The notes under the pieces were generated by a model that was not told the origin of the DNA, did not search any database, and was given only the letters and a program-made list of their open reading frames with translations. A stretch of 64,000 bases of DNA from contig JACNJL010000030.1 of assembly GCA_014382585.1 (NCBI GenBank), forward strand, positions 1 through 64,000, read 5' to 3'. This document shows, piece after piece, positions 1 through 64,000 of the stretch. Every line of letters begins with the position of its first letter. The stretch's first letter is position 1. Both the position numbers and the translations under genes were made by a program. Origin of the DNA: Limisphaerales bacterium. Lineage in GTDB: Bacteria > Verrucomicrobiota > Verrucomicrobiia > Limisphaerales > UBA1100.

Positions 1-2
1 TC

Positions 3-95
3 TTCCTCAGCATCCTGCATAGCATGGGCATCGAGGAAGAACGCTTCGCCGACAGCGCCAAGACCGGCGCCCGCGAAGTGTTTACCAAGGCGTAG
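3..95 (+). CDS. DUF1552-like protein, C-terminal end only
   Basis: An open frame enters from the left edge and ends at TAG 93-95, leaving 30 residues. They include HSMGIEEERFADS, which matches the spacing and residues of HALGINQKRYADS near the end of the DUF1552 protein at the right edge of the window. That motif is typical of the last helix of secreted DUF1552 proteins of PVC bacteria, which usually sit next to planctomycete cytochrome c genes. The assignment rests on this short tail; a DUF1501 tail is the main alternative. Function is unknown for the family. Confidence 0.55.
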   Translation, partial: FLSILHSMGIEEERFADSAKTGAREVFTKA

Positions 96-110
96 GCTTC
101 CATCGTAAAC

Positions 111-136
111 GGGGCAAGGTGGACCTTGTCCCTCCC
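111..136. repeat. half copy of palindromic repeat family B
   Basis: GGGGCAAG (111-118) pairs with CTTGTCCC (125-132) with one G-U pair, followed by CTCCC. The same hairpin unit forms the left half of the longer elements at 24399-24451 and 57837-57896. Here the right half is missing. It lies in the 99-bp gap between the DUF1552 stop and the first sulfatase. Confidence 0.6.
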
Positions 137-194
137 TTGCCCAAACGGCGTCCCCGCGCCTTGCTAGTCGCGCACTTGCGTGTTAACTCAGGGC

Positions 195-1751
195 ATGCCG
201 ATTCGTTTGTTATTTTTCTTGTGCGCTTCAGTGTTCGCTTTGGCAGCGAAAGAGGCGCCGAATGTCATTTATATCCTGGCCGATGATCTTGGCTATGGCG
301 ATCTCTCGCACGCGGGAGGCAAGGCGGCTACACCGCATTGTGACCGATTGGCGCGCGAGGGAATGCGCTTCACCGACGCACACACCACGTCGTCCGTCTG
401 CACGCCCACGCGCTATGGGATTCTAACCGGGCGCTACAACTGGCGCAGCACGCTGAAGAAGAGTGTGCTTTGGGGCATGTCCGAGCCGCTCATCGAAAAG
501 AAACGCCTGACCGTGCCCGGCTTCCTGCGGCAGCACGGCTATCACACGGCGGTGGTCGGCAAATGGCACCTCGGGCTCGGCTGGCAGATGTTGCCCAATG
601 GCGAAAAACGCAAACCCAAAACCGGCGCGCCCAAGGGCGACGGTTGGCAGATTGATTACGACAAAAAAGTCACCGGCGGCCCGTTGGCGATTGGGTTTGA
701 TGAATCCTACATCATCCCCGCGTCGCTCGATATGTTTCCGTATCTGTATTTGAAAAACGACAAACCCACTGCCTGGGCCAACACCACCAAAGCCTTCCAT
801 CGGCCCGGTCCGGCAGCGGAGGATTTTGAAGCGGTCAATTGTCTCATCGATTTCGCGCGCGAAAGCCGCGCGTACATTGCCTCGCGCGCCGAGAGCAAGA
901 AGCCCTTCTTCCTGTACGTGCCGCTCACCAGCCCGCACACGCCGATTGTGCCGTCCAAAAAATGGCAGGGCAAATCGGGCCTCGGCATCTACGGCGATTT
1001 CCTGATGGAAACCGATTGGGTCGTCGGCGAAGTGTTGGCCGAGTTGGATCAACAAAATCTCGCCGACAACACCCTTGTGATTTTCACGGCAGACAACGGC
1101 TGCTCGCCTCAGGCCAACATTCCCGATCTCATCGCCAAGGGGCACAAACCCAACGCCGACTGGCGCGGGCACAAGGCCGATATCTATGAGGGCGGCCATC
1201 GCGTGCCCTTCCTCGTCCGCTGGCCCGGCAAGGTGAAAGCCGGCAGCGCCTCCAGCGAAACCATCTGCACCACTGACCTCTACGCCACCCTCGCCGACAT
1301 TCTCGGCCAACGCGATGCCGTTCCCGCCCGGGCCGCCGAGGATTCCTTTTCCATGCTCACGACGCTGCGGGGCCAAGCCAATCGCCAACCGCTCCGGCCT
1401 TTCACCATTCATCATTCCATCAACGGCTCCTTCGCCATCCGCCGCGGCCCGTGGAAACTCATCCTTTGCCCCGGCTCCGGCGGTTGGAGTGCTCCGCGCC
1501 CCGCGCAGGCGTTGAAGAACAAGGAATTGCCGTCCGTGCAGCTCTTTAATTTGGCCAACGATCCCGGTGAGCAAACCAATCTGAGCGCCAAGGAACCGAA
1601 GCGTGTTCAGGAACTCGTCGCCCAACTCGCCACCGCCATCCGTAATGGCCGCACCAACCCCGGCCCCACCCAATCGAACGAAGGTTGGCCGGCGACTTTT
1701 CATCAAAGTGTGACCGATCAATTCCCGGCTTTGGCCGCGCCGAAGAAATAG
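195..1751 (+). CDS. secreted S1 sulfatase (arylsulfatase A type)
   Basis: 518 residues. The ATG at 195 is preferred over the in-frame GTG at 180 because it starts directly with a signal peptide (MPIRLLFFLCASVFALAA). The formylglycine motif is C69-TPTR. Metal-ligand and active-site segments are visible in family order: ADDLGYGD, GKWHLG, TADNG and the EGGHRVPF loop. It would hydrolyse sulfate esters, probably on a polysaccharide, outside the cytoplasm. The Cys-type motif implies maturation by a formylglycine-generating enzyme not present here. The next sulfatase starts 54 bases downstream on the same strand, so co-transcription is likely. Substrate cannot be read from sequence. Confidence 0.95.
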   Translation: MPIRLLFFLCASVFALAAKEAPNVIYILADDLGYGDLSHAGGKAATPHCDRLAREGMRFTDAHTTSSVCTPTRYGILTGRYNWRSTLKKSVLWGMSEPLIEKKRLTVPGFLRQHGYHTAVVGKWHLGLGWQMLPNGEKRKPKTGAPKGDGWQIDYDKKVTGGPLAIGFDESYIIPASLDMFPYLYLKNDKPTAWANTTKAFHRPGPAAEDFEAVNCLIDFARESRAYIASRAESKKPFFLYVPLTSPHTPIVPSKKWQGKSGLGIYGDFLMETDWVVGEVLAELDQQNLADNTLVIFTADNGCSPQANIPDLIAKGHKPNADWRGHKADIYEGGHRVPFLVRWPGKVKAGSASSETICTTDLYATLADILGQRDAVPARAAEDSFSMLTTLRGQANRQPLRPFTIHHSINGSFAIRRGPWKLILCPGSGGWSAPRPAQALKNKELPSVQLFNLANDPGEQTNLSAKEPKRVQELVAQLATAIRNGRTNPGPTQSNEGWPATFHQSVTDQFPALAAPKK

Positions 1752-1805
1752 TGGCCGGATGCCGAACGGTCGGTACGGAACCTCGACGATCACATTATCA
1801 ATGTC

Positions 1806-3518
1806 ATGAAGCGATTCCTCCTTCTTTTCTGCGCTCTCAGCACTTCCGTGCTTCACGCGGAAGCCGCCGACAAGCCGAACATTCTCTTCATTGCCATCGA
1901 TGATTTGAATGACTGGGTCGGTTGTCTCGGCGGTCATCCGCAGGCGAAGACGCCCAATCTCGATCGGCTGGCCGCGTCGGGAGTCCTCTTCACCAACGCC
2001 CATTGCCCGGCGCCGGCGTGTAACCCTTCGCGCACGGCGATTTTCACAGGCCGTTCCCCGCACCGCTCCGGCCTATACGCCAACAACCAAAGCATGCGCG
2101 AAATTCTGCCCAAAGCCGAGCTGCTGCCCAAGACCTTCTCCCGCGCCGGGTACTGGGCCGGTGGTTCCGGAAAGATGCTGCACTACTTCATCGACGCCCC
2201 ATCGTGGGATGAGTACTTCCCGAAAAAGGAAACGGAGAATCCTTTTCCCCGCACGCTTTATCCCGAGAAACGACCGGTAAGCATTCCGCGCGAGCCGTGG
2301 CAATATGTCGAAACCGACTGGGCGCCGTTGGATGCCACCGACGAGGAATACGGCGGCGACCATCTCGTCGCGCAATGGGTCGGCCAACAGCTCGCCAAGA
2401 AACACGATCGGCCCTTCTTTCTCGCCTGCGGCATTTACCGCCCGCACGAGCCGTGGTTTGTGCCCAAGAAATATTTCGAGCCTTTCCCGCTGGAGTCCAT
2501 TCAACTGCCGCCCGGCTACAAGGCCGACGATCTCGACGATCTGCCGCCCGAAGGCAAACGCCGCGGTCCCAACCGTTACTTCGCCCATATCCGCAAGCAC
2601 GCGCAATGGAAGCCCGCCGTGCAAGGCTACCTCGCCTCCATTTACTTTGCTGACACCATGCTCGGCCATGTGCTTGATGCCCTAGAGAAAGGGCCCAATG
2701 CGGGCAACACTATCGTCGCGCTCTGGTCCGATCACGGCTGGCATCTTGGCGAGAAACAGCATTGGCAAAAATTCACCGCCTGGCGTGTGTGCACGCGCGT
2801 GCCGTTTATCCTACGCGTGCCCAAGGGGGTACCCGGCATGCCGACGGGCACTCGTCCTGGCGTCAGCGCCAAACCCGTCAGCCTACTTAGCCTCGCGCCT
2901 ACGCTCACCCAACTCGCCGGTCTGCCGGCGCACCCGCATCACCATGGCCCGAGTCTGTTGCCGCTGCTGAAAAACTCCAACGCCGATTGGCCGCACGTCG
3001 CCCTCACGCATTTGGCCCAGCCCGGCAGTTTCGGCCTCAGTGCCGAACGCTTCCGCTACATCCGCTACGCTGCCGGCGAAGAGGAACTCTACGACATCCG
3101 CACTGATCCTTTTGAGTGGCGCAACCTCGCCAAGAACGAGCAACACGCCGCGACCCTGCGCCGCCTCCGCGCACTGGCTCCGAAGAAATTCGCCCCCGCC
3201 GCTCAACCTTCGCTGGACGCCATGCCCTCCCTGAAATGGATGCCCATCAAGGCCGAGGCCACCGTGCCCGCCTCCAAGCCGGTCGGTGGCGGCTTCGACG
3301 TCATCTTCGTCAATCGCCGCCCGCAACCCGTGCAACTGTTTTGGATGACCCCCAAAGGCGACCGACGCCACTACGCCACCATCGAGCCCGGTAAAACCAA
3401 GCGCCAACGAACCCGCCCCGGCGCCGTTTGGCAAATCGCCGATGGCACCCAAGCCGCCCGTCCGCTGGGCTACTTCCGGGTGGACGACCGCGCGGCCAAG
3501 GCCGTGGTGCCGCGTTAA
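1806..3518 (+). CDS. iduronate-2-sulfatase-like sulfatase with C-terminal VHL-beta-like domain
   Basis: 570 residues. A signal peptide ends near residue 20. The motif is C72-NPSR, and IDDLNDWVGC at the N-terminus plus SDHGWHLGE in the C-terminal half are the signature of the iduronate-2-sulfatase-like branch. After the catalytic domain, residues about 497-560 carry VIFVNR, QLFW, HYATIEPG and a GAVW/LGYF ending. These match the beta-domain of the von Hippel-Lindau protein in order and spacing. In bacteria this small beta-sandwich is probably an interaction or carbohydrate-contact module, which is inference. A similar module ends the LRR protein at 59371-60228. Confidence 0.93.
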   Translation: MKRFLLLFCALSTSVLHAEAADKPNILFIAIDDLNDWVGCLGGHPQAKTPNLDRLAASGVLFTNAHCPAPACNPSRTAIFTGRSPHRSGLYANNQSMREILPKAELLPKTFSRAGYWAGGSGKMLHYFIDAPSWDEYFPKKETENPFPRTLYPEKRPVSIPREPWQYVETDWAPLDATDEEYGGDHLVAQWVGQQLAKKHDRPFFLACGIYRPHEPWFVPKKYFEPFPLESIQLPPGYKADDLDDLPPEGKRRGPNRYFAHIRKHAQWKPAVQGYLASIYFADTMLGHVLDALEKGPNAGNTIVALWSDHGWHLGEKQHWQKFTAWRVCTRVPFILRVPKGVPGMPTGTRPGVSAKPVSLLSLAPTLTQLAGLPAHPHHHGPSLLPLLKNSNADWPHVALTHLAQPGSFGLSAERFRYIRYAAGEEELYDIRTDPFEWRNLAKNEQHAATLRRLRALAPKKFAPAAQPSLDAMPSLKWMPIKAEATVPASKPVGGGFDVIFVNRRPQPVQLFWMTPKGDRRHYATIEPGKTKRQRTRPGAVWQIADGTQAARPLGYFRVDDRAAKAVVPR

Positions 3519-3580
3519 CCGAATACCGCGTTGACGGTATTCATGAATTGGCCGAGGCTGTTTTCCATCAAATCCAAATC

Positions 3581-4498
3581 ATGAACCGCCTCCTCTTTCT
3601 CTGCGCACTCTGTATCTCTGTGGTGCCGCTGTCCGCGGCCTCCTCCGCGCGGCAGGCCATTGAGCGCGCGATCCCGTTTATTGAGGAGCAGGGCGTCGAA
3701 TGGATCGAGAAACGCAACTGTGTTTCCTGTCACCGCATCAACACCATGGTTTGGAGCCTGAATCTGGCGCGTGAAAAAGGCTTTGTCGTGAGCGAGGAAT
3801 TGGATGAATGGATCGACTGGTCGATCACCGCTTCATTCAGCAAAAACGATAAGGGCAAGATCGTCGGTCAGCTGAACAAGGAAGGCGTGGCGCAGCTGTT
3901 GCTCGGCCTGCCGCAATTGCCCAAAGCCAAACGCGCGAAGCTCGCCGCGTTGCTGCCGCATGCCCAGCGCGAGGACGGCACTTGGAAACCCGGCGGCCAA
4001 TTGCCCGGCCAGAAACGGCCGGCAGCCGAGACCAGCGTCGTCACGGCCCAATGGCTTGCGCTGGCTTTGGCCGACGGCCCCGTTGCTGTCCGCGCCCGGA
4101 AAGCCGCAGGGAGTAGTCCGGCCGGTCAAAGCACCGAGTATTACGCCCTCAAACTGTTATTGGCCGAGACCTTCAAGACTCGGGCTGGCGCGCAGCAGGC
4201 GCTGCTTCAGCATCAACGCGCCGATGGCGGTTGGGGTTGGTTGACGCAGGATCCCAGTGACGCCCTCGGCACCGGCCTCGCGCTCTACGCCTTGCAACGC
4301 GCCGGTCTGTCGCCCGAGGCCAAGGCCGCAGTTCGGGCCCGCGCGTTTCTACTTCGGACCCAGTCCAAAGACGGCTCCTGGCCCGTGCGCGGCACCAAGG
4401 CGAACAAGAAAAAATCCGTCGAAGAAACGGCCACCTACTGGGGCACCACCTGGGCCGTCATCGCCCTGGCCACCGGCCTGCCAGCCAAAGGCGAGTAG
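3581..4498 (+). CDS. secreted squalene-cyclase-fold (alpha/alpha-toroid) protein with one CxxCH heme site
   Basis: 305 residues from ATG 3581; the frame is open further upstream but the signal peptide begins here. CVSCH (C47, C50, H51) follows a short helix and is a c-type heme motif. The rest contains repeated helical hairpins ending in QREDGTW, QRADGGWGW and QSKDGSWPV, the QW-type motifs of prenyltransferase/squalene-cyclase repeats. The catalytic DxDD of true cyclases was not seen, so an enzyme role is doubtful. It sits just upstream of PSD1-cytochrome and DUF1501 genes, which suggests a role in that periplasmic system. Its signal-peptide DNA resembles a dispersed repeat (see findings). 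Confidence 0.8.
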   Translation: MNRLLFLCALCISVVPLSAASSARQAIERAIPFIEEQGVEWIEKRNCVSCHRINTMVWSLNLAREKGFVVSEELDEWIDWSITASFSKNDKGKIVGQLNKEGVAQLLLGLPQLPKAKRAKLAALLPHAQREDGTWKPGGQLPGQKRPAAETSVVTAQWLALALADGPVAVRARKAAGSSPAGQSTEYYALKLLLAETFKTRAGAQQALLQHQRADGGWGWLTQDPSDALGTGLALYALQRAGLSPEAKAAVRARAFLLRTQSKDGSWPVRGTKANKKKSVEETATYWGTTWAVIALATGLPAKGE

Positions 4499-4563
4499 GG
4501 GTTCAGGGGTCGCCTAAACTTGAGTTGTACCCGTATCTGGCATAGGCTTTCGGTTCTGAATTC

Positions 4564-6834
4564 ATGATGGATTGGCGCATTATTGGGGTGATTTGGCTGG
4601 CGGGACTGGGAGGTCTGGCGGCGGCTCCATTGGATTTCGCACGGGACATTCGGCCGGTGTTGTCCGATGCGTGTTACAACTGCCACGGGCCCGATGCCAA
4701 GGCGCGCAAGGCGAAGCTGCGGTTGGATGACCGCGCGGCTGCGCTGGAGTCAGGCGTGTTCGATGAGGGCGAAATGCTCAAGCGACTGACGAGCACCGAT
4801 CCGGATTTGCAAATGCCGCCGCCGGATTTCAACCGCGTATTGCGCCCGGCCGATCGCGCCAAACTGGTGCAGTGGCTGAAGGCCGGGGCCGATTGGCCGG
4901 AGGACGACCGGCATTGGGCGTTTGTGCCGCCGAAGCGGCCGACGGTGCCGAAGGCGGAAAACCCTGCGTGGGGACACAACCCAATCGATGCCTTTGTGTT
5001 GGCGCGACTGGAGGCAGCCCAACGGCAGCCCTCGCCGCCCGCGGATAAGGCGACGCTGCTGCGCCGGGTGAGCTTCGACCTGACCGGGTTGCCGCCGACG
5101 ATTACGGAGTTGGACGCGTTTCTGAAAGACAACTCGCCGCAGGCTTATGAAAAAGCCGTGGACGGGCTGCTGGCTTCGGCGCGCTATGGCGAGCACATGG
5201 CGCTGGGCTGGATGGAGGCTTCGCGGTATGCCGATACCGACGGCTACCAAAATGATCGCCTGCGCTACATGTGGGTCTGGCGCGATTGGTTGATCAAGGC
5301 GCTCAACGACAATGTGCCGTTTGATCGGTTTGTGACGGAGCAGATGGCGGGTGACCTGTTGCCGGACCGAAATTTTTTCACGCAAGTGGCCACGGGCTTT
5401 AATCGCAACCATCGCATCAACTCCGAGGGCGGCTCGATTCCGGACGAGTGGATTGTGGAATACGTGGCCGATCGCGTGGAGACAATGGGCACGATGTTCC
5501 TCGGCCTCACGCTCACCTGCTCGCGCTGCCACGATCATAAATACGATCCGATTGCGCAGAAGGATTTTTACCGGCTGTTCGCATTCTTCAATAACATCGA
5601 CGAAGCCGGGCTTGGACCGAACAACGGCAATAGCCCGCCGTTCATCAAGGTCCCCAAGAGCTGGCCGGATTTGACGGAGGCCGAGGCGAAATTCGTCACG
5701 CCCGATCCGGTGAAAATCAAGGTGGTGCAAACCTCCGTGCCGCGGCCGCAACCCGGCGCGCCGGATACCGTGATGGTCCTGCACGAACGGGACCAGCCGC
5801 GCCTGACGTATTTGTTGAACCGCGGCATGTACGATCAACCGGACAAGACCGAGAAACTCCAGCCCGCCACGCCGCCCGTGCTCGGCGCGTGGAACGCCAA
5901 GTGGCCGCGCACGCGCCTCGGCCTGGCGCAATGGCTGATGGATCCGACGCACCCGCTCACCGCGCGCGTCACCGTCAACCGTATGTGGCAGCATTACTTT
6001 GGCCTCGGCTTGGTGAAGACCAGTGAAAATTTCGGTGTGCAAGGCGAGCACCCGAGTCATCCCGAATTGCTCGATTGGTTGGCCACCGAGTTCATTCGCC
6101 GGCGATGGGACGTGAAAGCAATGCACAAACTCATCGTCACCAGCGCGACTTATCGGCAAGCCAGCGCTGTTCCCGATGCGCGCGATCCGGAAAACCGTCT
6201 GCTCGCCCGCGGCCCGCGCAAGCGCCTCACGCCGTACGCCATTCGGGATGCCGCGCTCTTCACGAGCGGTTTGTTGAATGGCCAAATCGGCGGCCCCTCG
6301 GTGAAGCCCTACATGCCGCCGGGCATTTGGCGCAGTATCTCCAACGCCAGCTACAAACAGGACAAAGGCGACAAGCTGTATCGGCGCGGGATGTACACCT
6401 ACTGGCGTCGCACCGTGCCGCCGCCTACGATGATGGCCTTCAACGCCGCCGCGCGCGAGGTGTGCATCGTGCGCACGGACCTCACGACCACGCCGTTGCA
6501 GGCGTTGACCTTGATGAACAATAAAACGTTCGTGGAAGCCGCGCGGTTTCTGGCTGAGCGGATGTTGCAGCAGGACGCCACGCCGCAGGAGCGCATCGCG
6601 TGGGCCTTCCGCGCGGTGGTCAGTCGGCCGCCCACGGCGGGCGAGTTGAAATTGCTCGAGGCGGATCTGGCGTTCTACGAAAAGGATTTTGCCGCGCAAC
6701 CGGCTGAGGCTACCAAGCTGTTAAAGGTCGGCGAAAAACCCGCCGACGCCAAACTGCCGCCCGCCCAACTCGCCGCCTACGCGCTGGTAGCCAACACCAT
6801 TCTTAACCTCGACGAAGCGATCACGCAGAATTGA
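4564..6834 (+). CDS. PSD1 and planctomycete cytochrome c domain protein (DUF1549/DUF1553)
   Basis: 756 residues; ATG codons at 4564 and 4567 are both possible. A signal peptide is followed by C37-YNCH with the GPD and KLRLDDR residues of the planctomycete cytochrome c domain. DUF1549 follows (PIDAFVLARL, RRVSFDLTGLPP, YADTDGYQND), with a second heme-type motif CSRCHDHKYDP. DUF1553 ends the protein (TRLGLAQWL, NRMWQHYFG, GVQGEHPSHPELLDWLA). Such proteins are abundant in PVC bacteria, nearly always beside DUF1501 genes, as here. They are thought to take part in extracellular polysaccharide or sugar oxidation, but the reaction is unproven. There is no LamG insert, so it is one of the shorter versions. 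Confidence 0.95.
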   Translation: MMDWRIIGVIWLAGLGGLAAAPLDFARDIRPVLSDACYNCHGPDAKARKAKLRLDDRAAALESGVFDEGEMLKRLTSTDPDLQMPPPDFNRVLRPADRAKLVQWLKAGADWPEDDRHWAFVPPKRPTVPKAENPAWGHNPIDAFVLARLEAAQRQPSPPADKATLLRRVSFDLTGLPPTITELDAFLKDNSPQAYEKAVDGLLASARYGEHMALGWMEASRYADTDGYQNDRLRYMWVWRDWLIKALNDNVPFDRFVTEQMAGDLLPDRNFFTQVATGFNRNHRINSEGGSIPDEWIVEYVADRVETMGTMFLGLTLTCSRCHDHKYDPIAQKDFYRLFAFFNNIDEAGLGPNNGNSPPFIKVPKSWPDLTEAEAKFVTPDPVKIKVVQTSVPRPQPGAPDTVMVLHERDQPRLTYLLNRGMYDQPDKTEKLQPATPPVLGAWNAKWPRTRLGLAQWLMDPTHPLTARVTVNRMWQHYFGLGLVKTSENFGVQGEHPSHPELLDWLATEFIRRRWDVKAMHKLIVTSATYRQASAVPDARDPENRLLARGPRKRLTPYAIRDAALFTSGLLNGQIGGPSVKPYMPPGIWRSISNASYKQDKGDKLYRRGMYTYWRRTVPPPTMMAFNAAAREVCIVRTDLTTTPLQALTLMNNKTFVEAARFLAERMLQQDATPQERIAWAFRAVVSRPPTAGELKLLEADLAFYEKDFAAQPAEATKLLKVGEKPADAKLPPAQLAAYALVANTILNLDEAITQN

Positions 6835-6870
6835 AACGATGAATAATCATAATTCTTTGTGCCCGCCAAC

Positions 6871-6931
6871 GGACTCGCAGGCTCGTCCCTCCATGTACGT
6901 GCATGTTCTGGAGGGACGAGCCTGCGAGTCC
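6871..6931. repeat. palindromic repeat family A, copy 1
   Basis: A perfect 23-bp inverted repeat: the left arm 6871-6893 starts GGACTCGCAGGCTCGTCC and the right arm 6909-6931 is its exact reverse complement, with a 15-base loop. It lies between the PSD1-cytochrome and DUF1501 genes. A near-identical element sits at 21428-21485. No T-run follows, so it looks like a dispersed REP-type element more than a terminator, although a transcript would fold strongly. Confidence 0.85.
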
Positions 6932-6990
6932 GGTATAGATTATTCCATTTTCGAACCACTCCCCATTCACTGCTCACTTCCCCTCCTCAC

Positions 6991-8445
6991 ATGAACCTGT
7001 TGAACGAAATCCTGACGCAACAAACTCGCCGCACCTTTCTGGAGCGCGGCACGCTGGGGCTGGGTGCGATGGCGTTGGGATCGCTGCTCAACGCGCGCAA
7101 CGTGGCCACCGAACATCGCAACCGCATTGGAGGCCTGCAGGATCTGCCGCATTTCGCGCCCAAGGTGAAGCGCGTGATTTATCTCTTTCAGTCCGGGGGG
7201 CCGGCTCAGATGGATCTCTTCGATTACAAACCGCACCTCGCCGCGCGACATGGTGAGGAAGTGCCCGAGTCCATTTACCCCGCCGAACGCAAGACCACGA
7301 TGACGGCTGGGCAGAAATCGTTTCCCTGCGCGCCGAGCACCTTGAACTTTGCGCGGCATGGCCAGTCCGGCACGTGGGTGAGTGAGCCGCAACAGCACGT
7401 GGCCAAGCTCGCCGATGACCTGTGCGTGATTAAGAGCATGCACACCGAGGCGATCAATCACGATCCCGCCGCGACCTTGTTCCAGACCGGCTCCGTCATC
7501 CCCGGCCGCCCCAGCTTGGGCGCGTGGGTGAGCTACGGGCTCGGCAGCGAGAACGCCAATCTGCCGGCGTTTGTGGCCATGACCTCCAACGGCCGCGCCA
7601 AGGCTGGGCAACCGCTGTACGATCGCCTGTGGAGTGCGGGCTTCTTGCCCGGCCGTTTTCAGGGCGTGAAATTCCGCGGGCAGGGCGATCCGATTTTGGA
7701 CCTATACAACCCCGCCGGCGTCACGCGCACCCAGCGTCGCCGGATGCTCGATGCGTTGAACCAGCTCAACCGCGAACAAGCCGGCCGCTTCAACGATCCC
7801 GCGATCGCCACCCGTATTGCGCAGTACGAACTCGCCTACCGCATGCAGATGAGTGTGCCTGAGCTGATCGACCTGAAAAGCGAGCCGCAACACATCCGCG
7901 AAATGTACGGTCCCGATGTCGCCACCCCCGGCCGCTACGCCTACAACTGTCTGCTCGCCCGCCGCTTGGCCGAGCGGGGGGTGCGGTTCATTCAGCTCTA
8001 TCACCGCGGCTGGGACGCCCACGGCAACACGCCCAAACAGGTCGGCGTGCAATGTGGCGACACCGATCAGCCCACCGCCGCACTCCTGCGCGATCTCAAG
8101 CAACGCGGCATGCTCGACGACACCCTCGTCGTTTGGGGCGGAGAATTTGGCCGCACCATTTACTGCCAGGGCAAGCTCACCAAGACCACCTACGGCCGCG
8201 ACCATCATCCCAACTGCTTCACCTATTGGCTCGCCGGCGGCGGCGTGCGCGGCGGCATCACCTATGGCGAGACCGACGACTACAGCGTCAACGTCGCCGA
8301 GAACCCCGTCCACGTCCACGACCTGCAGGCCACCATCCTCCATCAACTCGGCATCGACCACGAACGCCTCACCTACCGCCACCAAGGCCGCCACTTCCGC
8401 CTCACCGATGTGTTCGGAAAAGTGGTGAAGGATATTTTGAGTTAA
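6991..8445 (+). CDS. DUF1501 protein with Tat-like leader
   Basis: 484 residues from ATG 6991; the frame runs upstream through the palindromic repeat, but this ATG opens the leader TRRTFLERGTLGLGAMALG, which resembles a Tat signal. Family segments follow: VIYLFQSGGPAQMDLFDYKP, HDPAATLFQTG, ERGVRFIQLYHRGWDAHG, VVWGGEFGRT and DHHPNCFTYWLAGGG, ending with LTYRHQGRHFRLTDV. DUF1501 proteins belong to the alkaline-phosphatase/sulfatase-like fold and pair with PSD1 cytochromes; their substrate is not established. The gene follows its usual cytochrome partner at 4564-6834. Confidence 0.95.
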   Translation: MNLLNEILTQQTRRTFLERGTLGLGAMALGSLLNARNVATEHRNRIGGLQDLPHFAPKVKRVIYLFQSGGPAQMDLFDYKPHLAARHGEEVPESIYPAERKTTMTAGQKSFPCAPSTLNFARHGQSGTWVSEPQQHVAKLADDLCVIKSMHTEAINHDPAATLFQTGSVIPGRPSLGAWVSYGLGSENANLPAFVAMTSNGRAKAGQPLYDRLWSAGFLPGRFQGVKFRGQGDPILDLYNPAGVTRTQRRRMLDALNQLNREQAGRFNDPAIATRIAQYELAYRMQMSVPELIDLKSEPQHIREMYGPDVATPGRYAYNCLLARRLAERGVRFIQLYHRGWDAHGNTPKQVGVQCGDTDQPTAALLRDLKQRGMLDDTLVVWGGEFGRTIYCQGKLTKTTYGRDHHPNCFTYWLAGGGVRGGITYGETDDYSVNVAENPVHVHDLQATILHQLGIDHERLTYRHQGRHFRLTDVFGKVVKDILS

Positions 8446-8454
8446 ATAAAAACC

Positions 8455-9795
8455 ATGAAATCATTCATCCATTTACTCCTCATCACACTCGCGCTGTCTC
8501 TGACATCCACGGCGGATGACTACGCCGTGGTGGTATCCAAGGCTACGTATGCGAACAAGGACTGGCAATCGGTCGTCACCGCGTTGGTGAAAAAGCACGA
8601 GGCAAAGGTCATCGAGCACGATGGCGATGTTGCCGGCGCGCTCGGTAAACTGCGCGGGCAATTCCCGCGCTACACCTGTTTTGTGGCCACGCCCAAGGAA
8701 GCGACCGGCACGTTTGTGGCACAGGTCCATCAGCTCACGCGCAAGCTCGATGATGATCCCTACACAGACACGATGTGGGGGATCCTGACCGGCTACAATG
8801 CCGCCAACGCGCTGGCCATTGCCCAGCACGCCCAGCCGCTCACCGTGCGCAAGGTGGCGTCGGGCACGGAGATCGCGCTGGAATGTGTGACCGAAGGTTT
8901 GTGGTACGACGAGCTGGTGAAGAATAAATTTGTGCGCAAAAAACCCGGTGGACCGGCGGAGGAATTGCGCGGGCCCGATGACACCACCGAGGCGTTCACC
9001 AAAGTGTTGGCGGATTATGAGCCGGATTTATTTATCACGTCCGGGCACGCGACTGAGGGCGGTTGGCAGATTGGGTTTCGGTACCGGAACGGGTTCCTGA
9101 AATCCAAGGCGGGCCAGATGTTTGGCGAGAACACCCGACGCGAGCGGTTTGAGATCAAGTCCACCAATCCCAAAGTCTATTTGCCGATTGGCAACTGCCT
9201 GATGGGCAACATCAACGGGCCGGATGCGATGGCGTTGGCGTGGATGAATGACGTGAGCGTGATGCAAATGATCGGCTACACCAAGCCCACATGGTTCGGC
9301 TACCAAGGCTGGGGCGTGCTGGATTATTACGTGGAACAACCGGGGCGCTACACGTTGACCGAGGCGTTTTTCGCCAACCACCACGCGCTGATCCATCGCC
9401 TGCGCGATTCAGCCACCCCGCGCGGCGACCTGCGCGGTCTGGCGTTCGACCGCGACGTGGTGGCCTACTACGGCGATCCCAAATGGTCCGCCAAGCTCGC
9501 CCCGGGCAAACTCGCCTACGGCCAGAAACTCAAGCGGCAGGGCAACACCTACACGCTCACCATCACACCGAAGCAGGGCGATGCAAGCTTTGCCACCGTG
9601 AACAACAATGGCTCCCAACGAGGCGGTCGGCCGATCGTGGCCTTTCTGCCGCACCGCGTCAGTCAGGTGCAATTGCTCGAAGGCGGCGATCTCAGTCCGG
9701 TGATTGCAGATGATTTCATTCTCGTCCCGCGCCCGAAACAGGACGCCGGCAAGCGCAGCTTGCAGGTGAAATTCACAGCGAAACCAGTCAAATAA
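8455..9795 (+). CDS. secreted protein, candidate clan-CD (gingipain/caspase-like) cysteine peptidase
   Basis: 446 residues with a signal peptide ending near residue 20. I do not recognise a named family. Two hydrophobic strands end in potential catalytic residues: DLFITSGHA (H198) and VYLPIGNCLMG (C248). A His and a Cys after hydrophobic blocks about 50 residues apart is the pattern of clan-CD peptidases such as gingipains (C25) and caspases. Residues about 340-446 look like a beta-rich C-terminal domain. It begins nine bases after the DUF1501 stop, so it is probably in the same operon. Peptidase activity is inferred from motif spacing only. Confidence 0.7.
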   Translation: MKSFIHLLLITLALSLTSTADDYAVVVSKATYANKDWQSVVTALVKKHEAKVIEHDGDVAGALGKLRGQFPRYTCFVATPKEATGTFVAQVHQLTRKLDDDPYTDTMWGILTGYNAANALAIAQHAQPLTVRKVASGTEIALECVTEGLWYDELVKNKFVRKKPGGPAEELRGPDDTTEAFTKVLADYEPDLFITSGHATEGGWQIGFRYRNGFLKSKAGQMFGENTRRERFEIKSTNPKVYLPIGNCLMGNINGPDAMALAWMNDVSVMQMIGYTKPTWFGYQGWGVLDYYVEQPGRYTLTEAFFANHHALIHRLRDSATPRGDLRGLAFDRDVVAYYGDPKWSAKLAPGKLAYGQKLKRQGNTYTLTITPKQGDASFATVNNNGSQRGGRPIVAFLPHRVSQVQLLEGGDLSPVIADDFILVPRPKQDAGKRSLQVKFTAKPVK

Positions 9796-9805
9796 CCGGC
9801 CGCCC

Positions 9806-9834
9806 TTGACGATTTATGGAATTGGTGGGATATT
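9806..9834 (+). promoter_or_regulatory. sigma70-type promoter of the vapBC-like pair
   Basis: TTGACG (9806-9811) and GATATT (9829-9834) are separated by exactly 17 bases. Transcription would be expected to start about seven bases later, at or next to the ATG at 9841, which would make the mRNA leaderless. The only other elements in the 45-bp gap are the palindrome overlapping the -10 box. Confidence 0.55.
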
Positions 9835-9840
9835 CCCACC
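9824..9840. promoter_or_regulatory. palindromic operator candidate for the antitoxin
   Basis: GGTGGGA-TAT-TCCCACC is a perfect 7-bp inverted repeat that covers the -10 box and ends directly at the antitoxin ATG. Toxin-antitoxin operons are usually repressed by their own antitoxin, and an AbrB-fold antitoxin would bind such a site. Function is inferred. Confidence 0.5.
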
Positions 9841-10071
9841 ATGAAGGTGATCGTGGATCAGAAACGGCGGGTGGTACTGCCCAAGCCGGCGGTGGCGGGC
9901 GATGCCTTTGAGTGTGTGTCGAGCGGGGGGCATATTCTTCTGCGCAAGCTCGAACCAGTGGCCAAGGCCAAGCCGCCGGTGGCGAAGCGGGCATTGAAGC
10001 GCACTGCTCTGCGCGGCATCGACTTGGACGAGCCGGCCTTCGCGCCATTGGATGATGAAGGCGCTGCTTGA
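9841..10071 (+). CDS. AbrB/MazE-fold antitoxin (VapB-like)
   Basis: 76 residues. MKVIVDQKRRVVLPKPA is the swapped-hairpin AbrB DNA-binding motif, with the usual pattern of a first strand, a basic turn and a VVLP strand. The C-terminal half is basic then acidic (DLDEPAFAPLDDE), fitting a disordered toxin-binding tail. It overlaps the PIN toxin gene by 20 bases, an arrangement that couples translation of the two. The palindrome just upstream is a plausible autoregulatory site. Confidence 0.85.
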   Translation: MKVIVDQKRRVVLPKPAVAGDAFECVSSGGHILLRKLEPVAKAKPPVAKRALKRTALRGIDLDEPAFAPLDDEGAA

Positions 10072-10459
10072 TACGGGCGTGTGGTTGCGGCGTTATCACG
10101 GCTTGCCGATGCGGCCGGCGTTGCGGCGGTTCTTGGATCAGGAAATCACGGAGTTCCATCTTTGCCCGTTGAGCGTGGCGGAAATCACTTTCAAGTGGCG
10201 GCGTGGGCGACTGAAAGGTGTGCCCAATCCGAAACAATGGGTGCCACACGCGCTGGAGAATTTTGTGCTGGAGAATCCCTCCGCCGCCGCCGCGCAACAG
10301 GCGGGGCAATGGGACTGGGATCATGGAGACCTCGTCGACCGCGTGCTGGCGGCCATCGCGAATGAGCAGAATTTGCTGCTCGTGCACACGGACACCGTCC
10401 TCAAAAAACTCGATGGGTTTCCCCAGAAATATTTTCCGAATGTTTCGGATTCCAAATGA
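10052..10459 (+). CDS. PIN-domain ribonuclease toxin (VapC-like)
   Basis: 135 residues; ATG at 10052 or 10055. PIN acidic residues are in place: D7 in ALLDTG, E44 in SVAEIT, D93 and D96 in HGDLVDRVLA, and D114 in HTDTVLKKL. VapC toxins cleave tRNA or rRNA with Mg2+ and are neutralised by the partner antitoxin. All four acidic positions are kept, so the enzyme should be active. It is the only mobile-type gene pair in the first 16 kb. Confidence 0.88.
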   Translation: MMKALLDTGVWLRRYHGLPMRPALRRFLDQEITEFHLCPLSVAEITFKWRRGRLKGVPNPKQWVPHALENFVLENPSAAAAQQAGQWDWDHGDLVDRVLAAIANEQNLLLVHTDTVLKKLDGFPQKYFPNVSDSK

Positions 10460-10470
10460 CCGGTGTTTGA

Positions 10471-10546
10471 TAGTGGCTATGGCATCGTTTTGGTTGCCTG
10501 CCGATTTCCCACAAATTTTCGGCCATCACCGAAACGATGCCTACTA
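10471..10546. repeat. imperfect inverted repeat in intergenic gap
   Basis: The arm 10471-10494 (TAGTGGCTATGGCATCGTTT...) is matched by the reverse complement of 10528-10546 (ACCGAAACGATGCCTACTA), around a 33-base loop. The 144-bp gap between the toxin gene and the next lipoprotein contains nothing else recognisable. It could be a large hairpin, a terminator without a T-run or a small mobile-element remnant. Confidence 0.5.
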
Positions 10547-10603
10547 TAAAATTTCTCCAAAATTACAGTATGCAGTTACTCGGAGGGGTGTTAGTTTTCG
10601 GCG

Positions 10604-12361
10604 ATGAAGATCGCATTTCTTTCGATATTAATGACCAGCCTGTTTCTTGTCAGTTGTGGCAAGGGAGATGACCACGGGCACGATCACGCGTATGAAGAAG
10701 AAGGCGAAGAAGGCGGCGATTCAGGTGAATCCCATTCAACGCGGCCCAGCCGGCCAGCTTCGAAATTGAAGGTAGTGCAGGCTGCCGAGGCAGGAAAATC
10801 GCCGCTGAATTTTGCCTTGTTTTTGCTTCAGGAGAAAAAAGGCAAGCGCGGTTACGGGGGAGCGGTAACGCAGCTGACGGTTGCTTTGGTGGAATCGGGA
10901 GATTTGGAATCTGCAACGGAGGTGGCTTTGCTTTCTCCATCCGGACAAGGGTCGATGGGATTAGTCTATTTGGCTAAGAAGGCATCGGAGGCGGGTGATG
11001 CGACGCTGGCCTTGAAGGTTGCGCAATGGATTGAGCCTGCGGGGGATCGCGCCGTGGCCCTTTGCCAGGTAGCAAAGGCTCAGACCAAGGAGGGCAATTC
11101 AGCCGCGGCCATGGCCACGCTTCAAAAGGCCAGAGGATTGGCTCGCAACATTCCACAAAATGAAACAGCCAATGTCTTGATTGAAATTGCCTCCGCCCTG
11201 TTGGCGGCGGGTCAGAAGCAGCAGGCGGTGACGACTGGCGCTCAAGCCTTAAAGTCGATTCGGGCTGACAAGAATGGATTTAGAAATGCCAGCCGTTACA
11301 AACGCCTCGCCCGGGTATTGGTTGGGGCCGGGGAAATCCAAAAGGCCAAGGAATTGATCCAACCAGGCAAGGATATGTTTACGAGGACATTGAACGCCTC
11401 CGCGCGCACGGATATCGCCGTGATTATGGCCGAGGAAGGCGAGGTGGCGTTCGCCTTGGAATGGGTCAAGCGATTCCCCGGCCGGAGCGACCAAAAGAAG
11501 GCTGAAGCTTATGGCAAAATTGCCGAGGGTTTGGCTGAAAAAGGAAAATTCGAGGAGGCCTTGGAGGTGTTGAAAAACGACAAGTCCATGTTTTCTTCAA
11601 AGTCACAGGCTATGGGAGACATTGCTGTGGAAATGGCCCGGGCAGGAAAAATCGACGAGGCCCTTGCGTTGGTGCCTCAAATGCGCGGCGGTATGGCAAA
11701 GGAACCGGCCTTGCGGGCCATTGCCTCGGCGCAAGTGAAGGCCGGCCAAATGGAAGCAGCACTGGCAACGCTGAAGCAGGCGGATGAAGCGGCCGACAAG
11801 GTGGCGGATATGTTTCGCCCCAAGCGGGATGTGTTGATTGCAAGTGCGTTCGGATATGCGGAAGCAGGTGATAATGAAATGGCGGCCGCAAAATTAAAGG
11901 AGGCCGCAGCGGAAGCGATGAATATCAACGAAAAGCATATTCCGAACTTCATGGTAAAAGATCAATTCTTGGCGAGTCGATTGCGGGAAGTGAGGAAGGC
12001 GATGAACCAGATCGGCGACGAAACAGGGGCGGCGGCACTCTTGAAACAGGAATTAGGGTTGGCAGAAGGGATTAAGGATCCCCTCAGACAAGCACTGGCC
12101 CTTTCTGCAACAGCAGATTCCCTCGCAAATCTGGGGGAATACCAGCAGTCGTGGGAAACGATTCAGAAGATCACCAATGATGCCCAACGAAAAGATGAAA
12201 CGAAGACCCGGGCCAAGTGGTTCGCTTACACGAGTGAGAAATATTATGGGCACTATGGAACCATGGACCGTGGAGTTGGTATCTCGCGTCTGAAAAAATC
12301 CTTCACCCCCGAGGAGCAGGCCTTCGCCAAGCAATTGGTGGAAGCGATGGAGGGGGAGTAA
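10604..12361 (+). CDS. lipoprotein with TPR-like helical repeats
   Basis: 585 residues. A lipobox LVSC places the lipidated Cys at residue 18, followed by a His/Asp/Glu-rich stretch (DDHGHDHAYEEEGEEGG) that could bind metal or simply act as a spacer. From about residue 60 the chain is a continuous series of helical hairpins with TPR spacing (for example EAGDATLALKVAQWI, EKGKFEEALEVLK, RAGKIDEALALVP, EAGDNEMAAAKLKEA). It is probably a periplasmic scaffold. No enzymatic motif was found. The LRR lipoprotein gene follows after only six bases, so the two are likely co-expressed. Confidence 0.85.
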   Translation: MKIAFLSILMTSLFLVSCGKGDDHGHDHAYEEEGEEGGDSGESHSTRPSRPASKLKVVQAAEAGKSPLNFALFLLQEKKGKRGYGGAVTQLTVALVESGDLESATEVALLSPSGQGSMGLVYLAKKASEAGDATLALKVAQWIEPAGDRAVALCQVAKAQTKEGNSAAAMATLQKARGLARNIPQNETANVLIEIASALLAAGQKQQAVTTGAQALKSIRADKNGFRNASRYKRLARVLVGAGEIQKAKELIQPGKDMFTRTLNASARTDIAVIMAEEGEVAFALEWVKRFPGRSDQKKAEAYGKIAEGLAEKGKFEEALEVLKNDKSMFSSKSQAMGDIAVEMARAGKIDEALALVPQMRGGMAKEPALRAIASAQVKAGQMEAALATLKQADEAADKVADMFRPKRDVLIASAFGYAEAGDNEMAAAKLKEAAAEAMNINEKHIPNFMVKDQFLASRLREVRKAMNQIGDETGAAALLKQELGLAEGIKDPLRQALALSATADSLANLGEYQQSWETIQKITNDAQRKDETKTRAKWFAYTSEKYYGHYGTMDRGVGISRLKKSFTPEEQAFAKQLVEAMEGE

Positions 12362-12367
12362 AGCTCT

Positions 12368-13051
12368 ATGAAAGAACACATGATTGGGCTGTTACTGACC
12401 TTGGCCTTCGCCAGCTGTAGCAACCATGAATCCGCGGTCGAAATAGACGGACCCATCGGGGAGGTAGTGAAACGGCAGATTGGCGATGGCGGATTCACGA
12501 AGGAAAATCTTGCCAAAGTGGAGGGCCTGACGCTGGGCCGGACTATTTTGGGAAAGGACGTGTATGATCTGTCGCCTTTGGAATCGTTGCCTAATCTCTG
12601 GATGCTCAGCTTGAGCCGTCAGCAAAAGATTGATGACTTCGCGCCGTTGGCGAAATTGAGCAAGCTGGAACAACTAGACCTCTCTGGATGCGGCATCAGC
12701 GACCTGAAGCCGTTGGCCGAATTGGAAAACCTGACCCAGCTGCGGCTTTCGCAAAACAACATCGCAAACCTCTCCCCGTTGGCCGGTTTAACGAAGCTGA
12801 ATCACCTGACGTTGACGGACAACAAACTCACCGATGAGCAGTTGAAACACTTGAGCAAGCTGGACAATCTCAAGTTTCTCAGCATCGGCAATAACCCCTA
12901 CGGCGCAAACACCAATCGAATTACCCGCTTGGAGCCGTTACTGGGCTTGAAGAAGCTCGATGAAGTGATCCTGATGAACATCGAGGGATTGCCCGATGAG
13001 GAAGTCGACAAGTTGCGCAAAGCTCTGCCCGGTTGCACGATCCGCCGGTAG
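12368..13051 (+). CDS. leucine-rich-repeat lipoprotein
   Basis: 227 residues. Lipobox FASC gives Cys17. Repeats of internalin type run from about residue 55: LSPLESLPNLWMLSLS, FAPLAKLSKLEQLDLSG, LKPLAELENLTQLRLSQN, LSPLAGLTKLNHLTLTDN, LKHLSKLDNLKFLSIGNN. The pattern suggests a surface or periplasmic binding protein. Its tight spacing to the preceding helical-repeat lipoprotein suggests the two partner. An alternative start at the second Met (12380) would give a weaker leader. Confidence 0.85.
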   Translation: MKEHMIGLLLTLAFASCSNHESAVEIDGPIGEVVKRQIGDGGFTKENLAKVEGLTLGRTILGKDVYDLSPLESLPNLWMLSLSRQQKIDDFAPLAKLSKLEQLDLSGCGISDLKPLAELENLTQLRLSQNNIANLSPLAGLTKLNHLTLTDNKLTDEQLKHLSKLDNLKFLSIGNNPYGANTNRITRLEPLLGLKKLDEVILMNIEGLPDEEVDKLRKALPGCTIRR

Positions 13052-13100
13052 TCAGCCTTCAAGATTCCCACGCCGGAAACGGTATGATAGCTTGGCGTAA

Positions 13101-14648
13101 ATGAAGCGCGTACTCCTTTTATTACTGCTAACCATTGGCGTGTCGGCTGCTGAACGGCCGAACATTCTGTTTTTGTTTTCGGATGATCACGCGGTGAAGG
13201 CGATCTCGGCTTATGGTGGGCCGTTGGCGAAGGTGGCGCCGACGCCGCATATTGACCGGTTGGCGAAGGAGGGGGCGGTGTTCCTGAATTCGTTCTGTGC
13301 CAACTCGATCTGTGGGCCGTCACGGGCGACAATTTTGACGGGCAAACACAGTCATAAGAATGGGTTCATGCGGAATGGAAATAAGTTTAACGCAGATCAG
13401 TGGACAGTGGCGAAGGCGCTGCAGACGGGCGGCTATCACACGGCGGTGATCGGTAAGTGGCACCTGAACACCACGCCGCAGGGGTTTGATCACTGGGAGG
13501 TATTTCCGGGACAGGGGAGTTACTACAATCCGGTGTTCATCCAGCAGGATAATTCGCGCCAACGCTTCGAGGGTTACGCGACGGATCTGACGACGGACAA
13601 GGCGATCGCGTGGCTGGAGAGCCGCAAGGTGGCCGGTCGGCAGAAACCGTTTTTCCTGATGTGCCAGCACAAGGCACCGCACCGTACCTTTGCGCCGGCG
13701 CTGCGTCACTTGGGGGCGTTTGATGACGTGGTGATCCCGGAGCCGGAGACGTTGTTTGATTCATACAAGAATCGTAGCGCCACGCTGGCCGGAAACGAGA
13801 TGGAGATCGATCGGCACTTCGACTGGGCGTACGACGCCAAGGTGCGTAAGGATGAGCGCGGCGAGGTGAAGCTGCCCAAGCCTGACCGCTACGGCACGCC
13901 GGAGTATAACCGCATGACGCTCGCGCAAAAGGCCAAGTGGGATGCGCACTTCGGCCCGCGCAATCAGGCGTTCCTCAAAGAATTTGCCGGCGGCAAAATG
14001 AGCCACAAAGATTTGGTGCGCTGGAAATATCGCCGTTACATGCGCAACTACCTCGGTACGGTGAAGGCCGTGGACGAGAGCGTGGGGCGCATGCTCAAGT
14101 ATCTGGACGACAATGATTTGGCGAAAAACACGATCGTCATTTACTCGTCCGATCAGGGCTTCTTTCTGGGCGAGCACGGTTGGTACGACAAGCGTTGGAT
14201 GTTTGAGGAATCCTTTCGCATGCCTTTCCTCGCGCGTTGGCCCGGCGTGATTGCGCCCGGTGCCAAGCCGGAGCAGTTGATTCAAAATATCGATTACGCG
14301 CCGACCTTTCTGGAGATCGCCGGTCTCAAGATTCCCGCCGAAGTTCAGGGCCGTTCGCTGGTGCCGCTCTTCAAAGGCAAGGCCGAGAGCTGGCGCGACT
14401 CGCTCTATTATTCCTACTATGAATTCGGCGAGCACCGCGTGCCGCAACACTTCGGCGTGCGCACGGCGCGGCACAAGCTGATGTATTTTCCGCGCAGCGA
14501 TGAGTGGAATCTGTTTGATTTAAAAACGGATCCGAACGAAATGCGCAGTGTCTATACCGATCCGGCCTACGCCAAAACCCGCGCGGCGTTGACGAAGGAA
14601 TTTAATCGCCTGCGCCAGCAATTCGAGGCGCCGGGCTTTGCGAAGTAA
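13101..14648 (+). CDS. secreted S1 sulfatase, GlcNAc-6-sulfatase-like
   Basis: 515 residues with a clean signal peptide (about 1-17). The motif is C71-GPSR. FSDDHAVKAISAYGG and SSDQGFFLGEHGWYDKRWMFEES resemble the branch that includes bacterial N-acetylglucosamine-6-O-sulfatases, a family-level guess. TATGAT at 13083-13088 is a good -10 box 12 bases before the start codon, without a convincing -35. A strong terminator follows at 14684-14720, so this gene is probably transcribed alone. Confidence 0.93.
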   Translation: MKRVLLLLLLTIGVSAAERPNILFLFSDDHAVKAISAYGGPLAKVAPTPHIDRLAKEGAVFLNSFCANSICGPSRATILTGKHSHKNGFMRNGNKFNADQWTVAKALQTGGYHTAVIGKWHLNTTPQGFDHWEVFPGQGSYYNPVFIQQDNSRQRFEGYATDLTTDKAIAWLESRKVAGRQKPFFLMCQHKAPHRTFAPALRHLGAFDDVVIPEPETLFDSYKNRSATLAGNEMEIDRHFDWAYDAKVRKDERGEVKLPKPDRYGTPEYNRMTLAQKAKWDAHFGPRNQAFLKEFAGGKMSHKDLVRWKYRRYMRNYLGTVKAVDESVGRMLKYLDDNDLAKNTIVIYSSDQGFFLGEHGWYDKRWMFEESFRMPFLARWPGVIAPGAKPEQLIQNIDYAPTFLEIAGLKIPAEVQGRSLVPLFKGKAESWRDSLYYSYYEFGEHRVPQHFGVRTARHKLMYFPRSDEWNLFDLKTDPNEMRSVYTDPAYAKTRAALTKEFNRLRQQFEAPGFAK

Positions 14649-14683
14649 TTCGCGCTTGGACTCGCAGCGTCTGCCACCTTCTC

Positions 14684-14720
14684 ACCGGCCTTTGGAGACT
14701 ATTCCGAAGGCCGGTTTTTT
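14684..14720 (+). terminator. rho-independent terminator after sulfatase 13101-14648
   Basis: ACCGGCCTTTGG (14684-14695) pairs with CCGAAGGCCGGT (14704-14715) across an 8-base loop, with one wobble pair, and runs straight into six T (14715-14720). It lies 35 bases past the sulfatase stop and before the next sulfatase start at 14760. Confidence 0.85.
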
Positions 14721-14759
14721 GTGTCCAACTCCGCCCGTTCCACGTACGTTCGTGTTCCT

Positions 14760-16163
14760 ATGAAACGGCAATTTCTTGCGATTCTTTTTTTGGCGGCGCT
14801 GAGTATTCCGGCCGAGGCGGCCATCAAGAATGTGCTCTTTATCATTAGTGACGATCTCAAGGCGAGCGTGCTTGGTTGCTACGGGGATCGGGTTTGCAAG
14901 ACGCCGAACATCGATAAGCTGGCGCGGGAAGGAATGGTGTTTGAGCGTGCGTATTGCCAGGGGCTGATGTGTGCGCCGTCGCGGACGTCGTTCATGCACA
15001 GCCGTTATCAGGGCGCCGGTAAGGTGAATCTCGGTCAGCATTTTCGCGAATACGGCTGGTACAGCGCGCGGGTGGGAAAGATTTATCACATGCGCGTCCC
15101 GGGCGATATCATTGCCGGCACGCACGGCCTGGACATCGCGTCCTCGTGGACGGAGCGTTTCAATTCGCCCGGCAAAGAGGCGCATACACTGGGGCTGTAT
15201 GCGTGCCTGAACCTGAATGTATTCACGACCGCTGAAGCAAATCGGCAATCCACACGCATGCCGCACCGGATGTTTGTGACTGTGCGGTACGAAGGCGACG
15301 GCTCTGATCAGCCGGATCACAAGTCGGCCACGAAGGCCGTTGAGCTGTTGCAGAAGCACAAGGATCAGCCGTTCTTCCTGGCGGTAGGCTTGGTTCGGCC
15401 GCATTACCCGATGGTGGCGCCGCAGCACTATTTTGACCCGTACCCGTGGCAGAAGATCAAGCTGCCCAAGACGGTGAAGGGCGACGCGCAGGACATCCCA
15501 AAAGCCGGGTTGGCCGGCACGCGGTCGGAGACGAACTCGATTGGCAACTATCCCGACAACCAAAAGCGGATGTGGACCGGCTACTACGCGTCGGTGGCGT
15601 TCATGGACGCGCAAGTGGGGCGCATCCTCGATGAGCTGGACCGCCTCGGTCTGCGCGAGAGTACGGCAGTGGTGTTCACCAGCGACCATGGCTATCACCT
15701 TGGCGAGCACGGCTTTTGGCAGAAATCCAACTTGCACGAGGAAGTCACCCGCGTGCCACTGATCATCGACGCTCCCGGTTATCAGCCCGGCCGTTCCCTT
15801 GCGTTGGCGGAGTTGATGGATATTTACCCGACCGTATCCGAACTGGTGGGACTCAAGGTGCCCGCTGAGGTGCAGGGCAAAAGTCTGGTGCCAGTGCTCA
15901 AGAACCCGGCCGCCAGCGTGCGCCGCGGGGCGTTATCCCTCAACCGCGGCAACTACGGCCTGCGCACGGCCGACTGGGCCTACCTCCGTTACAAGGATGG
16001 TTCCGCCGAGTTGTACGATATGAAGGCCGATCCGCATCAATTCACCAACCTCGCCAAGCACCCGCAACACGCCCAGACCGTCGCGCAGCTGGACACTCAT
16101 CTGAACAATCGCCTGCGCCAGGCGGGCTTGCCGGGTGAGCGTAGTGGAAAGACGAAACAGTAA
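14760..16163 (+). CDS. secreted iduronate-2-sulfatase-like sulfatase
   Basis: 467 residues. The ATG at 14760 is chosen because an upstream in-frame start (14721) would lie directly after the terminator and add residues before the signal peptide. ISDDLKASVLGCYGD, C71-APSR and SDHGYHLGEHGFWQKS match the same branch as the gene at 1806-3518. It lacks the VHL-like tail and ends soon after the catalytic domain. Convergent with the next gene, whose stop lies eight bases away on the other strand. Confidence 0.93.
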   Translation: MKRQFLAILFLAALSIPAEAAIKNVLFIISDDLKASVLGCYGDRVCKTPNIDKLAREGMVFERAYCQGLMCAPSRTSFMHSRYQGAGKVNLGQHFREYGWYSARVGKIYHMRVPGDIIAGTHGLDIASSWTERFNSPGKEAHTLGLYACLNLNVFTTAEANRQSTRMPHRMFVTVRYEGDGSDQPDHKSATKAVELLQKHKDQPFFLAVGLVRPHYPMVAPQHYFDPYPWQKIKLPKTVKGDAQDIPKAGLAGTRSETNSIGNYPDNQKRMWTGYYASVAFMDAQVGRILDELDRLGLRESTAVVFTSDHGYHLGEHGFWQKSNLHEEVTRVPLIIDAPGYQPGRSLALAELMDIYPTVSELVGLKVPAEVQGKSLVPVLKNPAASVRRGALSLNRGNYGLRTADWAYLRYKDGSAELYDMKADPHQFTNLAKHPQHAQTVAQLDTHLNNRLRQAGLPGERSGKTKQ

Positions 16164-16171
16164 GGGCGACG

Positions 16172-16681
16172 TTATTTCGCCGGCTTGAATGATTCGAAAA
16201 ACTTGTCGACTTGCTTGAACGCAGGCGAGTTGGGATTGCCGACGAGCGTGAGCTGGTACACGCGCGAGTCGACGGTGAACAGGCGGACGTGGATGTCGTA
16301 GCCGTTGGGGGCGGCGTCAGCGACTTGGAACGCCACCCCTTCGTGTCCAGCGTGCTTCACGGGTTTCGGGCCAATGAGTTTGCCTTTCACATTCTTGGGC
16401 ATGCCGGTGGCCATCGCGTTCATGAGCTTGGCGGGCGTGATTTGTTTCACGAAAGCGGCGGGATAATCGTGCGTGGCCACGCGCCACACGGTGTCCTTGT
16501 CCGCCTTATGGGTGTGGGCTGTGATGGTGACAAGGCCGAACGAATAACGGTTTTGGCCCTGCTTCACAGTCACCTTGCCGGGGAGGGCAATGGTAAATTT
16601 GCCATCAGGCGCCTTGTACACGGGCCAGTCGGCTGCGGCGGCACTCGTTGCGAGTATTAAAAGAGATAAAAATAGTCTCAT
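16172..16681 (-). CDS. small secreted protein, PsbP/DUF1795-like
   Basis: 169 residues with a signal peptide (MRLFLSLLILATSAAAADW). The body reads YKAPDGKFTIALPGKV at the start and FKQVDKFFESFKP at the end. These are the beginning and end typical of small PsbP-like or DUF1795-like alpha/beta domains found in bacterial lipoproteins and exported proteins. No catalytic residues are apparent. Its start codon overlaps the stop of the upstream dehydrogenase gene by four bases (ATGA), so it is translationally coupled to it. Confidence 0.7.
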   Translation of the reverse strand: MRLFLSLLILATSAAAADWPVYKAPDGKFTIALPGKVTVKQGQNRYSFGLVTITAHTHKADKDTVWRVATHDYPAAFVKQITPAKLMNAMATGMPKNVKGKLIGPKPVKHAGHEGVAFQVADAAPNGYDIHVRLFTVDSRVYQLTLVGNPNSPAFKQVDKFFESFKPAK

Positions 16682-17715
16682 GAAATGCGGATGGCTTTTC
16701 GTTTTTCGGCGGCCTCGTAAATGGAGTAGACGACCTGCACGGCGCGGAGGCTGTCTGCGTTGCTGATGGGCGGGTCGGTGTCGTTGGCGATGGACTCAAT
16801 GCACGCGCGGACGAAGGGGGTGTAACCGCGCGGTTGTTTGTTGCCTTTCCATGTCAGCACCTTGCCGGCTTGATCGCCTTGATGGGAGAGCCAGTGGAGG
16901 GGCTGATCAAGCATTTGCTGGAGGTGCAGCCAGCCTTCGCTACCCCAGATTTTGATGTGAGAATGATAGCCGCGTTTTAAATAGTATCCAGAGGAGAGGG
17001 TGCCGAGGAAGCCGGCATCAAACTGCAGGGTGGCAGTCGCGGAATCCTCCACATCAATCGGCTGCCCGCCGACGTTGGCGATGTGGCCGGTCACCTCGGC
17101 GATGTCGGCCCCAGTAACGTATTGTGCAAGGTCGAGCCAGTGGATGCCGAGCCAAACAAGATGCCCGCCGCCTGCGCGTTTCTTTTGCGCGTACCATTGG
17201 GTGTGATACGCTTTGTTTTGGAGGCGTGTTTGGTCGGCGATGAGATGCATCTCCAGCCCGTAAATCTTTCCGATGGCGCCATCGGCAATAAGCGTTCGCG
17301 CAGCGGTGATTTCCGGATTCACCCGATTAGCCAGCGCGAGCATGACGTGCAAATGCTTGCCGTCGGCCTTCTTCACCAGCGGCGCGAAATCCTCCGCGCG
17401 CAGGCACGCCGGTTTCTCCGCGAACACGTGGCACCCCGCCTCCAGCGCGAGATCGATGACTGGGGGAGCAATGCGTGCCTCCATCGTCACCATCGCCATC
17501 GACGGATTTTCCTTTGCGAGCATTTGTTTTGCGTCCCGATGGACGGCCTTCAATTTGCCGCCGAGCACCTTGCGAGCGCGCTCCACCCAATGCCCGTCGG
17601 GGTCGGCCAACACCACGGCCCCGCACGCCTCCGTGTCGCGCAACGCATTCAAATACGCGCCCACATGCGCGCCGGTTTGGTTGGTCAAAATAGCGACATT
17701 GATTTTCTTGGGCAT
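16678..17715 (-). CDS. Gfo/Idh/MocA-family NAD(P)-dependent oxidoreductase
   Basis: 345 residues, no signal peptide, so cytoplasmic. The N-terminal Rossmann domain is followed by CHVFAEKPACLRAEDF, which carries the family EKP motif with its catalytic Lys, and GGGHLVWLGIHWLDLAQYVTG, with the expected His-containing segment. Members oxidise or reduce sugars and inositols. The N-terminal nucleotide motif is unusual (ILTNQTGAHVGAYL instead of a GxGxxG), so cofactor binding may be atypical. It lies in a tight row with the S9 peptidase and sulfatase upstream. Confidence 0.9.
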   Translation of the reverse strand: MPKKINVAILTNQTGAHVGAYLNALRDTEACGAVVLADPDGHWVERARKVLGGKLKAVHRDAKQMLAKENPSMAMVTMEARIAPPVIDLALEAGCHVFAEKPACLRAEDFAPLVKKADGKHLHVMLALANRVNPEITAARTLIADGAIGKIYGLEMHLIADQTRLQNKAYHTQWYAQKKRAGGGHLVWLGIHWLDLAQYVTGADIAEVTGHIANVGGQPIDVEDSATATLQFDAGFLGTLSSGYYLKRGYHSHIKIWGSEGWLHLQQMLDQPLHWLSHQGDQAGKVLTWKGNKQPRGYTPFVRACIESIANDTDPPISNADSLRAVQVVYSIYEAAEKRKAIRIS

Positions 17716-17724
17716 GGTCTTCCT

Positions 17725-19872
17725 TTAGTCCGTCTTGCTTGCGCCATTTATAATAATCGGCTCGGGCTTCAGATGACGGTGGAGATACAGCCAGCGAAGG
17801 CTGCTTGAATGGCTGATGAGGCCATGTTTGCTGCGGGGGTAAATCATCATGTCAAATTGCTTGCCCGCACGTTGGAGGGCGTCGGCGAGTTGCCACGTAT
17901 TGGCGGGGTGCACGTTGTCGTCGATGAGGCCGTGCAGCAGCAAGAGTTTGCCTCTTAGATTTTTTGCGCGGGTAAGGCAGGAACCGGCGCGATAGCCGTC
18001 CGGGTTTTCCTTGGGTGTGCGCATGTAGCGTTCAGTGTAAATGGTGTCGTAATTTTTCCAATCGGTCACCGGCGCGCCGGCCACGCCGACGTGGAAAACT
18101 TCCGGATAACGCAGCAACGCCAACGCACTCATATAGCCGCCGTACGAATGACCGGCAATGCCCACGCGCGTGGCATCCACGTACGCGCGCTTGGCGAGGT
18201 GGCGCACGCCGGCGGCTTGGTCGTCGAGATCCACCGTGCCAAGTTTGAGATAGCCCGCCGTTTCAAACGCCTTGCCACGCGCGGCAGTCCCACGGTTTGC
18301 AAAGGTGGCCACGAGAAAACCAAACTCACAATATGGATTCGCCGCCGAATAATGATTGGACACGCCACGCGAACTCGGCCCGCCATACACGCTCACCAAC
18401 AGCGGGTACTTACGCTTGGGATCAAAGTTTGCGGGCTTGTACAATGTGCCGTAAAGCATCGTTTTGCCGTCCGCCGCTTTGCAGGCAAACAATTCCGGCT
18501 TGGCGAGCCTCAACTCGGTCACCATTTTTTTGTCGGCATCCGATCGCTTTGTCAGCACGACAATTTCGTTGCCTTTCGTATCAAACAACGCCATCACCGG
18601 CGGCACGCCCACCGCTTCGCGTCGGGCCACGAACCATTTGTGGTCGGGCGAAATGTTGAATGTACTATAATAAAGAGCATTGCGCGTGAGCCGCGTGTGG
18701 CCGGTGCCATCAAGCCGTACACGATGCAAGTGATCGTTGAGAGGATTCCCACCACTGCGCGCGGTGAAATAAAGCCAGTCGGCTTTTTCATCCACCTTCA
18801 CAATCGAAGTGACCGGCTTGCCGTTCAGGTTCGAGAGCGACCTCAGCCGCGAGCCGTTGAGATGGCGCAGCTCGTACTGCTTCCAACCAGTGCGTTCAGT
18901 TTCCCAAATGAACCGTTTTTTGTCATCTAGAAACCGCAGCAATGGCCGGTTGTTTTGCCATGCCGGTTGCTTCTCGGTCACCACGATGCGTGTACGGCCG
19001 GTGGCAGGATCGGCGGCCACAATCTCCAGCGTGTCTTGTCGGCGGTTGGTACGATTGAAAAGCAGTGCCGATCCGTCGGGCGCGAAGCGGGCGTTGAAAA
19101 TATATTGCGTGGGATCGCCGCCCACATTCACGCGCGTGGTGCGGCGCGTTTGGCGGTCGTAAATCAGCAGACCCGCAACCGGATTGGCGTCGCCGGATTT
19201 CGGATAACGCACCGTTTGCACTTCGGTGTAGTTGGCGGTGTTGCCGGTGGTAAGGTGGTAATCGCGCAGGTGCCGCTCGTCCATTTCATAAAATGCCAAC
19301 CGCCGACTGTCGGGCGACCACCACATCGCGGTGCGTTGATGCAGCTCCTCGCCATAAACCCAACACGCGGTGCCGTAGCGAAATTTTTCCGCGCCTCCGG
19401 AGGTCACGCGCGTGGCATTTACATCCGCCGGGCCGGGCTTGGGGGCGCCCTTCGCCGGTGCGGGTTCGATGAACACATTGAAGTTTGCGTGCCGCGCCAC
19501 CCATTTGCCGTCGGGCGAAGTCACCCAAGTGGATTGCAACGCGCGCCCCACGCGATGAAAACGCACCGGCAAATGTGGCGTTGGCTTGGTTTTTGATGGC
19601 TTGCCGAGATCTGTTTCAGAAAAATCGGCGAGGCCCAAGCGAATCTGTTTGCCGCCGCGCACAAAACTCATCGAACGGCCATCGTCCGCCCATTCAACAC
19701 GGCTCACGCGGCCAGCGCCACTCAACATCGCTGTAGCCTCGCGGACACGTTGAAAGCTCTCAAACCCAGGCAAAGGCGCCAGCGGATGGGGCGGCGGTTT
19801 TTTCTCCGCCGATTCCGCCGCGCAGCAGCTGACTGCGAGCCACGAAAAAATTTTCAGCCAACGATTCATCAA
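17725..19872 (-). CDS. S9 prolyl oligopeptidase / dipeptidyl-peptidase IV-like
   Basis: 715 residues. The leader WLAVSCCAAES may be a lipobox or a signal peptide; ATG at 19872 or 19869. An N-terminal DPP-IV-type beta-propeller contains GEELHQRTAMWWSPDSRRLAFYEMDE with the Glu-Glu pair that binds the substrate amino terminus. The C-terminal hydrolase has GHSYGGY (S576), GLIDDNVH (D652) and SKHGLI (H683), a complete catalytic triad. It would release X-Pro dipeptides from peptides in the periplasm. It ends nine bases before the dehydrogenase start, suggesting an operon. Confidence 0.93.
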   Translation of the reverse strand: MMNRWLKIFSWLAVSCCAAESAEKKPPPHPLAPLPGFESFQRVREATAMLSGAGRVSRVEWADDGRSMSFVRGGKQIRLGLADFSETDLGKPSKTKPTPHLPVRFHRVGRALQSTWVTSPDGKWVARHANFNVFIEPAPAKGAPKPGPADVNATRVTSGGAEKFRYGTACWVYGEELHQRTAMWWSPDSRRLAFYEMDERHLRDYHLTTGNTANYTEVQTVRYPKSGDANPVAGLLIYDRQTRRTTRVNVGGDPTQYIFNARFAPDGSALLFNRTNRRQDTLEIVAADPATGRTRIVVTEKQPAWQNNRPLLRFLDDKKRFIWETERTGWKQYELRHLNGSRLRSLSNLNGKPVTSIVKVDEKADWLYFTARSGGNPLNDHLHRVRLDGTGHTRLTRNALYYSTFNISPDHKWFVARREAVGVPPVMALFDTKGNEIVVLTKRSDADKKMVTELRLAKPELFACKAADGKTMLYGTLYKPANFDPKRKYPLLVSVYGGPSSRGVSNHYSAANPYCEFGFLVATFANRGTAARGKAFETAGYLKLGTVDLDDQAAGVRHLAKRAYVDATRVGIAGHSYGGYMSALALLRYPEVFHVGVAGAPVTDWKNYDTIYTERYMRTPKENPDGYRAGSCLTRAKNLRGKLLLLHGLIDDNVHPANTWQLADALQRAGKQFDMMIYPRSKHGLISHSSSLRWLYLHRHLKPEPIIINGASKTD

Positions 19873-19882
19873 CGGGGTGCAA

Positions 19883-21349
19883 CTAATCGATCGGCTTGAA
19901 GGGGAAATCCGCTGACGGACTATGTTCCGACTGCATCAGCCTCCGAATTTGGTCCACCACCTTGGGGTGCTGCGCGGCAACGTCTTTGGATTCGGCGATG
20001 TCGGTTTTCAAATTGAAGAGCTGAATCTTGAGCGGGGTCTTGTTATTTTTACGGAGCATATTTTGGCGCACACCTTTCCAGTGCCCCATCCAGACCGCCT
20101 GTTGGCCGCCATAACCGGTAAATTCGCGATACAAAAAATCGCGCGGGTCTTGTTTTTTGCCAAGCAACGTGGGCGCAATGCTGATGCCGTCGATATCGAT
20201 GGATGCCGGAGCGGATGCCCCGATCAAATCCAGCACAGTGGGCAGCCAATCCTCCAGGCCGGTGCGATAATGAGACGTGCTGCCGGCTTTGATTTTGCCG
20301 GGCCACTTGACGATGAGCGGTACGCGGATACCGCCTTCGTAGAGCGAGCCTTTCAGGCCGCGCAAGGGCTTCACGCTTTCAAAAAAATCGTAATCCACTT
20401 CGAGTTTCAAATGTGTGGTGCCGTTGTCGGAGGTGAAGATGACGATGGTATTTTTTTCGAGGCCGAGTTCTTTAACGAGGTTGAGCACGTTGCCAATGTA
20501 GCGATCCATGCGGGTGATCATCGCGGCATACGCCGCGCGCGGCGTGAAGTGAGGCGTGTAGCCGTAGCCTTTGGCGCGGGTGAAGGGCGGATCATTCCAT
20601 TTCTGCGCGAGGTAGGGCTTAAGTTCCTCATCGGGCACATGCAGCGCCACGTGCGGTATGACGGTGGGGTAATAAAGAAAAAATGGCCGGTCCTTGTTTT
20701 TTTTCACAAACGCCAAGGCACGATTGTTGATGCGATCGGGCGCATAGTCTTGTCCTTTAAAAATATCGTAGCTGCGCGGATCGCCGGCATCCGCACCTTG
20801 CGGCAACGAAGCATGACCGGGCACGGGTGGCTTATTGTTGAGCGCGTACTTTTCTTTGTTGCTCCAAAGATAGGGCGGATAATAGCTGTGCGCGACACGC
20901 TGGCAGTTGTAGCCAAAAAAACGGTTAAAACCCTGATGCATAGGATCGCCCGTGGAGCCCGGGCCGCCCAAGCCCCATTTGCCGAACGCGCCGGTCACGT
21001 AGCCTTGCGCTTGCAGTAGCTCACCCATCGTCACCTCGTTGGCCGGGATGGGATGCTGACCTTCGGGCTTGAATTCCTTGTTGTTGCGCACGAACGCGTG
21101 GCCGGGATGTTTGCCGGTCATCAACACACAACGCGACGGCGCGCACACGGCGTTGCCGGAGTAATTGGCCGTGAATCGCATGCCCTCGCGCGCGAGTTGG
21201 TCGAGGTGTGGCGTCTTGATCTTCTTTTGTCCGTACGAGCCCAGCTCCGTCCAGCCGAGGTCATCGGCCATGATGAAAATGATGTTGGGCTTATCCGCCA
21301 GCAACGCGGGCACGAGGGTCAACAGGCACAGAAAAACTAGACGCTTCAT
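19883..21349 (-). CDS. secreted S1 sulfatase (arylsulfatase A type)
   Basis: 488 residues from ATG 21349. A longer in-frame start at 21454 lies inside palindromic repeat A and would precede the signal peptide, so it is rejected. Motif C69-APSR; MADDLGWTELGSYGQ and GKHPGHAFVRNN place it in a branch common in PVC genomes. FTSDNG and EGGIRVPLIVKWPG complete the active site. The stop lies ten bases before the S9 peptidase start. Substrate unknown. Confidence 0.93.
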   Translation of the reverse strand: MKRLVFLCLLTLVPALLADKPNIIFIMADDLGWTELGSYGQKKIKTPHLDQLAREGMRFTANYSGNAVCAPSRCVLMTGKHPGHAFVRNNKEFKPEGQHPIPANEVTMGELLQAQGYVTGAFGKWGLGGPGSTGDPMHQGFNRFFGYNCQRVAHSYYPPYLWSNKEKYALNNKPPVPGHASLPQGADAGDPRSYDIFKGQDYAPDRINNRALAFVKKNKDRPFFLYYPTVIPHVALHVPDEELKPYLAQKWNDPPFTRAKGYGYTPHFTPRAAYAAMITRMDRYIGNVLNLVKELGLEKNTIVIFTSDNGTTHLKLEVDYDFFESVKPLRGLKGSLYEGGIRVPLIVKWPGKIKAGSTSHYRTGLEDWLPTVLDLIGASAPASIDIDGISIAPTLLGKKQDPRDFLYREFTGYGGQQAVWMGHWKGVRQNMLRKNNKTPLKIQLFNLKTDIAESKDVAAQHPKVVDQIRRLMQSEHSPSADFPFKPID

Positions 21350-21396
21350 GGTGTGCCGCAAGCTTGCCACTTTGGGACGGGGTTTTGCAACCAATT

Positions 21397-21521
21397 CACC
21401 ACAGAGGCACAGAGTGTTTGATGAAAGCGGACTCGCAGGCTCGTCCTCCAGCAAAACTCAATGGAGGGACGAGCCTGCGAGTCCGTTGATTTTTCTCTGT
21501 GCTCTCTGTGCCTCTGTGATG
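21397..21521. repeat. outer arms of nested palindrome ('CACAGAGGCACAGAG' type)
   Basis: CACCACAGAGGCACAGAG (21397-21414) and CTCTGTGCCTCTGTGATG (21504-21521) are inverted repeats with 17 of 18 positions matching. They enclose the family A element at 21428-21485, giving a palindrome inside a palindrome in the 178-bp gap between the sulfatase and phosphoesterase genes. From memory, this CACAGAG motif is a frequent dispersed repeat in PVC genomes. Confidence 0.75.
21428..21485. repeat. palindromic repeat family A, copy 2
   Basis: Arms CGGACTCGCAGGCTCGTC... (21428-21450) and its reverse complement (21462-21485) differ by one base in length and enclose an 11-base loop. The arms match the copy at 6871-6931 almost exactly while the loops differ, as expected for REP-like elements selected for their stems. 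Confidence 0.85.
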
Positions 21522-21527
21522 AAAAAA

Positions 21528-23054
21528 TCATTCCACCCGCAGGATGCGTTTAGCGGTGTATTCGCGGCCGTACATGTCGCGCGTGACGGCTTCGAGGAGG
21601 TGGGCTCCCTTGGGTAGCTTGGCGGGTAGGGGGCCTTTCCAGAGATGATACGAATCGCGCGCGGGGCTCAGTTCGGGCGATACCTTGGCGAGCTTCTCCG
21701 CGGCGTGCAGTTGCACGTAATAAGGGTCCGGCTCGATCGTCTTTTTCAGCGGTGTCCATTTGCCCCCGTTCACGCGCAGTTTCACAGTGGATTTCTCCGA
21801 ACCGGCAAACACATTCACATACACGGACGTCTTGGCCACATCAGCGGCGGCGAGCGCCACGGGCGCGTGGATGCGTAGCTGGTGGTTGGCGGGGAACCGC
21901 GAGGCCTTGAAATCAAAGGTAGCCTTGGCGCCGTCGAAGGTGATGATCGAATAGCCGTTGGGCGCGCCGTCGCGCATGGTCGTGTGCGGAATGCCGCGCT
22001 CGTCCTTGGCGCCTTTCCACCACGTGCCGCTCACGGTGACGTTGACGATGTGATGATGCGGTTTCGCTCCCATCCAGCCGTCGCCACGGTCAATAAACTG
22101 GTGCGCCTGCCAGTGCGTGTGGCCGGAAATGCTCAATGTGTACGGGCGCTTTTCGATCAAGCGATACAGTGCCTGCCGATCGCCCGTGCCGGTGAGCGGG
22201 ATGTGCATCATGAGCATCACCAGTCGATCTTTTGGAACCCGCGCGAGGGAGGCTTTCACGAAGGCGAGCTGCCGCTTGCCAAACGCGCCGCGGTAGGCCG
22301 ATCGCTTGCGCGCCTCGTCGTGGTACCAGTCCACGTTGTCCAGCACGATGAAGTGCACCTTGCCGTAGTCATACGAATAATACGGCGGCCCGTACACGCG
22401 TTCGAAAGTTTCATCCGAAAGATGATCGAGCTTCGCCTCACGGTTCACGTCGTGGTTGCCGATGACGTTGTACCAAGGGATGCCGATCAGCGCCACGGTG
22501 CGGTTCAGACTACTGAAGAGCGACAGGTCATCAAACATGATATCGCCCAACGTCACGCCAAACTTCGCGTCCGTGCCCACCAGCTCCGCGACCACGTCAT
22601 TGGCGATGTAATCAATCTGCGTCTGCGACGTCGGTTGCGGGTCGCCAAAGAACACCGCGCGAAATTGGTCCGGCTCCGCCTGTTTGCGTAACGGAAAATC
22701 AATCGACTTCGGCAACGGCCCCGTCGGCTTGCTTCCCGGGAAACGCGAGGGCGGCGAGCCTTTCGGTTTATGGATGTAATGAAACTGCGGCAGCTTGTGC
22801 GCGTTGAGCGGCGTCATCCAGCCGCTGGGCTTGAGCACAAACAGAATCGTGTCGTCAGTCACCGGCAATTTCCAGCGCCCGTCCGCATCCGTCTCCACAA
22901 TCGCCTCGCCATTGGACACGCCCACCCCCGCGAGCCCCTTCTCGCCCGCATCGCGCTGGTCATTTCCGTTGGCATCGTTGAACACAGTCCCCGAAGCCAT
23001 TTCCGCTGCCCAAGCAATGCTAGCGGTACAAAATAGAGTGATGATCGTTTTCAT
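21528..23054 (-). CDS. calcineurin-like metallophosphoesterase with Sdr-like N-terminal and C-terminal domains
   Basis: 508 residues from ATG 23054. A signal peptide is followed by an SdrD-B-like domain (SGTVFNDANGNDQRDAGEKGL), matching the N-terminal module of the MetallophosN/MetallophosC architecture. The metal-binding set is complete: FFGDPQ, TLGDIMFDD, VIGNHDVN, MMHIPL and SGHTHWQAH. A C-terminal beta domain follows. It is a periplasmic phosphatase or phosphodiesterase of unknown substrate. Only two bases separate its start from the stop of the upstream propeller gene. Confidence 0.9.
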   Translation of the reverse strand: MKTIITLFCTASIAWAAEMASGTVFNDANGNDQRDAGEKGLAGVGVSNGEAIVETDADGRWKLPVTDDTILFVLKPSGWMTPLNAHKLPQFHYIHKPKGSPPSRFPGSKPTGPLPKSIDFPLRKQAEPDQFRAVFFGDPQPTSQTQIDYIANDVVAELVGTDAKFGVTLGDIMFDDLSLFSSLNRTVALIGIPWYNVIGNHDVNREAKLDHLSDETFERVYGPPYYSYDYGKVHFIVLDNVDWYHDEARKRSAYRGAFGKRQLAFVKASLARVPKDRLVMLMMHIPLTGTGDRQALYRLIEKRPYTLSISGHTHWQAHQFIDRGDGWMGAKPHHHIVNVTVSGTWWKGAKDERGIPHTTMRDGAPNGYSIITFDGAKATFDFKASRFPANHQLRIHAPVALAAADVAKTSVYVNVFAGSEKSTVKLRVNGGKWTPLKKTIEPDPYYVQLHAAEKLAKVSPELSPARDSYHLWKGPLPAKLPKGAHLLEAVTRDMYGREYTAKRILRVE

Positions 23055-23056
23055 TT

Positions 23057-24304
23057 TTAATTTTTCCCAATGCAAAACAGCCACTCCTGTCGGCCGCCGC
23101 GCTTGGCGGTGACTCGGAGGTAGAGGCGGCTGCCGCTGATAACCGGGGAGGCGTACATTTCCTCGCCAAGTTGATTGGTGGCCAGCAACTTGAACTCTTT
23201 CGGGTCCGTGCTGAACACGTAGCTTTTGCCCGCGAGATTGGTGGCGTAAATGCGGTTGCCGGCGAGAACAGGCGAGGCGAAAAAGGCGCCGCCGAGTCGT
23301 TCTTTCCAGCGCTCCTTGCCGGTAGCCGAATCCCAGCACACTGCAAAACCGGCATCCATCGTGGCGTAGAGTTGATCGCCCTTCACGAGCATGGAGGGCA
23401 CATACACGCGCGCGGTGTTTTGCCAGGCCACCTCGCCGGAGCCGTCGGCCTCCACGGCCATGGTGTGATTCTTCGGCCAGCCGCCGCTGATGAACACGCG
23501 TTTGCCGTCGGTCACCGTGGTGGTCACGCACTCCTGGGTGCTGCCCTTTATCTCCCAATGCTTCTTGCCCGTGAGCGGGTCGAGGCTGGTGATGAGTTCC
23601 GCACCGGCAAACACCATCTGCAATTGGTCATGGGCGGTCACCATCACCGGTGTGGTGTAGTTCGGATACTTCGGCCGCTGAATGCGCCACAGCTCCTTGC
23701 CGGTCTGCTTGTTGAACCCGACCACCGCGCCGCCGATCTGTTTGCTGTCCGCCTTGGCCACCACTACGTTTTGATACACCATCGGCGAGGTGCCGAAGCC
23801 CTGATGAATCACGTAATCGCTCACCGATTTTTGCCAGCGCACCTTGCCGTCCATGCCCAGCGCCGTGAGAAAGACCTGCTTGTCATTCGGGAAGGACACG
23901 TACAACTGCTCCCCATCGCACACCACTGATGACGAGGCATGCGACGCGTGTTTGTTGCCGCCCTTCAAAAACTTGCCCGTGTGTACCGGCGTCCGCCAAA
24001 TCAGTTTCCCCGTCGCCTTCGCGAGGCAGAGCACCGATTGCACCTGCGAATCCGCCTCCGCCGTGGCGAGATAAATGCGGTCGCCCACAATCGTCGGCGT
24101 GCTGTGCCCGCGCCCCGGCAGCGCGATCTTCCAAGCCACATTCTCCTCCGGCCCCCATTTCACCGGCAACCCTTCCACCGCCTGCGCATGCCCATCGCCC
24201 TGCAGCCCCCGCCAAGCCGGCCAGTCGGTGGGTTGAAACTTAAACGGCGCGGCCGAGAGGATGGTGGCTCCGGTCAACAGGGAAAATAGAATCGTCTTTT
24301 TCAT
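23057..24304 (-). CDS. secreted PQQ-like beta-propeller protein
   Basis: 415 residues from ATG 24304; the longer frame to 24388 is rejected because it starts before the signal peptide. After the leader, WPAWRGLQGDGHA opens a PQQ-type propeller with repeated blades such as LCLAKATGKLIWRTPV, ALGMDGKVRWQKSV, GFNKQTGKELWRIQ and CWDSATGKERWKERL. Proteins of this type in PVC bacteria resemble BamB or quinoprotein dehydrogenases, but the residues needed to hold PQQ were not identified. Probably co-transcribed with the phosphoesterase. Confidence 0.88.
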   Translation of the reverse strand: MKKTILFSLLTGATILSAAPFKFQPTDWPAWRGLQGDGHAQAVEGLPVKWGPEENVAWKIALPGRGHSTPTIVGDRIYLATAEADSQVQSVLCLAKATGKLIWRTPVHTGKFLKGGNKHASHASSSVVCDGEQLYVSFPNDKQVFLTALGMDGKVRWQKSVSDYVIHQGFGTSPMVYQNVVVAKADSKQIGGAVVGFNKQTGKELWRIQRPKYPNYTTPVMVTAHDQLQMVFAGAELITSLDPLTGKKHWEIKGSTQECVTTTVTDGKRVFISGGWPKNHTMAVEADGSGEVAWQNTARVYVPSMLVKGDQLYATMDAGFAVCWDSATGKERWKERLGGAFFASPVLAGNRIYATNLAGKSYVFSTDPKEFKLLATNQLGEEMYASPVISGSRLYLRVTAKRGGRQEWLFCIGKN

Positions 24305-24398
24305 CGGCGAAGGAGTGAACGCCAAAAGCCTCGCGGCAAATCCCGATGGCGGCAAGGTGAAAAGTCTCACGCAGAGACGTGGAGGCATTTAGGAATAT

Positions 24399-24451
24399 GG
24401 GCCAAGGTGGAGCTTGCCCCTCCCGGGAGGGAACGAGTTTCACCTCGTCCC
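24399..24451. repeat. palindromic repeat family B, double hairpin
   Basis: Two adjoining hairpins: GGGCCAAGGTGGAGCTTGCCCC then GGGAGGGAACGAG with CTCGTCCC. The same two-hairpin design is at 57837-57896. It lies in the 170-bp gap between the propeller gene and the PVC-heme gene. The rest of the gap contains another dispersed-repeat-like stretch (CACGCAGAGACGTGGAGG, 24369-24386) and nothing else. Confidence 0.75.
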
Positions 24452-24474
24452 TTTTCTAATCCTTCTGCGTGATG

Positions 24475-27285
24475 TTATTTTGACTTCAACGACTGCAAGT
24501 AGGCCAGCAGGTCGGCGAGTTGTTCGGGGGTGAGGCCGGCGGCGAGGCCGGGGGGCATGGAGGAGTACTCAATTTTTTCGCGTTTGGCGATTTGGGCGGT
24601 GGGAATGTCCATGGCCACGCCGACGGCGGTGCGGATGCTGATGGTGTCGTTGCTCTCCAGCGTCACAAAGCCGACGTGCGTTTTCTTGTCCTTGGTGGTG
24701 AAGGCGTAGGTGTCAAAGCCCTGCGCGACGACGGCGTTCGGTGTGAGGATGGACTGCAACAGCTCGGTGGGTTTGTAGCGTTTTCCGATGTCGACGAGGT
24801 GCGGGCCCTTGGGCGTTTGGCCGTCGGCGGTGGTATGGCAGGCGATGCAGGCTTGGGTGGTGAAGAATTTTTTGCCGCGTTGGGCATTGCCTTTGGCCTT
24901 GAGGGCGCGGTCGATGGATTTCTCCACGCCGAGGGTGGCGACCCAGGTTTTGGGATCCCCGGTGGGCGCGGCGATCTTGAAAGGCGCATTGGCGTTGTTG
25001 TTGGCGGCTACGGCGGTGCCGGCGGGGAGATCTTTCAGCGATATTTTGTGGCTGGCCAATTGCGCTTTCACGTTCTCGACGGTGGCCTTGGGTGCCTTGG
25101 CGAGGGCGGTCTTGAGGCCGGCCTCAATGGCGTCGCTACCGCTCCATTTTTCGCGGGCGTAGTAGGGGCCGGTGGTGTCCGGGCGGGTGCCCCACCAACC
25201 TTCGGAGTAGCCGCCTTCGCGATGGTACAAACGCACGAGGGTGGCGAGGGTGGCGGGATCGGGATTCTTGGCGGCACGGGCGTTCAGGGCGGTGACGACT
25301 CGGTCGTCGTGAATGTATTTCAATACCGTGAGCGCGGCGTGGTCGCGTGTGCCGTCGAGTGCGCCGAGCAAAGTGTCGACGGGCTTCAAGGCCACCAGCG
25401 TGCGTGTTGCAAGATGCGGGATGACGGCGGCAGGATTGGGCTCGTTGTGGCTAGGCGCTTTGCTGAATAAAGGCGTGGCGACATGAGGGAGGATCGCGGC
25501 CGCTGCTGAGGCGTCGCCGAGGCGGCCAAGGCTAATGAGCGCCTGTGCGCGCAAGCGCGGATTCTTGCTGTCGAGCGCGCGGACAAAGATGTCTTTCTTC
25601 AGGCCTTTCAATTCGCCGGCGCGATCGGTGAGGGCGCGCAGGGTGAACTCGGCGATGTCCGCATGGCCGGCGAGTTTGAGGAGATCGTCCTGTGCCTTGG
25701 CACCGTTGAGTTGTTTGAGGGTGAAGATGGCGGCGACGCGGCCGGCGAGGGGCACGGCTTTGTTCGCGGCGAGCGCGTTGAGCTTGGCGGTGCGGGCGGC
25801 GCTGGTGCCGCGGCGCAGTAGCTCGAATTGCGCGTGCAAGTTCTGCTGTTGGCTCGGGCCGATGAGCAGATCGAACAGGGCGGCATCGTCAATTTTGGTG
25901 ACGTCCGGGAACGGTTCGGGTTTGAAATCCTCGGGCACCACCTGCACGACGAAGCCGACATTCGGTCCGCTGTAGGCGAACTTGCCGCCGTGCCAACTGG
26001 CTACGTACATGCGGCCGCTGGCGTCCACGTCGATATCGGTCGGGCGCGGGATGGTGAGGAAGGTTTCCTGATGTGCGTCAAAGGTCGGTCCGTTGGCGGG
26101 CGGGTTATGCAGGAACACCGCGCTGCGGCCCCAATCGCAGGTGTAGGCGCCGTGGTTGAAGGGCTTGGGCCAGCGGGTGTCATGATAAAACATGCCGCCG
26201 CAACCGGAGCCGCCGCCGTAGTCTTTGAGGGTCGGGAAGATTTCGCCGGGGAAATTCTTGTACCATGAAGGGTAGCCGTACTCGGCGCTTTGCATGATGT
26301 GGCTGAAGCGCACGTTCCAGCCGCCGCCGTCGTTGGTGTTATCGCGCGTGAACATGTTCAGGTAGGGATCGATGCACGCATCGAGAATGTTGCGCAGGCC
26401 CCAGCAGTAAATTTCCATGTCCGTGCCGTCCGGACGCACGCGGACGATGCCGCCGCCGCGTCGGCTGAGCACGCGGCCATCGGCGCCCACGGCCTTGGTG
26501 AATCCGAAGTCGCCCACGGCGATGTAAATCCAGCCGTCGATGCCCATGCGGATGCCGTTGGTGGTATGGTCGGCGCCGCGTTTGGAAACGTAATCGGTGC
26601 TGATGCCTTCAATCAGGCGCTTCTCCTTATCGGCCACGCCGTCGCCGTTGGTGTCCTCATACAAGGTGAGGAAGGGCGGGTGCAGCACCCAGAGTTTGCC
26701 GTTGTCGAAAATCAATCCTCGCGGATGATCCATCTTGGCGAAGGTATTCACCTGATCCGCCTTGCCATCGCCATCAGTATCAATGCAGCGCACCACGCGG
26801 CCGCGGCCTTTCTCCTTGCCGAGGCTGCCTTGCTCATCAATGCCCACAAACACCTCGCCCGTGGCGGCGGCCGTGAGGCACACGGGATAATTCACCTCAG
26901 TCGGCGCGGCGAAGAGCGTCACCTCGAACCCTTCCGGCGCCCGCACCCCGTTGATGCCGGTAGCGGCGTTGTTGCTGCCGTTTTCAGCGGCCTTCATCAC
27001 CTTGCGCGGCAGCTCGGGCAGGGCGCCCGTGTGCGCTTCGAATTCCCAAAGGCTGCCCCACACGCCGGTGCTGGCGCCGAGGAAGGTGATTTTGAAATGC
27101 TTCGCGCCCTTGGCCTCCACCTTGTGGGGCGTGATTTGTCGGACCTCCTGGTTCTTGGATTGATCGACAACCGTTTTCCAGGTCTCACCGTCGCTGGAAG
27201 CCTCGACAGTGTATCGGTAGGCAGCGTTGTTTTTTTCCCAAAGGATGCGGATGTGTTGCACATCCGCGGCTTCTTTCAGCTCCAC
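24475..27285 (-). CDS. PVC-type heme-binding CxxCH protein (F5/8C, propeller, HEAT, cytochrome c), lacks its own proper start
   Basis: 936 residues if begun at GTG 27285, but that codon falls inside an F5/8-type C domain whose first strand (AVDGNPATRWCAQGG, GQWLQV) is coded upstream in the same frame with no ATG, GTG or TTG before a stop near 27489. Residues after the F5/8C part form the PVC dehydrogenase-like propeller (GVRAPEGFEVTLFA, DGWIYIAVGDFGF), then HEAT-like helices, then cytochrome c (CIACH) ending GLTPEQLADLLAYLQSLKS. The frame is joined to the ThuA gene through a slippery A-tract (27450-27456), so the true product is probably a ThuA fusion of about 1,270 residues. Periplasmic; role in sugar oxidation is inferred. 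Confidence 0.85.
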   Translation of the reverse strand: MELKEAADVQHIRILWEKNNAAYRYTVEASSDGETWKTVVDQSKNQEVRQITPHKVEAKGAKHFKITFLGASTGVWGSLWEFEAHTGALPELPRKVMKAAENGSNNAATGINGVRAPEGFEVTLFAAPTEVNYPVCLTAAATGEVFVGIDEQGSLGKEKGRGRVVRCIDTDGDGKADQVNTFAKMDHPRGLIFDNGKLWVLHPPFLTLYEDTNGDGVADKEKRLIEGISTDYVSKRGADHTTNGIRMGIDGWIYIAVGDFGFTKAVGADGRVLSRRGGGIVRVRPDGTDMEIYCWGLRNILDACIDPYLNMFTRDNTNDGGGWNVRFSHIMQSAEYGYPSWYKNFPGEIFPTLKDYGGGSGCGGMFYHDTRWPKPFNHGAYTCDWGRSAVFLHNPPANGPTFDAHQETFLTIPRPTDIDVDASGRMYVASWHGGKFAYSGPNVGFVVQVVPEDFKPEPFPDVTKIDDAALFDLLIGPSQQQNLHAQFELLRRGTSAARTAKLNALAANKAVPLAGRVAAIFTLKQLNGAKAQDDLLKLAGHADIAEFTLRALTDRAGELKGLKKDIFVRALDSKNPRLRAQALISLGRLGDASAAAAILPHVATPLFSKAPSHNEPNPAAVIPHLATRTLVALKPVDTLLGALDGTRDHAALTVLKYIHDDRVVTALNARAAKNPDPATLATLVRLYHREGGYSEGWWGTRPDTTGPYYAREKWSGSDAIEAGLKTALAKAPKATVENVKAQLASHKISLKDLPAGTAVAANNNANAPFKIAAPTGDPKTWVATLGVEKSIDRALKAKGNAQRGKKFFTTQACIACHTTADGQTPKGPHLVDIGKRYKPTELLQSILTPNAVVAQGFDTYAFTTKDKKTHVGFVTLESNDTISIRTAVGVAMDIPTAQIAKREKIEYSSMPPGLAAGLTPEQLADLLAYLQSLKSK

Positions 27286-27434
27286 CTGCAGCCATTGCCC
27301 GGCGGATCCGCCTTGGGCGCACCAGCGTGTGGCCGGATTGCCGTCGACGGCGTTTTTCGCGAAGTTGTTTTTGTTCGCCTCCTCAGAGCTCGCCTTGGCC
27401 GTAGCGCCGGTGGCCGCACTCTTGGGAACGGAAG

Positions 27435-28298
27435 CTACCGCTTTAGTTTCTTTTTTTTTTGGGACTGCGCCGACGGTTTGGTGTTCAGATCAAACGATTC
27501 CTTCTTCGGCATGGCCACCGTCCAGTCTTCCTTTTTTGTAGCCCACAAAATGCCGCGCGCCACGAGGTTGAGATAGCGTGCGTCGGCCACGGTTACGTTG
27601 TTGTGGCCGAGCGAGGTGCTGAACACCCGCGTGCCGTGGTAATCATTAGTCCAAGCCACCACCGCCTTCGCGTTGCCCTGTTCACCCCGAGCGACCACAG
27701 TGGCCGTGGGCAGTACCTGAATGTTGTTGTAGAGTTCCTCGTTCTGGGTCGTCCAGTTCTTCACGTCCTTGGTGATGAAAGGCACGTTGTTTTCAAACTT
27801 GATATCAATCGGGCGTTGCGGGCCGTGCCCAGTGGATTGCAGGCCGATGTACTCAAACCATTTCGCGTTGGCATCGGTGAGCTTTACCGGCGCGCGAAAA
27901 TTGCCGAACCGATACGAGTGCATCGCGCAGTGGAGGTTCACGCCCGGGATGCCCTGCTTGTGTGGCGCGAGCACGCCGGCGATCGTTTTCGGATCATTGA
28001 TACCGGCCGAGCATTCGTCGTGGATCACCAGATCATACCCCTTGGCGTAATCAGCATTGCCGTAAATGGCCAGAGGCGGCTTGGTGCTTTTATCGGGCGA
28101 ATGGACGTGATCAATCTTGATGTTCAGACGCCGCTCCAAGCCCTGCTGCAGGATGTCCTTTTGCTTCGCGTAATCATGGCAGCAACCGCCAGTGATCAGC
28201 AATGCGCGGAGAGGTTTGGGCAGCGGCTTCTTGTTGTCCGCATAAAGATTTCCAGCCAACAGGCCGGCCAGGGTGAGGGTCAGGATAATCGCTCGCAT
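27435..28298 (-). CDS. ThuA domain protein (N-terminal part of a probable ThuA-PVC heme fusion)
   Basis: 287 residues with a signal peptide (MRAIILTLTLAGLLAGNLYA). ThuA-family segments are present: RALLITGGCCHDYAKQK, YDLVIHDECSAG, GVNLHCAMHSYR and GLQSTGHGPQRP, ending in a region typical of the glutamine-amidotransferase-like ThuA fold. The last codons read through ten A residues (CAAAAAAAAAAG) and stop four codons later at TAG 27435-27437. A -1 slip on A-AAA-AAG would continue directly into the PVC-heme frame. As a separate protein it would be a small periplasmic ThuA of unknown substrate. Confidence 0.9.
   Translation of the reverse strand: MRAIILTLTLAGLLAGNLYADNKKPLPKPLRALLITGGCCHDYAKQKDILQQGLERRLNIKIDHVHSPDKSTKPPLAIYGNADYAKGYDLVIHDECSAGINDPKTIAGVLAPHKQGIPGVNLHCAMHSYRFGNFRAPVKLTDANAKWFEYIGLQSTGHGPQRPIDIKFENNVPFITKDVKNWTTQNEELYNNIQVLPTATVVARGEQGNAKAVVAWTNDYHGTRVFSTSLGHNNVTVADARYLNLVARGILWATKKEDWTVAMPKKESFDLNTKPSAQSQKKKKLKR
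27450..27456 (-). other. candidate -1 frameshift / transcript slippage site A AAA AAG
   Basis: On the minus strand ten A (27451-27460) precede G 27450, giving the heptamer A-AAA-AAG in phase with the ThuA frame, the same slippery sequence used in E. coli dnaX. After a -1 shift the next codons (GAA ACT AAA GCG) open the PVC-heme frame. The zero frame ends at TAG four codons on. No strong stimulatory hairpin or upstream Shine-Dalgarno was evident, so RNA-polymerase slippage on A10 or a homopolymer sequence error remain alternatives. Confidence 0.6.
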
Positions 28299-28344
28299 GG
28301 ATTCGTGGGTTCCGCGTTCACGCTACCCGCAGCGTCCGAGAGAA

Positions 28345-29754
28345 TCAATCTTTACTCGCCACTTTTTCCAGCATGTCTAACAGCGCTTTTTGGATTTTCA
28401 CCGAAGCGAGGAGTTCCAGAGTGCAGGTGCCCATCCAGGTTTCGTAGCCGCCGAGGGTGTGTTGGCGCGGGGTGGGGAGGTAGCCGTTGTGGCCGTTGGC
28501 CAGCTCGATGGTGAAGGTGGCCTGGGGCAGGGGGCTCTTGGCCTTGAGGGTGAGGCCGATTTCGCAGAGGACTTCGCAGGGAATACTGGTGATACCCACT
28601 TCGCCGAGGCGTAGGGCCTGCAGGACGATTTCCTCTTCGCGCGGTCCGTTGGCCAGAGCGAGCGTGCGGTGGGCGTAGGCGGTGGCGAGGCCGGAGAGGG
28701 GCTTGGGCGCGGTGCCGGCGAGGACGGCTTTGGCGTAGGCGATTTGTTTGGCGGTGGGTTGCCGATTCTTAAGCGTGAGAAAGGTTTGCTCCATGGCGAG
28801 GGTGATGTCCTTTCGGAAGGTCACTTGCTTGTGCGCGGCGAGTACGCGATCGGCGACGATTTGGGCGACCTCGTTCATGCGTTGCATGGGTTTCTGGCGT
28901 GGGCGCGGGACGCGGAAGCTGATGTTGTTGATATCGCCGCTGGTGCCGTTGGACATCATGGCCACGTAGCCTTTGTCTGCGCCGAGGGCTTGCTCGATGA
29001 GTCCGGCGAACACGCCAAAGTAATCGGCGGACACGCCGCCGGCCGGCAGACCGCCGACGTAGTGCAGCGAGTAATTGGCTAGCAAGGCAATCGGGCGGCT
29101 GTTCCGCGTGCTGCGCAGGGAAATGAAATGCACTTCCGGATCCGTGGGGCCGGCGGGTCGCTCGATGAGATTGCGGGGCGGGTTCATGCGCACGATGTCG
29201 TTTGGGCTGCCGAAGGGGTTCACCGCAATGCCGCCGGGTTTCATGTGCCAGCGCCGGTTAAAAATCTCCTCGGGCACGAGCGCCACGCCGTGCGCCATCT
29301 CGGCGGGAACAAGATTTTTCTCAGCCTGCGCAATGGCTTCGGCAATGCCTTCGACCAGTTGCTTGAAGTAGGCGCGATGGGCGGCGTCATCGCGGTTGGT
29401 GCGGCGATCCTTGCCCGGTGGCGCGGTGTGCGTGTGCGTGGCGGCGACGAGGATGCGGTCCGGCCGCACCTTTGTTTTCTTCGCTGCCAAGGCCTTGGCG
29501 CGGTCGAGGTAATTGCGGCCGATCAGGCAGTTGTCCACGATCACAATGGCCAGTCTTGTTTGGCCGTCATCGCAGACAATGGCCCGCGCATGCAGGGGAT
29601 CATGCGCCTTGTCCGCGAGCCGTTCGCTGAAGGAGCCGACCAATTGCACCGGCCACACCTTGGGCGTGATATCCACCTTCGCCGCGCCCGCGTGAAATTC
29701 CGCCCAAGCAGTGGTGGTGATGAGCAGCAGGGTGGCGAGCAGATGGATTTTCAT
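28345..29754 (-). CDS. secreted neutral/alkaline ceramidase-like protein
   Basis: 469 residues with a signal peptide to about residue 18. FHAGAAKVDITPKVWPVQLVG, DPLHARAIVCDDGQTRLAIV and ILVAATHTHTAPP are the start of the neutral ceramidase-like fold, with the HTHT segment matching its Zn-binding HxH. The C-terminal half (GEVGITSIPCEVLCEIGLTLK) matches the same family in PVC bacteria. True ceramidase action is unproven; most bacterial members of this size are uncharacterised hydrolases. Its ATG abuts the stop of the downstream sulfatase, so the two may be translated together. Confidence 0.85.
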   Translation of the reverse strand: MKIHLLATLLLITTTAWAEFHAGAAKVDITPKVWPVQLVGSFSERLADKAHDPLHARAIVCDDGQTRLAIVIVDNCLIGRNYLDRAKALAAKKTKVRPDRILVAATHTHTAPPGKDRRTNRDDAAHRAYFKQLVEGIAEAIAQAEKNLVPAEMAHGVALVPEEIFNRRWHMKPGGIAVNPFGSPNDIVRMNPPRNLIERPAGPTDPEVHFISLRSTRNSRPIALLANYSLHYVGGLPAGGVSADYFGVFAGLIEQALGADKGYVAMMSNGTSGDINNISFRVPRPRQKPMQRMNEVAQIVADRVLAAHKQVTFRKDITLAMEQTFLTLKNRQPTAKQIAYAKAVLAGTAPKPLSGLATAYAHRTLALANGPREEEIVLQALRLGEVGITSIPCEVLCEIGLTLKAKSPLPQATFTIELANGHNGYLPTPRQHTLGGYETWMGTCTLELLASVKIQKALLDMLEKVASKD

Positions 29755-31209
29755 TTAGCGACCTTCGCGTTTGTCGGGGTTGAAGTTGGGGTTTTTCGTG
29801 GGCATTCTCGCGCCGGTTTCCTTGCGCCATTGGGCGAGTTTGGCGGCGAGATCTTTGACTTTGTCAGGATGCTTCTTGGCGAGATCGTTTTTCTCGCCGA
29901 TGTCCTCGGCCAAATTGAACAGCTCCAGCCGGCCGTCCTCGTACCATTCGATGAGCTTCCAGTCGCCCTCGCGCACGGCGGCCGTGGGGGCGTTGCCCTG
30001 ATTGCCGTAGTGCGGGTAATGCCAGTAGAGCGCGCCGCGGTCTTGGGGTTTGCCGCGCAGGGCGGTGGTGAAACTCACGCCGTCAATGGGCAGGGGCAGC
30101 TGCGGCTTGAGACCGGCCATTTCCATGATGGTCGGGAAAAAGTCCGTGCTGGTGACGGGCGTGTCGTTCACGCTGCCGGGCTTGGTGACGCCGGGCCAGC
30201 GAACCATCATCGGTTCGCGGATGCCGCCTTCGTACATCCAGCCTTTGCCGCCGCGCAGGGGGAGGTTGCTGGTGGGATGCCCTTCGCTGGTGGAGAGGCC
30301 GCCGTTGTCGCTCATGAAAAACACAACGGTGTTCTCTTCCAACCCGTGTTCCTTGAGGCCCTCGAGCACCTTGCCGACGGCGAGATCCATCGCCTCCACC
30401 ATGCCGCCGTACACGGCGTGCTCCTGCACGAGGCGCACCTGACGGTTGTGTTCCTTGCCCCACTTGGCCTCAAGGCCGCGCTCTTTTTTACGGGCGAGAT
30501 ATTTGTCACGCAAATCCGTGCGCGAGATCAACGGCGTGTGCACGGAATAAAACGAAAGATAAGCGAGGAAGGGCTTGTTCTTGTTGGCGGCCATGAACTT
30601 CACCGTTTCGCTGGCGAGCCGGTCGGGCAAATGTTCCCCGTCAGGGCCGTCTTTCAGGCGCGGGTTGCCGTAAGGCGAAAAATATTTTTTGCCGCCATAA
30701 GGCCCGCCGCGATGGTGACCGCCCTGATTGATATCAAAGCCCTGATCCTCCGGCCAGAATCCTTCGTTGCCCAGATGCCATTTGCCGGCGAAGAACGTGG
30801 CGTACCCGTTTTCCTTGAGCGCCTCGGCGAGGGTGAATTCCTTGAGTTCCAATTGGCGTGTGTAGGTCGCGGGCAGGAGGCGGGTGTTGCGCCGCCACGC
30901 CTTGCCGGCGGACGCACCGATGTAATCGGTGACGCCCGTGCGGGTGGGATAGCGGCCGGTCATAATGCTCGCGCGCGTGGGGCTGCAGACCGGGCAGGCG
31001 GCGTAGGCGCTGGTGAATTTCATGCCCGAAGCCGCGAGCCGATCGCAGTTGGGCGTGTCGTAAAACGAACTGCCGAAGCTCTTGAGGTCCGTCCAGCCGA
31101 GGTCGTCGACCAGGAAAAAGACGAAGTTGAGCGGCTTGGTTTTTTGTTCAGCCTGCGCCACAGCCGGGCACAGGAACGCTAGCAGGAGAAGAACGCGAAA
31201 CGCTTTCAT
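29755..31209 (-). CDS. secreted S1 sulfatase; 5' end shared with the gene at 53817-55313
   Basis: 484 residues from ATG 31209. Signal peptide MKAFRVLLLLAFLCPAVAQA then EQKTKP; motif C75-SPTR. VDDLGWTDLKSFGSSFYDTPN, GKWHLGNEGFWPEDQGFD and FMSDNGGLSTSEGHPTSN mark a sulfatase branch common in marine bacteria. The first ~27 codons and upstream DNA are about 89% identical to those of the sulfatase at 53817-55313, although the bodies belong to different branches. Complete active site, so presumably functional. Confidence 0.94.
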   Translation of the reverse strand: MKAFRVLLLLAFLCPAVAQAEQKTKPLNFVFFLVDDLGWTDLKSFGSSFYDTPNCDRLAASGMKFTSAYAACPVCSPTRASIMTGRYPTRTGVTDYIGASAGKAWRRNTRLLPATYTRQLELKEFTLAEALKENGYATFFAGKWHLGNEGFWPEDQGFDINQGGHHRGGPYGGKKYFSPYGNPRLKDGPDGEHLPDRLASETVKFMAANKNKPFLAYLSFYSVHTPLISRTDLRDKYLARKKERGLEAKWGKEHNRQVRLVQEHAVYGGMVEAMDLAVGKVLEGLKEHGLEENTVVFFMSDNGGLSTSEGHPTSNLPLRGGKGWMYEGGIREPMMVRWPGVTKPGSVNDTPVTSTDFFPTIMEMAGLKPQLPLPIDGVSFTTALRGKPQDRGALYWHYPHYGNQGNAPTAAVREGDWKLIEWYEDGRLELFNLAEDIGEKNDLAKKHPDKVKDLAAKLAQWRKETGARMPTKNPNFNPDKREGR

Positions 31210-31259
31210 GGATGCGCCGAGTGTGCCCGTGGCCCGCGCGGCGTGCAAGTCCGGCCTTG
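31138..31259. repeat. left copy of ~120-bp direct repeat (upstream DNA plus signal peptide)
   Basis: Matches 55242-55362 in the same orientation with about 13 differences in 122 bases by hand alignment, including an unbroken run of about 40 identical bases within the signal-peptide codons. It covers the signal-peptide codons of the sulfatase at 29755-31209 and the whole gap to the next gene, ending at the last base before that gene's stop region. Confidence 0.85.
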
Positions 31260-31261
31260 CG

Positions 31262-33115
31262 CTACTGCAGCAATCTCACGGTCAGGTAATAACATCCCAG
31301 TTCGTTTCCCGTGCGAGCTTTGCCGGTTGGTTTGAGCGAAAAATATGGCGAGAACTTGTGGTCGCCTTTGGTTAATCGGTGTGTAAAGCGAATTGATCCG
31401 TCGTCTTCTCCGACAGGCTTTGTTTCGAGGTCTTTGCCGTTAATCCGAAGTGTTGCCGAGAATACCGGCAACGCTGTTCCGCGAACGGCCGAGTAACTCG
31501 GCAGACATCCGCGTGTCACCGGAAGGGCTTCGACGCCCTCGCGAATTTTTAGCCCGGACTCTTCGGGCCAACGACGAACTTCAAACGTGTAATGGCCGGT
31601 GTGCGCGACGTGAACCGCCCAGTGTCCAGGGAACTGAATAGGCTGCTCTGAACTTTGGCCGCGAGCGCGGCGCTGGCTGGCGCGCCTGATAATGCCCTGA
31701 TTCCAAGGCGGGTACGCGTCGATCCATTGAAGTGCGGTGATTTGCAATTCGGGCGTCTGCGGTGTTCCCACGTAAACCTTTGATGTGCGCGAGAAGGTTG
31801 GCTCAAGTTCCGCCCACCAATTTTCATACCAGGTGTGCAGTCTTGCAAACTGTTGTGGATGCGCTTTGGCGATGTTGTTCTGTTGCCCCGGATCCTGGCG
31901 GATATCGTAGAGTTCCGTGCCTTTGACCAGTCGCCACTTGCCGGACATCACGGATGAGTCCTTCCACTTTCGGGGAACTTGAATCCGTTGCGAATCGGAA
32001 ACGACCACTCGGCTTTCCCAATCAAACGAAGTATCGCCTTTACCGGAAAGCAGCTTGCGAATGGAGCGCCCGTCAAGGGCGACTTGCTTGTGCGGCTTGA
32101 CATCACACAGGTCCAGTAATGTCGGCAGGACGTCGACCATGTGGGTTAGTTCCTTCACGCGAACATGGTTTGAATAACCCCCATCCGGCCAGTGCAGCGC
32201 GAACGGGACGCGATGGCCGCCTTCGTACGGACTGATCTTTCCGCCCCGCATGCCCGCGTTGAATTTCTTGGGGCCGACCGAACCATTGTCGGTGGTGAAG
32301 ATAAAGAGGGTGTTGTCGGCGACGCCCAGCTCTTCCAGAGAAGCGCGCAGGCGTCCAACGTTCTCGTCGATGTTCGTCACCATTCCGTAGAACGCGGCGG
32401 CTTGCCGGTTCTCTTTTGGGTAGAGCTGCGAATACTTTGGCGGGCAGACCCACGGCTTGTGCGGCGCGGTGGTCGCGATCCAGGCAAAGAAGGGTTTCTT
32501 ACGGGCGACCTGTTCCTTGATGAAGCGCTGGCTCTCGGCGAAGAACACGTCGGTGCTGTAACCGGTGGACGGCGTCGGCTTGTCGTTTCGGAAATGATGA
32601 TCGTCGAAGTAATCGTTGTCCCAATAGTCCGCGGTCACACCGGTCGCGCCACCGCGGATGCAGTACGCTAGGTCAAAGCCACGGTCCTGCGGTCGATACG
32701 GGTAATGATCGCCAAGGTGCCATTTGCCGAACATGCCGGTCGAGTAACCGGCGGCTTGGAAATGATCCGCGATCGTCACCTCATCCTCGTACATCATCGC
32801 GCGAGCGAAAAAGGTGTGCCAGACGCCCGTTCGATTTGTCCATCGTCCCGTCAACATCGACGCCCGCGTCGGCGAACACGAAGGCGCGACATGAAAGTCC
32901 TCAAGCCAGACCGATTCCGCGGCAAGCTTGTCCAAGTGCGGCGTCTTGATGATCGGATTGCCGGTGAATCCCAGGTCGCCATAGCCCTGATCGTCAGTGA
33001 TCACAAAGACGACGTTGGGCGATTTCTGAAGGGGCTGCGCTGCGAGTGTTGGGCAGATTGTCGCAAGAGACAGGCACAACATCGAAATGAGTGACGTTAG
33101 TTTCATGGCCTTCAT
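31262..33115 (-). CDS. secreted S1 sulfatase with C-terminal beta domain
   Basis: 617 residues; starts at the first or second Met (33115 or 33106). Signal peptide to about residue 25; motif C80-SPTR. ITDDQGYGDLGFTGNP, GKWHLGDHYPYRPQDRGFD and FTTDNGSVGPKKFNAG define the branch, shared with the frameshifted gene at 51217-53797. Residues about 500-617 form an extra domain (GHWAVHVAHTGHYTFEVRRW, FSPYFSLKPTG) that is predicted beta-sandwich. It is the first gene inside the direct-repeat-bounded segment and visibly less GC-rich than its left neighbours. Confidence 0.93.
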   Translation of the reverse strand: MKAMKLTSLISMLCLSLATICPTLAAQPLQKSPNVVFVITDDQGYGDLGFTGNPIIKTPHLDKLAAESVWLEDFHVAPSCSPTRASMLTGRWTNRTGVWHTFFARAMMYEDEVTIADHFQAAGYSTGMFGKWHLGDHYPYRPQDRGFDLAYCIRGGATGVTADYWDNDYFDDHHFRNDKPTPSTGYSTDVFFAESQRFIKEQVARKKPFFAWIATTAPHKPWVCPPKYSQLYPKENRQAAAFYGMVTNIDENVGRLRASLEELGVADNTLFIFTTDNGSVGPKKFNAGMRGGKISPYEGGHRVPFALHWPDGGYSNHVRVKELTHMVDVLPTLLDLCDVKPHKQVALDGRSIRKLLSGKGDTSFDWESRVVVSDSQRIQVPRKWKDSSVMSGKWRLVKGTELYDIRQDPGQQNNIAKAHPQQFARLHTWYENWWAELEPTFSRTSKVYVGTPQTPELQITALQWIDAYPPWNQGIIRRASQRRARGQSSEQPIQFPGHWAVHVAHTGHYTFEVRRWPEESGLKIREGVEALPVTRGCLPSYSAVRGTALPVFSATLRINGKDLETKPVGEDDGSIRFTHRLTKGDHKFSPYFSLKPTGKARTGNELGCYYLTVRLLQ

Positions 33116-33231
33116 TACGGTTCCTTCGATTGTTCCTTACCGGTCGCGCATCAGATTGCCTCAACAGCAGGTGACGCAACAACGATTTGAAACGCGATTC
33201 GTCTGCCTTTGCTTTGGCGGCGATCTGGCGG

Positions 33232-36200
33232 CTACTTCCGCCGGGGTCTTGGCGGCTTCGTATTGTGTTTTGGATGTCTTTTCTGCCGCTCTTTGGTAAT
33301 TGCTTCGGCCACGGCCGGATCAAGGGTGCCCCAATCTTTTGCGTGACTGATCACCGGAACATCTGGAAACAGCGAGCCGGTCGGACGCTGCTCCCGGCCG
33401 CGTTGCATGAACTCACCAAAATTCTGGCGAGCCTCTCCGGCGAGTTTCGTTAACTCCCACACAACTTCGGGATTCTCCTTTGCGACGTCCGTGCTTTCTG
33501 CTTCGTCCGTGCTCAGGTTGTAGAGAAGCGGTTGCTGAAGGTTGGCGAACGCCTTGTTCTGGTCCCAGAACGGCAATTGGTCCTGTCGTCGCGGGAGATG
33601 AATCTTCCACGGGCCACGACGGATCGCCTGAAGATTTTCGCAGTTGTAATAATAAAAGGGTTGGGCTGGGGGGCGCTGGAGGGGCATCCCTTCGAAAAGC
33701 GGCAAGAGGTTTTCGCCGTCGTAAACGCGCTCTTTCGGCAGATCGAGTCCAATCGCCGCGGATAGCGTGGGGAAGAGGTCCATCGCGTTGATACTTACTC
33801 TGGAGACAGACGGCTCCTTAATCCGAGCCGGCCAGTGGAAGATGAACGGCACACGATGGCCGCCTTCGAGCGTGACGTACTTTGTTCCCCGGAACGGCTT
33901 CGCATACTGGTTGGAAGTCGGCCCGTTATCCGAGGTGAAGATCACAATCGTGTTCTCCGCGATGCCCGCTTCGTTCAGTGCGGTCATCATCTCGCCGATC
34001 CCCCAATCGAGCTCCTGCATGATATCGCCACGGACTCCGTCTTGCGAACTTCCTGTGAAATCCTTGCCGGCCTGATAGGGCGTATGCGGATAGTTGTGGG
34101 AGTAGTACAGAAAGAATGGCTCACCGCTTTTGGCCTGATCGCGAATGATCGACGTGACGCGTTCGGTGTAGAGCTGCGTCAGGCGGTTCAGCGGCGTCTT
34201 GGCGAAGATTTCTTGATCGTCATCGAAGAACTTTGGCGAATGAGAGAAGTTGCAGGGCATGCCGTAGTAATGATCGAAGCCCTGCTTGCGCGGCAGGAAC
34301 TCCGGCTCCGTGCCGAGGTGCCATTTGCCGACCATATGAGTCGCGTAGTCCTGCTGCTGAAACTGCTCGGCAATCGTAATCTCATCCGGGTGCAGGCCGA
34401 GAAACCAATGGGCCGGCCGCTTCGGATTGATCCCCATATAAAGTCCAGCACGCTGCGGATAGGCGCCGGTCAGAAAGGCCGCTCGTGACGGCGAGCAGAT
34501 CGACGCGGCTGTGTGGAAATTGGTGAACCGAACCCCCTCGGCAGCAAGCCGGTCGATGTGGGGCGTCTTAACTTTTCGGGCTCCATAGCAGCCGATGTCT
34601 GAGTAACCCAGATCGTCGGTCAGCATGAAGATGACGTTGGGTCGCGTGCTGTGTGCAGTCGATTTGGAAGTCTGATTGGGCGCGTCCGATTTTGTGATCT
34701 TCGCCGCATATTCCGTCAGCACTTTCGCATCGAACTGGAAGTCATCAACGGTGAGATGCCCCCAGCCGTCCGTTGATTGGTCGACGACTTTGATGAACAT
34801 CTTTTTGCCGGCGTAGGGCGAAAGATCCCACGCCGCTTCCTGCATGATCTGGTCGTTCACGCCCCGCGCAAATTGGACTTCTTTGCCGTCGGCTGTGCAC
34901 AGTGCGACATAGGTCGACCGGCCCGAGCCACCGCCGACCCGAAAGGTCATCGATCCTCGTTCGGGAACAAAGAGAGGCGACACGATCACGCCGGTCTGGC
35001 TGTCCATGCCTCTCTCTGCGTCGGCTGCGGATTCAAGTGTGGTCAGGTAATACTTGCCCTGCTTGTTGTACTCAATCCCGTTCCTGAAGAACTCAGCACG
35101 GCTTCCGATGACGTGCCCAAACTTCCCTTCCACCACCTTCCAAGGGGCCAGTTTGCCAGATTCGAAGTCGAACGATGCACTTCGAGTGCTCGGAACCGCC
35201 GCGGTCTTCTTAGCGGGCTTTCCCTTTCCGCGTGGATTTTTATTTCCCGATTTCGGTTTGTAGCCAGCGAGCAGCGCCGCCAATTCCTTGACGACGTCCG
35301 GATGCTCTTCGTGCACGTTTTTCGTTTGATTGACGTCCGCCTCCAGATCGTAGAGCTGAGCCGATGGCGCGTCCTTCTTGATCTTTCCGTTTTCAATGTC
35401 GCTGTTGACGGAACCCACAAAGCTCGCGGCGGCCGGCCCGGCGAATGTGTGACTGCTGGGAGTCCTTCCCCCAAATCCGCCACTGCCACGCGCCGGGATA
35501 TACATCCACTTGCCTTTGCGGATGGACAAATGCGTGCCCTTGTTTGGGGCGAGAACCAGATGGTCACGGATTGGTTCCTTGGGTTCGCCGACAAGGGCGG
35601 GAAGCATGTTGACGCTGTCAGCCAGCTGAGCCTTGTCCAGCTTCTGGCCGGTGACCGCCGCAAACGTCGCCAACATATCGACATTGCTGATCACCTGATC
35701 TGAGACCGTCCCGGCTTTCACCTTGCCCGGCCAGCGGACGATCATCGGCACGCGGTGGCCGCCTTCCCAGACGCCGAACTTGAACCCCAGCAGATCACCG
35801 TTCTGTCGATGCCCGGCTTTGAAAGCGGCCTGACCGCCGAAATTGAACATACCGCCGTTATCGCTGGTAAAGATGACGAGCGTGTTGTCGCTCAAGCCAT
35901 TGTCTTCGAGGCACGAAAGAACCTCGCCGACCATCCAGTCGAGTTCGTGGATGAAGTCGCCGTATAAGCCACACTGACTGGTGCCCTGGAAACGCTTCGC
36001 CGGAGTAAAGGGGTGATGAATATTGGTCGTCGCCAGATACAGAAAGAACGGCTTGTCCTTACGTTCTTTAATCCACTCGACAGACTTCTTCGCGAACGTC
36101 GTGCCGACCTGATAGTCGTTGAACAGCTTGTGAGCTTCCTTTGCTCCGGCAAATACGTTGCCACTGCGCTGCGCAGCCTCACGCGGAATTGGAGTAATCG

Positions 36201-36807
36201 GCGTTGCCCCCTTCGCGCCTCTGCCGAGCAATACCAGCGGATCGTCAGGATCGCTTCCGACAACGCGATCATTTTCCACATACACATAAGGAGGCGCGCT
36301 GTTAACCACAGGCATTCCGAAGTAGTAATCGAAACCGAGATCCTGCGGCCCGGGACGTAGCGGCTCCTTCCAGATGTTTCTTTCATTGCCGAATCCCAGA
36401 TGCCATTTCCCTACGACGGCTGTGTCGTAGCCACGGCTTTTGAAAACATCCGCAATCGTGGTTCTCTCGGTATTGACGATCAGTGGAGACGTAATCGGAG
36501 CCGGCCCCCAGACGCCCCGGCCTCCGTTGCCACGCAACGGATATTCGCCGGTGAGCAGTGCATAACGTGAGGGCGTGCAAACCGCCGAAGCAGAATGAGC
36601 ATCCGTAAACCGACGACCCTCGGCCGCAAGCCGGTCGATATTAGGTGTCTGAACTTTGGTCGCGCCATAACAACCCAGATCGCCGTAGCCGAGATCATCA
36701 GCAAAGATCAGAACGACATTGGGGGGAGCGTCGTCAGCGCGAGAAGTTGATATCAACGCCAGCGAGAGAACAAAAAGGGATTGGGCAACGAATGTAAGGT
36801 TTTTCAT
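33232..36807 (-). CDS. tandem double sulfatase with internal GH32-type beta-sandwich domain
   Basis: 1,191 residues from ATG 36807, whose leader (MKNLTFVAQSLFVLSLALIS) is a signal peptide; a longer start at 36858 would overlap the upstream gene. Sulfatase 1: C77-TPSR, GKWHLGFG, FTSDNGG. Residues about 540-690 resemble the module found at the N-terminus of levanase-type GH32 proteins (SFDFESGKLAPWKVVEG, GGGSGRSTYVAL, STDGWGHLTVDDFQFD). Sulfatase 2: C771-SPSR, GKWHLGTEPEFLPRKQGFD, FTSDNGPTSNQ. The first two parts match the separate gene at 42803-44929 up to the same LTEY ending, so this protein looks like a fusion with a second sulfatase. Both active sites look intact. Confidence 0.93.
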   Translation of the reverse strand: MKNLTFVAQSLFVLSLALISTSRADDAPPNVVLIFADDLGYGDLGCYGATKVQTPNIDRLAAEGRRFTDAHSASAVCTPSRYALLTGEYPLRGNGGRGVWGPAPITSPLIVNTERTTIADVFKSRGYDTAVVGKWHLGFGNERNIWKEPLRPGPQDLGFDYYFGMPVVNSAPPYVYVENDRVVGSDPDDPLVLLGRGAKGATPITPIPREAAQRSGNVFAGAKEAHKLFNDYQVGTTFAKKSVEWIKERKDKPFFLYLATTNIHHPFTPAKRFQGTSQCGLYGDFIHELDWMVGEVLSCLEDNGLSDNTLVIFTSDNGGMFNFGGQAAFKAGHRQNGDLLGFKFGVWEGGHRVPMIVRWPGKVKAGTVSDQVISNVDMLATFAAVTGQKLDKAQLADSVNMLPALVGEPKEPIRDHLVLAPNKGTHLSIRKGKWMYIPARGSGGFGGRTPSSHTFAGPAAASFVGSVNSDIENGKIKKDAPSAQLYDLEADVNQTKNVHEEHPDVVKELAALLAGYKPKSGNKNPRGKGKPAKKTAAVPSTRSASFDFESGKLAPWKVVEGKFGHVIGSRAEFFRNGIEYNKQGKYYLTTLESAADAERGMDSQTGVIVSPLFVPERGSMTFRVGGGSGRSTYVALCTADGKEVQFARGVNDQIMQEAAWDLSPYAGKKMFIKVVDQSTDGWGHLTVDDFQFDAKVLTEYAAKITKSDAPNQTSKSTAHSTRPNVIFMLTDDLGYSDIGCYGARKVKTPHIDRLAAEGVRFTNFHTAASICSPSRAAFLTGAYPQRAGLYMGINPKRPAHWFLGLHPDEITIAEQFQQQDYATHMVGKWHLGTEPEFLPRKQGFDHYYGMPCNFSHSPKFFDDDQEIFAKTPLNRLTQLYTERVTSIIRDQAKSGEPFFLYYSHNYPHTPYQAGKDFTGSSQDGVRGDIMQELDWGIGEMMTALNEAGIAENTIVIFTSDNGPTSNQYAKPFRGTKYVTLEGGHRVPFIFHWPARIKEPSVSRVSINAMDLFPTLSAAIGLDLPKERVYDGENLLPLFEGMPLQRPPAQPFYYYNCENLQAIRRGPWKIHLPRRQDQLPFWDQNKAFANLQQPLLYNLSTDEAESTDVAKENPEVVWELTKLAGEARQNFGEFMQRGREQRPTGSLFPDVPVISHAKDWGTLDPAVAEAITKERQKRHPKHNTKPPRPRRK

Positions 36808-36844
36808 GATGTGCGTTCGATCTATGGCTTCTCTAAAGGAATAA

Positions 36845-38845
36845 CTATGGTTTATCAACTTCCACGACCGGCGCGGTGAATTCGGTGGCGGCGGCTTTGT
36901 TGTAGAGGCCGATGTGACGGATGGCCTTGAGGTTGTCGGGCAATTGGAAATTGAATTTGGTTTCGTTAATGATCGCCGTTGCGGTGTGCTTGGCGAGGTT
37001 GAGATGAACTTCCAACGTGAACGTATCGGTCGGTTTCAGGTCAACTCGCTTGGCGGCCGTGCTGCCCACGTTTCCCCACCCGCCCTCGAACGCGACGTGC
37101 TGGCTCATGCCGATCGCTGTGCCGATTTTGACGCTGTTCGCGTTGGTGGGTTGATCAGCGATGATGAGGGCTCCGTTCATGGTTATTTGGCCTTCAATGG
37201 CGCTGCGGTATTTCAAGCGAATCGTAGCTTGCCCGGTGATCGGCTCGTCCAGCTTTTGAAAGGCGAGCCCTTCTGTAGCGGATTGCAGGCGATAGCCGAA
37301 GTCGGTGGCGGTAATTTCAGTGCCCAACACGATGTTGAAATGACCGGTCGAGTCTTTGCCTGGCGGCGGTTCAACCGTTTTGCCGCGACCGCGGGTTTTA
37401 TTAGGTCGCGGTTTTCTTGCGTCATCTTTCCACCAATCGGGGCCTTCCTTCAGCACGGATGCATCGTGATCGATCAGCCGCTGCTTGAGTTCCGCGAACC
37501 GTTTCGGTTCCGTGACGGCAAGATTCTTCGTTTCCTGCGGATCTTTGGCGATGTTGTACAGTTCGAACGAGGTCAAATCATCCGAGCCAACGATCTTCCA
37601 GTCGCCGGTTCGCAGTCCAACTCGGAACTCTTGAGGAGCGAGATGGTTTCGCCAATACAGCGGCTGCTCGCGTTGGACCGGTTTGCCATCGAACAGCGGC
37701 AATAAACTGGCTCCGTCGATCGTGCGGTCGTCGGGCAGCGGGATGTCGGCGATTTTGCAGATGGTCGTGAAGATGTCAGAGCCGATGACCGGCGTGTCGC
37801 TGGTCGTTCCGGCTTTGATGTGTCCGGGCCAACGGATGATGCCGGGCACGCGAATGCCGCCTTCGTGCGTATGGCGTTTGCGACCGCGCAGCCCGCCGGT
37901 CGATCCGCGTGTTCGGCCTCTCGTGCCGTTGCCTTCGGGGCCGTTGTCGGACGTAAAAAACACCACGGTGTTGTCGCGAAAACCCATCTCATCGACCGCC
38001 GCCATGAGCTTTCCAAAAGCATCGTCCATCTGAGTGATGTTGCCGTGATGTTGCCGCAGGCCTTCGTCGTCAATGCCAGCGTACGGCTTCATGTATTCGG
38101 GCGCGGATTCAATTGGTAAGTGCGGTTCGTGTGTCCACACGGTAATGAAGAATGGTGTTTTGGTGTCCTTGCGAGTCTTCAACCACGAGACGGCTTCGCT
38201 CGCCGCGATCATCGCGCTCGGTCCTTCAATTCGCCCGACCGCTTTGCGGTTGCGAACGTAGTTGTCGGGGTTCAAGTGGTTCGGCGAAGCGTTGTTCTGC
38301 GTGGCCATCCAGTGGTCGTAACCATGGTCGTCGGGCTGCGGTTGCTCGTCGGAATTGAACTTGCCATTTAGATGCCATTTGCCTGTGTGGCAAGTTTCGT
38401 AACCACGTTTCTTCAATAACGAGGCAATCGTAATCTCGCTCTTTCGAAGATGGTATTGTGAACCGCTCGGAATCCAACGCCAAACGCCGTTTCGATACGG
38501 CGTCCGTCCCGTCAGGATCGCCGCCCGCGACGGCGAACAAACGCTGCACGCGGCGTAACACTGTGTCAGGCGAAGTCCTTCCGCAGCAAATCGATCCAAG
38601 TTGGGCGACTTGATCACGGGGTGCCCGTAGCAAGCCAAGTCGCCCCAACCCTGATCGTCGGTCAGGAAGACCACGATGTTCGGTTTGGACTGTTCTGCTT
38701 CTGCGTACAGAGTAGCCGGAATCAGTAAGATGGCAATCAGCCACAGATGAAACACGGATTTGTACAGATTCAGTGACCGAGGTGGATTGACTTTACTCGT
38801 GTCAATCGGCTTGCCATCTGCGGGCTTGATCGAATTTTTATTCAT
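36845..38845 (-). CDS. secreted S1 sulfatase with C-terminal beta-sandwich domain
   Basis: 666 residues. A long polar N-terminus precedes the hydrophobic leader (SVFHLWLIAILLIPATLYA), part of which is coded by dispersed-repeat-like DNA. Motif C103-SPSR; LTDDQGWGDLACYGHPV, GKWHLNGKFNSDEQPQPDDHGYD and FTSDNGPEGNGTRGRTRG mark the branch. A Pro/Arg/Lys linker leads to residues about 510-666, which resemble a LamG/jelly-roll-type domain (GHFNIVLGTEIT, IRLKYRSAIEGQITMNG, IRHIGLYNKA). That part may bind carbohydrate. The stop is 37 bases before the tandem sulfatase ATG. Confidence 0.92.
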   Translation of the reverse strand: MNKNSIKPADGKPIDTSKVNPPRSLNLYKSVFHLWLIAILLIPATLYAEAEQSKPNIVVFLTDDQGWGDLACYGHPVIKSPNLDRFAAEGLRLTQCYAACSVCSPSRAAILTGRTPYRNGVWRWIPSGSQYHLRKSEITIASLLKKRGYETCHTGKWHLNGKFNSDEQPQPDDHGYDHWMATQNNASPNHLNPDNYVRNRKAVGRIEGPSAMIAASEAVSWLKTRKDTKTPFFITVWTHEPHLPIESAPEYMKPYAGIDDEGLRQHHGNITQMDDAFGKLMAAVDEMGFRDNTVVFFTSDNGPEGNGTRGRTRGSTGGLRGRKRHTHEGGIRVPGIIRWPGHIKAGTTSDTPVIGSDIFTTICKIADIPLPDDRTIDGASLLPLFDGKPVQREQPLYWRNHLAPQEFRVGLRTGDWKIVGSDDLTSFELYNIAKDPQETKNLAVTEPKRFAELKQRLIDHDASVLKEGPDWWKDDARKPRPNKTRGRGKTVEPPPGKDSTGHFNIVLGTEITATDFGYRLQSATEGLAFQKLDEPITGQATIRLKYRSAIEGQITMNGALIIADQPTNANSVKIGTAIGMSQHVAFEGGWGNVGSTAAKRVDLKPTDTFTLEVHLNLAKHTATAIINETKFNFQLPDNLKAIRHIGLYNKAAATEFTAPVVEVDKP

Positions 38846-38861
38846 AGTTGTTGTTCGTAAT

Positions 38862-41800
38862 TCATGGGTGACCTTGGGTCTGTTTCATTCCGGCTGAGGT
38901 GTGCTCCCTAATAAACTTCAGCACCGGCGTGGGATCTTTCATTCCATGCGAATGGCCTTTGTCCTCCACGATCACTTTGATGGAGCCGCCCAGTGCTTTG
39001 TAGCGCTGCTCCATGATGGCGTCGTTTTCTTCGTACGGAACCGCCGTGTCCTTGTTTCCGCAGACCATCAGAATCGGTACGCCGGCTTTGGCTAACGGTT
39101 TCAACTGATCGATGGGGCTTTCTTTGGTTTTCAGGGCTTCCTCATCGGTCGTGTAGCCGAATTTTCGTTTGAAGTTTGCCCACGAACTCGGGGCGCCACT
39201 GGCGATGGATTTGTTTCCCGGGACAAGTTTGCCGGCAGGCCAACTGAGCACGTTGCAAACGCCGTTGTCAACGTAGATGCTGTCCACTTTCTCCGGGTTG
39301 GCTGAAGCCCAGCGGAAGAGCGATAACGTTCCGCGGCTCATCGAGGCCATCGAACACTTCTTCGAGAAGCCGTATTCCATTGTCAGTAGATCATAAGCCG
39401 CATCGATATTGGCATTGCCGCTGGGGTGTCCGGCCACGTCGCCGTGGGCGAGAACGACATGGTAGCCTTCTTCGACCAGCTTCAGATCCGCATCGCTGAC
39501 TTTTCTGATCGCTTCCCAGAACAGGCTCCTCCATAGCCACGGTTTTCCCGGCGCAGGCTTCTTCGGGCAGACGACCGAAAAGTGGCCGGCGGACGTCTTG
39601 ATTCGGTCATAGCGGTCGTAGCCCCGAAAGTTTGATTTTTGACCGGGAAAAGAACCGTGTGTTGAATCCCTTACTGGCGGTGCCGTCATTTTGATGGGAG
39701 CTTCGCCTTCGATGGACACGGCCAATTCCTGGAAAGCGGTGTTCTCGCCGCCGCCAAGATTGGAGACGGGTGAAACTCGCCAGACAATCCACCGGTAGTT
39801 GCCGAGCGTGTTGCTGTTCACGGCGCGAAGAGATGCGGCAAGATTGGCCGACTTTTGTGGGCCGGTGTGAACCGTACCGATCGGCGTGAAGCGGGTTAGA
39901 TCCCAGCCCGGATCTTGATCGGCGGCGCTGCCGTAGATGGTCAGCTTCTGGGCCGCTCGCGTGTTGCCCTGATTACACGACCAACTTGTGACTGCCATGA
40001 CGGGCTTCACGCTGCCAAGATCCATTTTGTACGCGCCGTTGTAGACGGTGTTTGAAAAGACAGGACCAAATCCTTTCGCGAGTTTGCCGTCGGTCAGTAT
40101 CGAGAGCGGATCATTGTTGGTCTTCTGATTGGCAACAATTTTTCGTTTCGACGCCGCCAGCGGCGGAAGTGTTTTAAACGTGCCAGCATTTGCGGCGGTC
40201 TCGATCACGATCGTGGATTTCGGCGTGGCGGTTAGTTCGATTAATTGCTGGTTGCGGATGACCTTCAGGCGGTAGTGGGATTCGCCAAATTTACGTCGCT
40301 CGGAATTTCTGGAGAAATCCACTACGAGAGAAAACAACTGATCGGTATTCGCAAGCGTCTTTCCATTGATGGCTTGAATCAGGTCGCCAACCTTTAACCC
40401 GGCTTTGTCGGCCGCGGATGCTTTTGAAACAGCAGCAAGAGCGACACCGCCTGCTTTCTTGCTGACACCGAAAGCGGAAAACTCTTCTCCCTTCAAATTT
40501 TTCAGCGTTGCACCAAGCCAGACCATTTTCAACGGGGCGACATTGACTGGTGACCCAAGGGGTTTGGATTGTTCAAGAGATGGAATCTCAGGTGTCTTTG
40601 CAATGGCCTTGAGCGTTGGCTTCTTGACTCCGAACTGGTCCATCGGGAAGTTCTTGAAGCCGAGCTTCAGCGCCGGTGAGCCGTCTTTGACTCGGAAATC
40701 TCCGTTGGCGGGATCCACGTACATCGGCTCGCCCATGACAGAATTGCTGTCCCAACCGAGCTTCGCGGAGTGCTCAAGGATTCTGCTGTCCTGTGAATCG
40801 AAGAGGTTGCGGTCGACCAAAGTTCCGTCGGTGTAGGGCTCATTCATACGGGCGGTGTGATATCGCTCTGTCATGATGTTGCCGTGCACCTGATCCTTGC
40901 TGCGCTGAAACCAGACGTGCGGGTGCAGCGTTCCAATCGGCATCACGTTGTTCCACGCGTGCCGGCGGAATCCTTCGCGAAGCTTCAGACCCTTGTTCAG
41001 CATCAGATTGTTGTAGATGTCGTAGTTGCTGGAACCATCGTCCAGGTCGATATCCCAGCCATGATCACAACGCCATCGATTGTCGCGGATGACGGTGGTC
41101 TTCATCGCGTCGAGAAACGGCAGATTCGGCTCGGCATCGACAGCCTTCTGCGACGCCGTCAGATGATCGGAACGCCAATAACGGTCGCGTCCCCAGGAAT
41201 TGAATGAGCCGTGGTCGTGCGTCTCCAGCACGGTATTAAACACATCGCAACGCTCGATCAGATGACCGCCCCAAGCTCCGTCGCCAATGTTGATACCGGC
41301 CCGGGCGGTGTCGTACACCGAGCAGTCACGCACGGTAATCTCCGCTGCCATTTCGATCTGCACACCGGCCGGCTGCCGTTCAACGCGACCGATGCCATAA
41401 ATCAGACAATCTTCCACTGTAGACTGAGCCGGATAGTTATTCGTCTTGGGCCCCGGCGTCCTGTCGATCGTTGCCAGATCATTCTTCTGCCCGTACTCGA
41501 AGAGCGGGTTGCGAACCGCGTCGGGATCGCCCACGAAACAAACGCCGCTAGCGCCGGTGTCATGGATATGACATCCCTTCACAAGCACGCGGCGGTTGTA
41601 GTTATTCACGAAGATTGCATTGCCGCCGACCTGATCAAACTCGCAATCCAGGATGCTCACGTCTTCCGTGCCCGTCAGCATGAAGGCACCGCCGCGATAA
41701 ATCGCCCAGTCCGAGCGCAGTAACTGCTCCTGAGAGTCCATGAAAGTGCGTGCTGCATGACGAACCGCAAACCCCTTCAGAGTGATGAATCGGACGGGCG

Positions 41801-42767
41801 TCTTTTCCGAGCCCTTGAATTCAATCAGGTGCCGTAGGCGAACCACTTCGACTTTTATTTTCGTGAGATCAGTACCGGGTGTTGGTTTGTAATAGAGCGT
41901 TGAGGTCTTCTCGTTGTAAAACCATTCGCCGGGAGCGTCGAGTTCCTCGAAAATGTTTTCAACCATCCGATGGTCTTTGTGCATGCCCATTCTGCGATTG
42001 TTCTGCCAACCGCCTTCATAGGTTACGCCTCCGCCCGCGTCCTTTCCGGTGATAAGATAGTGGTAGCCTCCCCATCCCGCACGGTGCATGGCGTGAATAT
42101 AACCACCCGTGGGATTCGCCCAGTTCGCCGCGCGTTCCTTTGAGAACGCATCGGCCGCAAAGCCTTGATAGGGTTCTGCTTTCTTCGAAGCGTCATAATT
42201 CGGATAGCGCGCCATGCGTTGGTTTTTGCCATCGACAAAGAGCTGGTCGATCTGCAGATCCGGAGGTGTTTGGGCTTTGAAAATCCCGTCCTTATGGGGT
42301 TTCCAGGTTAGTTTGAGTTCAGAACCGCCGCTCAAGACAGCGCCGCCCTCAGTCTGAGAGGTATAGAGAATCGGATGGTCCTTCGAGCCGGAGTCTTCCG
42401 GTGTAAACATCAGGGTTTTCGGCAGGTAATAAATGCCATCCGCAACGTGAACGGTGACCGCCTCTTTTCCCGCATACTCGCGGGCTGAATTTTGAGCAGC
42501 CGCAATGGAAGCCAGTGGGCTGTGCTGGTCTCCTGAGTTTGCGTCGTTGCCATTCGGGCTGACATAAATCGCGGTGGCCCTCGCTTTGGGTGATGCTACG
42601 ACATTCGGTGGGGTTGAGTCCTCCGCGGCGGGCAGAACAGGTGAACCGAGAAGGACCACTATGAGCCACAGATGAAACAACCCTTTGCACACATGTAGCG
42701 CGCGGCGAGTCCATGGATTATCTGTGTTCAATCTGTGATTCCTCCGTGGACTGATACTTTCCTGCAT
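38862..42767 (-). CDS. GH141-like beta-helix / PDZ / discoidin-like / alpha-beta hydrolase giant
   Basis: 1,301 residues. After the leader, IYVSPNGNDANSGDQHSPLASI and ADGIYYLPKTLMFTPEDSGS start a right-handed beta-helix of GH141 type (residues about 65-700, repeats such as VSILDCEFDQVGGNAIFVNN). A PDZ domain follows (about 748-850; AADKAGLKVGDLIQAINGKT), then an F5/8C-like beta domain (about 870-1025). A C-terminal esterase-type hydrolase has SMSRG (S1144), GNKD (D1240) and a GHSHG His near 1272-1274. GH141 members include an alpha-L-fucosidase. The N-terminal 25 residues are coded by repeat-like DNA; an alternative GTG start at 42692 gives a compact signal peptide. Confidence 0.85.
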   Translation of the reverse strand: MQESISPRRNHRLNTDNPWTRRALHVCKGLFHLWLIVVLLGSPVLPAAEDSTPPNVVASPKARATAIYVSPNGNDANSGDQHSPLASIAAAQNSAREYAGKEAVTVHVADGIYYLPKTLMFTPEDSGSKDHPILYTSQTEGGAVLSGGSELKLTWKPHKDGIFKAQTPPDLQIDQLFVDGKNQRMARYPNYDASKKAEPYQGFAADAFSKERAANWANPTGGYIHAMHRAGWGGYHYLITGKDAGGGVTYEGGWQNNRRMGMHKDHRMVENIFEELDAPGEWFYNEKTSTLYYKPTPGTDLTKIKVEVVRLRHLIEFKGSEKTPVRFITLKGFAVRHAARTFMDSQEQLLRSDWAIYRGGAFMLTGTEDVSILDCEFDQVGGNAIFVNNYNRRVLVKGCHIHDTGASGVCFVGDPDAVRNPLFEYGQKNDLATIDRTPGPKTNNYPAQSTVEDCLIYGIGRVERQPAGVQIEMAAEITVRDCSVYDTARAGINIGDGAWGGHLIERCDVFNTVLETHDHGSFNSWGRDRYWRSDHLTASQKAVDAEPNLPFLDAMKTTVIRDNRWRCDHGWDIDLDDGSSNYDIYNNLMLNKGLKLREGFRRHAWNNVMPIGTLHPHVWFQRSKDQVHGNIMTERYHTARMNEPYTDGTLVDRNLFDSQDSRILEHSAKLGWDSNSVMGEPMYVDPANGDFRVKDGSPALKLGFKNFPMDQFGVKKPTLKAIAKTPEIPSLEQSKPLGSPVNVAPLKMVWLGATLKNLKGEEFSAFGVSKKAGGVALAAVSKASAADKAGLKVGDLIQAINGKTLANTDQLFSLVVDFSRNSERRKFGESHYRLKVIRNQQLIELTATPKSTIVIETAANAGTFKTLPPLAASKRKIVANQKTNNDPLSILTDGKLAKGFGPVFSNTVYNGAYKMDLGSVKPVMAVTSWSCNQGNTRAAQKLTIYGSAADQDPGWDLTRFTPIGTVHTGPQKSANLAASLRAVNSNTLGNYRWIVWRVSPVSNLGGGENTAFQELAVSIEGEAPIKMTAPPVRDSTHGSFPGQKSNFRGYDRYDRIKTSAGHFSVVCPKKPAPGKPWLWRSLFWEAIRKVSDADLKLVEEGYHVVLAHGDVAGHPSGNANIDAAYDLLTMEYGFSKKCSMASMSRGTLSLFRWASANPEKVDSIYVDNGVCNVLSWPAGKLVPGNKSIASGAPSSWANFKRKFGYTTDEEALKTKESPIDQLKPLAKAGVPILMVCGNKDTAVPYEENDAIMEQRYKALGGSIKVIVEDKGHSHGMKDPTPVLKFIREHTSAGMKQTQGHP

Positions 42768-42802
42768 TGCGACTCCTCGATTCGTTCTCTCTTGTGAATT
42801 GG

Positions 42803-44929
42803 TTACTCGTTCTCAATCTGCCCGGCGGGATATTCCGTCAGGATTTCAGCGTCAAATTGGAAGTTGTCAGCGGTGATATGACCCCAGCCGCCCGTTGCCT
42901 TATCGACGATCTTTATGAACATCTTTTTGCCGACGTAGGGCTTCAGGTCCCAACTGGCCTTTTGCATGAGCTGGTTGTTTACTCCCCGAGCCTGTTTAAG
43001 TTCCTTGCCGTCTGTAGTGCACAGAGCCACGTAGACATCAGCGCCGTTACCTCCACCGACGCGAAATGTCATCTGGCCGCCTTTCGGAATAAACAACGGT
43101 GAGACGACCACTCCGGTTTGTGAGTCCGATCCTCTCGCTGCGTCAGCACTTCCTTCGAGTGTGGTCAGGTAGTGCTTTCCCTGCTTGTTGTATTCCTGCC
43201 CGTTGCCAAAGAATCTGTCTCTACGGCCGATAAGGTGTCCAAACTCTCCTTCGACGATTTTCCATGGCTCCAGTTTGCCTGATTCGAAATCAAAGGATGC
43301 GCTCCGCTCGCTCGGTGTTGCCGTGATTCTCGGGGCAACATGACGCGTCGCATACGCTTTCGCCTGTTCTGCGACGGAAGAGCGAACGCCCTGAAGCAGC
43401 GCTCTCATCTTCGTCACCACTTCAGGATGTTCGTGGTACAGATTTTGTGTCTGGTTCACATCCGCTTCCAGATCGTAGAGCTGAGCGGGCGGCGCGTCCG
43501 GCCTGACCTTTCCATCCAAGATGTCGCTGTTCGGGTGCCCGCTGAACGAGGCTGCCGCGGCCCCTGCAAAGGTATGCCCGCCGGGCTTCGTCCCGTTGAA
43601 TCCGCCTGATCCCTGCGCATCGATAAACATCCATTTGCCTTTGCGCACCGAAAGGTGGGTGGGGCGAACGGGAGCAAGAATAAGATGCTCACGCAACGGC
43701 GATGCTGGATCGTCAACCAGTGCGGGAAGAACATTGATACTGTCGGCCTGCTCTTCTTCATCAAGGCTCTGGCCCGTGAGCGCCGCAAAGGACGCCAACA
43801 TGTCCACGTGGCAGATCAACTGCTTCGACGTGCTGCCCGGTTTGATCCGGCCTGGCCACTTCGCGATAAACGGCACGCGGTGACCGCCTTCCCATGCGCC
43901 GAATTTGAAGCCAAGAAGATCACCGTTGTTTCGATGCCCGTGATTGAAAGCATCCTGACCGTTCTCGTTGAACATGCCGCCATTGTCACTGGTAAAGATC
44001 ACAAGCGTGTTGTCCGCGACGCCTTTCTCCTCAATCGCTTTCATGACCTGGCCGACCATCCAGTCCAGTTCATGGATGTAGTCACCATAGAACCCACACT
44101 CACTCGTTCCCTGAAAACGCGGAGCCGGAGTGCACGGGTGATGGATATTTGTTGTCGCCAGATACAGGAAAAATGGGTTGTCGCTGCGTTCCCTAATCCA
44201 CGCGGAAGCCCTTTTCGCGAACGTGGTCCCCACGGAATAATCGTTGTAGAGTTTATGAGCTTTTACTCCTCCACTGAAAAAGTTGTGGGTTTTCGCGCCG
44301 GCCCCGCGCAACAAAGGAGTCAGGGGAGTCGATTTGGGATTTGGTTTCGTACCTAGATATACAAGCGGGTCATCGGGTGTGAGTCCGAATACACGATCGT
44401 TTTCAACATAGGCATACAGGCCGTAACTATTCACCACCGGAAGACCAAAATAGTAGTCGAAACCGACGTCCTGCGGCCCCGGACGCAGATTGCCGTTCCA
44501 GTCGATATTTCCTTTTCCGAAACCGAGATGCCATTTCCCGAAGCAAGATGTGTCATACCCCTTGTTCTTGAGGACTTTGGCGATGGTCACCTTGTCGGTA
44601 TCGATAAGCAGCTTGCTTGACAGGACACATGGCCCCCACGTCCCTCTCCCTTCGTTCGCCCGAAGTGGATACTCACCCGTCAGAAGCGCGTAACGAGACG
44701 GCGTACAAACGGCAGACGCTGAGTGCGCGTCCGTGAATCGACGTCCTTCCCTCGCCAGCTGGTCGATGTTCGGCGTCTTAACCTTCGTCGCGCCATAACA
44801 ACCGACGTCGCCGTAGCCGAGGTCATCGGCAAAGATCAGAACGATATTCGGCGGTTGCTCTGCTGCGAACGTCGTATAAGTCGATAGGAGCAGCAGGCTC
44901 AAAACTTGAACAGGTAATATCAGTTTCAT
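42803..44929 (-). CDS. secreted S1 sulfatase with C-terminal GH32-type beta-sandwich
   Basis: 708 residues from ATG 44929; the longer frame to 45199 runs back over the next gene and is rejected. Motif C75-TPSR. The sequence parallels the first 60% of the tandem sulfatase at 33232-36807: same DAHSASAV, GKWHLGFG, DVGFDYYFGLPVVNS and the same beta-sandwich end (SFDFESGKLEPWKIVEG, GGWGHITADNFQFD). It ends four to ten residues after the point where the tandem protein continues into its second sulfatase. Likely acts on the same type of linkage as that protein's first half. Confidence 0.93.
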   Translation of the reverse strand: MKLILPVQVLSLLLLSTYTTFAAEQPPNIVLIFADDLGYGDVGCYGATKVKTPNIDQLAREGRRFTDAHSASAVCTPSRYALLTGEYPLRANEGRGTWGPCVLSSKLLIDTDKVTIAKVLKNKGYDTSCFGKWHLGFGKGNIDWNGNLRPGPQDVGFDYYFGLPVVNSYGLYAYVENDRVFGLTPDDPLVYLGTKPNPKSTPLTPLLRGAGAKTHNFFSGGVKAHKLYNDYSVGTTFAKRASAWIRERSDNPFFLYLATTNIHHPCTPAPRFQGTSECGFYGDYIHELDWMVGQVMKAIEEKGVADNTLVIFTSDNGGMFNENGQDAFNHGHRNNGDLLGFKFGAWEGGHRVPFIAKWPGRIKPGSTSKQLICHVDMLASFAALTGQSLDEEEQADSINVLPALVDDPASPLREHLILAPVRPTHLSVRKGKWMFIDAQGSGGFNGTKPGGHTFAGAAAASFSGHPNSDILDGKVRPDAPPAQLYDLEADVNQTQNLYHEHPEVVTKMRALLQGVRSSVAEQAKAYATRHVAPRITATPSERSASFDFESGKLEPWKIVEGEFGHLIGRRDRFFGNGQEYNKQGKHYLTTLEGSADAARGSDSQTGVVVSPLFIPKGGQMTFRVGGGNGADVYVALCTTDGKELKQARGVNNQLMQKASWDLKPYVGKKMFIKIVDKATGGWGHITADNFQFDAEILTEYPAGQIENE

Positions 44930-44972
44930 GTGAGTACTTTGAATCAGTGCGGGATTCCTGATGAAAGCGCGT

Positions 44973-46412
44973 TTATCGAGACGGGTCAAAATTAAAGGTC
45001 GGCTTAACTGCAGGAGGCAGCGAGTCCGCGTTCCTTGATCGGTACTTCGAGAAGCAGTCGGAGTTGGGTTTCTCGGGCAGTGTCGCGTGCCAGGCTTGAA
45101 GTTTCTTGAATAGATCGCTGGCGATCTCCGGATGCGACGCTCGCACATTGTTTTTTTCGAGGGGATCTTCGCGAATGTCGTACAGCTCGGGTTCGTCAAA
45201 ACTCATGCTGGTCAGCAGTCGCCATTTTCCGTCGAGTATTGAGTAGACGGAACCTTTGCGACCAGGAACTCCCTTCCAGAACAATGGCTTGTCGCGCGTT
45301 GCAAGTTTGGTCCCCTGCAGTGTCGCCACCTGGCTCATGCCATCGGGCTGGTATCCCTCAGGTAGTTGCGTGCCAGCGATTTCGCAGAAAGTCGGCAGCA
45401 GGTCGACCGCGGAGATCCACGAAACGTCATCGACCGCTCCCGCCTTGATCTTTCCGGGCCAACGGGCAATGAAGGGGACGCCGATCCCGCCCTGCAGGAT
45501 CGACTTTTTGCGCCCGTTTCGGCCACCGGTCGTCCCGACAGCAGCGCCAAGCCCGAACCCTTCGCCGGTCGCGGAATCGTACTTTGTGGTCAGCTTGCCG
45601 CCTCGGCCGCTCCCGGCGGGACCGTTGTCTGAGCTGAAAATCACCAGCGTGTTGTCGGACAGCTTCAACCGGTCCAGCGCCGCGAGCAGTTCGCCGATCC
45701 GGTCGTCGGCGTGGGAGAGAACCGCCGCGTAAACATTGTGTGCGTCGTCAAGCTTGGGAAATCGTTTGCGATATTCCGGCAATGTGTGAAACGGTGTGTG
45801 CGGCTCGTGCATCCACAGATTGATGAAAAACGGCTTGTTCGCGGCGGCGTTCTTCTCGATGAACGCGATCGCGCGGGCAGCGTCCTCGTGTACCGGCATT
45901 TGTTCGCCGGAACAGTTGAAGGCTCCGTACGCGTCGTAACCGTAATCCTTCGGCAGCGGGGAATCCGGGATCATGTTGTTCGCAAGATGCCATTTGCCGA
46001 AATGCGCCGTCGCGTAGCCGGCCGACTGCAACATCTTCGGTAGCGTCGGCGTCTTCGGATCGAGCCAGTCCGGCATGCCGCGCTTCGCATTGCTTCGCGG
46101 TGTCGCAAAGTGACCATCGATGCTGTAGCGCGCGGGAAAGTGACCGGTCATCACTGCCGTACGACTCGGAGAACACACGCCGCTGGCGACCGTGAACCGC
46201 GTGAAGTCCGTTCCTTCTTTTGCGAGTCGGTCGATGTTCGGCGTCTTCAGATACGGATGACCGTGGCAGCCCAGATCGCCCCAGCCCCAGTCGTCCGTAA
46301 AGATGAACAGAATGTTGGGACTGGCCGCATCGTCGGATTGGTCCACCGCCAAAGACGTAAAAGTCGACAGTAAGAGGATGCTCAATAGTTGAATGAGTGA
46401 AGTCAGTTTCAT
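44973..46412 (-). CDS. secreted S1 sulfatase
   Basis: 479 residues with signal peptide MKLTSLIQLLSILLLSTFTS. Motif C80-SPSR; FTDDWGWGDLGCHGHPYLKTP, GKWHLANNMIPDSPLPKDYGYD and FSSDNGPAGSGRGGKL separate it from the other branches in the window. The catalytic domain is complete and there is no additional C-terminal module. The leader resembles those of the genes at 31262 and 42803, suggesting the signal-peptide regions share ancestry even though the catalytic domains do not. Stop lies 43 bases before the next sulfatase ATG. Confidence 0.93.
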   Translation of the reverse strand: MKLTSLIQLLSILLLSTFTSLAVDQSDDAASPNILFIFTDDWGWGDLGCHGHPYLKTPNIDRLAKEGTDFTRFTVASGVCSPSRTAVMTGHFPARYSIDGHFATPRSNAKRGMPDWLDPKTPTLPKMLQSAGYATAHFGKWHLANNMIPDSPLPKDYGYDAYGAFNCSGEQMPVHEDAARAIAFIEKNAAANKPFFINLWMHEPHTPFHTLPEYRKRFPKLDDAHNVYAAVLSHADDRIGELLAALDRLKLSDNTLVIFSSDNGPAGSGRGGKLTTKYDSATGEGFGLGAAVGTTGGRNGRKKSILQGGIGVPFIARWPGKIKAGAVDDVSWISAVDLLPTFCEIAGTQLPEGYQPDGMSQVATLQGTKLATRDKPLFWKGVPGRKGSVYSILDGKWRLLTSMSFDEPELYDIREDPLEKNNVRASHPEIASDLFKKLQAWHATLPEKPNSDCFSKYRSRNADSLPPAVKPTFNFDPSR

Positions 46413-46464
46413 GGATCTATTTTGTGAGTGAGTTGTCCGTTGAGCCTTGGAAGCGTCTCTGCGC

Positions 46465-48639
46465 TTATCTTTTGGGCGTGAGCAATGGGTTGGCCCACAT
46501 CACCCAGTCGCCACCCCAACCATTTCCGCCCTCCGTGACGATTAGTTTCAGTTTCTGAACGCCGGAAACATCGATCGTAATCTCTTTCGGGGCACTCTTT
46601 CCACCTGTTTTCCCGGAGTCGAACAGCCGTTTGCCGTCGGCATGAACCTCGAAGGTGACCGAAGCTTGATAGCACGGAACTAACGTGGACTTAAAAGATG
46701 AGAAAGCGCCTTTGAGGAAGTAGGTCACTTCGCTGTGCGAATGGACCTGCAAGCCTTGATCGTAGCCTGAATCGGTCTGCCCCTTTTTCTTTCCAACAGA
46801 TTTGTTGTTGGGATCGAAGCGTCCGACGACCCGATCCGCCGCAGCGAATGTCAGCAGCGTTGCCCCGTCTTTTTTGGCGGCGTCTCCCAATTGGAAGGGG
46901 CGTTGGGCCATGTATTCGGCGATCGGGATTGGGGTCCAGGAGATTTTTTGAAAAACCGGAACGCCACTTTGGGTGCCGAGCTGGAGACTCGGTCGCTGCA
47001 CGGATTGCCAATCGAGCAGCCGGACTCCCGTTTTCGGATCCTTCAAATCAAAGGGATAGATTTCGATGTTCTTTCCTTGGAGCGGAAACGATCCAGTGAA
47101 CGAGCCCACGTCGACCTGTAGTTTCGTGCTCATTCGGTCCGTTGTTTCAATGATCAGTCTGCCAACCTTCGGGATCGGGACGCGGGAGCGGTTCAAGCGC
47201 CAGGATTGGATGGATCTCGTCGAGCGGATCCATTCTCTTTCCCAGCCGTCGCCAAAATCTTCAATGACCTCAGTCGTCACGCCATTCGCCTTCACGCCTG
47301 CCTGCTGCAACTGTTCCGGGGAGAACATCGGCATCCGCGTCGTCACCGTGAACGTGTCCGACGCGTGGGTCAGCGCATGAACCGGTTTGTCCAGCTGGTA
47401 GGTCACATTGGCGAACACCCAAAGCGGATCCTTCAGATCAAACAGGTCGATGCGAGCCGCATAGTCATTGCCCGACTTCACCGTTTTCACAAACTGCCAG
47501 AACCGATGCTTCATCAACGGGTATTGGTTGTAATTCCCGTCGCGGGTGTAAAACACGTCCACCCGCGCGATCGGCAGGGACGCATCCGGCGTCACCCGCA
47601 CGTGGGGGCGCCCATCGGCAGTCTTGAGCGCTACGCTGATTTCCGGTTGGGCGGGATAGGTGAAACTTCCCTTCAAACGGGCATCGAACCACAGCTGTTT
47701 CGCCGCGAGAGAACGGGTGTCGTGTTTGTGGTTCAGGTGCGGCGAACGCGCGATGCGGAAGTCCTTGCCCGGCATGTTGTCGATGATCCACTCCACCGAC
47801 TCGGCCATACCGTGGAAATCATTGGCGGGACTCATGAAGAGCATCGGGACCTGGATCTTCCTGGCGTAGGCACCGGGACTGGCCGTCCGCGCTTTCAGCG
47901 TGTCCTCGAATTCAAGCGGTGGCGCGCAGGACGGAGCCGCGGCTTTGACGCGGGCATCCATGGCCGCCGTCTGGAGCGTGATCACGCCTCCCATGGAGTG
48001 GCCATCGACGCCCATTTTGTTGCCATCCACTTCGGGCTGCTGCTCCAAAAAAGTCAGCGCCCGGCGGGCGGCCAGCGTTCGCAGGAAGTAGCCGCTGTTA
48101 CGCGCCGAAGGCACGGCGTCAAAGCGTTTGGCGTTGTCCGGCTCGATGCCGCGAGATTCCCGGACCTGCCGTCCTTCCACCGCGCCCCAATCGGTCTGGG
48201 CGCGTTGCGGCAGATCGTGACGCGCAAGATAGCGCTTATCCCCTCGCCAACTCAACGAAAGGGTGGCGTATCCGCGTTTGGCATTTTCAATACACGGCTC
48301 CTTCATGCCGCTCCCACCACCGCCATGAATCTGCACAATCGCGGGAAGATCTTTTTCCCCCTTGGGAAATCCGTAGATCGCGCCCATCCAAGCCTTCTGC
48401 CCCTTGAAGGTGCCGATGCAATAGCGAATGGCCCGCAGCGTGACCCCTTCCTCTTCCCACTCTTTGCAGATCTCAGCCTCGATCGGCTCAACCGTCGGGT
48501 CGTAGCCTGCCCAAGCCTCCTCCAGCGTCTGCGGCGACTTCCCATCCTTCAGCGGGGGAAGCGAATCCGGACCGGCGGCCCAAAGACTGGTCCTCGAAAC
48601 CAAGATGAGCGCCGTAAAGATGAGGGAGATTGACTTCAT
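46465..48639 (-). CDS. secreted alpha/beta-hydrolase esterase with C-terminal NPCBM domain
   Basis: 724 residues from ATG 48639. IVQIHGGGGSGMKEP carries the oxyanion segment, GVDGHSMGGV holds nucleophile S215, and FMSPANDFHG with SPHLNHKHD supply Asp and His, fitting acetyl-xylan-esterase or dienelactone-hydrolase-like enzymes acting on O-acyl groups of polysaccharides. Residues about 600-724 match the NPCBM carbohydrate-binding module (GLQVHSHSEVTYFL, FEVHADGKRLFDSG, LIVTEGGNGWGGDWVMWANP). It precedes an SGNH esterase on the other side, so two deacylases travel together. Local GC looks higher than in neighbouring genes. Confidence 0.88.
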   Translation of the reverse strand: MKSISLIFTALILVSRTSLWAAGPDSLPPLKDGKSPQTLEEAWAGYDPTVEPIEAEICKEWEEEGVTLRAIRYCIGTFKGQKAWMGAIYGFPKGEKDLPAIVQIHGGGGSGMKEPCIENAKRGYATLSLSWRGDKRYLARHDLPQRAQTDWGAVEGRQVRESRGIEPDNAKRFDAVPSARNSGYFLRTLAARRALTFLEQQPEVDGNKMGVDGHSMGGVITLQTAAMDARVKAAAPSCAPPLEFEDTLKARTASPGAYARKIQVPMLFMSPANDFHGMAESVEWIIDNMPGKDFRIARSPHLNHKHDTRSLAAKQLWFDARLKGSFTYPAQPEISVALKTADGRPHVRVTPDASLPIARVDVFYTRDGNYNQYPLMKHRFWQFVKTVKSGNDYAARIDLFDLKDPLWVFANVTYQLDKPVHALTHASDTFTVTTRMPMFSPEQLQQAGVKANGVTTEVIEDFGDGWEREWIRSTRSIQSWRLNRSRVPIPKVGRLIIETTDRMSTKLQVDVGSFTGSFPLQGKNIEIYPFDLKDPKTGVRLLDWQSVQRPSLQLGTQSGVPVFQKISWTPIPIAEYMAQRPFQLGDAAKKDGATLLTFAAADRVVGRFDPNNKSVGKKKGQTDSGYDQGLQVHSHSEVTYFLKGAFSSFKSTLVPCYQASVTFEVHADGKRLFDSGKTGGKSAPKEITIDVSGVQKLKLIVTEGGNGWGGDWVMWANPLLTPKR

Positions 48640-48664
48640 CAGAATCAATTCTGCGGGTCGCAAC

Positions 48665-49420
48665 TTAGCGCGCCTTAATCAGCTGGATAGCCTTGTCTGC
48701 AAACCGCTTGCCGAGAAGCTGATACCCGTCTTTCGTATAGTGAACCGCGCCTTTGGAATTTTTACCGTTCTTCCGGCCCAGCTTATCGTTCAAATCATCG
48801 CAATTCACCCAGGCACCGATTGGGCTGGCCTCCGCATAGGCGACCTGAATCTCACGCATCGCTTGCCAGTTGTCGTGATGTTTTCCATTCACACCAGCAT
48901 CACTCAAACGGCCCAGCACGAAATGAATATCATCCCGCTTCAAGTCCTGTTTCAACTGAGCAAACAGACCATCAAGACTGGCTTTGTACACCGCTGCCTG
49001 CCCAGTGACCGCATCCCGCTCTCCTTGCATCCAGATAAAAGTAACCGTTCGAATCTCACGCCCCGCAATCGCGGCCTTCACGCTCCCCATCAACCGATCA
49101 TACAAAGCGCCCCGGTTCCGTGCCGCGCCTCCCTCAACCGACTTCCACTGCTTGTACCAACTGCTGATCGGTCGACTGCCCTTCGCATCTTTAACAACAA
49201 TCACAGAATCCGCGCCGAAGGCCTTGATCACAGCCGGAGTGAATGAAACAGCCGGATCCAGTCGTTCCATATTCGATTGGCCGGATAGAATGAATAGATG
49301 GGCCTTTCCTTTGCCGTGCCCCACTTGACCCGCTTCCGGATATTGATACGTGTTTTCCGCTGAAACAGCTCCTGCCAAAGCCAATAGCCCAACGACTAAA
49401 CCGGTCATTATACTTTTCAT
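48665..49420 (-). CDS. secreted SGNH esterase, sialate O-acetylesterase-like (DUF303/SASA)
   Basis: 251 residues with a signal peptide to about residue 21. HLFILSGQSNM has nucleophile S46; TVTFIWMQGERDA is the second conserved block of the DUF303/SASA fold. The usual C-terminal DxxH is replaced by AVHYTKDGYQLLG, where the His precedes the Asp, a form seen in the SASA branch. Predicted to remove acetyl groups from sugars in the periplasm. Its ATG lies ten bases before the stop of the sulfatase at 49431. Confidence 0.88.
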   Translation of the reverse strand: MKSIMTGLVVGLLALAGAVSAENTYQYPEAGQVGHGKGKAHLFILSGQSNMERLDPAVSFTPAVIKAFGADSVIVVKDAKGSRPISSWYKQWKSVEGGAARNRGALYDRLMGSVKAAIAGREIRTVTFIWMQGERDAVTGQAAVYKASLDGLFAQLKQDLKRDDIHFVLGRLSDAGVNGKHHDNWQAMREIQVAYAEASPIGAWVNCDDLNDKLGRKNGKNSKGAVHYTKDGYQLLGKRFADKAIQLIKAR

Positions 49421-49430
49421 TTGGGTTTCT

Positions 49431-50951
49431 TTATTTGTTTTTTTTATTCTTTATGGCGGAATTAGCGGCCGACTTTTCATTCGGTGAACCATAGTGCTGA
49501 CTGCCTTTTAGCCACTCGTACTCCGCGTATTGGTATGGCTTGTCAGGTTTCCCCCACAAGTCCGGAGCATTCCCTGAGTTCCAGTCGGCCCAACGGGCAA
49601 GCATGCGCTGAACCTGTTCGGGGTGTGCTGCCGCAACATCCGTCGTTTCGCAGAGGTCATCTTTCAAATTGTAAAGCACCGCCTTACCTTTTGCGATCAT
49701 GAGTTTAAAATCTCCTTCACGCATCACGCCTTGACGAGTCTGAGCGCGACCCGTATGCCAGAAGAGCACATCATGCGGCGCTTCTTTGGATTGTTGGGTC
49801 ATGTAAGGGCGAATATCCTTGCCGTGCAGTCCGGCTTTCACCGGATCGCCCCCGGCCATAGCAATCGCAGTCGCACCAATATCCAATGACGTGACAGGCT
49901 CGTCCAGCACAACGCCTTGCGGTGTTTTTCCGGGCCACTTGACAATCATCGGCACACGCAAACCGCCCTCAAATGCCTTTCCTTTTGCCCCTTTCAAGGG
50001 GCGGTTGTCGCTGGTTCTGGCCATCCCGCCGTTGTCGCTCAGAAACCAAACCACCGTATTATCCGCGAGCCCGAGTTCTTCGACCTTTGCCAAGAGCTGC
50101 CCGACGCCTAGGTCCAACTCATAAACCATTGCCCCATAGATGGAGCGAGCCTTGGGCTTTACACCGGGAACCTGACTCATCTTCTCCTCGGGGAACTTCG
50201 CGATCGTTTCCTCCGGCGCCTCCAAATCGAGGTGTGGGGCATTGTAGGACATAAACAGGAAAAACGGCTTGGCCTCCGCTGAGCCTGCCGACGCATTCTT
50301 CTCCAGAAAACGGACTCCAGCATCGGTCAGCTCGTGAGTCAAATACCGGTCCCATTGCACCGGTTTCATATTGTGAATCAACGGCAGGGTATGATGGATG
50401 TCACGCCACCTTGCCGGCCGCTTGAGAGGATTGAACCGTCCCCTATAGGATGGATGGTCCAGCGGGTAATACATCAGCCCGCCGCTGAGGAAGCCAAACC
50501 AATCGTCAAAACCCATTGCATTGGGGTGCTGATCATTGGTCGTCCCCAGATGCCACTTGCCCACCCCGCCGGTCACATAGCCCTCCTTCTGCAAAAGGCT
50601 GGCAATCGTTTCCATCTTCGGCAGCCCCTGTTTCGGGTCGAACGGCAATGACGCATTCTTGTAATAACCGAAACTCGCCTGATGCCTTCCGGTTAAAAAC
50701 CCGGCACGGGAAGGCCCGCACATCGGCCACGTTACATAGCCGGAGGTGAAGCGCACACCCTCTTTGGCCAGCGAATCGATATGCGGCGTCGGGATGTCCT
50801 TGCAGCCATAGCAGCCGACATCGTTGTACCCCAAATCATCCGCCATAATGACGATGATATTCGGGCGCGTCTGCTCCGCACTGAAAACTGGATGGGTCAG
50901 CACGGAGCCAGAGAGTAGTACTCCCAGAATAACAGACTTTTTGATTTTCAT
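49431..50951 (-). CDS. secreted S1 sulfatase with strong ribosome-binding site
   Basis: 506 residues from ATG 50951. An in-frame GTG at 50960 overlaps the Shine-Dalgarno itself and is rejected. Signal peptide MKIKKSVILGVLLSGSVLTHPVFS; motif C78-GPSR. MADDLGYNDVGCYGCKDIPTP and GRHQASFGYYKN mark the branch. FLSDNGGMARTSDNRPLKG and EGGLRVPMIVKWPGKTP complete the site. Most neighbouring genes lack a recognisable Shine-Dalgarno, so its clear AGGAGG is unusual here. Confidence 0.94.
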   Translation of the reverse strand: MKIKKSVILGVLLSGSVLTHPVFSAEQTRPNIIVIMADDLGYNDVGCYGCKDIPTPHIDSLAKEGVRFTSGYVTWPMCGPSRAGFLTGRHQASFGYYKNASLPFDPKQGLPKMETIASLLQKEGYVTGGVGKWHLGTTNDQHPNAMGFDDWFGFLSGGLMYYPLDHPSYRGRFNPLKRPARWRDIHHTLPLIHNMKPVQWDRYLTHELTDAGVRFLEKNASAGSAEAKPFFLFMSYNAPHLDLEAPEETIAKFPEEKMSQVPGVKPKARSIYGAMVYELDLGVGQLLAKVEELGLADNTVVWFLSDNGGMARTSDNRPLKGAKGKAFEGGLRVPMIVKWPGKTPQGVVLDEPVTSLDIGATAIAMAGGDPVKAGLHGKDIRPYMTQQSKEAPHDVLFWHTGRAQTRQGVMREGDFKLMIAKGKAVLYNLKDDLCETTDVAAAHPEQVQRMLARWADWNSGNAPDLWGKPDKPYQYAEYEWLKGSQHYGSPNEKSAANSAIKNKKNK

Positions 50952-50959
50952 CTTAGACA

Positions 50960-50965
50960 CCTCCT
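50960..50965 (-). promoter_or_regulatory. Shine-Dalgarno AGGAGG that fixes the start at 50951
   Basis: Minus strand reads AGGAGG, then TGTCTAAG (8 bases), then ATG. The perfect match and spacing select ATG 50951 over GTG 50960. Confidence 0.8.
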
Positions 50966-51216
50966 ATTTTTAAACGGGACTTTCTTATTTCCATAATTAG
51001 TTTTGCCGATATCCGGCCGCCGCGGCTTAGGATCGAAGAAGCGGGCGTTTCTGTTATTTTCGTTTTAATCCCCGATTTCGTTGCGAGCGAATTCGACCAA
51101 TAAGTTCGGCGAGCGTTCCGCTTGATCGCAATGCGGCCCCGCTGCGGGGGGCGAATTGCGAAGGCGCAAAGGACACAAAGAATGGTGAAGAGAAGCCTCA
51201 TATGACGAGTTTGCGC
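50966..51216. other. intergenic region with dispersed-repeat-like DNA, no gene seen
   Basis: About 250 bases between two sulfatases. A minus-strand frame of 82 codons exists (50953-51201) beginning MRLLFTILCVLCAF, but this start is written by GCGAAGGCGCAAAGGACACA-type repeat DNA (51157-51176) and the remainder has no protein-like pattern. A GC-rich short palindrome (GCCCCGCTGCGGGGGGC) is present near 51132. Probably the promoter region of the 49431-50951 sulfatase. Confidence 0.5.
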
Positions 51217-53797
51217 TTACTGCCGCATCGGGATCTTTTGCCAACCGGCGGCATTCAGTTCCTTCGTGGTCCAGCCCGATTTGGTCAGGGTGACGGTGTT
51301 GTATTTGGCTCCGATCGGCGTGGCGCCGTCGAACTTGCCGAGGTTCTTGATGATGGCGAGCTTGGCGGGGCCGGTGATGCGGCTCAGGTCGGCGTTCGCA
51401 AAGGTGACGGCGAGATGCTTGTCGGTGGCGGAGGTTGTGCCAGGGCCGCCGCTGAAGAAGTTTTCCGTTTTCTCGGTGAGTCCTTTAGTTGGGATACCCC
51501 ATGTCGCGTTGGAGAAATCAGCGCCGGCAAGTTTGGCATTGCGGAAGGCGGCCATGCGGCCAGAGAAACCGGCGATGTTCAGTGTCGCGCCGGATAAGTC
51601 AGCGCCGGTGAGGTCGACGAAGAGGAAGGGTTGGTTTCCCGTCGTGTTGATCGTCGCCCCGGAGAAGTTTACATTCCGCAAGGTGTCCTTGTACCCGAAG
51701 TTGTGGCCGGTGAAGTTGAGGGTCAGCCCGTTCAGTTTTGCTCCGTCCCAGATTGTCTTCGCGGATTCACCCAACGTATCAGTGCTCCACGATTTGATGC
51801 CCAGGGATGGAAAGTCGAGGCCGGCGAGATTGCTTCCATCTTTGAACTTCGGCGTGCTCCAAGCCTTAATGCCCTTTGGGTTTTTCAGCGTGTCCACCAC
51901 GGCATTGAACGTGATGGTGCCGTTGTCTCCGATGCGGTAGTTGCCGGGTGGGCTCGGTGCGACGGGCGCTTTGTTCTCTACGGGCGCGCGCAGGGCAATG
52001 ACTTCGGTTCCCAGCGGGGAGCCATCATCTTTCACCCGTTCAACATCCGTAAAGTAAGCGCCACCGGCCCGGCCGGATTCGTCGTAGAGATAGGTCCACA
52101 ACTCGGACGGGCCTGCGGGAAGTTTCAGTTCCATCCGAACCGCTTTGCTGCCAGAGGGAACGGGCATCTCTTTTTCCTGTCCGGCGATCGACACCTTGGC
52201 CCGCACGGCGACCAAGGGTTTCTCGGCGACGGATGGCCATTGTCGAAGCGTGAAAGAATAGCGGCCGGCTTGTTTGACATTCACCATCCACGGGCCGGTC
52301 ACCCTGGGTAGTTTTCGGATCGAGCCGAACCACCAGGGCGGATTGCCTTTTTCCATGTGCCAGTCCTGGGAACAAAGGTCGGTTGGGTTTTGATCCGGAT
52401 TGCCCAGATCGATTGGCACCGGGGTCATGCGGGGGGGACACGTTCGCCCAGAATGGCTTGTAGGCTTCGCGCAGTTGTTTCGCCACCTCAGGATGCTCTT
52501 TGGAGACATCATTGCGTTGCGCGGGATCGGCTTGGATGTCGTAGAGAAACTGGTCGCCATGGTTCACCAGACGCCAGCGTTTGGTGAGCACCACCGAATG
52601 AGAAAAGGGCTGTGGCGGCAAGGCGTTTCCGCCTGCGGCGCCGTGGAATTGCACGAAGTGATGTGTTCGGGGCCATGGCTTGTTGGAGCCGGCCAGCAGC
52701 GGCTTGAGTGAAATGCCATCCGGCGCATACGCCTTCGGAACGGGGATGCCGCACAGGTCAGCCAGTGTCGGCAGCACATCGATGTGCGCGGACAAGGTAT
52801 CAATATTCCGTCCACCGGTCAGTCCGCCCTTGGGCCAATGAATGAAGAAAGGCACACGATGGCCGCCGTCGTAAATCGAAGATTTCTTGCCGCGCATTCC
52901 GGCGTTGAAGCCGGACACTGCTTCGGAATCCAGACCTTCGAACTTCGCGCCCGCCGCCGTTCCGTTGTCGGTCATGAAAATGAGGATGGTGTTGTCGGCC
53001 AGTCCGAGTTTGTTCAGCCGCTGGCGCAGGATTCCCATGTTGTGATCGATGTTGGCGACCATCCCGTAAAAGTTGGCGTTGGCGACGTCCTTGGCTCCCT
53101 GGTACGGCTTCGCCCATTCCGGCGCGACATAGTACGGGCCGTGCGGGGCGTTGGGCGCGATGTAGAGGAAGAACGGTTTGTTTCGGTTGTCTTCAATAAA
53201 ACGGATCCCCTCCCGGAACCAGACGTCGGTGCAGTAACCCTCAAACTTCTTAAAGGTCCCCTGCATGTTGTCAGCGGTGGCGTGTTCGTAGGTGTCGTCA
53301 AAGTAGTCGTTGCCCCAATAGTCCGACGCTTGCCCAATCCCGCCGCACCGATGCCAGAGGACATCCTGAAAGCCGCGGTCTTGCGGCCGGTGCGGCGCGT
53401 TGTCACCCAGATGCCACTTGCCGACCATCCCGGTGGTGTAACCTGCGTTTGCAAACAGATCCGCCACGGTCTTCTCATCCGCGTGCATCATGGTGCGTCC
53501 TGAACTCGTGCGATACGCACCGGTGTATCCGGGATGATTGCCCGACATCAACGCGGCTCTTGTCGGCGTGCAAAACGGGCTCACATGAAAGTCGGTAAAC
53601 CGAATCGATTCCGCATGCAGCTTATCCAGATGCGGAGTCTTCAGGATCGGATTGCCATGACAACCCAGATCGCCATAGCCCTGATCGTCGGTCATCACGA
53701 GGATGACGTTCGGTCGGGCTGCCGACGCCATCGGAGCCACAATGGCCATCGTCATCAAACACACGGCGATCGCAGCCGGCAGGACTCGATTCTTCAT
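51217..53797 (-). CDS. S1 sulfatase with C-terminal beta and pentapeptide-like domains, split by a frameshift
   Basis: From ATG 53797 a sulfatase runs in one frame: signal peptide, C76-TPTR, TDDQGYGDLGCHGNP, GKWHLGDNAPHRPQDRGF, FMTDNGTAAGAKFEG. At a C7 tract (minus strand; 52431-52437) the continuation of the family sequence moves to another frame: MTPVPIDLGNPDQNPTDLC, then GPWMVNVKQAGRYSFTLRQW, which parallels GHWAVHVAHTGHYTFEVRRW of the gene at 31262. That frame ends at 51217 with a pentapeptide-like stretch (FVDLTGADLSGATLNIAG, AKLAGADFSNATWG). Removing one C would restore about 859 residues. Unshifted translation ends at 52040 with about 130 meaningless residues. Confidence 0.85.
52431..52437 (-). 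other. C7 tract where the sulfatase frame breaks
   Basis: Minus strand GTG-TCC-CCC-CCG-CAT. Reading six C instead of seven joins the sulfatase to its C-terminal domains without any other change. Homopolymer indel, phase variation, +1 slippage on CCC or an assembly error are all possible. Confidence 0.7.
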
Positions 53798-53816
53798 CAG
53801 TTACAAAAGGGCTGAG

Positions 53817-55313
53817 TTACTTGTTGTGACGCTTGTTCTTTCCTCTTAATGGGTTGGCCCCAAATTTAATCTGGGCTTTCCCTGCCTTCAGCCACTGGCT
53901 TCTGGGGCCTGCCCAGTGGACATCGGTGCGGCAATTGTCGCCCTTCAGATTGTAGTCTCCGATGTCGGCGCGGGCTTGTTGGGCTTGCTTCAGGAGGCGT
54001 TCGACGACGGTGGGATGTTGTGCGGCTAGGTTTCGCTTTTCACCGATGTCCTTCTTCAGGTCATACAGTTCGGGCTCGGTGATGTCTTCCGACTGGCCTC
54101 CCAAATTGAAATTTCCGCCGGCTTGCCAGAGCGGTTTGGCGGGGCGCGGAAGAATCAGTTTGTAACGTTCATCCCGGACGGCCTGCAGGTGGGCTTGGAA
54201 GTAGTAATAGTGCGTTTTGACAGGGCTCTTATTTGTCTCGCCAGTGAACAGCGGGAGCTGGCTTTTGCCGTCGATCTTCCATGGCTGCGTCAGCTCAGCG
54301 CCGGCAAGATCGGCGAAGGTGGGGAGCATATCCACGATGCGGATGATGGCATCCGTTTCGCTGCCCGGCTTAATCAGCCCCGGGGCCTTGACCACGAACG
54401 GCACTCTCACGCCGCCTTCCCAGGTTTCAGTCTTTTGCCCGCGCAAAGGTCCGGGGCTGCCGGCGCGAAAGGGGCCGCCGCCCTTTTTGTTTCTCCTTTG
54501 AGGGTGATCCAGATGCAGATGCCACGGGCCGTTATCGCTGGTGAAGATGACCATCGTCCGTTCATCGAGTTTCCACTCCTTCAACTTGGTCAACAGCCGC
54601 CCGATGTGGTGATCCATTTCCTGAACCGAATCGCCGTACAGGCCAAACTCGCTGCTCCCTCGGAACTTCTTCGAGGCAGCCAACGGCCCGCTCGTATGCG
54701 CCGTGTAGTAGCACAGATAAACAAAGAAGGGTGTGTCGCGGTTCTTCTCGATAAAGCCGAGCGCCTCGTCGGTAAAGGTTCTGTCGTAGTCTTCCGGCTC
54801 CGCTTGCGTCGGCGATAACATCTCGTTGCGGAATTGAGGTCCGCCGCAAGGGCGACCGTAAAAGTAATCGAAGCCGTGCTTGATCGGGGTGATATCGTTC
54901 GGAAACTCTCTGCCATGCCCATTGAGATCCCATTTGCCGAATGCTGCGGAAACATAGCCTTTGGGCTTGAGAACCTCCGGGATCAACACTTCGTCGAGAT
55001 GAACGAAGGGGTGGTGGCTGTATCTCTCATGTCGATACTGTTTCACACGCGTGGGATAGCATCCTGTCAAACAGGCCGTGCGCGAGGCACCACAGACGGG
55101 TTGGGTGTAGAAAGCCGTGCATCGCATGCCATCTCGGGCAATCGAATCGATGGCAGGTGTCTTGATTTTCGTGGCGCCGAAGCAGCCGACGTCTCCATAG
55201 CCCATGTCGTCAGCCATGATGTAGACAATATTCCACGGGCGGGTTTTTTGCTCCGCCTGCGCCACACGCGGGCACAGGAACGCTAGCAGGAGAAGAACGC
55301 GAAACGCTGTCAT
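53817..55313 (-). CDS. secreted S1 sulfatase with CxAxR motif; borrowed 5' end
   Basis: 498 residues from ATG 55313. Signal peptide MTAFRVLLLLAFLCPRVAQA then EQKTRP copies that of the gene at 29755-31209. The body differs: MADDMGYGDVGCFGATKIKTP, C74-GASR in place of the usual CxPSR, GKWDLNGHGREFPND where most sulfatases have GKWHLG, and FTSDNGPWHLHLDHPQ. CxAxR is an accepted variant of the formylglycine motif, and the His-to-Asp change in GKWDL occurs in some branches, so activity is plausible but less certain. The extended frame to 55526 overlaps RidA and is rejected. Confidence 0.9.
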   Translation of the reverse strand: MTAFRVLLLLAFLCPRVAQAEQKTRPWNIVYIMADDMGYGDVGCFGATKIKTPAIDSIARDGMRCTAFYTQPVCGASRTACLTGCYPTRVKQYRHERYSHHPFVHLDEVLIPEVLKPKGYVSAAFGKWDLNGHGREFPNDITPIKHGFDYFYGRPCGGPQFRNEMLSPTQAEPEDYDRTFTDEALGFIEKNRDTPFFVYLCYYTAHTSGPLAASKKFRGSSEFGLYGDSVQEMDHHIGRLLTKLKEWKLDERTMVIFTSDNGPWHLHLDHPQRRNKKGGGPFRAGSPGPLRGQKTETWEGGVRVPFVVKAPGLIKPGSETDAIIRIVDMLPTFADLAGAELTQPWKIDGKSQLPLFTGETNKSPVKTHYYYFQAHLQAVRDERYKLILPRPAKPLWQAGGNFNLGGQSEDITEPELYDLKKDIGEKRNLAAQHPTVVERLLKQAQQARADIGDYNLKGDNCRTDVHWAGPRSQWLKAGKAQIKFGANPLRGKNKRHNK

Positions 55314-55362
55314 GGATGCCTCACTGTGCCCGCGGCCTGTGCGGCGTGCAAGTCCGGCCTTG
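55242..55362. repeat. right copy of ~120-bp direct repeat (upstream DNA plus signal peptide)
   Basis: Counterpart of 31138-31259, same orientation. It spans the signal-peptide codons of the sulfatase at 53817-55313 and nearly the whole 64-bp gap to RidA. Homology stops about 15 bases before the RidA stop on this side and within the first residues of the mature sulfatase on the other. Confidence 0.85.
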
Positions 55363-55377
55363 GGGCAGGGGCGTTGT

Positions 55378-55821
55378 CTATTCCTGCACGATCTCAAAAA
55401 TCGCCTCCACCTCCACGGCGGCGCCGGTGGGCAGGGCGGCGAAGCCGAGGGCGCTGCGGGCGTGGTAGCCGTCGCCGTCCTTGCCGTAAATCTCATGCAA
55501 CAGATCGCTGGCGCCGTTGATGACAAGGTGTTGGTCGGTGAAGTCCGGCGCGGAGTACACGCAGCCGAGCAGCTTGATGACCCGCAGGCCGTTAATGGTG
55601 CCGTGCGCGTTGTGGACGGAGTTCAGAATTTTCTGCGCACAATCCTTGGCGGCGGCATAGCCGTCCTCGACGGACAAGCCCTTGCCGAGCACGCCGGTGG
55701 CGGTGCTGGTGTGGCCGCTGGTGATGAGCTGGTTGCCGCTGCGGATGCAGAGATTCAAATAGCCGGGCTCGAGCTTGGTGAATTCAACGCCCAGTTCTTT
55801 CGCTTTTTCCTCGGGAGACAT
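55378..55821 (-). CDS. RidA/YjgF-family protein
   Basis: 147 residues from ATG 55821 (MSPEEKAKELGV); the longer frame to 55863 adds nothing family-like. LNLCIRSGNQLITSGHTST, GLRVIKLLGCVYSAPDFTDQHLVING and HARSALGFAALPTGAAVEVEAIFEI follow the RidA fold, with the conserved R in HARSALG that binds substrate carboxylates. The closest type is the longer 'TdcF-like' group of about 150 residues. Cytoplasmic imine/enamine deaminase role is likely but substrate is unknown. Its 42-base separation from the esterase upstream suggests co-transcription. Confidence 0.88.
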   Translation of the reverse strand: MSPEEKAKELGVEFTKLEPGYLNLCIRSGNQLITSGHTSTATGVLGKGLSVEDGYAAAKDCAQKILNSVHNAHGTINGLRVIKLLGCVYSAPDFTDQHLVINGASDLLHEIYGKDGDGYHARSALGFAALPTGAAVEVEAIFEIVQE

Positions 55822-55864
55822 GCAGGAAGGGTGCCGTGCGGTGCCTCGGGGTGCAATGATCAAT

Positions 55865-57766
55865 TCATTGGCCGCCGGCCTGCAACTTTTTCAAGTCCGG
55901 CAAATCGTAATGCTGCAGGGCGCGGGGGTGGATGGTATGGAGATGGCGGTTGGCTTGGCGATCGGTCATCAATGTTTTCCATGAGGCCAAGCCATTGTGC
56001 AGGGTGAGCGGACTGATGAGCCGGGGCTCCAGCGCGGCGGCGTGTTGCGCGGCGGTCGTGGTTTCGCCGTGGGCGATGAGGTGGACGCGCTGGGTCTTGT
56101 GATGTTCGGCGAGCCATCGGGCGCATTGCAAAATATCCTCGGTGCGCAGGGCGAGAAACGAGCGGCCCAGGAGATAACCGATATACCAATCGGCGCCGGG
56201 GAATCGCCAGTTGCGCGTGGCGGTTTCGCCGAGGTCGCGCAGATCCACAATCATCACCGGATGCCCCGCGGCGCGTAGTTTGTTGGCGGCGGCCCGGGCG
56301 CTGTTTAACCCCTCGGTGGGGGTGATCAATACCGGCACCTTATCGCCCTCGGGCCAGTGCAAGGCGGGCAAACTAATGCCGGCCTCCGGGTGCCACACCA
56401 TCGGGCGAGGTTGACCGGCATGGCGGATGAACATCATCCCCTCGGCCGGCGGCAGTTCAGCAACGCGTCGAATGCCGGTGATCTGCTGAAGTCGATCCCG
56501 CGTGAGGGCCGGGCGTTGGGCGGCCCAATGTTGTTCATCGGCAACAAACCAATCAAAAATCGAGCGCGCATCCTTGAGCAAGAGCACTTGCCCCTTCGGC
56601 GTCACCTGCAGGTCGGCATCGTTGCGCACGGGCACGTTGTCCGGTTCCTTGATTTCAATCATGCGCCCCTGCAGCCAACGGGCGAAAAAGCGGGCGGCCC
56701 CTTCGCGTAGGCGGCGACTGAAGCCGTGCTTTTCATTGGCCTCGACCAACGTCACGCGCTCGGGATGGCCGAGCACGGTGTACGCGCGTTGCGCCTGACG
56801 CAAGGCTTCCCAAGTGCCTTCGATCGGCACGAAATCCTGGGTGGCGGCAAGGATCAGCGTGGGTTTGGGGGCGCGAGCGAGGATGAAATCCGGATGATCA
56901 AAACCCTCGCGGATCTGCGCGAAAAGATTTTGCTCCGCATCGCCCGGGCCGGGGGATTCATTTTTGCGCCGGTGCGTGGTTATGAAACAACCCGGCGCCG
57001 CAGCCACGATGCGGTCATCGTACGCCATCAAAAAACTCGTCAAATTGCCCCCGCCAGAATTGCCCATGCAACCAAGCCGCTGGGCGTTCACATCCGGTCG
57101 GTCGGCCAGATAATCCAGCGCGCGGACGCCGTCCCATACCATCCAACGGCCCAGCCCGCCTCCGAGCAGAATGGGCGCCGGCCCGAGCACGGCGTGTTCG
57201 CTGGTAGGCTTGCGCGGCGCGCGGCCTTCGGCATCGAGCAGCTGCCGTCGTTCGCCTTGGCCGATGGGGTCGTAACACAGCACCACAAACCCGTGCTGCA
57301 CGAGCAGGCGGTTGGCCTTTTGATATTCCTTGTACGCCTTGCCGTTGGCCGAGTGACCGCACGGATGGAGCACGGCCGGAAACGGCCCCTTGCCCGCGGG
57401 CCGGTAGACATTCGCCGTCACGTGAAATCCCGGTCGACTCTCGAAGAGCACCTTTTCGATCGTGAACCCTTCCTCGCGCAACACGCCCGTCACGTACGCA
57501 TTCAGCGGCGTGCGCTCGGGCATTTTCCCGAGAGTCCATTGAAGAAACGTTTTTCGTTTCGCCTGATACGCTGCCAGTGCCTCGGGGGTTTTGAGCGCGA
57601 TTTCCAGATCCTTCAGGCGCTGATCCAGCTTGGCGTGCACCAGTTTTCGCAGATAGGCGCGCATCATCTGCTGTTCTTTATCCGCATTAAAATCCGGCGG
57701 CAACACCCGCAGGGCAGCCGGCACCGTTTGCGCCGCGGCCAACAGAATGAGGATCAGGCGAACCAT
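55865..57766 (-). CDS. secreted acetyl-xylan-esterase-like protein with two alpha/beta-hydrolase lobes
   Basis: 633 residues from ATG 57766, the start of the signal peptide (MVRLILILLAAAQTVPAALR). The first lobe has AVLHPCGHSANGKA, GCMGNSGGGN (S237), AATQDFVPIEG (D311) and NEKHGFS (H347), a full triad of the acetyl xylan esterase type. The second lobe repeats the fold (VPVLITPTEGLNSARA, MIVDLRDLGETATRNW), but its elbow reads AHGETTTA, so the nucleophile Ser is missing and this half is probably non-catalytic. It likely deacylates polysaccharide or acts on a related ester. Confidence 0.87.
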   Translation of the reverse strand: MVRLILILLAAAQTVPAALRVLPPDFNADKEQQMMRAYLRKLVHAKLDQRLKDLEIALKTPEALAAYQAKRKTFLQWTLGKMPERTPLNAYVTGVLREEGFTIEKVLFESRPGFHVTANVYRPAGKGPFPAVLHPCGHSANGKAYKEYQKANRLLVQHGFVVLCYDPIGQGERRQLLDAEGRAPRKPTSEHAVLGPAPILLGGGLGRWMVWDGVRALDYLADRPDVNAQRLGCMGNSGGGNLTSFLMAYDDRIVAAAPGCFITTHRRKNESPGPGDAEQNLFAQIREGFDHPDFILARAPKPTLILAATQDFVPIEGTWEALRQAQRAYTVLGHPERVTLVEANEKHGFSRRLREGAARFFARWLQGRMIEIKEPDNVPVRNDADLQVTPKGQVLLLKDARSIFDWFVADEQHWAAQRPALTRDRLQQITGIRRVAELPPAEGMMFIRHAGQPRPMVWHPEAGISLPALHWPEGDKVPVLITPTEGLNSARAAANKLRAAGHPVMIVDLRDLGETATRNWRFPGADWYIGYLLGRSFLALRTEDILQCARWLAEHHKTQRVHLIAHGETTTAAQHAAALEPRLISPLTLHNGLASWKTLMTDRQANRHLHTIHPRALQHYDLPDLKKLQAGGQ

Positions 57767-57836
57767 GCGGTCTAGTTTGGCGGGGCCAACTAAAGGGCGC
57801 AACTCTTTCGCGGCGCGGGCGCGGAGAGCGTAGACA

Positions 57837-57896
57837 GGGGCAAGGTGGAACTTGCCCCTCCCGAGGCCGTGGGAGGAACGAGTTCCACCTCGTCCC
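57837..57896. repeat. palindromic repeat family B, full copy
   Basis: GGGGCAAG/CTTGCCCC (57837-57858, 6-base loop) is followed by a short spacer and GGAACGAG...CTCGTCCC, a second hairpin ending at 57896. It sits in the 189-bp gap between the esterase and the DUF1501 gene. The remaining gap contains no further recognisable element. Confidence 0.8.
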
Positions 57897-57955
57897 TATT
57901 GATAGTCCCTATGATTGAATTCGGGGATCGCGAACGGACGGCTTCCTGAAATTCC

Positions 57956-59299
57956 CTAGAACAACGGCAGGGGATTGCCGTCGCAGAGCTGGAAGGGGCG
58001 GTCGAGTTGATCGTGCAGTTCGGTGCGCGGGTCGATGCCCATGGCGCGGAAGGCGGTGGCGTGGATGTCCGCCGGGGAACAGGCGCCGGCCGCGGGTTCC
58101 GTTCCCTTCTTGTTGCTGGCGCCGTACACCTGACCGCCCTGAATGCCGCCGCCGGCGTAGGCCAGCGAGTAGACATTCGGATAATGATCGCGGCCGCCGT
58201 TGCCGTTCACCTTGGGCGTACGGCCGAAGTCGGTGAGGAATACCACTAGGGTTTCCTCCAACATGCCGCGCATCTCCAGGTCGGTGAGCAGGGCGGATAC
58301 GGATCGGTCAAAGACAGGCAGGAGCCGGTCTTTCATTTTTGGAAAATGATTGCGGTGCGTATCCCAGTTGTCCCCACTACCGCCAGCAAGGTCGCTGGCG
58401 GAGAGGAGGGTTTGCACGACGGGCACACCGGCCTCGACCAGACGTCGGGAAAGTAGGAGGGATTGGCCGCCCATGTGGTCGCCGTACATATGGCGGATCT
58501 TGGGATCCTCCTTCTCTAGATCGTAGGCATCGCGCACCGGCGACCCGAGCAGCATATCGGCGGCCATGCGGGAATAATGATCGAGTTGCTCGTAGGCCTT
58601 CTCTTCACTGCGCGCGTTGTCCAGTTGGGTGAGCAAGGCGCGGCGGTCGGCGATGCGGCTCTTGTCGAGGTTCAGCTTCAGGTTCAGCTCGCGGTCGGTG
58701 TAGCGGTTAACGCCGCGCCACGGTTCGCCGGCCGGCGTGCGCACGAGAATGGGATCGTACTGGGAGCCGAGCCAGCCACCGTGTTCTCCAGATTGCTGGC
58801 CGCCGTTGTCGAACATCGAGTACGGCATGCGGATGGCCCTAGGGGTGCCGGCGGCCGGGTTGTGGAAATAGGACATCATCGATGCCAGCGACGGCCAGTT
58901 CTTGTTGCTCTTGGGCTTGGCCCCCACGGGGTTGTGGCCGGTCATATTCACGTACATGGCCGAGCCGTGGCCGCCGTGCTTGTGATGCACAGAGCGCACA
59001 ATGGCGAGCTTGTCCGAGTGCTTGGCTAGCATCGGGAGGTGTTCGCAGAAATGAATGCCGGGCGTGGCGGTCTTGATGTGTTTGAATTCGCCACGAATTT
59101 CCGAAGGCGCTTCGGGCTTGGGATCGAACGATTCATAGTGGCTCATGCCACCCCACGTGTAGACGATGATACACGATTTGGCCTTGCGCTGCGGCGCGGT
59201 GGTGCTGGCGATGGCCTTGAAATAGGTGGGCAACGTCAGCCCAGCTAATCCCACGCTGGTGCGCAGGAAATCTCTTCGGCTATGGTTCAGGCTCAACAT
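57956..59299 (-). CDS. DUF1501 protein with Tat signal
   Basis: 447 residues. HSRRDFLRTSVGLAGLTLP is a Tat leader. SCIIVYTWGGMSHYESFDPKP, VRSVHHKHGGHGSAMYVNMTGH, EAGVPVVQTLLSASDLAGGSGDNWDTH, VVFLTDFGRTPKVNGNGGRDHYP and a final ADIHATAFRAMGID are family blocks. It differs from the DUF1501 protein at 6991 and has no PSD1-cytochrome neighbour inside the window, so its usual partner may be elsewhere. Exported, function not established. Confidence 0.94.
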   Translation of the reverse strand: MLSLNHSRRDFLRTSVGLAGLTLPTYFKAIASTTAPQRKAKSCIIVYTWGGMSHYESFDPKPEAPSEIRGEFKHIKTATPGIHFCEHLPMLAKHSDKLAIVRSVHHKHGGHGSAMYVNMTGHNPVGAKPKSNKNWPSLASMMSYFHNPAAGTPRAIRMPYSMFDNGGQQSGEHGGWLGSQYDPILVRTPAGEPWRGVNRYTDRELNLKLNLDKSRIADRRALLTQLDNARSEEKAYEQLDHYSRMAADMLLGSPVRDAYDLEKEDPKIRHMYGDHMGGQSLLLSRRLVEAGVPVVQTLLSASDLAGGSGDNWDTHRNHFPKMKDRLLPVFDRSVSALLTDLEMRGMLEETLVVFLTDFGRTPKVNGNGGRDHYPNVYSLAYAGGGIQGGQVYGASNKKGTEPAAGACSPADIHATAFRAMGIDPRTELHDQLDRPFQLCDGNPLPLF

Positions 59300-59370
59300 C
59301 GATTCTTGGACGTCCGACTGAAAGAAATCTACCGGATTAAATCGGATTTTTCAAGATTTGCCCCCCCCGA

Positions 59371-60228
59371 TTATTTCGGAATCACGGCCAGAGCAAACTT
59401 GGTGCCTGCGACAAAATAGCCGAGCGGCTTGTCTTTGCTATCGGTCACCATCCACACGGCGTCGGAGTAGGTGTTTTGCTTGCGTTCGGCGCCCTTGGAA
59501 ATTTCGCCGTAGAGTTTTTTACCGCCCCCATAGTCAACCCAGTAGAGCTTCACATTCTGGTCACTCTTGTTTTGGAACGTGATGATAAGGAAGGAGCCGG
59601 GCTTGCTCTTGGCCGGCGGTTTATCCGAGCCGCCGACGGCCAGCCATTTGAGGTTTTCCTCCGGCTTGGGTTCCTCTTTTTTCACGATCACAATCTTGCT
59701 GAGATCGACGCCCTTCACGATTTTCAGATTAGGCAGGGCCTTGTTGAGCTTGGCCACGCCGTCGTCGGTTACCTCGGTTTGCCAGACGTACAGTTGCTTG
59801 AGGTTTTTGAGGCCGCTCAATTGGTCCAGCGCCTTGTCCGTAATCTTGGTGCCGTACAGGTTGAGATACTCAAGGTTCTCCAGACCGGCCAGATGAGGGA
59901 CGCCCGCATCGTCCACGGCCGTGCGTTCCAGGTGCAGGCGCTTGAGCTTGGACAGGCCCTTGAGGTGCTTGAGGCCTTCACTGGTGATTTTCGTGTCGCG
60001 CAGGTTCAGTGCCACCACGGTTTTCAGAGCCGCCACGGCGGATAGGCCGTCATCTTCGAGGTCACGGCCGCGTAGGTGAAATTCCACCTCCCACGCGTCC
60101 TGTTCCCCGGGCCAGGGCAGGACGAGGCCGCCACTTTTTTCGATTGCTGAAACCACCGATTTATCCGCAGCCAATCCCGCCGGCAGGCCGATGCCTAGGA
60201 GGAGTCCAATGATCAATGCTTTTTTCAT
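59371..60228 (-). CDS. secreted leucine-rich-repeat protein with C-terminal VHL-beta-like domain
   Basis: 285 residues with a signal peptide to about residue 21. LRRs of GALA-like type run over residues about 65-170 (TKITSEGLKHLKGLSKLKRL, TAVDDAGVPHLAGLENLEYL, TKITDKALDQLSGLKNLKQL). A charged linker (KKEEPKPEENLKW) leads to residues about 211-275: FLIITFQNKS, VKLYWVDYGGGKKLYGEI, DAVWMVTD, LGYFV. These match the VHL beta-domain pattern also seen at the end of the sulfatase at 1806-3518. No enzyme motif; likely a binding protein. Confidence 0.87.
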   Translation of the reverse strand: MKKALIIGLLLGIGLPAGLAADKSVVSAIEKSGGLVLPWPGEQDAWEVEFHLRGRDLEDDGLSAVAALKTVVALNLRDTKITSEGLKHLKGLSKLKRLHLERTAVDDAGVPHLAGLENLEYLNLYGTKITDKALDQLSGLKNLKQLYVWQTEVTDDGVAKLNKALPNLKIVKGVDLSKIVIVKKEEPKPEENLKWLAVGGSDKPPAKSKPGSFLIITFQNKSDQNVKLYWVDYGGGKKLYGEISKGAERKQNTYSDAVWMVTDSKDKPLGYFVAGTKFALAVIPK

Positions 60229-60247
60229 GGAATGATTTTGTTGAGGG

Positions 60248-61399
60248 TTAGTTTAAATTCTTGGGAACGGATCCGTTGCCGGTCAGTTTGCCGCCATCGA
60301 GAATCCACGCGAGGTTGAACCGTGCCACGGCTGAGCCGCCTTTGGGGCCGCCTTCGAAATGATGAAAAATCATGCCTTCGGTGATGGTGCCCGGTCGGCC
60401 GGAGGTCATTGAGGAATAGGCGTGGCGGCCTTGGTACACCAGCTTCTTGATCGGCCAAGTCTTGCCGCCATCGAAGCTGGCCCACACCGTGCCGCGGTCA
60501 CGGCCGGAAGGGCTGTCGCAGTTGCTGTAGATCAGGATGTCATGCCCTTTCACGGCCAAGCGCGTGAGGCCGGCCATGCAGCCGTAGTTGGTGTTCTGTG
60601 GACCGTCGGGCAGCACTTCGCAGAAGGTCAGGTTCTTCCAGGTATGACCTCCGTCCGTGCTGGTGGCGGTCCAGCGCCGGCGCGGGTTGGCGCCTTCCTC
60701 GGCCCAGTGCCGGCGGGAGTTGTAATAGAGTGTACCGTCGCTCAGCTCGGCGAGCGTCGCCTCACCGGTGCCCTTGGCGGGGAAGGGCTCACTGGCCTGC
60801 CACGTCTTGCCACCGTCATCACTGTAAATTGCGTTGGTGTAATGCTCGGGCCATTTGCTGCGATTGTTTTGGCCAGCGTACCAGCGGGAAGGGCGGATCA
60901 GACGTCCCTTGTGTTTGCCGTGGCGCAAGGTGATGCCGTGTTCGTTCATGTGCATGGACGGCGCATTGCCTTTGGAATCGGGCTTGATCTTGGTGGGAAT
61001 CTTCTTCCACGACTTGCCGTCATCGCTGCTCACGTACACGTGGATCGGGGCGGGCGGATGGCGATCTTCCACAAACGCGATGATGTCGCCATTGGCTTCG
61101 TTGACGGTGACGCCGCCCGGTTGGAAGCCGGGCTTGGCGATGATAATTTCCGGTCCCCACGTCTTGCCGCCATCCTCGCTGCGCTTGGCGCGTACATGGC
61201 TGGTACCCCAAGTGGCGATGACTGTGCCTTTCATGGAAACCACAATGTTGCCGAACCGTTCGCCCTTGAAGACTTGTTGCAGGTCCATGTGGGGTTTTTC
61301 CAAATGCGGCTTCAAGGGGCCTTCCACTTCAGCGGCCGTGGTAATGCTTTGGCCCCACACCATCACGGCGGTCATCAACATAAGAAATGGTTTTTGCAT
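60248..61399 (-). CDS. secreted sialidase-like (BNR/Asp-box) propeller protein
   Basis: 383 residues from ATG 61399; a 12-residue longer start is less likely because the signal peptide begins here. Five Asp-box motifs are spaced along the chain: SEDGGKTWG, SSDDGKSWK, SDDGGKTWQ, STDGGHTWK and SFDGGKTWP. IRPSRWYAG and SGRPGTITEG fall where sialidase active-site residues occur. It could be an exo-sialidase or related sugar hydrolase (GH33-type) or a non-catalytic propeller. Its start faces the lipoprotein gene on the plus strand across a 98-bp divergent promoter region. Confidence 0.85.
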   Translation of the reverse strand: MQKPFLMLMTAVMVWGQSITTAAEVEGPLKPHLEKPHMDLQQVFKGERFGNIVVSMKGTVIATWGTSHVRAKRSEDGGKTWGPEIIIAKPGFQPGGVTVNEANGDIIAFVEDRHPPAPIHVYVSSDDGKSWKKIPTKIKPDSKGNAPSMHMNEHGITLRHGKHKGRLIRPSRWYAGQNNRSKWPEHYTNAIYSDDGGKTWQASEPFPAKGTGEATLAELSDGTLYYNSRRHWAEEGANPRRRWTATSTDGGHTWKNLTFCEVLPDGPQNTNYGCMAGLTRLAVKGHDILIYSNCDSPSGRDRGTVWASFDGGKTWPIKKLVYQGRHAYSSMTSGRPGTITEGMIFHHFEGGPKGGSAVARFNLAWILDGGKLTGNGSVPKNLN

Positions 61400-61497
61400 A
61401 CGGCCCAAGAGTGCCATCACAGCATCCGTTGTCAACGGGTTCGATCGGAGTTATTCACTGGTCAAGGCTCGAACGGTTTTCTAGGGTCGCTCATTCC
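61400..61497. promoter_or_regulatory. divergent intergenic region, promoters expected
   Basis: The only divergent gap in the right half. TTGTCA followed after 17 bases by TATTCA is a weak sigma70-like arrangement toward the plus-strand lipoprotein gene; nothing convincing was seen toward the minus-strand sialidase-like gene. Assignment is by position rather than by motif. Confidence 0.35.
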
Positions 61498-62364
61498 ATG
61501 CGCTGGTGTTGGTTCATATTGATCTGTCTGTTGGGATTATCAGGGGCGACGGGCTGTCTGACGGCCGGAGGCGCGGCGGTGCGCGGTCTGGATCCGGAAG
61601 CGAACGAGCGGGCGGTGCCATTGACTGCGGAGGAAATTGCCGCGCGGTATCGGGCGGCCGAACGGTCGCGGGCCAGTGCCACGGAAGCGGGGGTCGTGTT
61701 CACCTACCAGCGGGATATTCGGATAACCGATTTCGATTCGGAAGGCGAAGTGGAGCGCTTGCAGACCCGGCGGTTTCAGTCGTTCACCGATAATCGTGTA
61801 CCCGTGCTGGTGCGGCGCGACGGCAAGGAGCCGACCCCGGAACAGGTGGCCAAGGAACATCGCAAGATCCGCAAAACGCAATTGAAGTTCTTGGGCACCC
61901 AACAACAGGGCGGAACGGCGGGCGAAGAAACGGATGAAGGCGATGCGCGATTGATCGTGCGCCAGATTGAACAGTACGGGGAACGGTTTGAGCCGCACCT
62001 GCTCGGCACGGAATCAGTGCAAGGTCGGCCGGCGTTTAAGCTGCAGTTTTTTGTGAAACCGGGCGAGGTGTTCAAGGACCCGATTGTGAACCTCGTGCTG
62101 CATCACCTGATCATCAAGGTATGGATCGACCGGGAGGAATTTCATTTGTCCAAGCTGGAGGCCGAACTGGCCAATCCGCTGTACGCCATCGGCGGGCTGG
62201 CCGCCAAGCTGGAGCGGTTTAAGGTGGTGGCCGTACAGAAACGGTTGTCATCCCGGGTCTGGACGGACGGCGAAGTGCGGGCCGAGGCGGCCGGGCGCGT
62301 GTTGTTTGATCCTTTTACCGTGCGCTTTGAAAGCACGTCCTCCGCCTTCGAGCCGCTCAAGTGA
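61498..62364 (+). CDS. lipoprotein of unknown function
   Basis: 288 residues from ATG 61498; the earlier in-frame start at 61387 lies within the sialidase-like gene. Lipobox SGATGC gives Cys20. The mature part has an alternating beta pattern with FTYQRDIRITDFDSEGEVERLQTRRF, RPAFKLQFFVKPGE, IIKVWIDREEFHLSKLEAEL and LFDPFTVRFESTSS. This resembles LolA/LolB-like or outer-membrane lipoprotein-sorting folds, but no family was recognised. It converges with the beta-helix gene, with 16 bases between stops. Confidence 0.8.
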   Translation: MRWCWFILICLLGLSGATGCLTAGGAAVRGLDPEANERAVPLTAEEIAARYRAAERSRASATEAGVVFTYQRDIRITDFDSEGEVERLQTRRFQSFTDNRVPVLVRRDGKEPTPEQVAKEHRKIRKTQLKFLGTQQQGGTAGEETDEGDARLIVRQIEQYGERFEPHLLGTESVQGRPAFKLQFFVKPGEVFKDPIVNLVLHHLIIKVWIDREEFHLSKLEAELANPLYAIGGLAAKLERFKVVAVQKRLSSRVWTDGEVRAEAAGRVLFDPFTVRFESTSSAFEPLK

Positions 62365-62380
62365 GCCGTCACGGCGCACG

Positions 62381-63724
62381 TCACGAATCGATCGTCTTCA
62401 CATTGCCCTCGATGGGCTTGCCGGAAGTTTTGCCGACTGAATTGTGCGCTGCAGAGTTGCCTTCGCCCGGGCCGATAAACCGAATGGCGTGTTGGGCGAC
62501 GGGTTGCTCTCGGGTGTCGTGCAGGGTGTTGCCGGTGAGGGTTACGTGGCTGCAGTTGTCGCCGGCTACGCCGATGGCGCCGTTGAGGAACTGGCTGCCG
62601 CTGATGTTGATGCGCTCGCATTTTTCCAGTTCCAGTAGCGCAGTGAGGTCGGGTTGGCCTTCGGCGGTTTCGTCATGGATGCCGCAGCCGGTGAAGGTGA
62701 TGTCGCTGGAGCCGGTGAATCGCACGCCGGTGCCGTACGCTGGGGTGTGGCGGCGGAAGGTGTTGCCGCTCACGTTGATAAGGCGGGAGTCCTCGATAAG
62801 CAGGTTGCGGTGGTCGCAGGAATAAATCGTGTTGCCGCTCAGGGCGATGCCGTAGCAGCCGGTGAGGTGCACGTTGTTTTCCTGGCTGCCGATGATGTTG
62901 CCGCTAATGGCAAAGAGGCCGGGCGGCCGGGATTGATCGGGCGTTTCCTTGATGCGGATGTTCGCGCCCTCGGGCGAGCCGGTGGCTTGAATGGTGTTCG
63001 ATGCGATGGTCACCTCGTTCACGCTGGCGCCTTCGGCAGTGGTATCGATGTAAATCTCGGCCGTCGGCTCAGGTTCGGTCTGATGAGATTTGTGGTTGTT
63101 GTACTCGATGTCGTTGCCGGTGATCTGCAGGTTGCGCACTTCCGACCGGTCGAGTCGGATGCCGCCCAGCCGGTTGTAGCTGATGTGGCTGCTAGCAATG
63201 TTGATCTGGTGCAGATTCACGCCATCGAGATACACGCCCACGCCGGTGTTGAAATAAAGGTGGCAATGACTGATGAGTACGTTGCGATTGCGTTGGATGA
63301 GATGAATGCCATGCCGACAGCGCGTGACTAGTACGCCTTCGAATACGGATTGCATCGTCTCGATCAGCTCAAATCCATCCGCCTCCGCGTGCGCGCCCTC
63401 CACTTCGATGTTGCGGATGGTTGGTAGGCGTTGATGTGAGGCGACGTTGCCCTTGCGGCTGCCCGGATCGCCCGTGCCGCCATGCGTGCCCACCAGCCGG
63501 AACGCCGGTCCCTTGCCGGCCATCACCACCCGCGCCGTGCCGCCCGTGCCGTCGATGCCCAACGGTCCGCGTTCGGCGAGCTTGATCTCGATGGGCTGGG
63601 TGATGCGATAGGTGCCCGGCGGAAAATGCAACACGCCGTCGCCCATCGCCAAGGCGTGCTGAATCGCCTCGGTATCATCCGCCTTCCCATCCCCAATCGC
63701 CCCAAACCGCGTCACATTGCTCAT
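62381..63724 (-). CDS. pectate-lyase-3-like right-handed beta-helix protein
   Basis: 447 residues from ATG 63724; a start seven residues earlier is possible. VTRFGAIGDGKADDTEAIQHAL and GVLHFPPGTYRITQPI are the classic opening of the pectate lyase superfamily 3 / GH28-type helix. Repeats such as INIASSHISYNRLGGIRL, LQITGNDIEYNN, LFAISGNIIGSQENNVHLTG and INVSGNTFRR form the coils. No signal peptide was seen with either start, which is unusual in this window. Could be a lyase, hydrolase or epimerase; no catalytic set was identified. Confidence 0.85.
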   Translation of the reverse strand: MSNVTRFGAIGDGKADDTEAIQHALAMGDGVLHFPPGTYRITQPIEIKLAERGPLGIDGTGGTARVVMAGKGPAFRLVGTHGGTGDPGSRKGNVASHQRLPTIRNIEVEGAHAEADGFELIETMQSVFEGVLVTRCRHGIHLIQRNRNVLISHCHLYFNTGVGVYLDGVNLHQINIASSHISYNRLGGIRLDRSEVRNLQITGNDIEYNNHKSHQTEPEPTAEIYIDTTAEGASVNEVTIASNTIQATGSPEGANIRIKETPDQSRPPGLFAISGNIIGSQENNVHLTGCYGIALSGNTIYSCDHRNLLIEDSRLINVSGNTFRRHTPAYGTGVRFTGSSDITFTGCGIHDETAEGQPDLTALLELEKCERINISGSQFLNGAIGVAGDNCSHVTLTGNTLHDTREQPVAQHAIRFIGPGEGNSAAHNSVGKTSGKPIEGNVKTIDS

Positions 63725-63772
63725 GGCAAAAAACTGCCCGCACACACGAACGCTGTCAACGGTGCGGGGCGG

Positions 63773-64000
63773 TTAGGCCTGAAGATCCGCGATCTTGCCA
63801 GTGCTGTCGGCGTATCTTTTCTGGTTGATACCGAGGGCGTGGAGGTGGGTGAGCCAGAGATTGGCTAAAGGAGTGCCGCGTTGGCAGTTGATGTGTTGGC
63901 TTTGCCGAAGGCCCGTGGCGGTGCCGCCGGCGACGACGATGGGCAGATCATTGTACTGGTGCGTGGTGCCGTCGCCCATGCCGGCACCCAGAGTGAAGAT
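63773..64000 (-). CDS. DUF1552 protein, C-terminal part (5' end beyond window)
   Basis: 75 residues are visible; the gene enters from the right edge. IFTLGAGMGDGTTHQYNDLP, VVAGGTATGLRQSQHI, GTPLANLWLTHLHALGIN and KRYADSTGKI are characteristic of the C-terminus of DUF1552 proteins. The role is unknown, and a PSD1-type cytochrome partner would be expected further right. The stop lies 48 bases before the beta-helix start. Confidence 0.88.
   Translation of the reverse strand: MFTLGAGMGDGTTHQYNDLPIVVAGGTATGLRQSQHINCQRGTPLANLWLTHLHALGINQKRYADSTGKIADLQA

Follow-up and report, generated by a model that had tools for sequence, protein, structure and literature searches.

A conserved A tract between the ThuA and PVC-type heme-binding reading frames of marine Verrucomicrobiales: a probable dual-product gene served by transcriptional slippage

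A gene on the reverse strand of the window (the whole stretch of 64,000 nucleotides that was analysed, GC content about 59%) is probably a dual-product gene dependent on transcriptional slippage, and it is unusual in that its A tract has been kept while its frame drifts. Comparison of sequences leads us to favour, with moderate confidence, a single gene that gives a short ThuA protein and a long fusion protein through slippage at a run of ten A residues (A10). RNA polymerase would stutter on A10, generating a pool of mRNAs that vary in their number of A residues. Faithful A10 transcripts, and others in a wrong phase, would be translated into a secreted ThuA domain terminating a few residues past a lysine tail, while transcripts with one extra A (or two fewer) would encode a secreted ThuA-F5/8C-propeller-HEAT-cytochrome c fusion of 1,274 residues. 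Since either frame would yield both products, the templated frame would be free to drift, and the tract, with close stops in both other phases, would have been maintained across two families as it did so. The original prediction had proposed slippage that yields short ThuA and fusion from one gene; this is the best-supported reading in its polymerase form, and the ribosomal form fits worse.

The junction can be described from the ThuA side. The ThuA ORF (27435..28298, reverse strand; Pfam ThuA PF06283, E=3.3e-15) corresponds to the short product of 287 amino acids and begins with a probable signal peptide, recognised by inspection (MRAIILTLTLAGLLAGNLYA; 28239..28298, reverse strand). It ends in SAQSQKKKKLKR followed by a stop, encoded by CAA-AAA-AAA-AAG-AAA-CTA-AAG-CGG-TAG, so that the tail of the short product consists of the poly-A tract, LKR and TAG. 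The A10 tract, the proposed slippage site, occupies 27451..27460 (reverse strand) and is followed by a G at 27450, giving an A-AAA-AAG heptamer in phase with ThuA; four further sense codons lead to the TAG (27435..27437, reverse strand), exactly as had been predicted. This stop arises from the fusion-frame codons GTA-GC, and the underlying GTA codon is present in seven of the eight copies of the gene in the first of the two families considered below.

The downstream frame lies in phase -1 relative to ThuA and runs for 1,004 stop-free codons (24475..27489, reverse strand). Its first ATG, GTG or TTG is a GTG at 27283..27285 (reverse strand), 165 nt past the tract, and that GTG is not a credible start because it falls within the F5/8C domain: a protein initiated there, at residue 56, would lack roughly the N-terminal third of the domain and would have no signal peptide. 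The claim that this frame is startless ahead of the GTG and reaches upstream into F5/8C thus holds, the frame being open from 27489, and joining it to the ThuA frame with one extra A gives 1,274 amino acids, the length foreseen for a -1 shift. Downstream of the junction, the frame encodes an F5/8 type C domain (27040..27399, reverse strand; PF00754, E=8.6e-22, residues 18-137 of the frame read from 27450), a DUF7133/PVC-type heme-binding CxxCH protein N-terminal (propeller) domain (26002..26949, reverse strand; PF23500, E=9.7e-37; TIGR02604, E=3.8e-37), HEAT-like repeats that score under the Pfam cut-off, and a C-terminal heme-binding cytochrome c domain (24490..24891, reverse strand; TIGR02603, E=3.1e-31; Pfam Cytochrom_C) with a CIACH motif at 24849-24835 (reverse strand). 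Membership of the PVC-type heme-binding CxxCH proteins is supported by scores above both cut-offs (128.5 against 122.2 bits for TIGR02604, 108.1 against 68.15 for TIGR02603).

A scan of 84,980 species genomes places this arrangement in context. One-frame proteins with ThuA, F5/8C and the remaining domains were sought, as the original prediction had advised, and about 45 were found in planctomycetes, most at 40-58% identity; none of them carries a run of at least nine A residues (A≥9) at the junction, which makes the fusion probably the ancestral form. Close relatives of the gene (>65% identity) within the window's own order fall in two families of marine Verrucomicrobiales, f1 and f2, where 15 gene copies have A8-A11 in the linker between ThuA and F5/8C. 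Nine of these are in frame, five are one A short and one has an A too many. The f1 copies out of frame by -1 are those of G000 (the genome of the window; A10), G010 (A11) and G017 (A10); G012, G015, G018 and G019 (all A10) and G014 (A8) keep the frame. Among the f2 copies the frame is kept in G177, G179, G181 and G187 (all A9), shifted by -1 in the two of G189 (A11 and A9), and shifted the other way in G190 (A10). Comparison of the junction among relatives reveals either one frame or the same split, and a separate start ahead of F5/8C, the observation that would have told against the prediction, was looked for among them and never seen. Four relatives from the genus of the window encode the fusion in one frame with no tract, and for them the short product must be dispensable; in a fifth, G004, F5/8C has been lost.

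The frame state itself is not clustered on the trees. It requires 4-5 switches, no fewer than with shuffled labels; clustering of the split states, which would have spoken for ancient inheritance, was looked for and not seen (one topology, from the whole protein, misplaced G014 because of its swapped C-terminus). Several copies have individual histories. The two G189 copies (L122 and L123) are diverged (dS 1.29) and lie in one MAG, both out by -1 at tracts of A11 and A9. The G010 gene (L107) is mosaic, with a ThuA half almost the same as that of G014 (L120; dS 0.11) and a PVC half about equally close to G000 (L001; dS 0.52) and to G014 (0.63), halves of different affinity that point to recombination inside the gene. 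In G183, a contig end falls within the A tract of the gene (L115:1-20), as heterogeneity of tract length among reads might cause.

Despite the split, the downstream part appears to be in use. Past the junction motif, every split copy keeps an uninterrupted downstream frame of 953-975 codons. Pairs of split copies have a dN/dS of 0.066-0.095 (dS 0.60-1.29), which does not exceed that of fused pairs; with no start of its own that serves, this part must be made from the ThuA start. The same observations dispose of the reading that conventional gene callers would impose, namely two ORFs with the second beginning at GTG 27285, and of the related idea that the second part is a decaying pseudogene. 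No start lies ahead of F5/8C, the second part has no signal peptide, its frame is constrained and intact, and homologues in distant relatives are fused; both readings, which we regard as highly improbable, were rejected.

The conserved tract is unlikely to be a product of chance. Across its 3.7 Mb, the genome of the window contains about 29 runs of A≥9, of which three are A≥10 (G010 has about nine A≥9 runs and G017 about seven), and A≥10 runs are scarce in related genomes, at 0-13 matching positions per genome. The junction holds one of those three A≥10 runs and has A8-A11 counterparts in 14 further copies, which is more than coincidence. AAA makes up about half the lysine codons of these genes, and synonymous divergence between lineages is close to saturation. 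When codons were redrawn with peptide and codon usage preserved, a run as long as that observed had a per-lineage P of 0.008-0.41, and a Fisher combination over eight lineages gave P=1.4e-4, a value to be taken as a guide only because the lineages are not wholly independent. The flanking stops behave similarly: both non-fusion phases terminate 3-19 codons from the tract start in 15 of 15 copies. With downstream codons redrawn, stops this close have P=0.003 in G000 and 0.03-0.33 in the remaining copies, whereas the four relatives that lack the tract have one phase without a stop for 33 codons (P about 0.7-0.8). The locus thus combines features by which transcriptional slippage is recognised: an A/T run of about nine or longer at the frame transition (A10 here, A8-A11 in the 15 copies), early stops in the alternative phases, and a run and ORF organisation conserved in non-identical homologues (Baranov 2005, PMC1088944), the -1 organisation being common to G000, G010, G017 and the two G189 copies at dS from 0.6 to saturation. 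In many genomes, avoidance of such runs becomes evident once they reach nine (PMC1088944). Our literature search found no report of transcriptional slippage in Verrucomicrobia.

The most serious rival is an error of sequencing or assembly, in which the true tract would be A11 here and differ by one A in the other five split copies, the gene being in frame everywhere. All copies come from draft genomes, nearly all short-read assemblies and mostly MAGs, in which long A runs are the usual site of indel errors; two of the six split copies belong to one low-coverage MAG, and the scattering of frame state on the tree is what errors would also produce. Against this, G012, G015, G018 and G019 are in frame at A10, the same genomes contain assembled runs of A11 and longer at other sites, and of the split copies one has a tract of just A9 and a further one is off in the opposite direction. 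A control set of 142 distinct A≥9 tracts in related genomes provided a comparison: other tracts internal to genes were in frame in about 33 cases and split in 1-2, against 6 of 15 split here (P=0.0086), with the reservation that the in-frame class was assigned from the length of the open frame and may include a few non-genes. Restricting the comparison to A≥10 tracts leaves a weak excess over other genes (5/9 against 1/9 split, P=0.066). Each control split was inspected individually: L058, L070 and L084 proved to be operon starts, and in L300 an apparently complete phosphatidyltransferase precedes another ORF. The only real candidate was L077:870-2431 (G004:C5), a FliF-like gene apparently split at A10, which is either another candidate for slippage or a fault of assembly. 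General assembly error is therefore unlikely as the whole explanation, and the homopolymer error that had been put forward as the sober alternative has lost ground while staying a rival; the control comparison does not clear individual copies. Even were the error real, the conserved tract with its flanking stops would still stand. A quite unlikely reading, a shade below error in our estimation, is phase variation, whereby replication slippage would alter tract length, cells would switch between fusion and short ThuA, and the assembly would have caught one state. A hypermutable tract that is conserved while the frame is labile between related species, a secreted protein and the contig end in G183 would all fit. 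Runs of A≥9 also slip in transcription, however, so the OFF state would leak, and phase variation is compatible with transcriptional slippage; the two are not mutually exclusive.

Programmed -1 ribosomal frameshifting at A-AAA-AAG, in the manner of E. coli dnaX, is very doubtful. G000 and G017 carry a perfect in-phase heptamer, and a shift of exactly -1 would put five of the six split copies in frame. Yet no Shine-Dalgarno-like element was seen upstream by eye, and the downstream RNA folds no better than shuffles in three f1 copies (z -0.4 to -0.6), G190 being the sole copy with a better, weak fold (z -1.5). A tRNA-Lys(CUU) gene is also present, so that AAG is not left to a single tRNA-Lys that reads it weakly; this presence is the condition invoked for Thermus using polymerase slippage instead (PMC5009743). 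Nor does an AAG follow the run in G010 and G189a, and G190 requires the opposite shift, which such a mechanism could not supply. Polymerase slippage on A≥9 would serve all copies, G190 included. With no Shine-Dalgarno element or RNA structure found, and with tRNA-Lys(CUU) in the genome, transcriptional slippage is favoured over the ribosomal mechanism. The label 'dnaX-like' in the original prediction accordingly suits the RNA-polymerase slippage of Thermus dnaX better than the ribosomal -1 shift of E. coli dnaX, given the missing stimulators, the tRNA-Lys(CUU) and the opposite direction in G190.

What the two products might do is suggested by their domains and neighbours. ThuA and a PVC-type dehydrogenase with cytochrome c stand behind a neutral/alkaline ceramidase-like gene immediately upstream (28345..29754, reverse strand; the neighbourhood is kept in the first family) and a sulfatase, also a conserved neighbour (29755..31248, reverse strand), and this company suggests a role in periplasmic oxidation, of sugars or glycans for instance, during glycan or lipid breakdown. 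In G014 (L120), G018 (L125) and G019 (L152), a plastocyanin/azurin-type copper domain stands in place of the C-terminal cytochrome c (Pfam Copper-bind, E=6e-11 in G014). Copper thus appears to have replaced heme in the electron-accepting module, which supports electron transfer as the function of the C-terminus. The short ThuA protein would then lack the redox module. If slippage occurs and both products are used, the ratio of short ThuA to fusion may be regulated; that the site is selected for a ratio of ThuA to ThuA-dehydrogenase-cytochrome, and that the genomic frame drifts since both frames give both products, is a proposal we make only tentatively. As a separate matter, G000 is grouped with genus g1, yet its ThuA/PVC gene, sulfatase and ceramidase (window 24475-33115) are closest to g5, the sulfatase and ceramidase neighbours being 95-96% identical to those of G010; the mismatch suggests transfer of the cluster or a question of classification.

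Gene callers split such genes or label them broken, and a large secreted redox enzyme of free-living marine bacteria would thereby be misannotated. The 15 copies, with A8-A11 in and out of frame, and their close relatives without a tract form a natural experiment on product ratios set by slippage, one that falls outside AT-rich symbionts and pathogens. In those better-known settings, Buchnera and Blochmannia share the retention of poly-A frameshifts between species without gene decay, as summarised in PMC3017870 (citing Tamas 2008 and Wernegreen 2010), and differ in being AT-rich, with more than 100 coding A≥9 runs, whereas such runs are few here. In tssM1 of Citrobacter rodentium the template ORF is likewise disrupted, with a poly-A run (A11) ahead of the stop; an extra A restores the full-length protein, the run gives mRNAs with 10-15 A residues, and both lengths of protein and their ratio are needed (PMC4256274). 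That gene belongs to another protein family and has been studied experimentally, whereas the ThuA gene is known from sequence, its tract traced over two bacterial families. The ThuA-fused PVC-type heme-binding CxxCH proteins (TIGR02604/TIGR02603) of planctomycetes have the same domain order in one frame, with the tract absent. Close in design is Thermus thermophilus dnaX (A9), which shares an A run within an ORF, a long product from one mRNA phase and a short product from nearby stops in both others (PMC1088944, PMC5009743). In T. thermophilus the templated frame is that of the long product; in the gene described here, for which slippage is proposed from sequence, the template phase varies by species and encodes the short product in G000.
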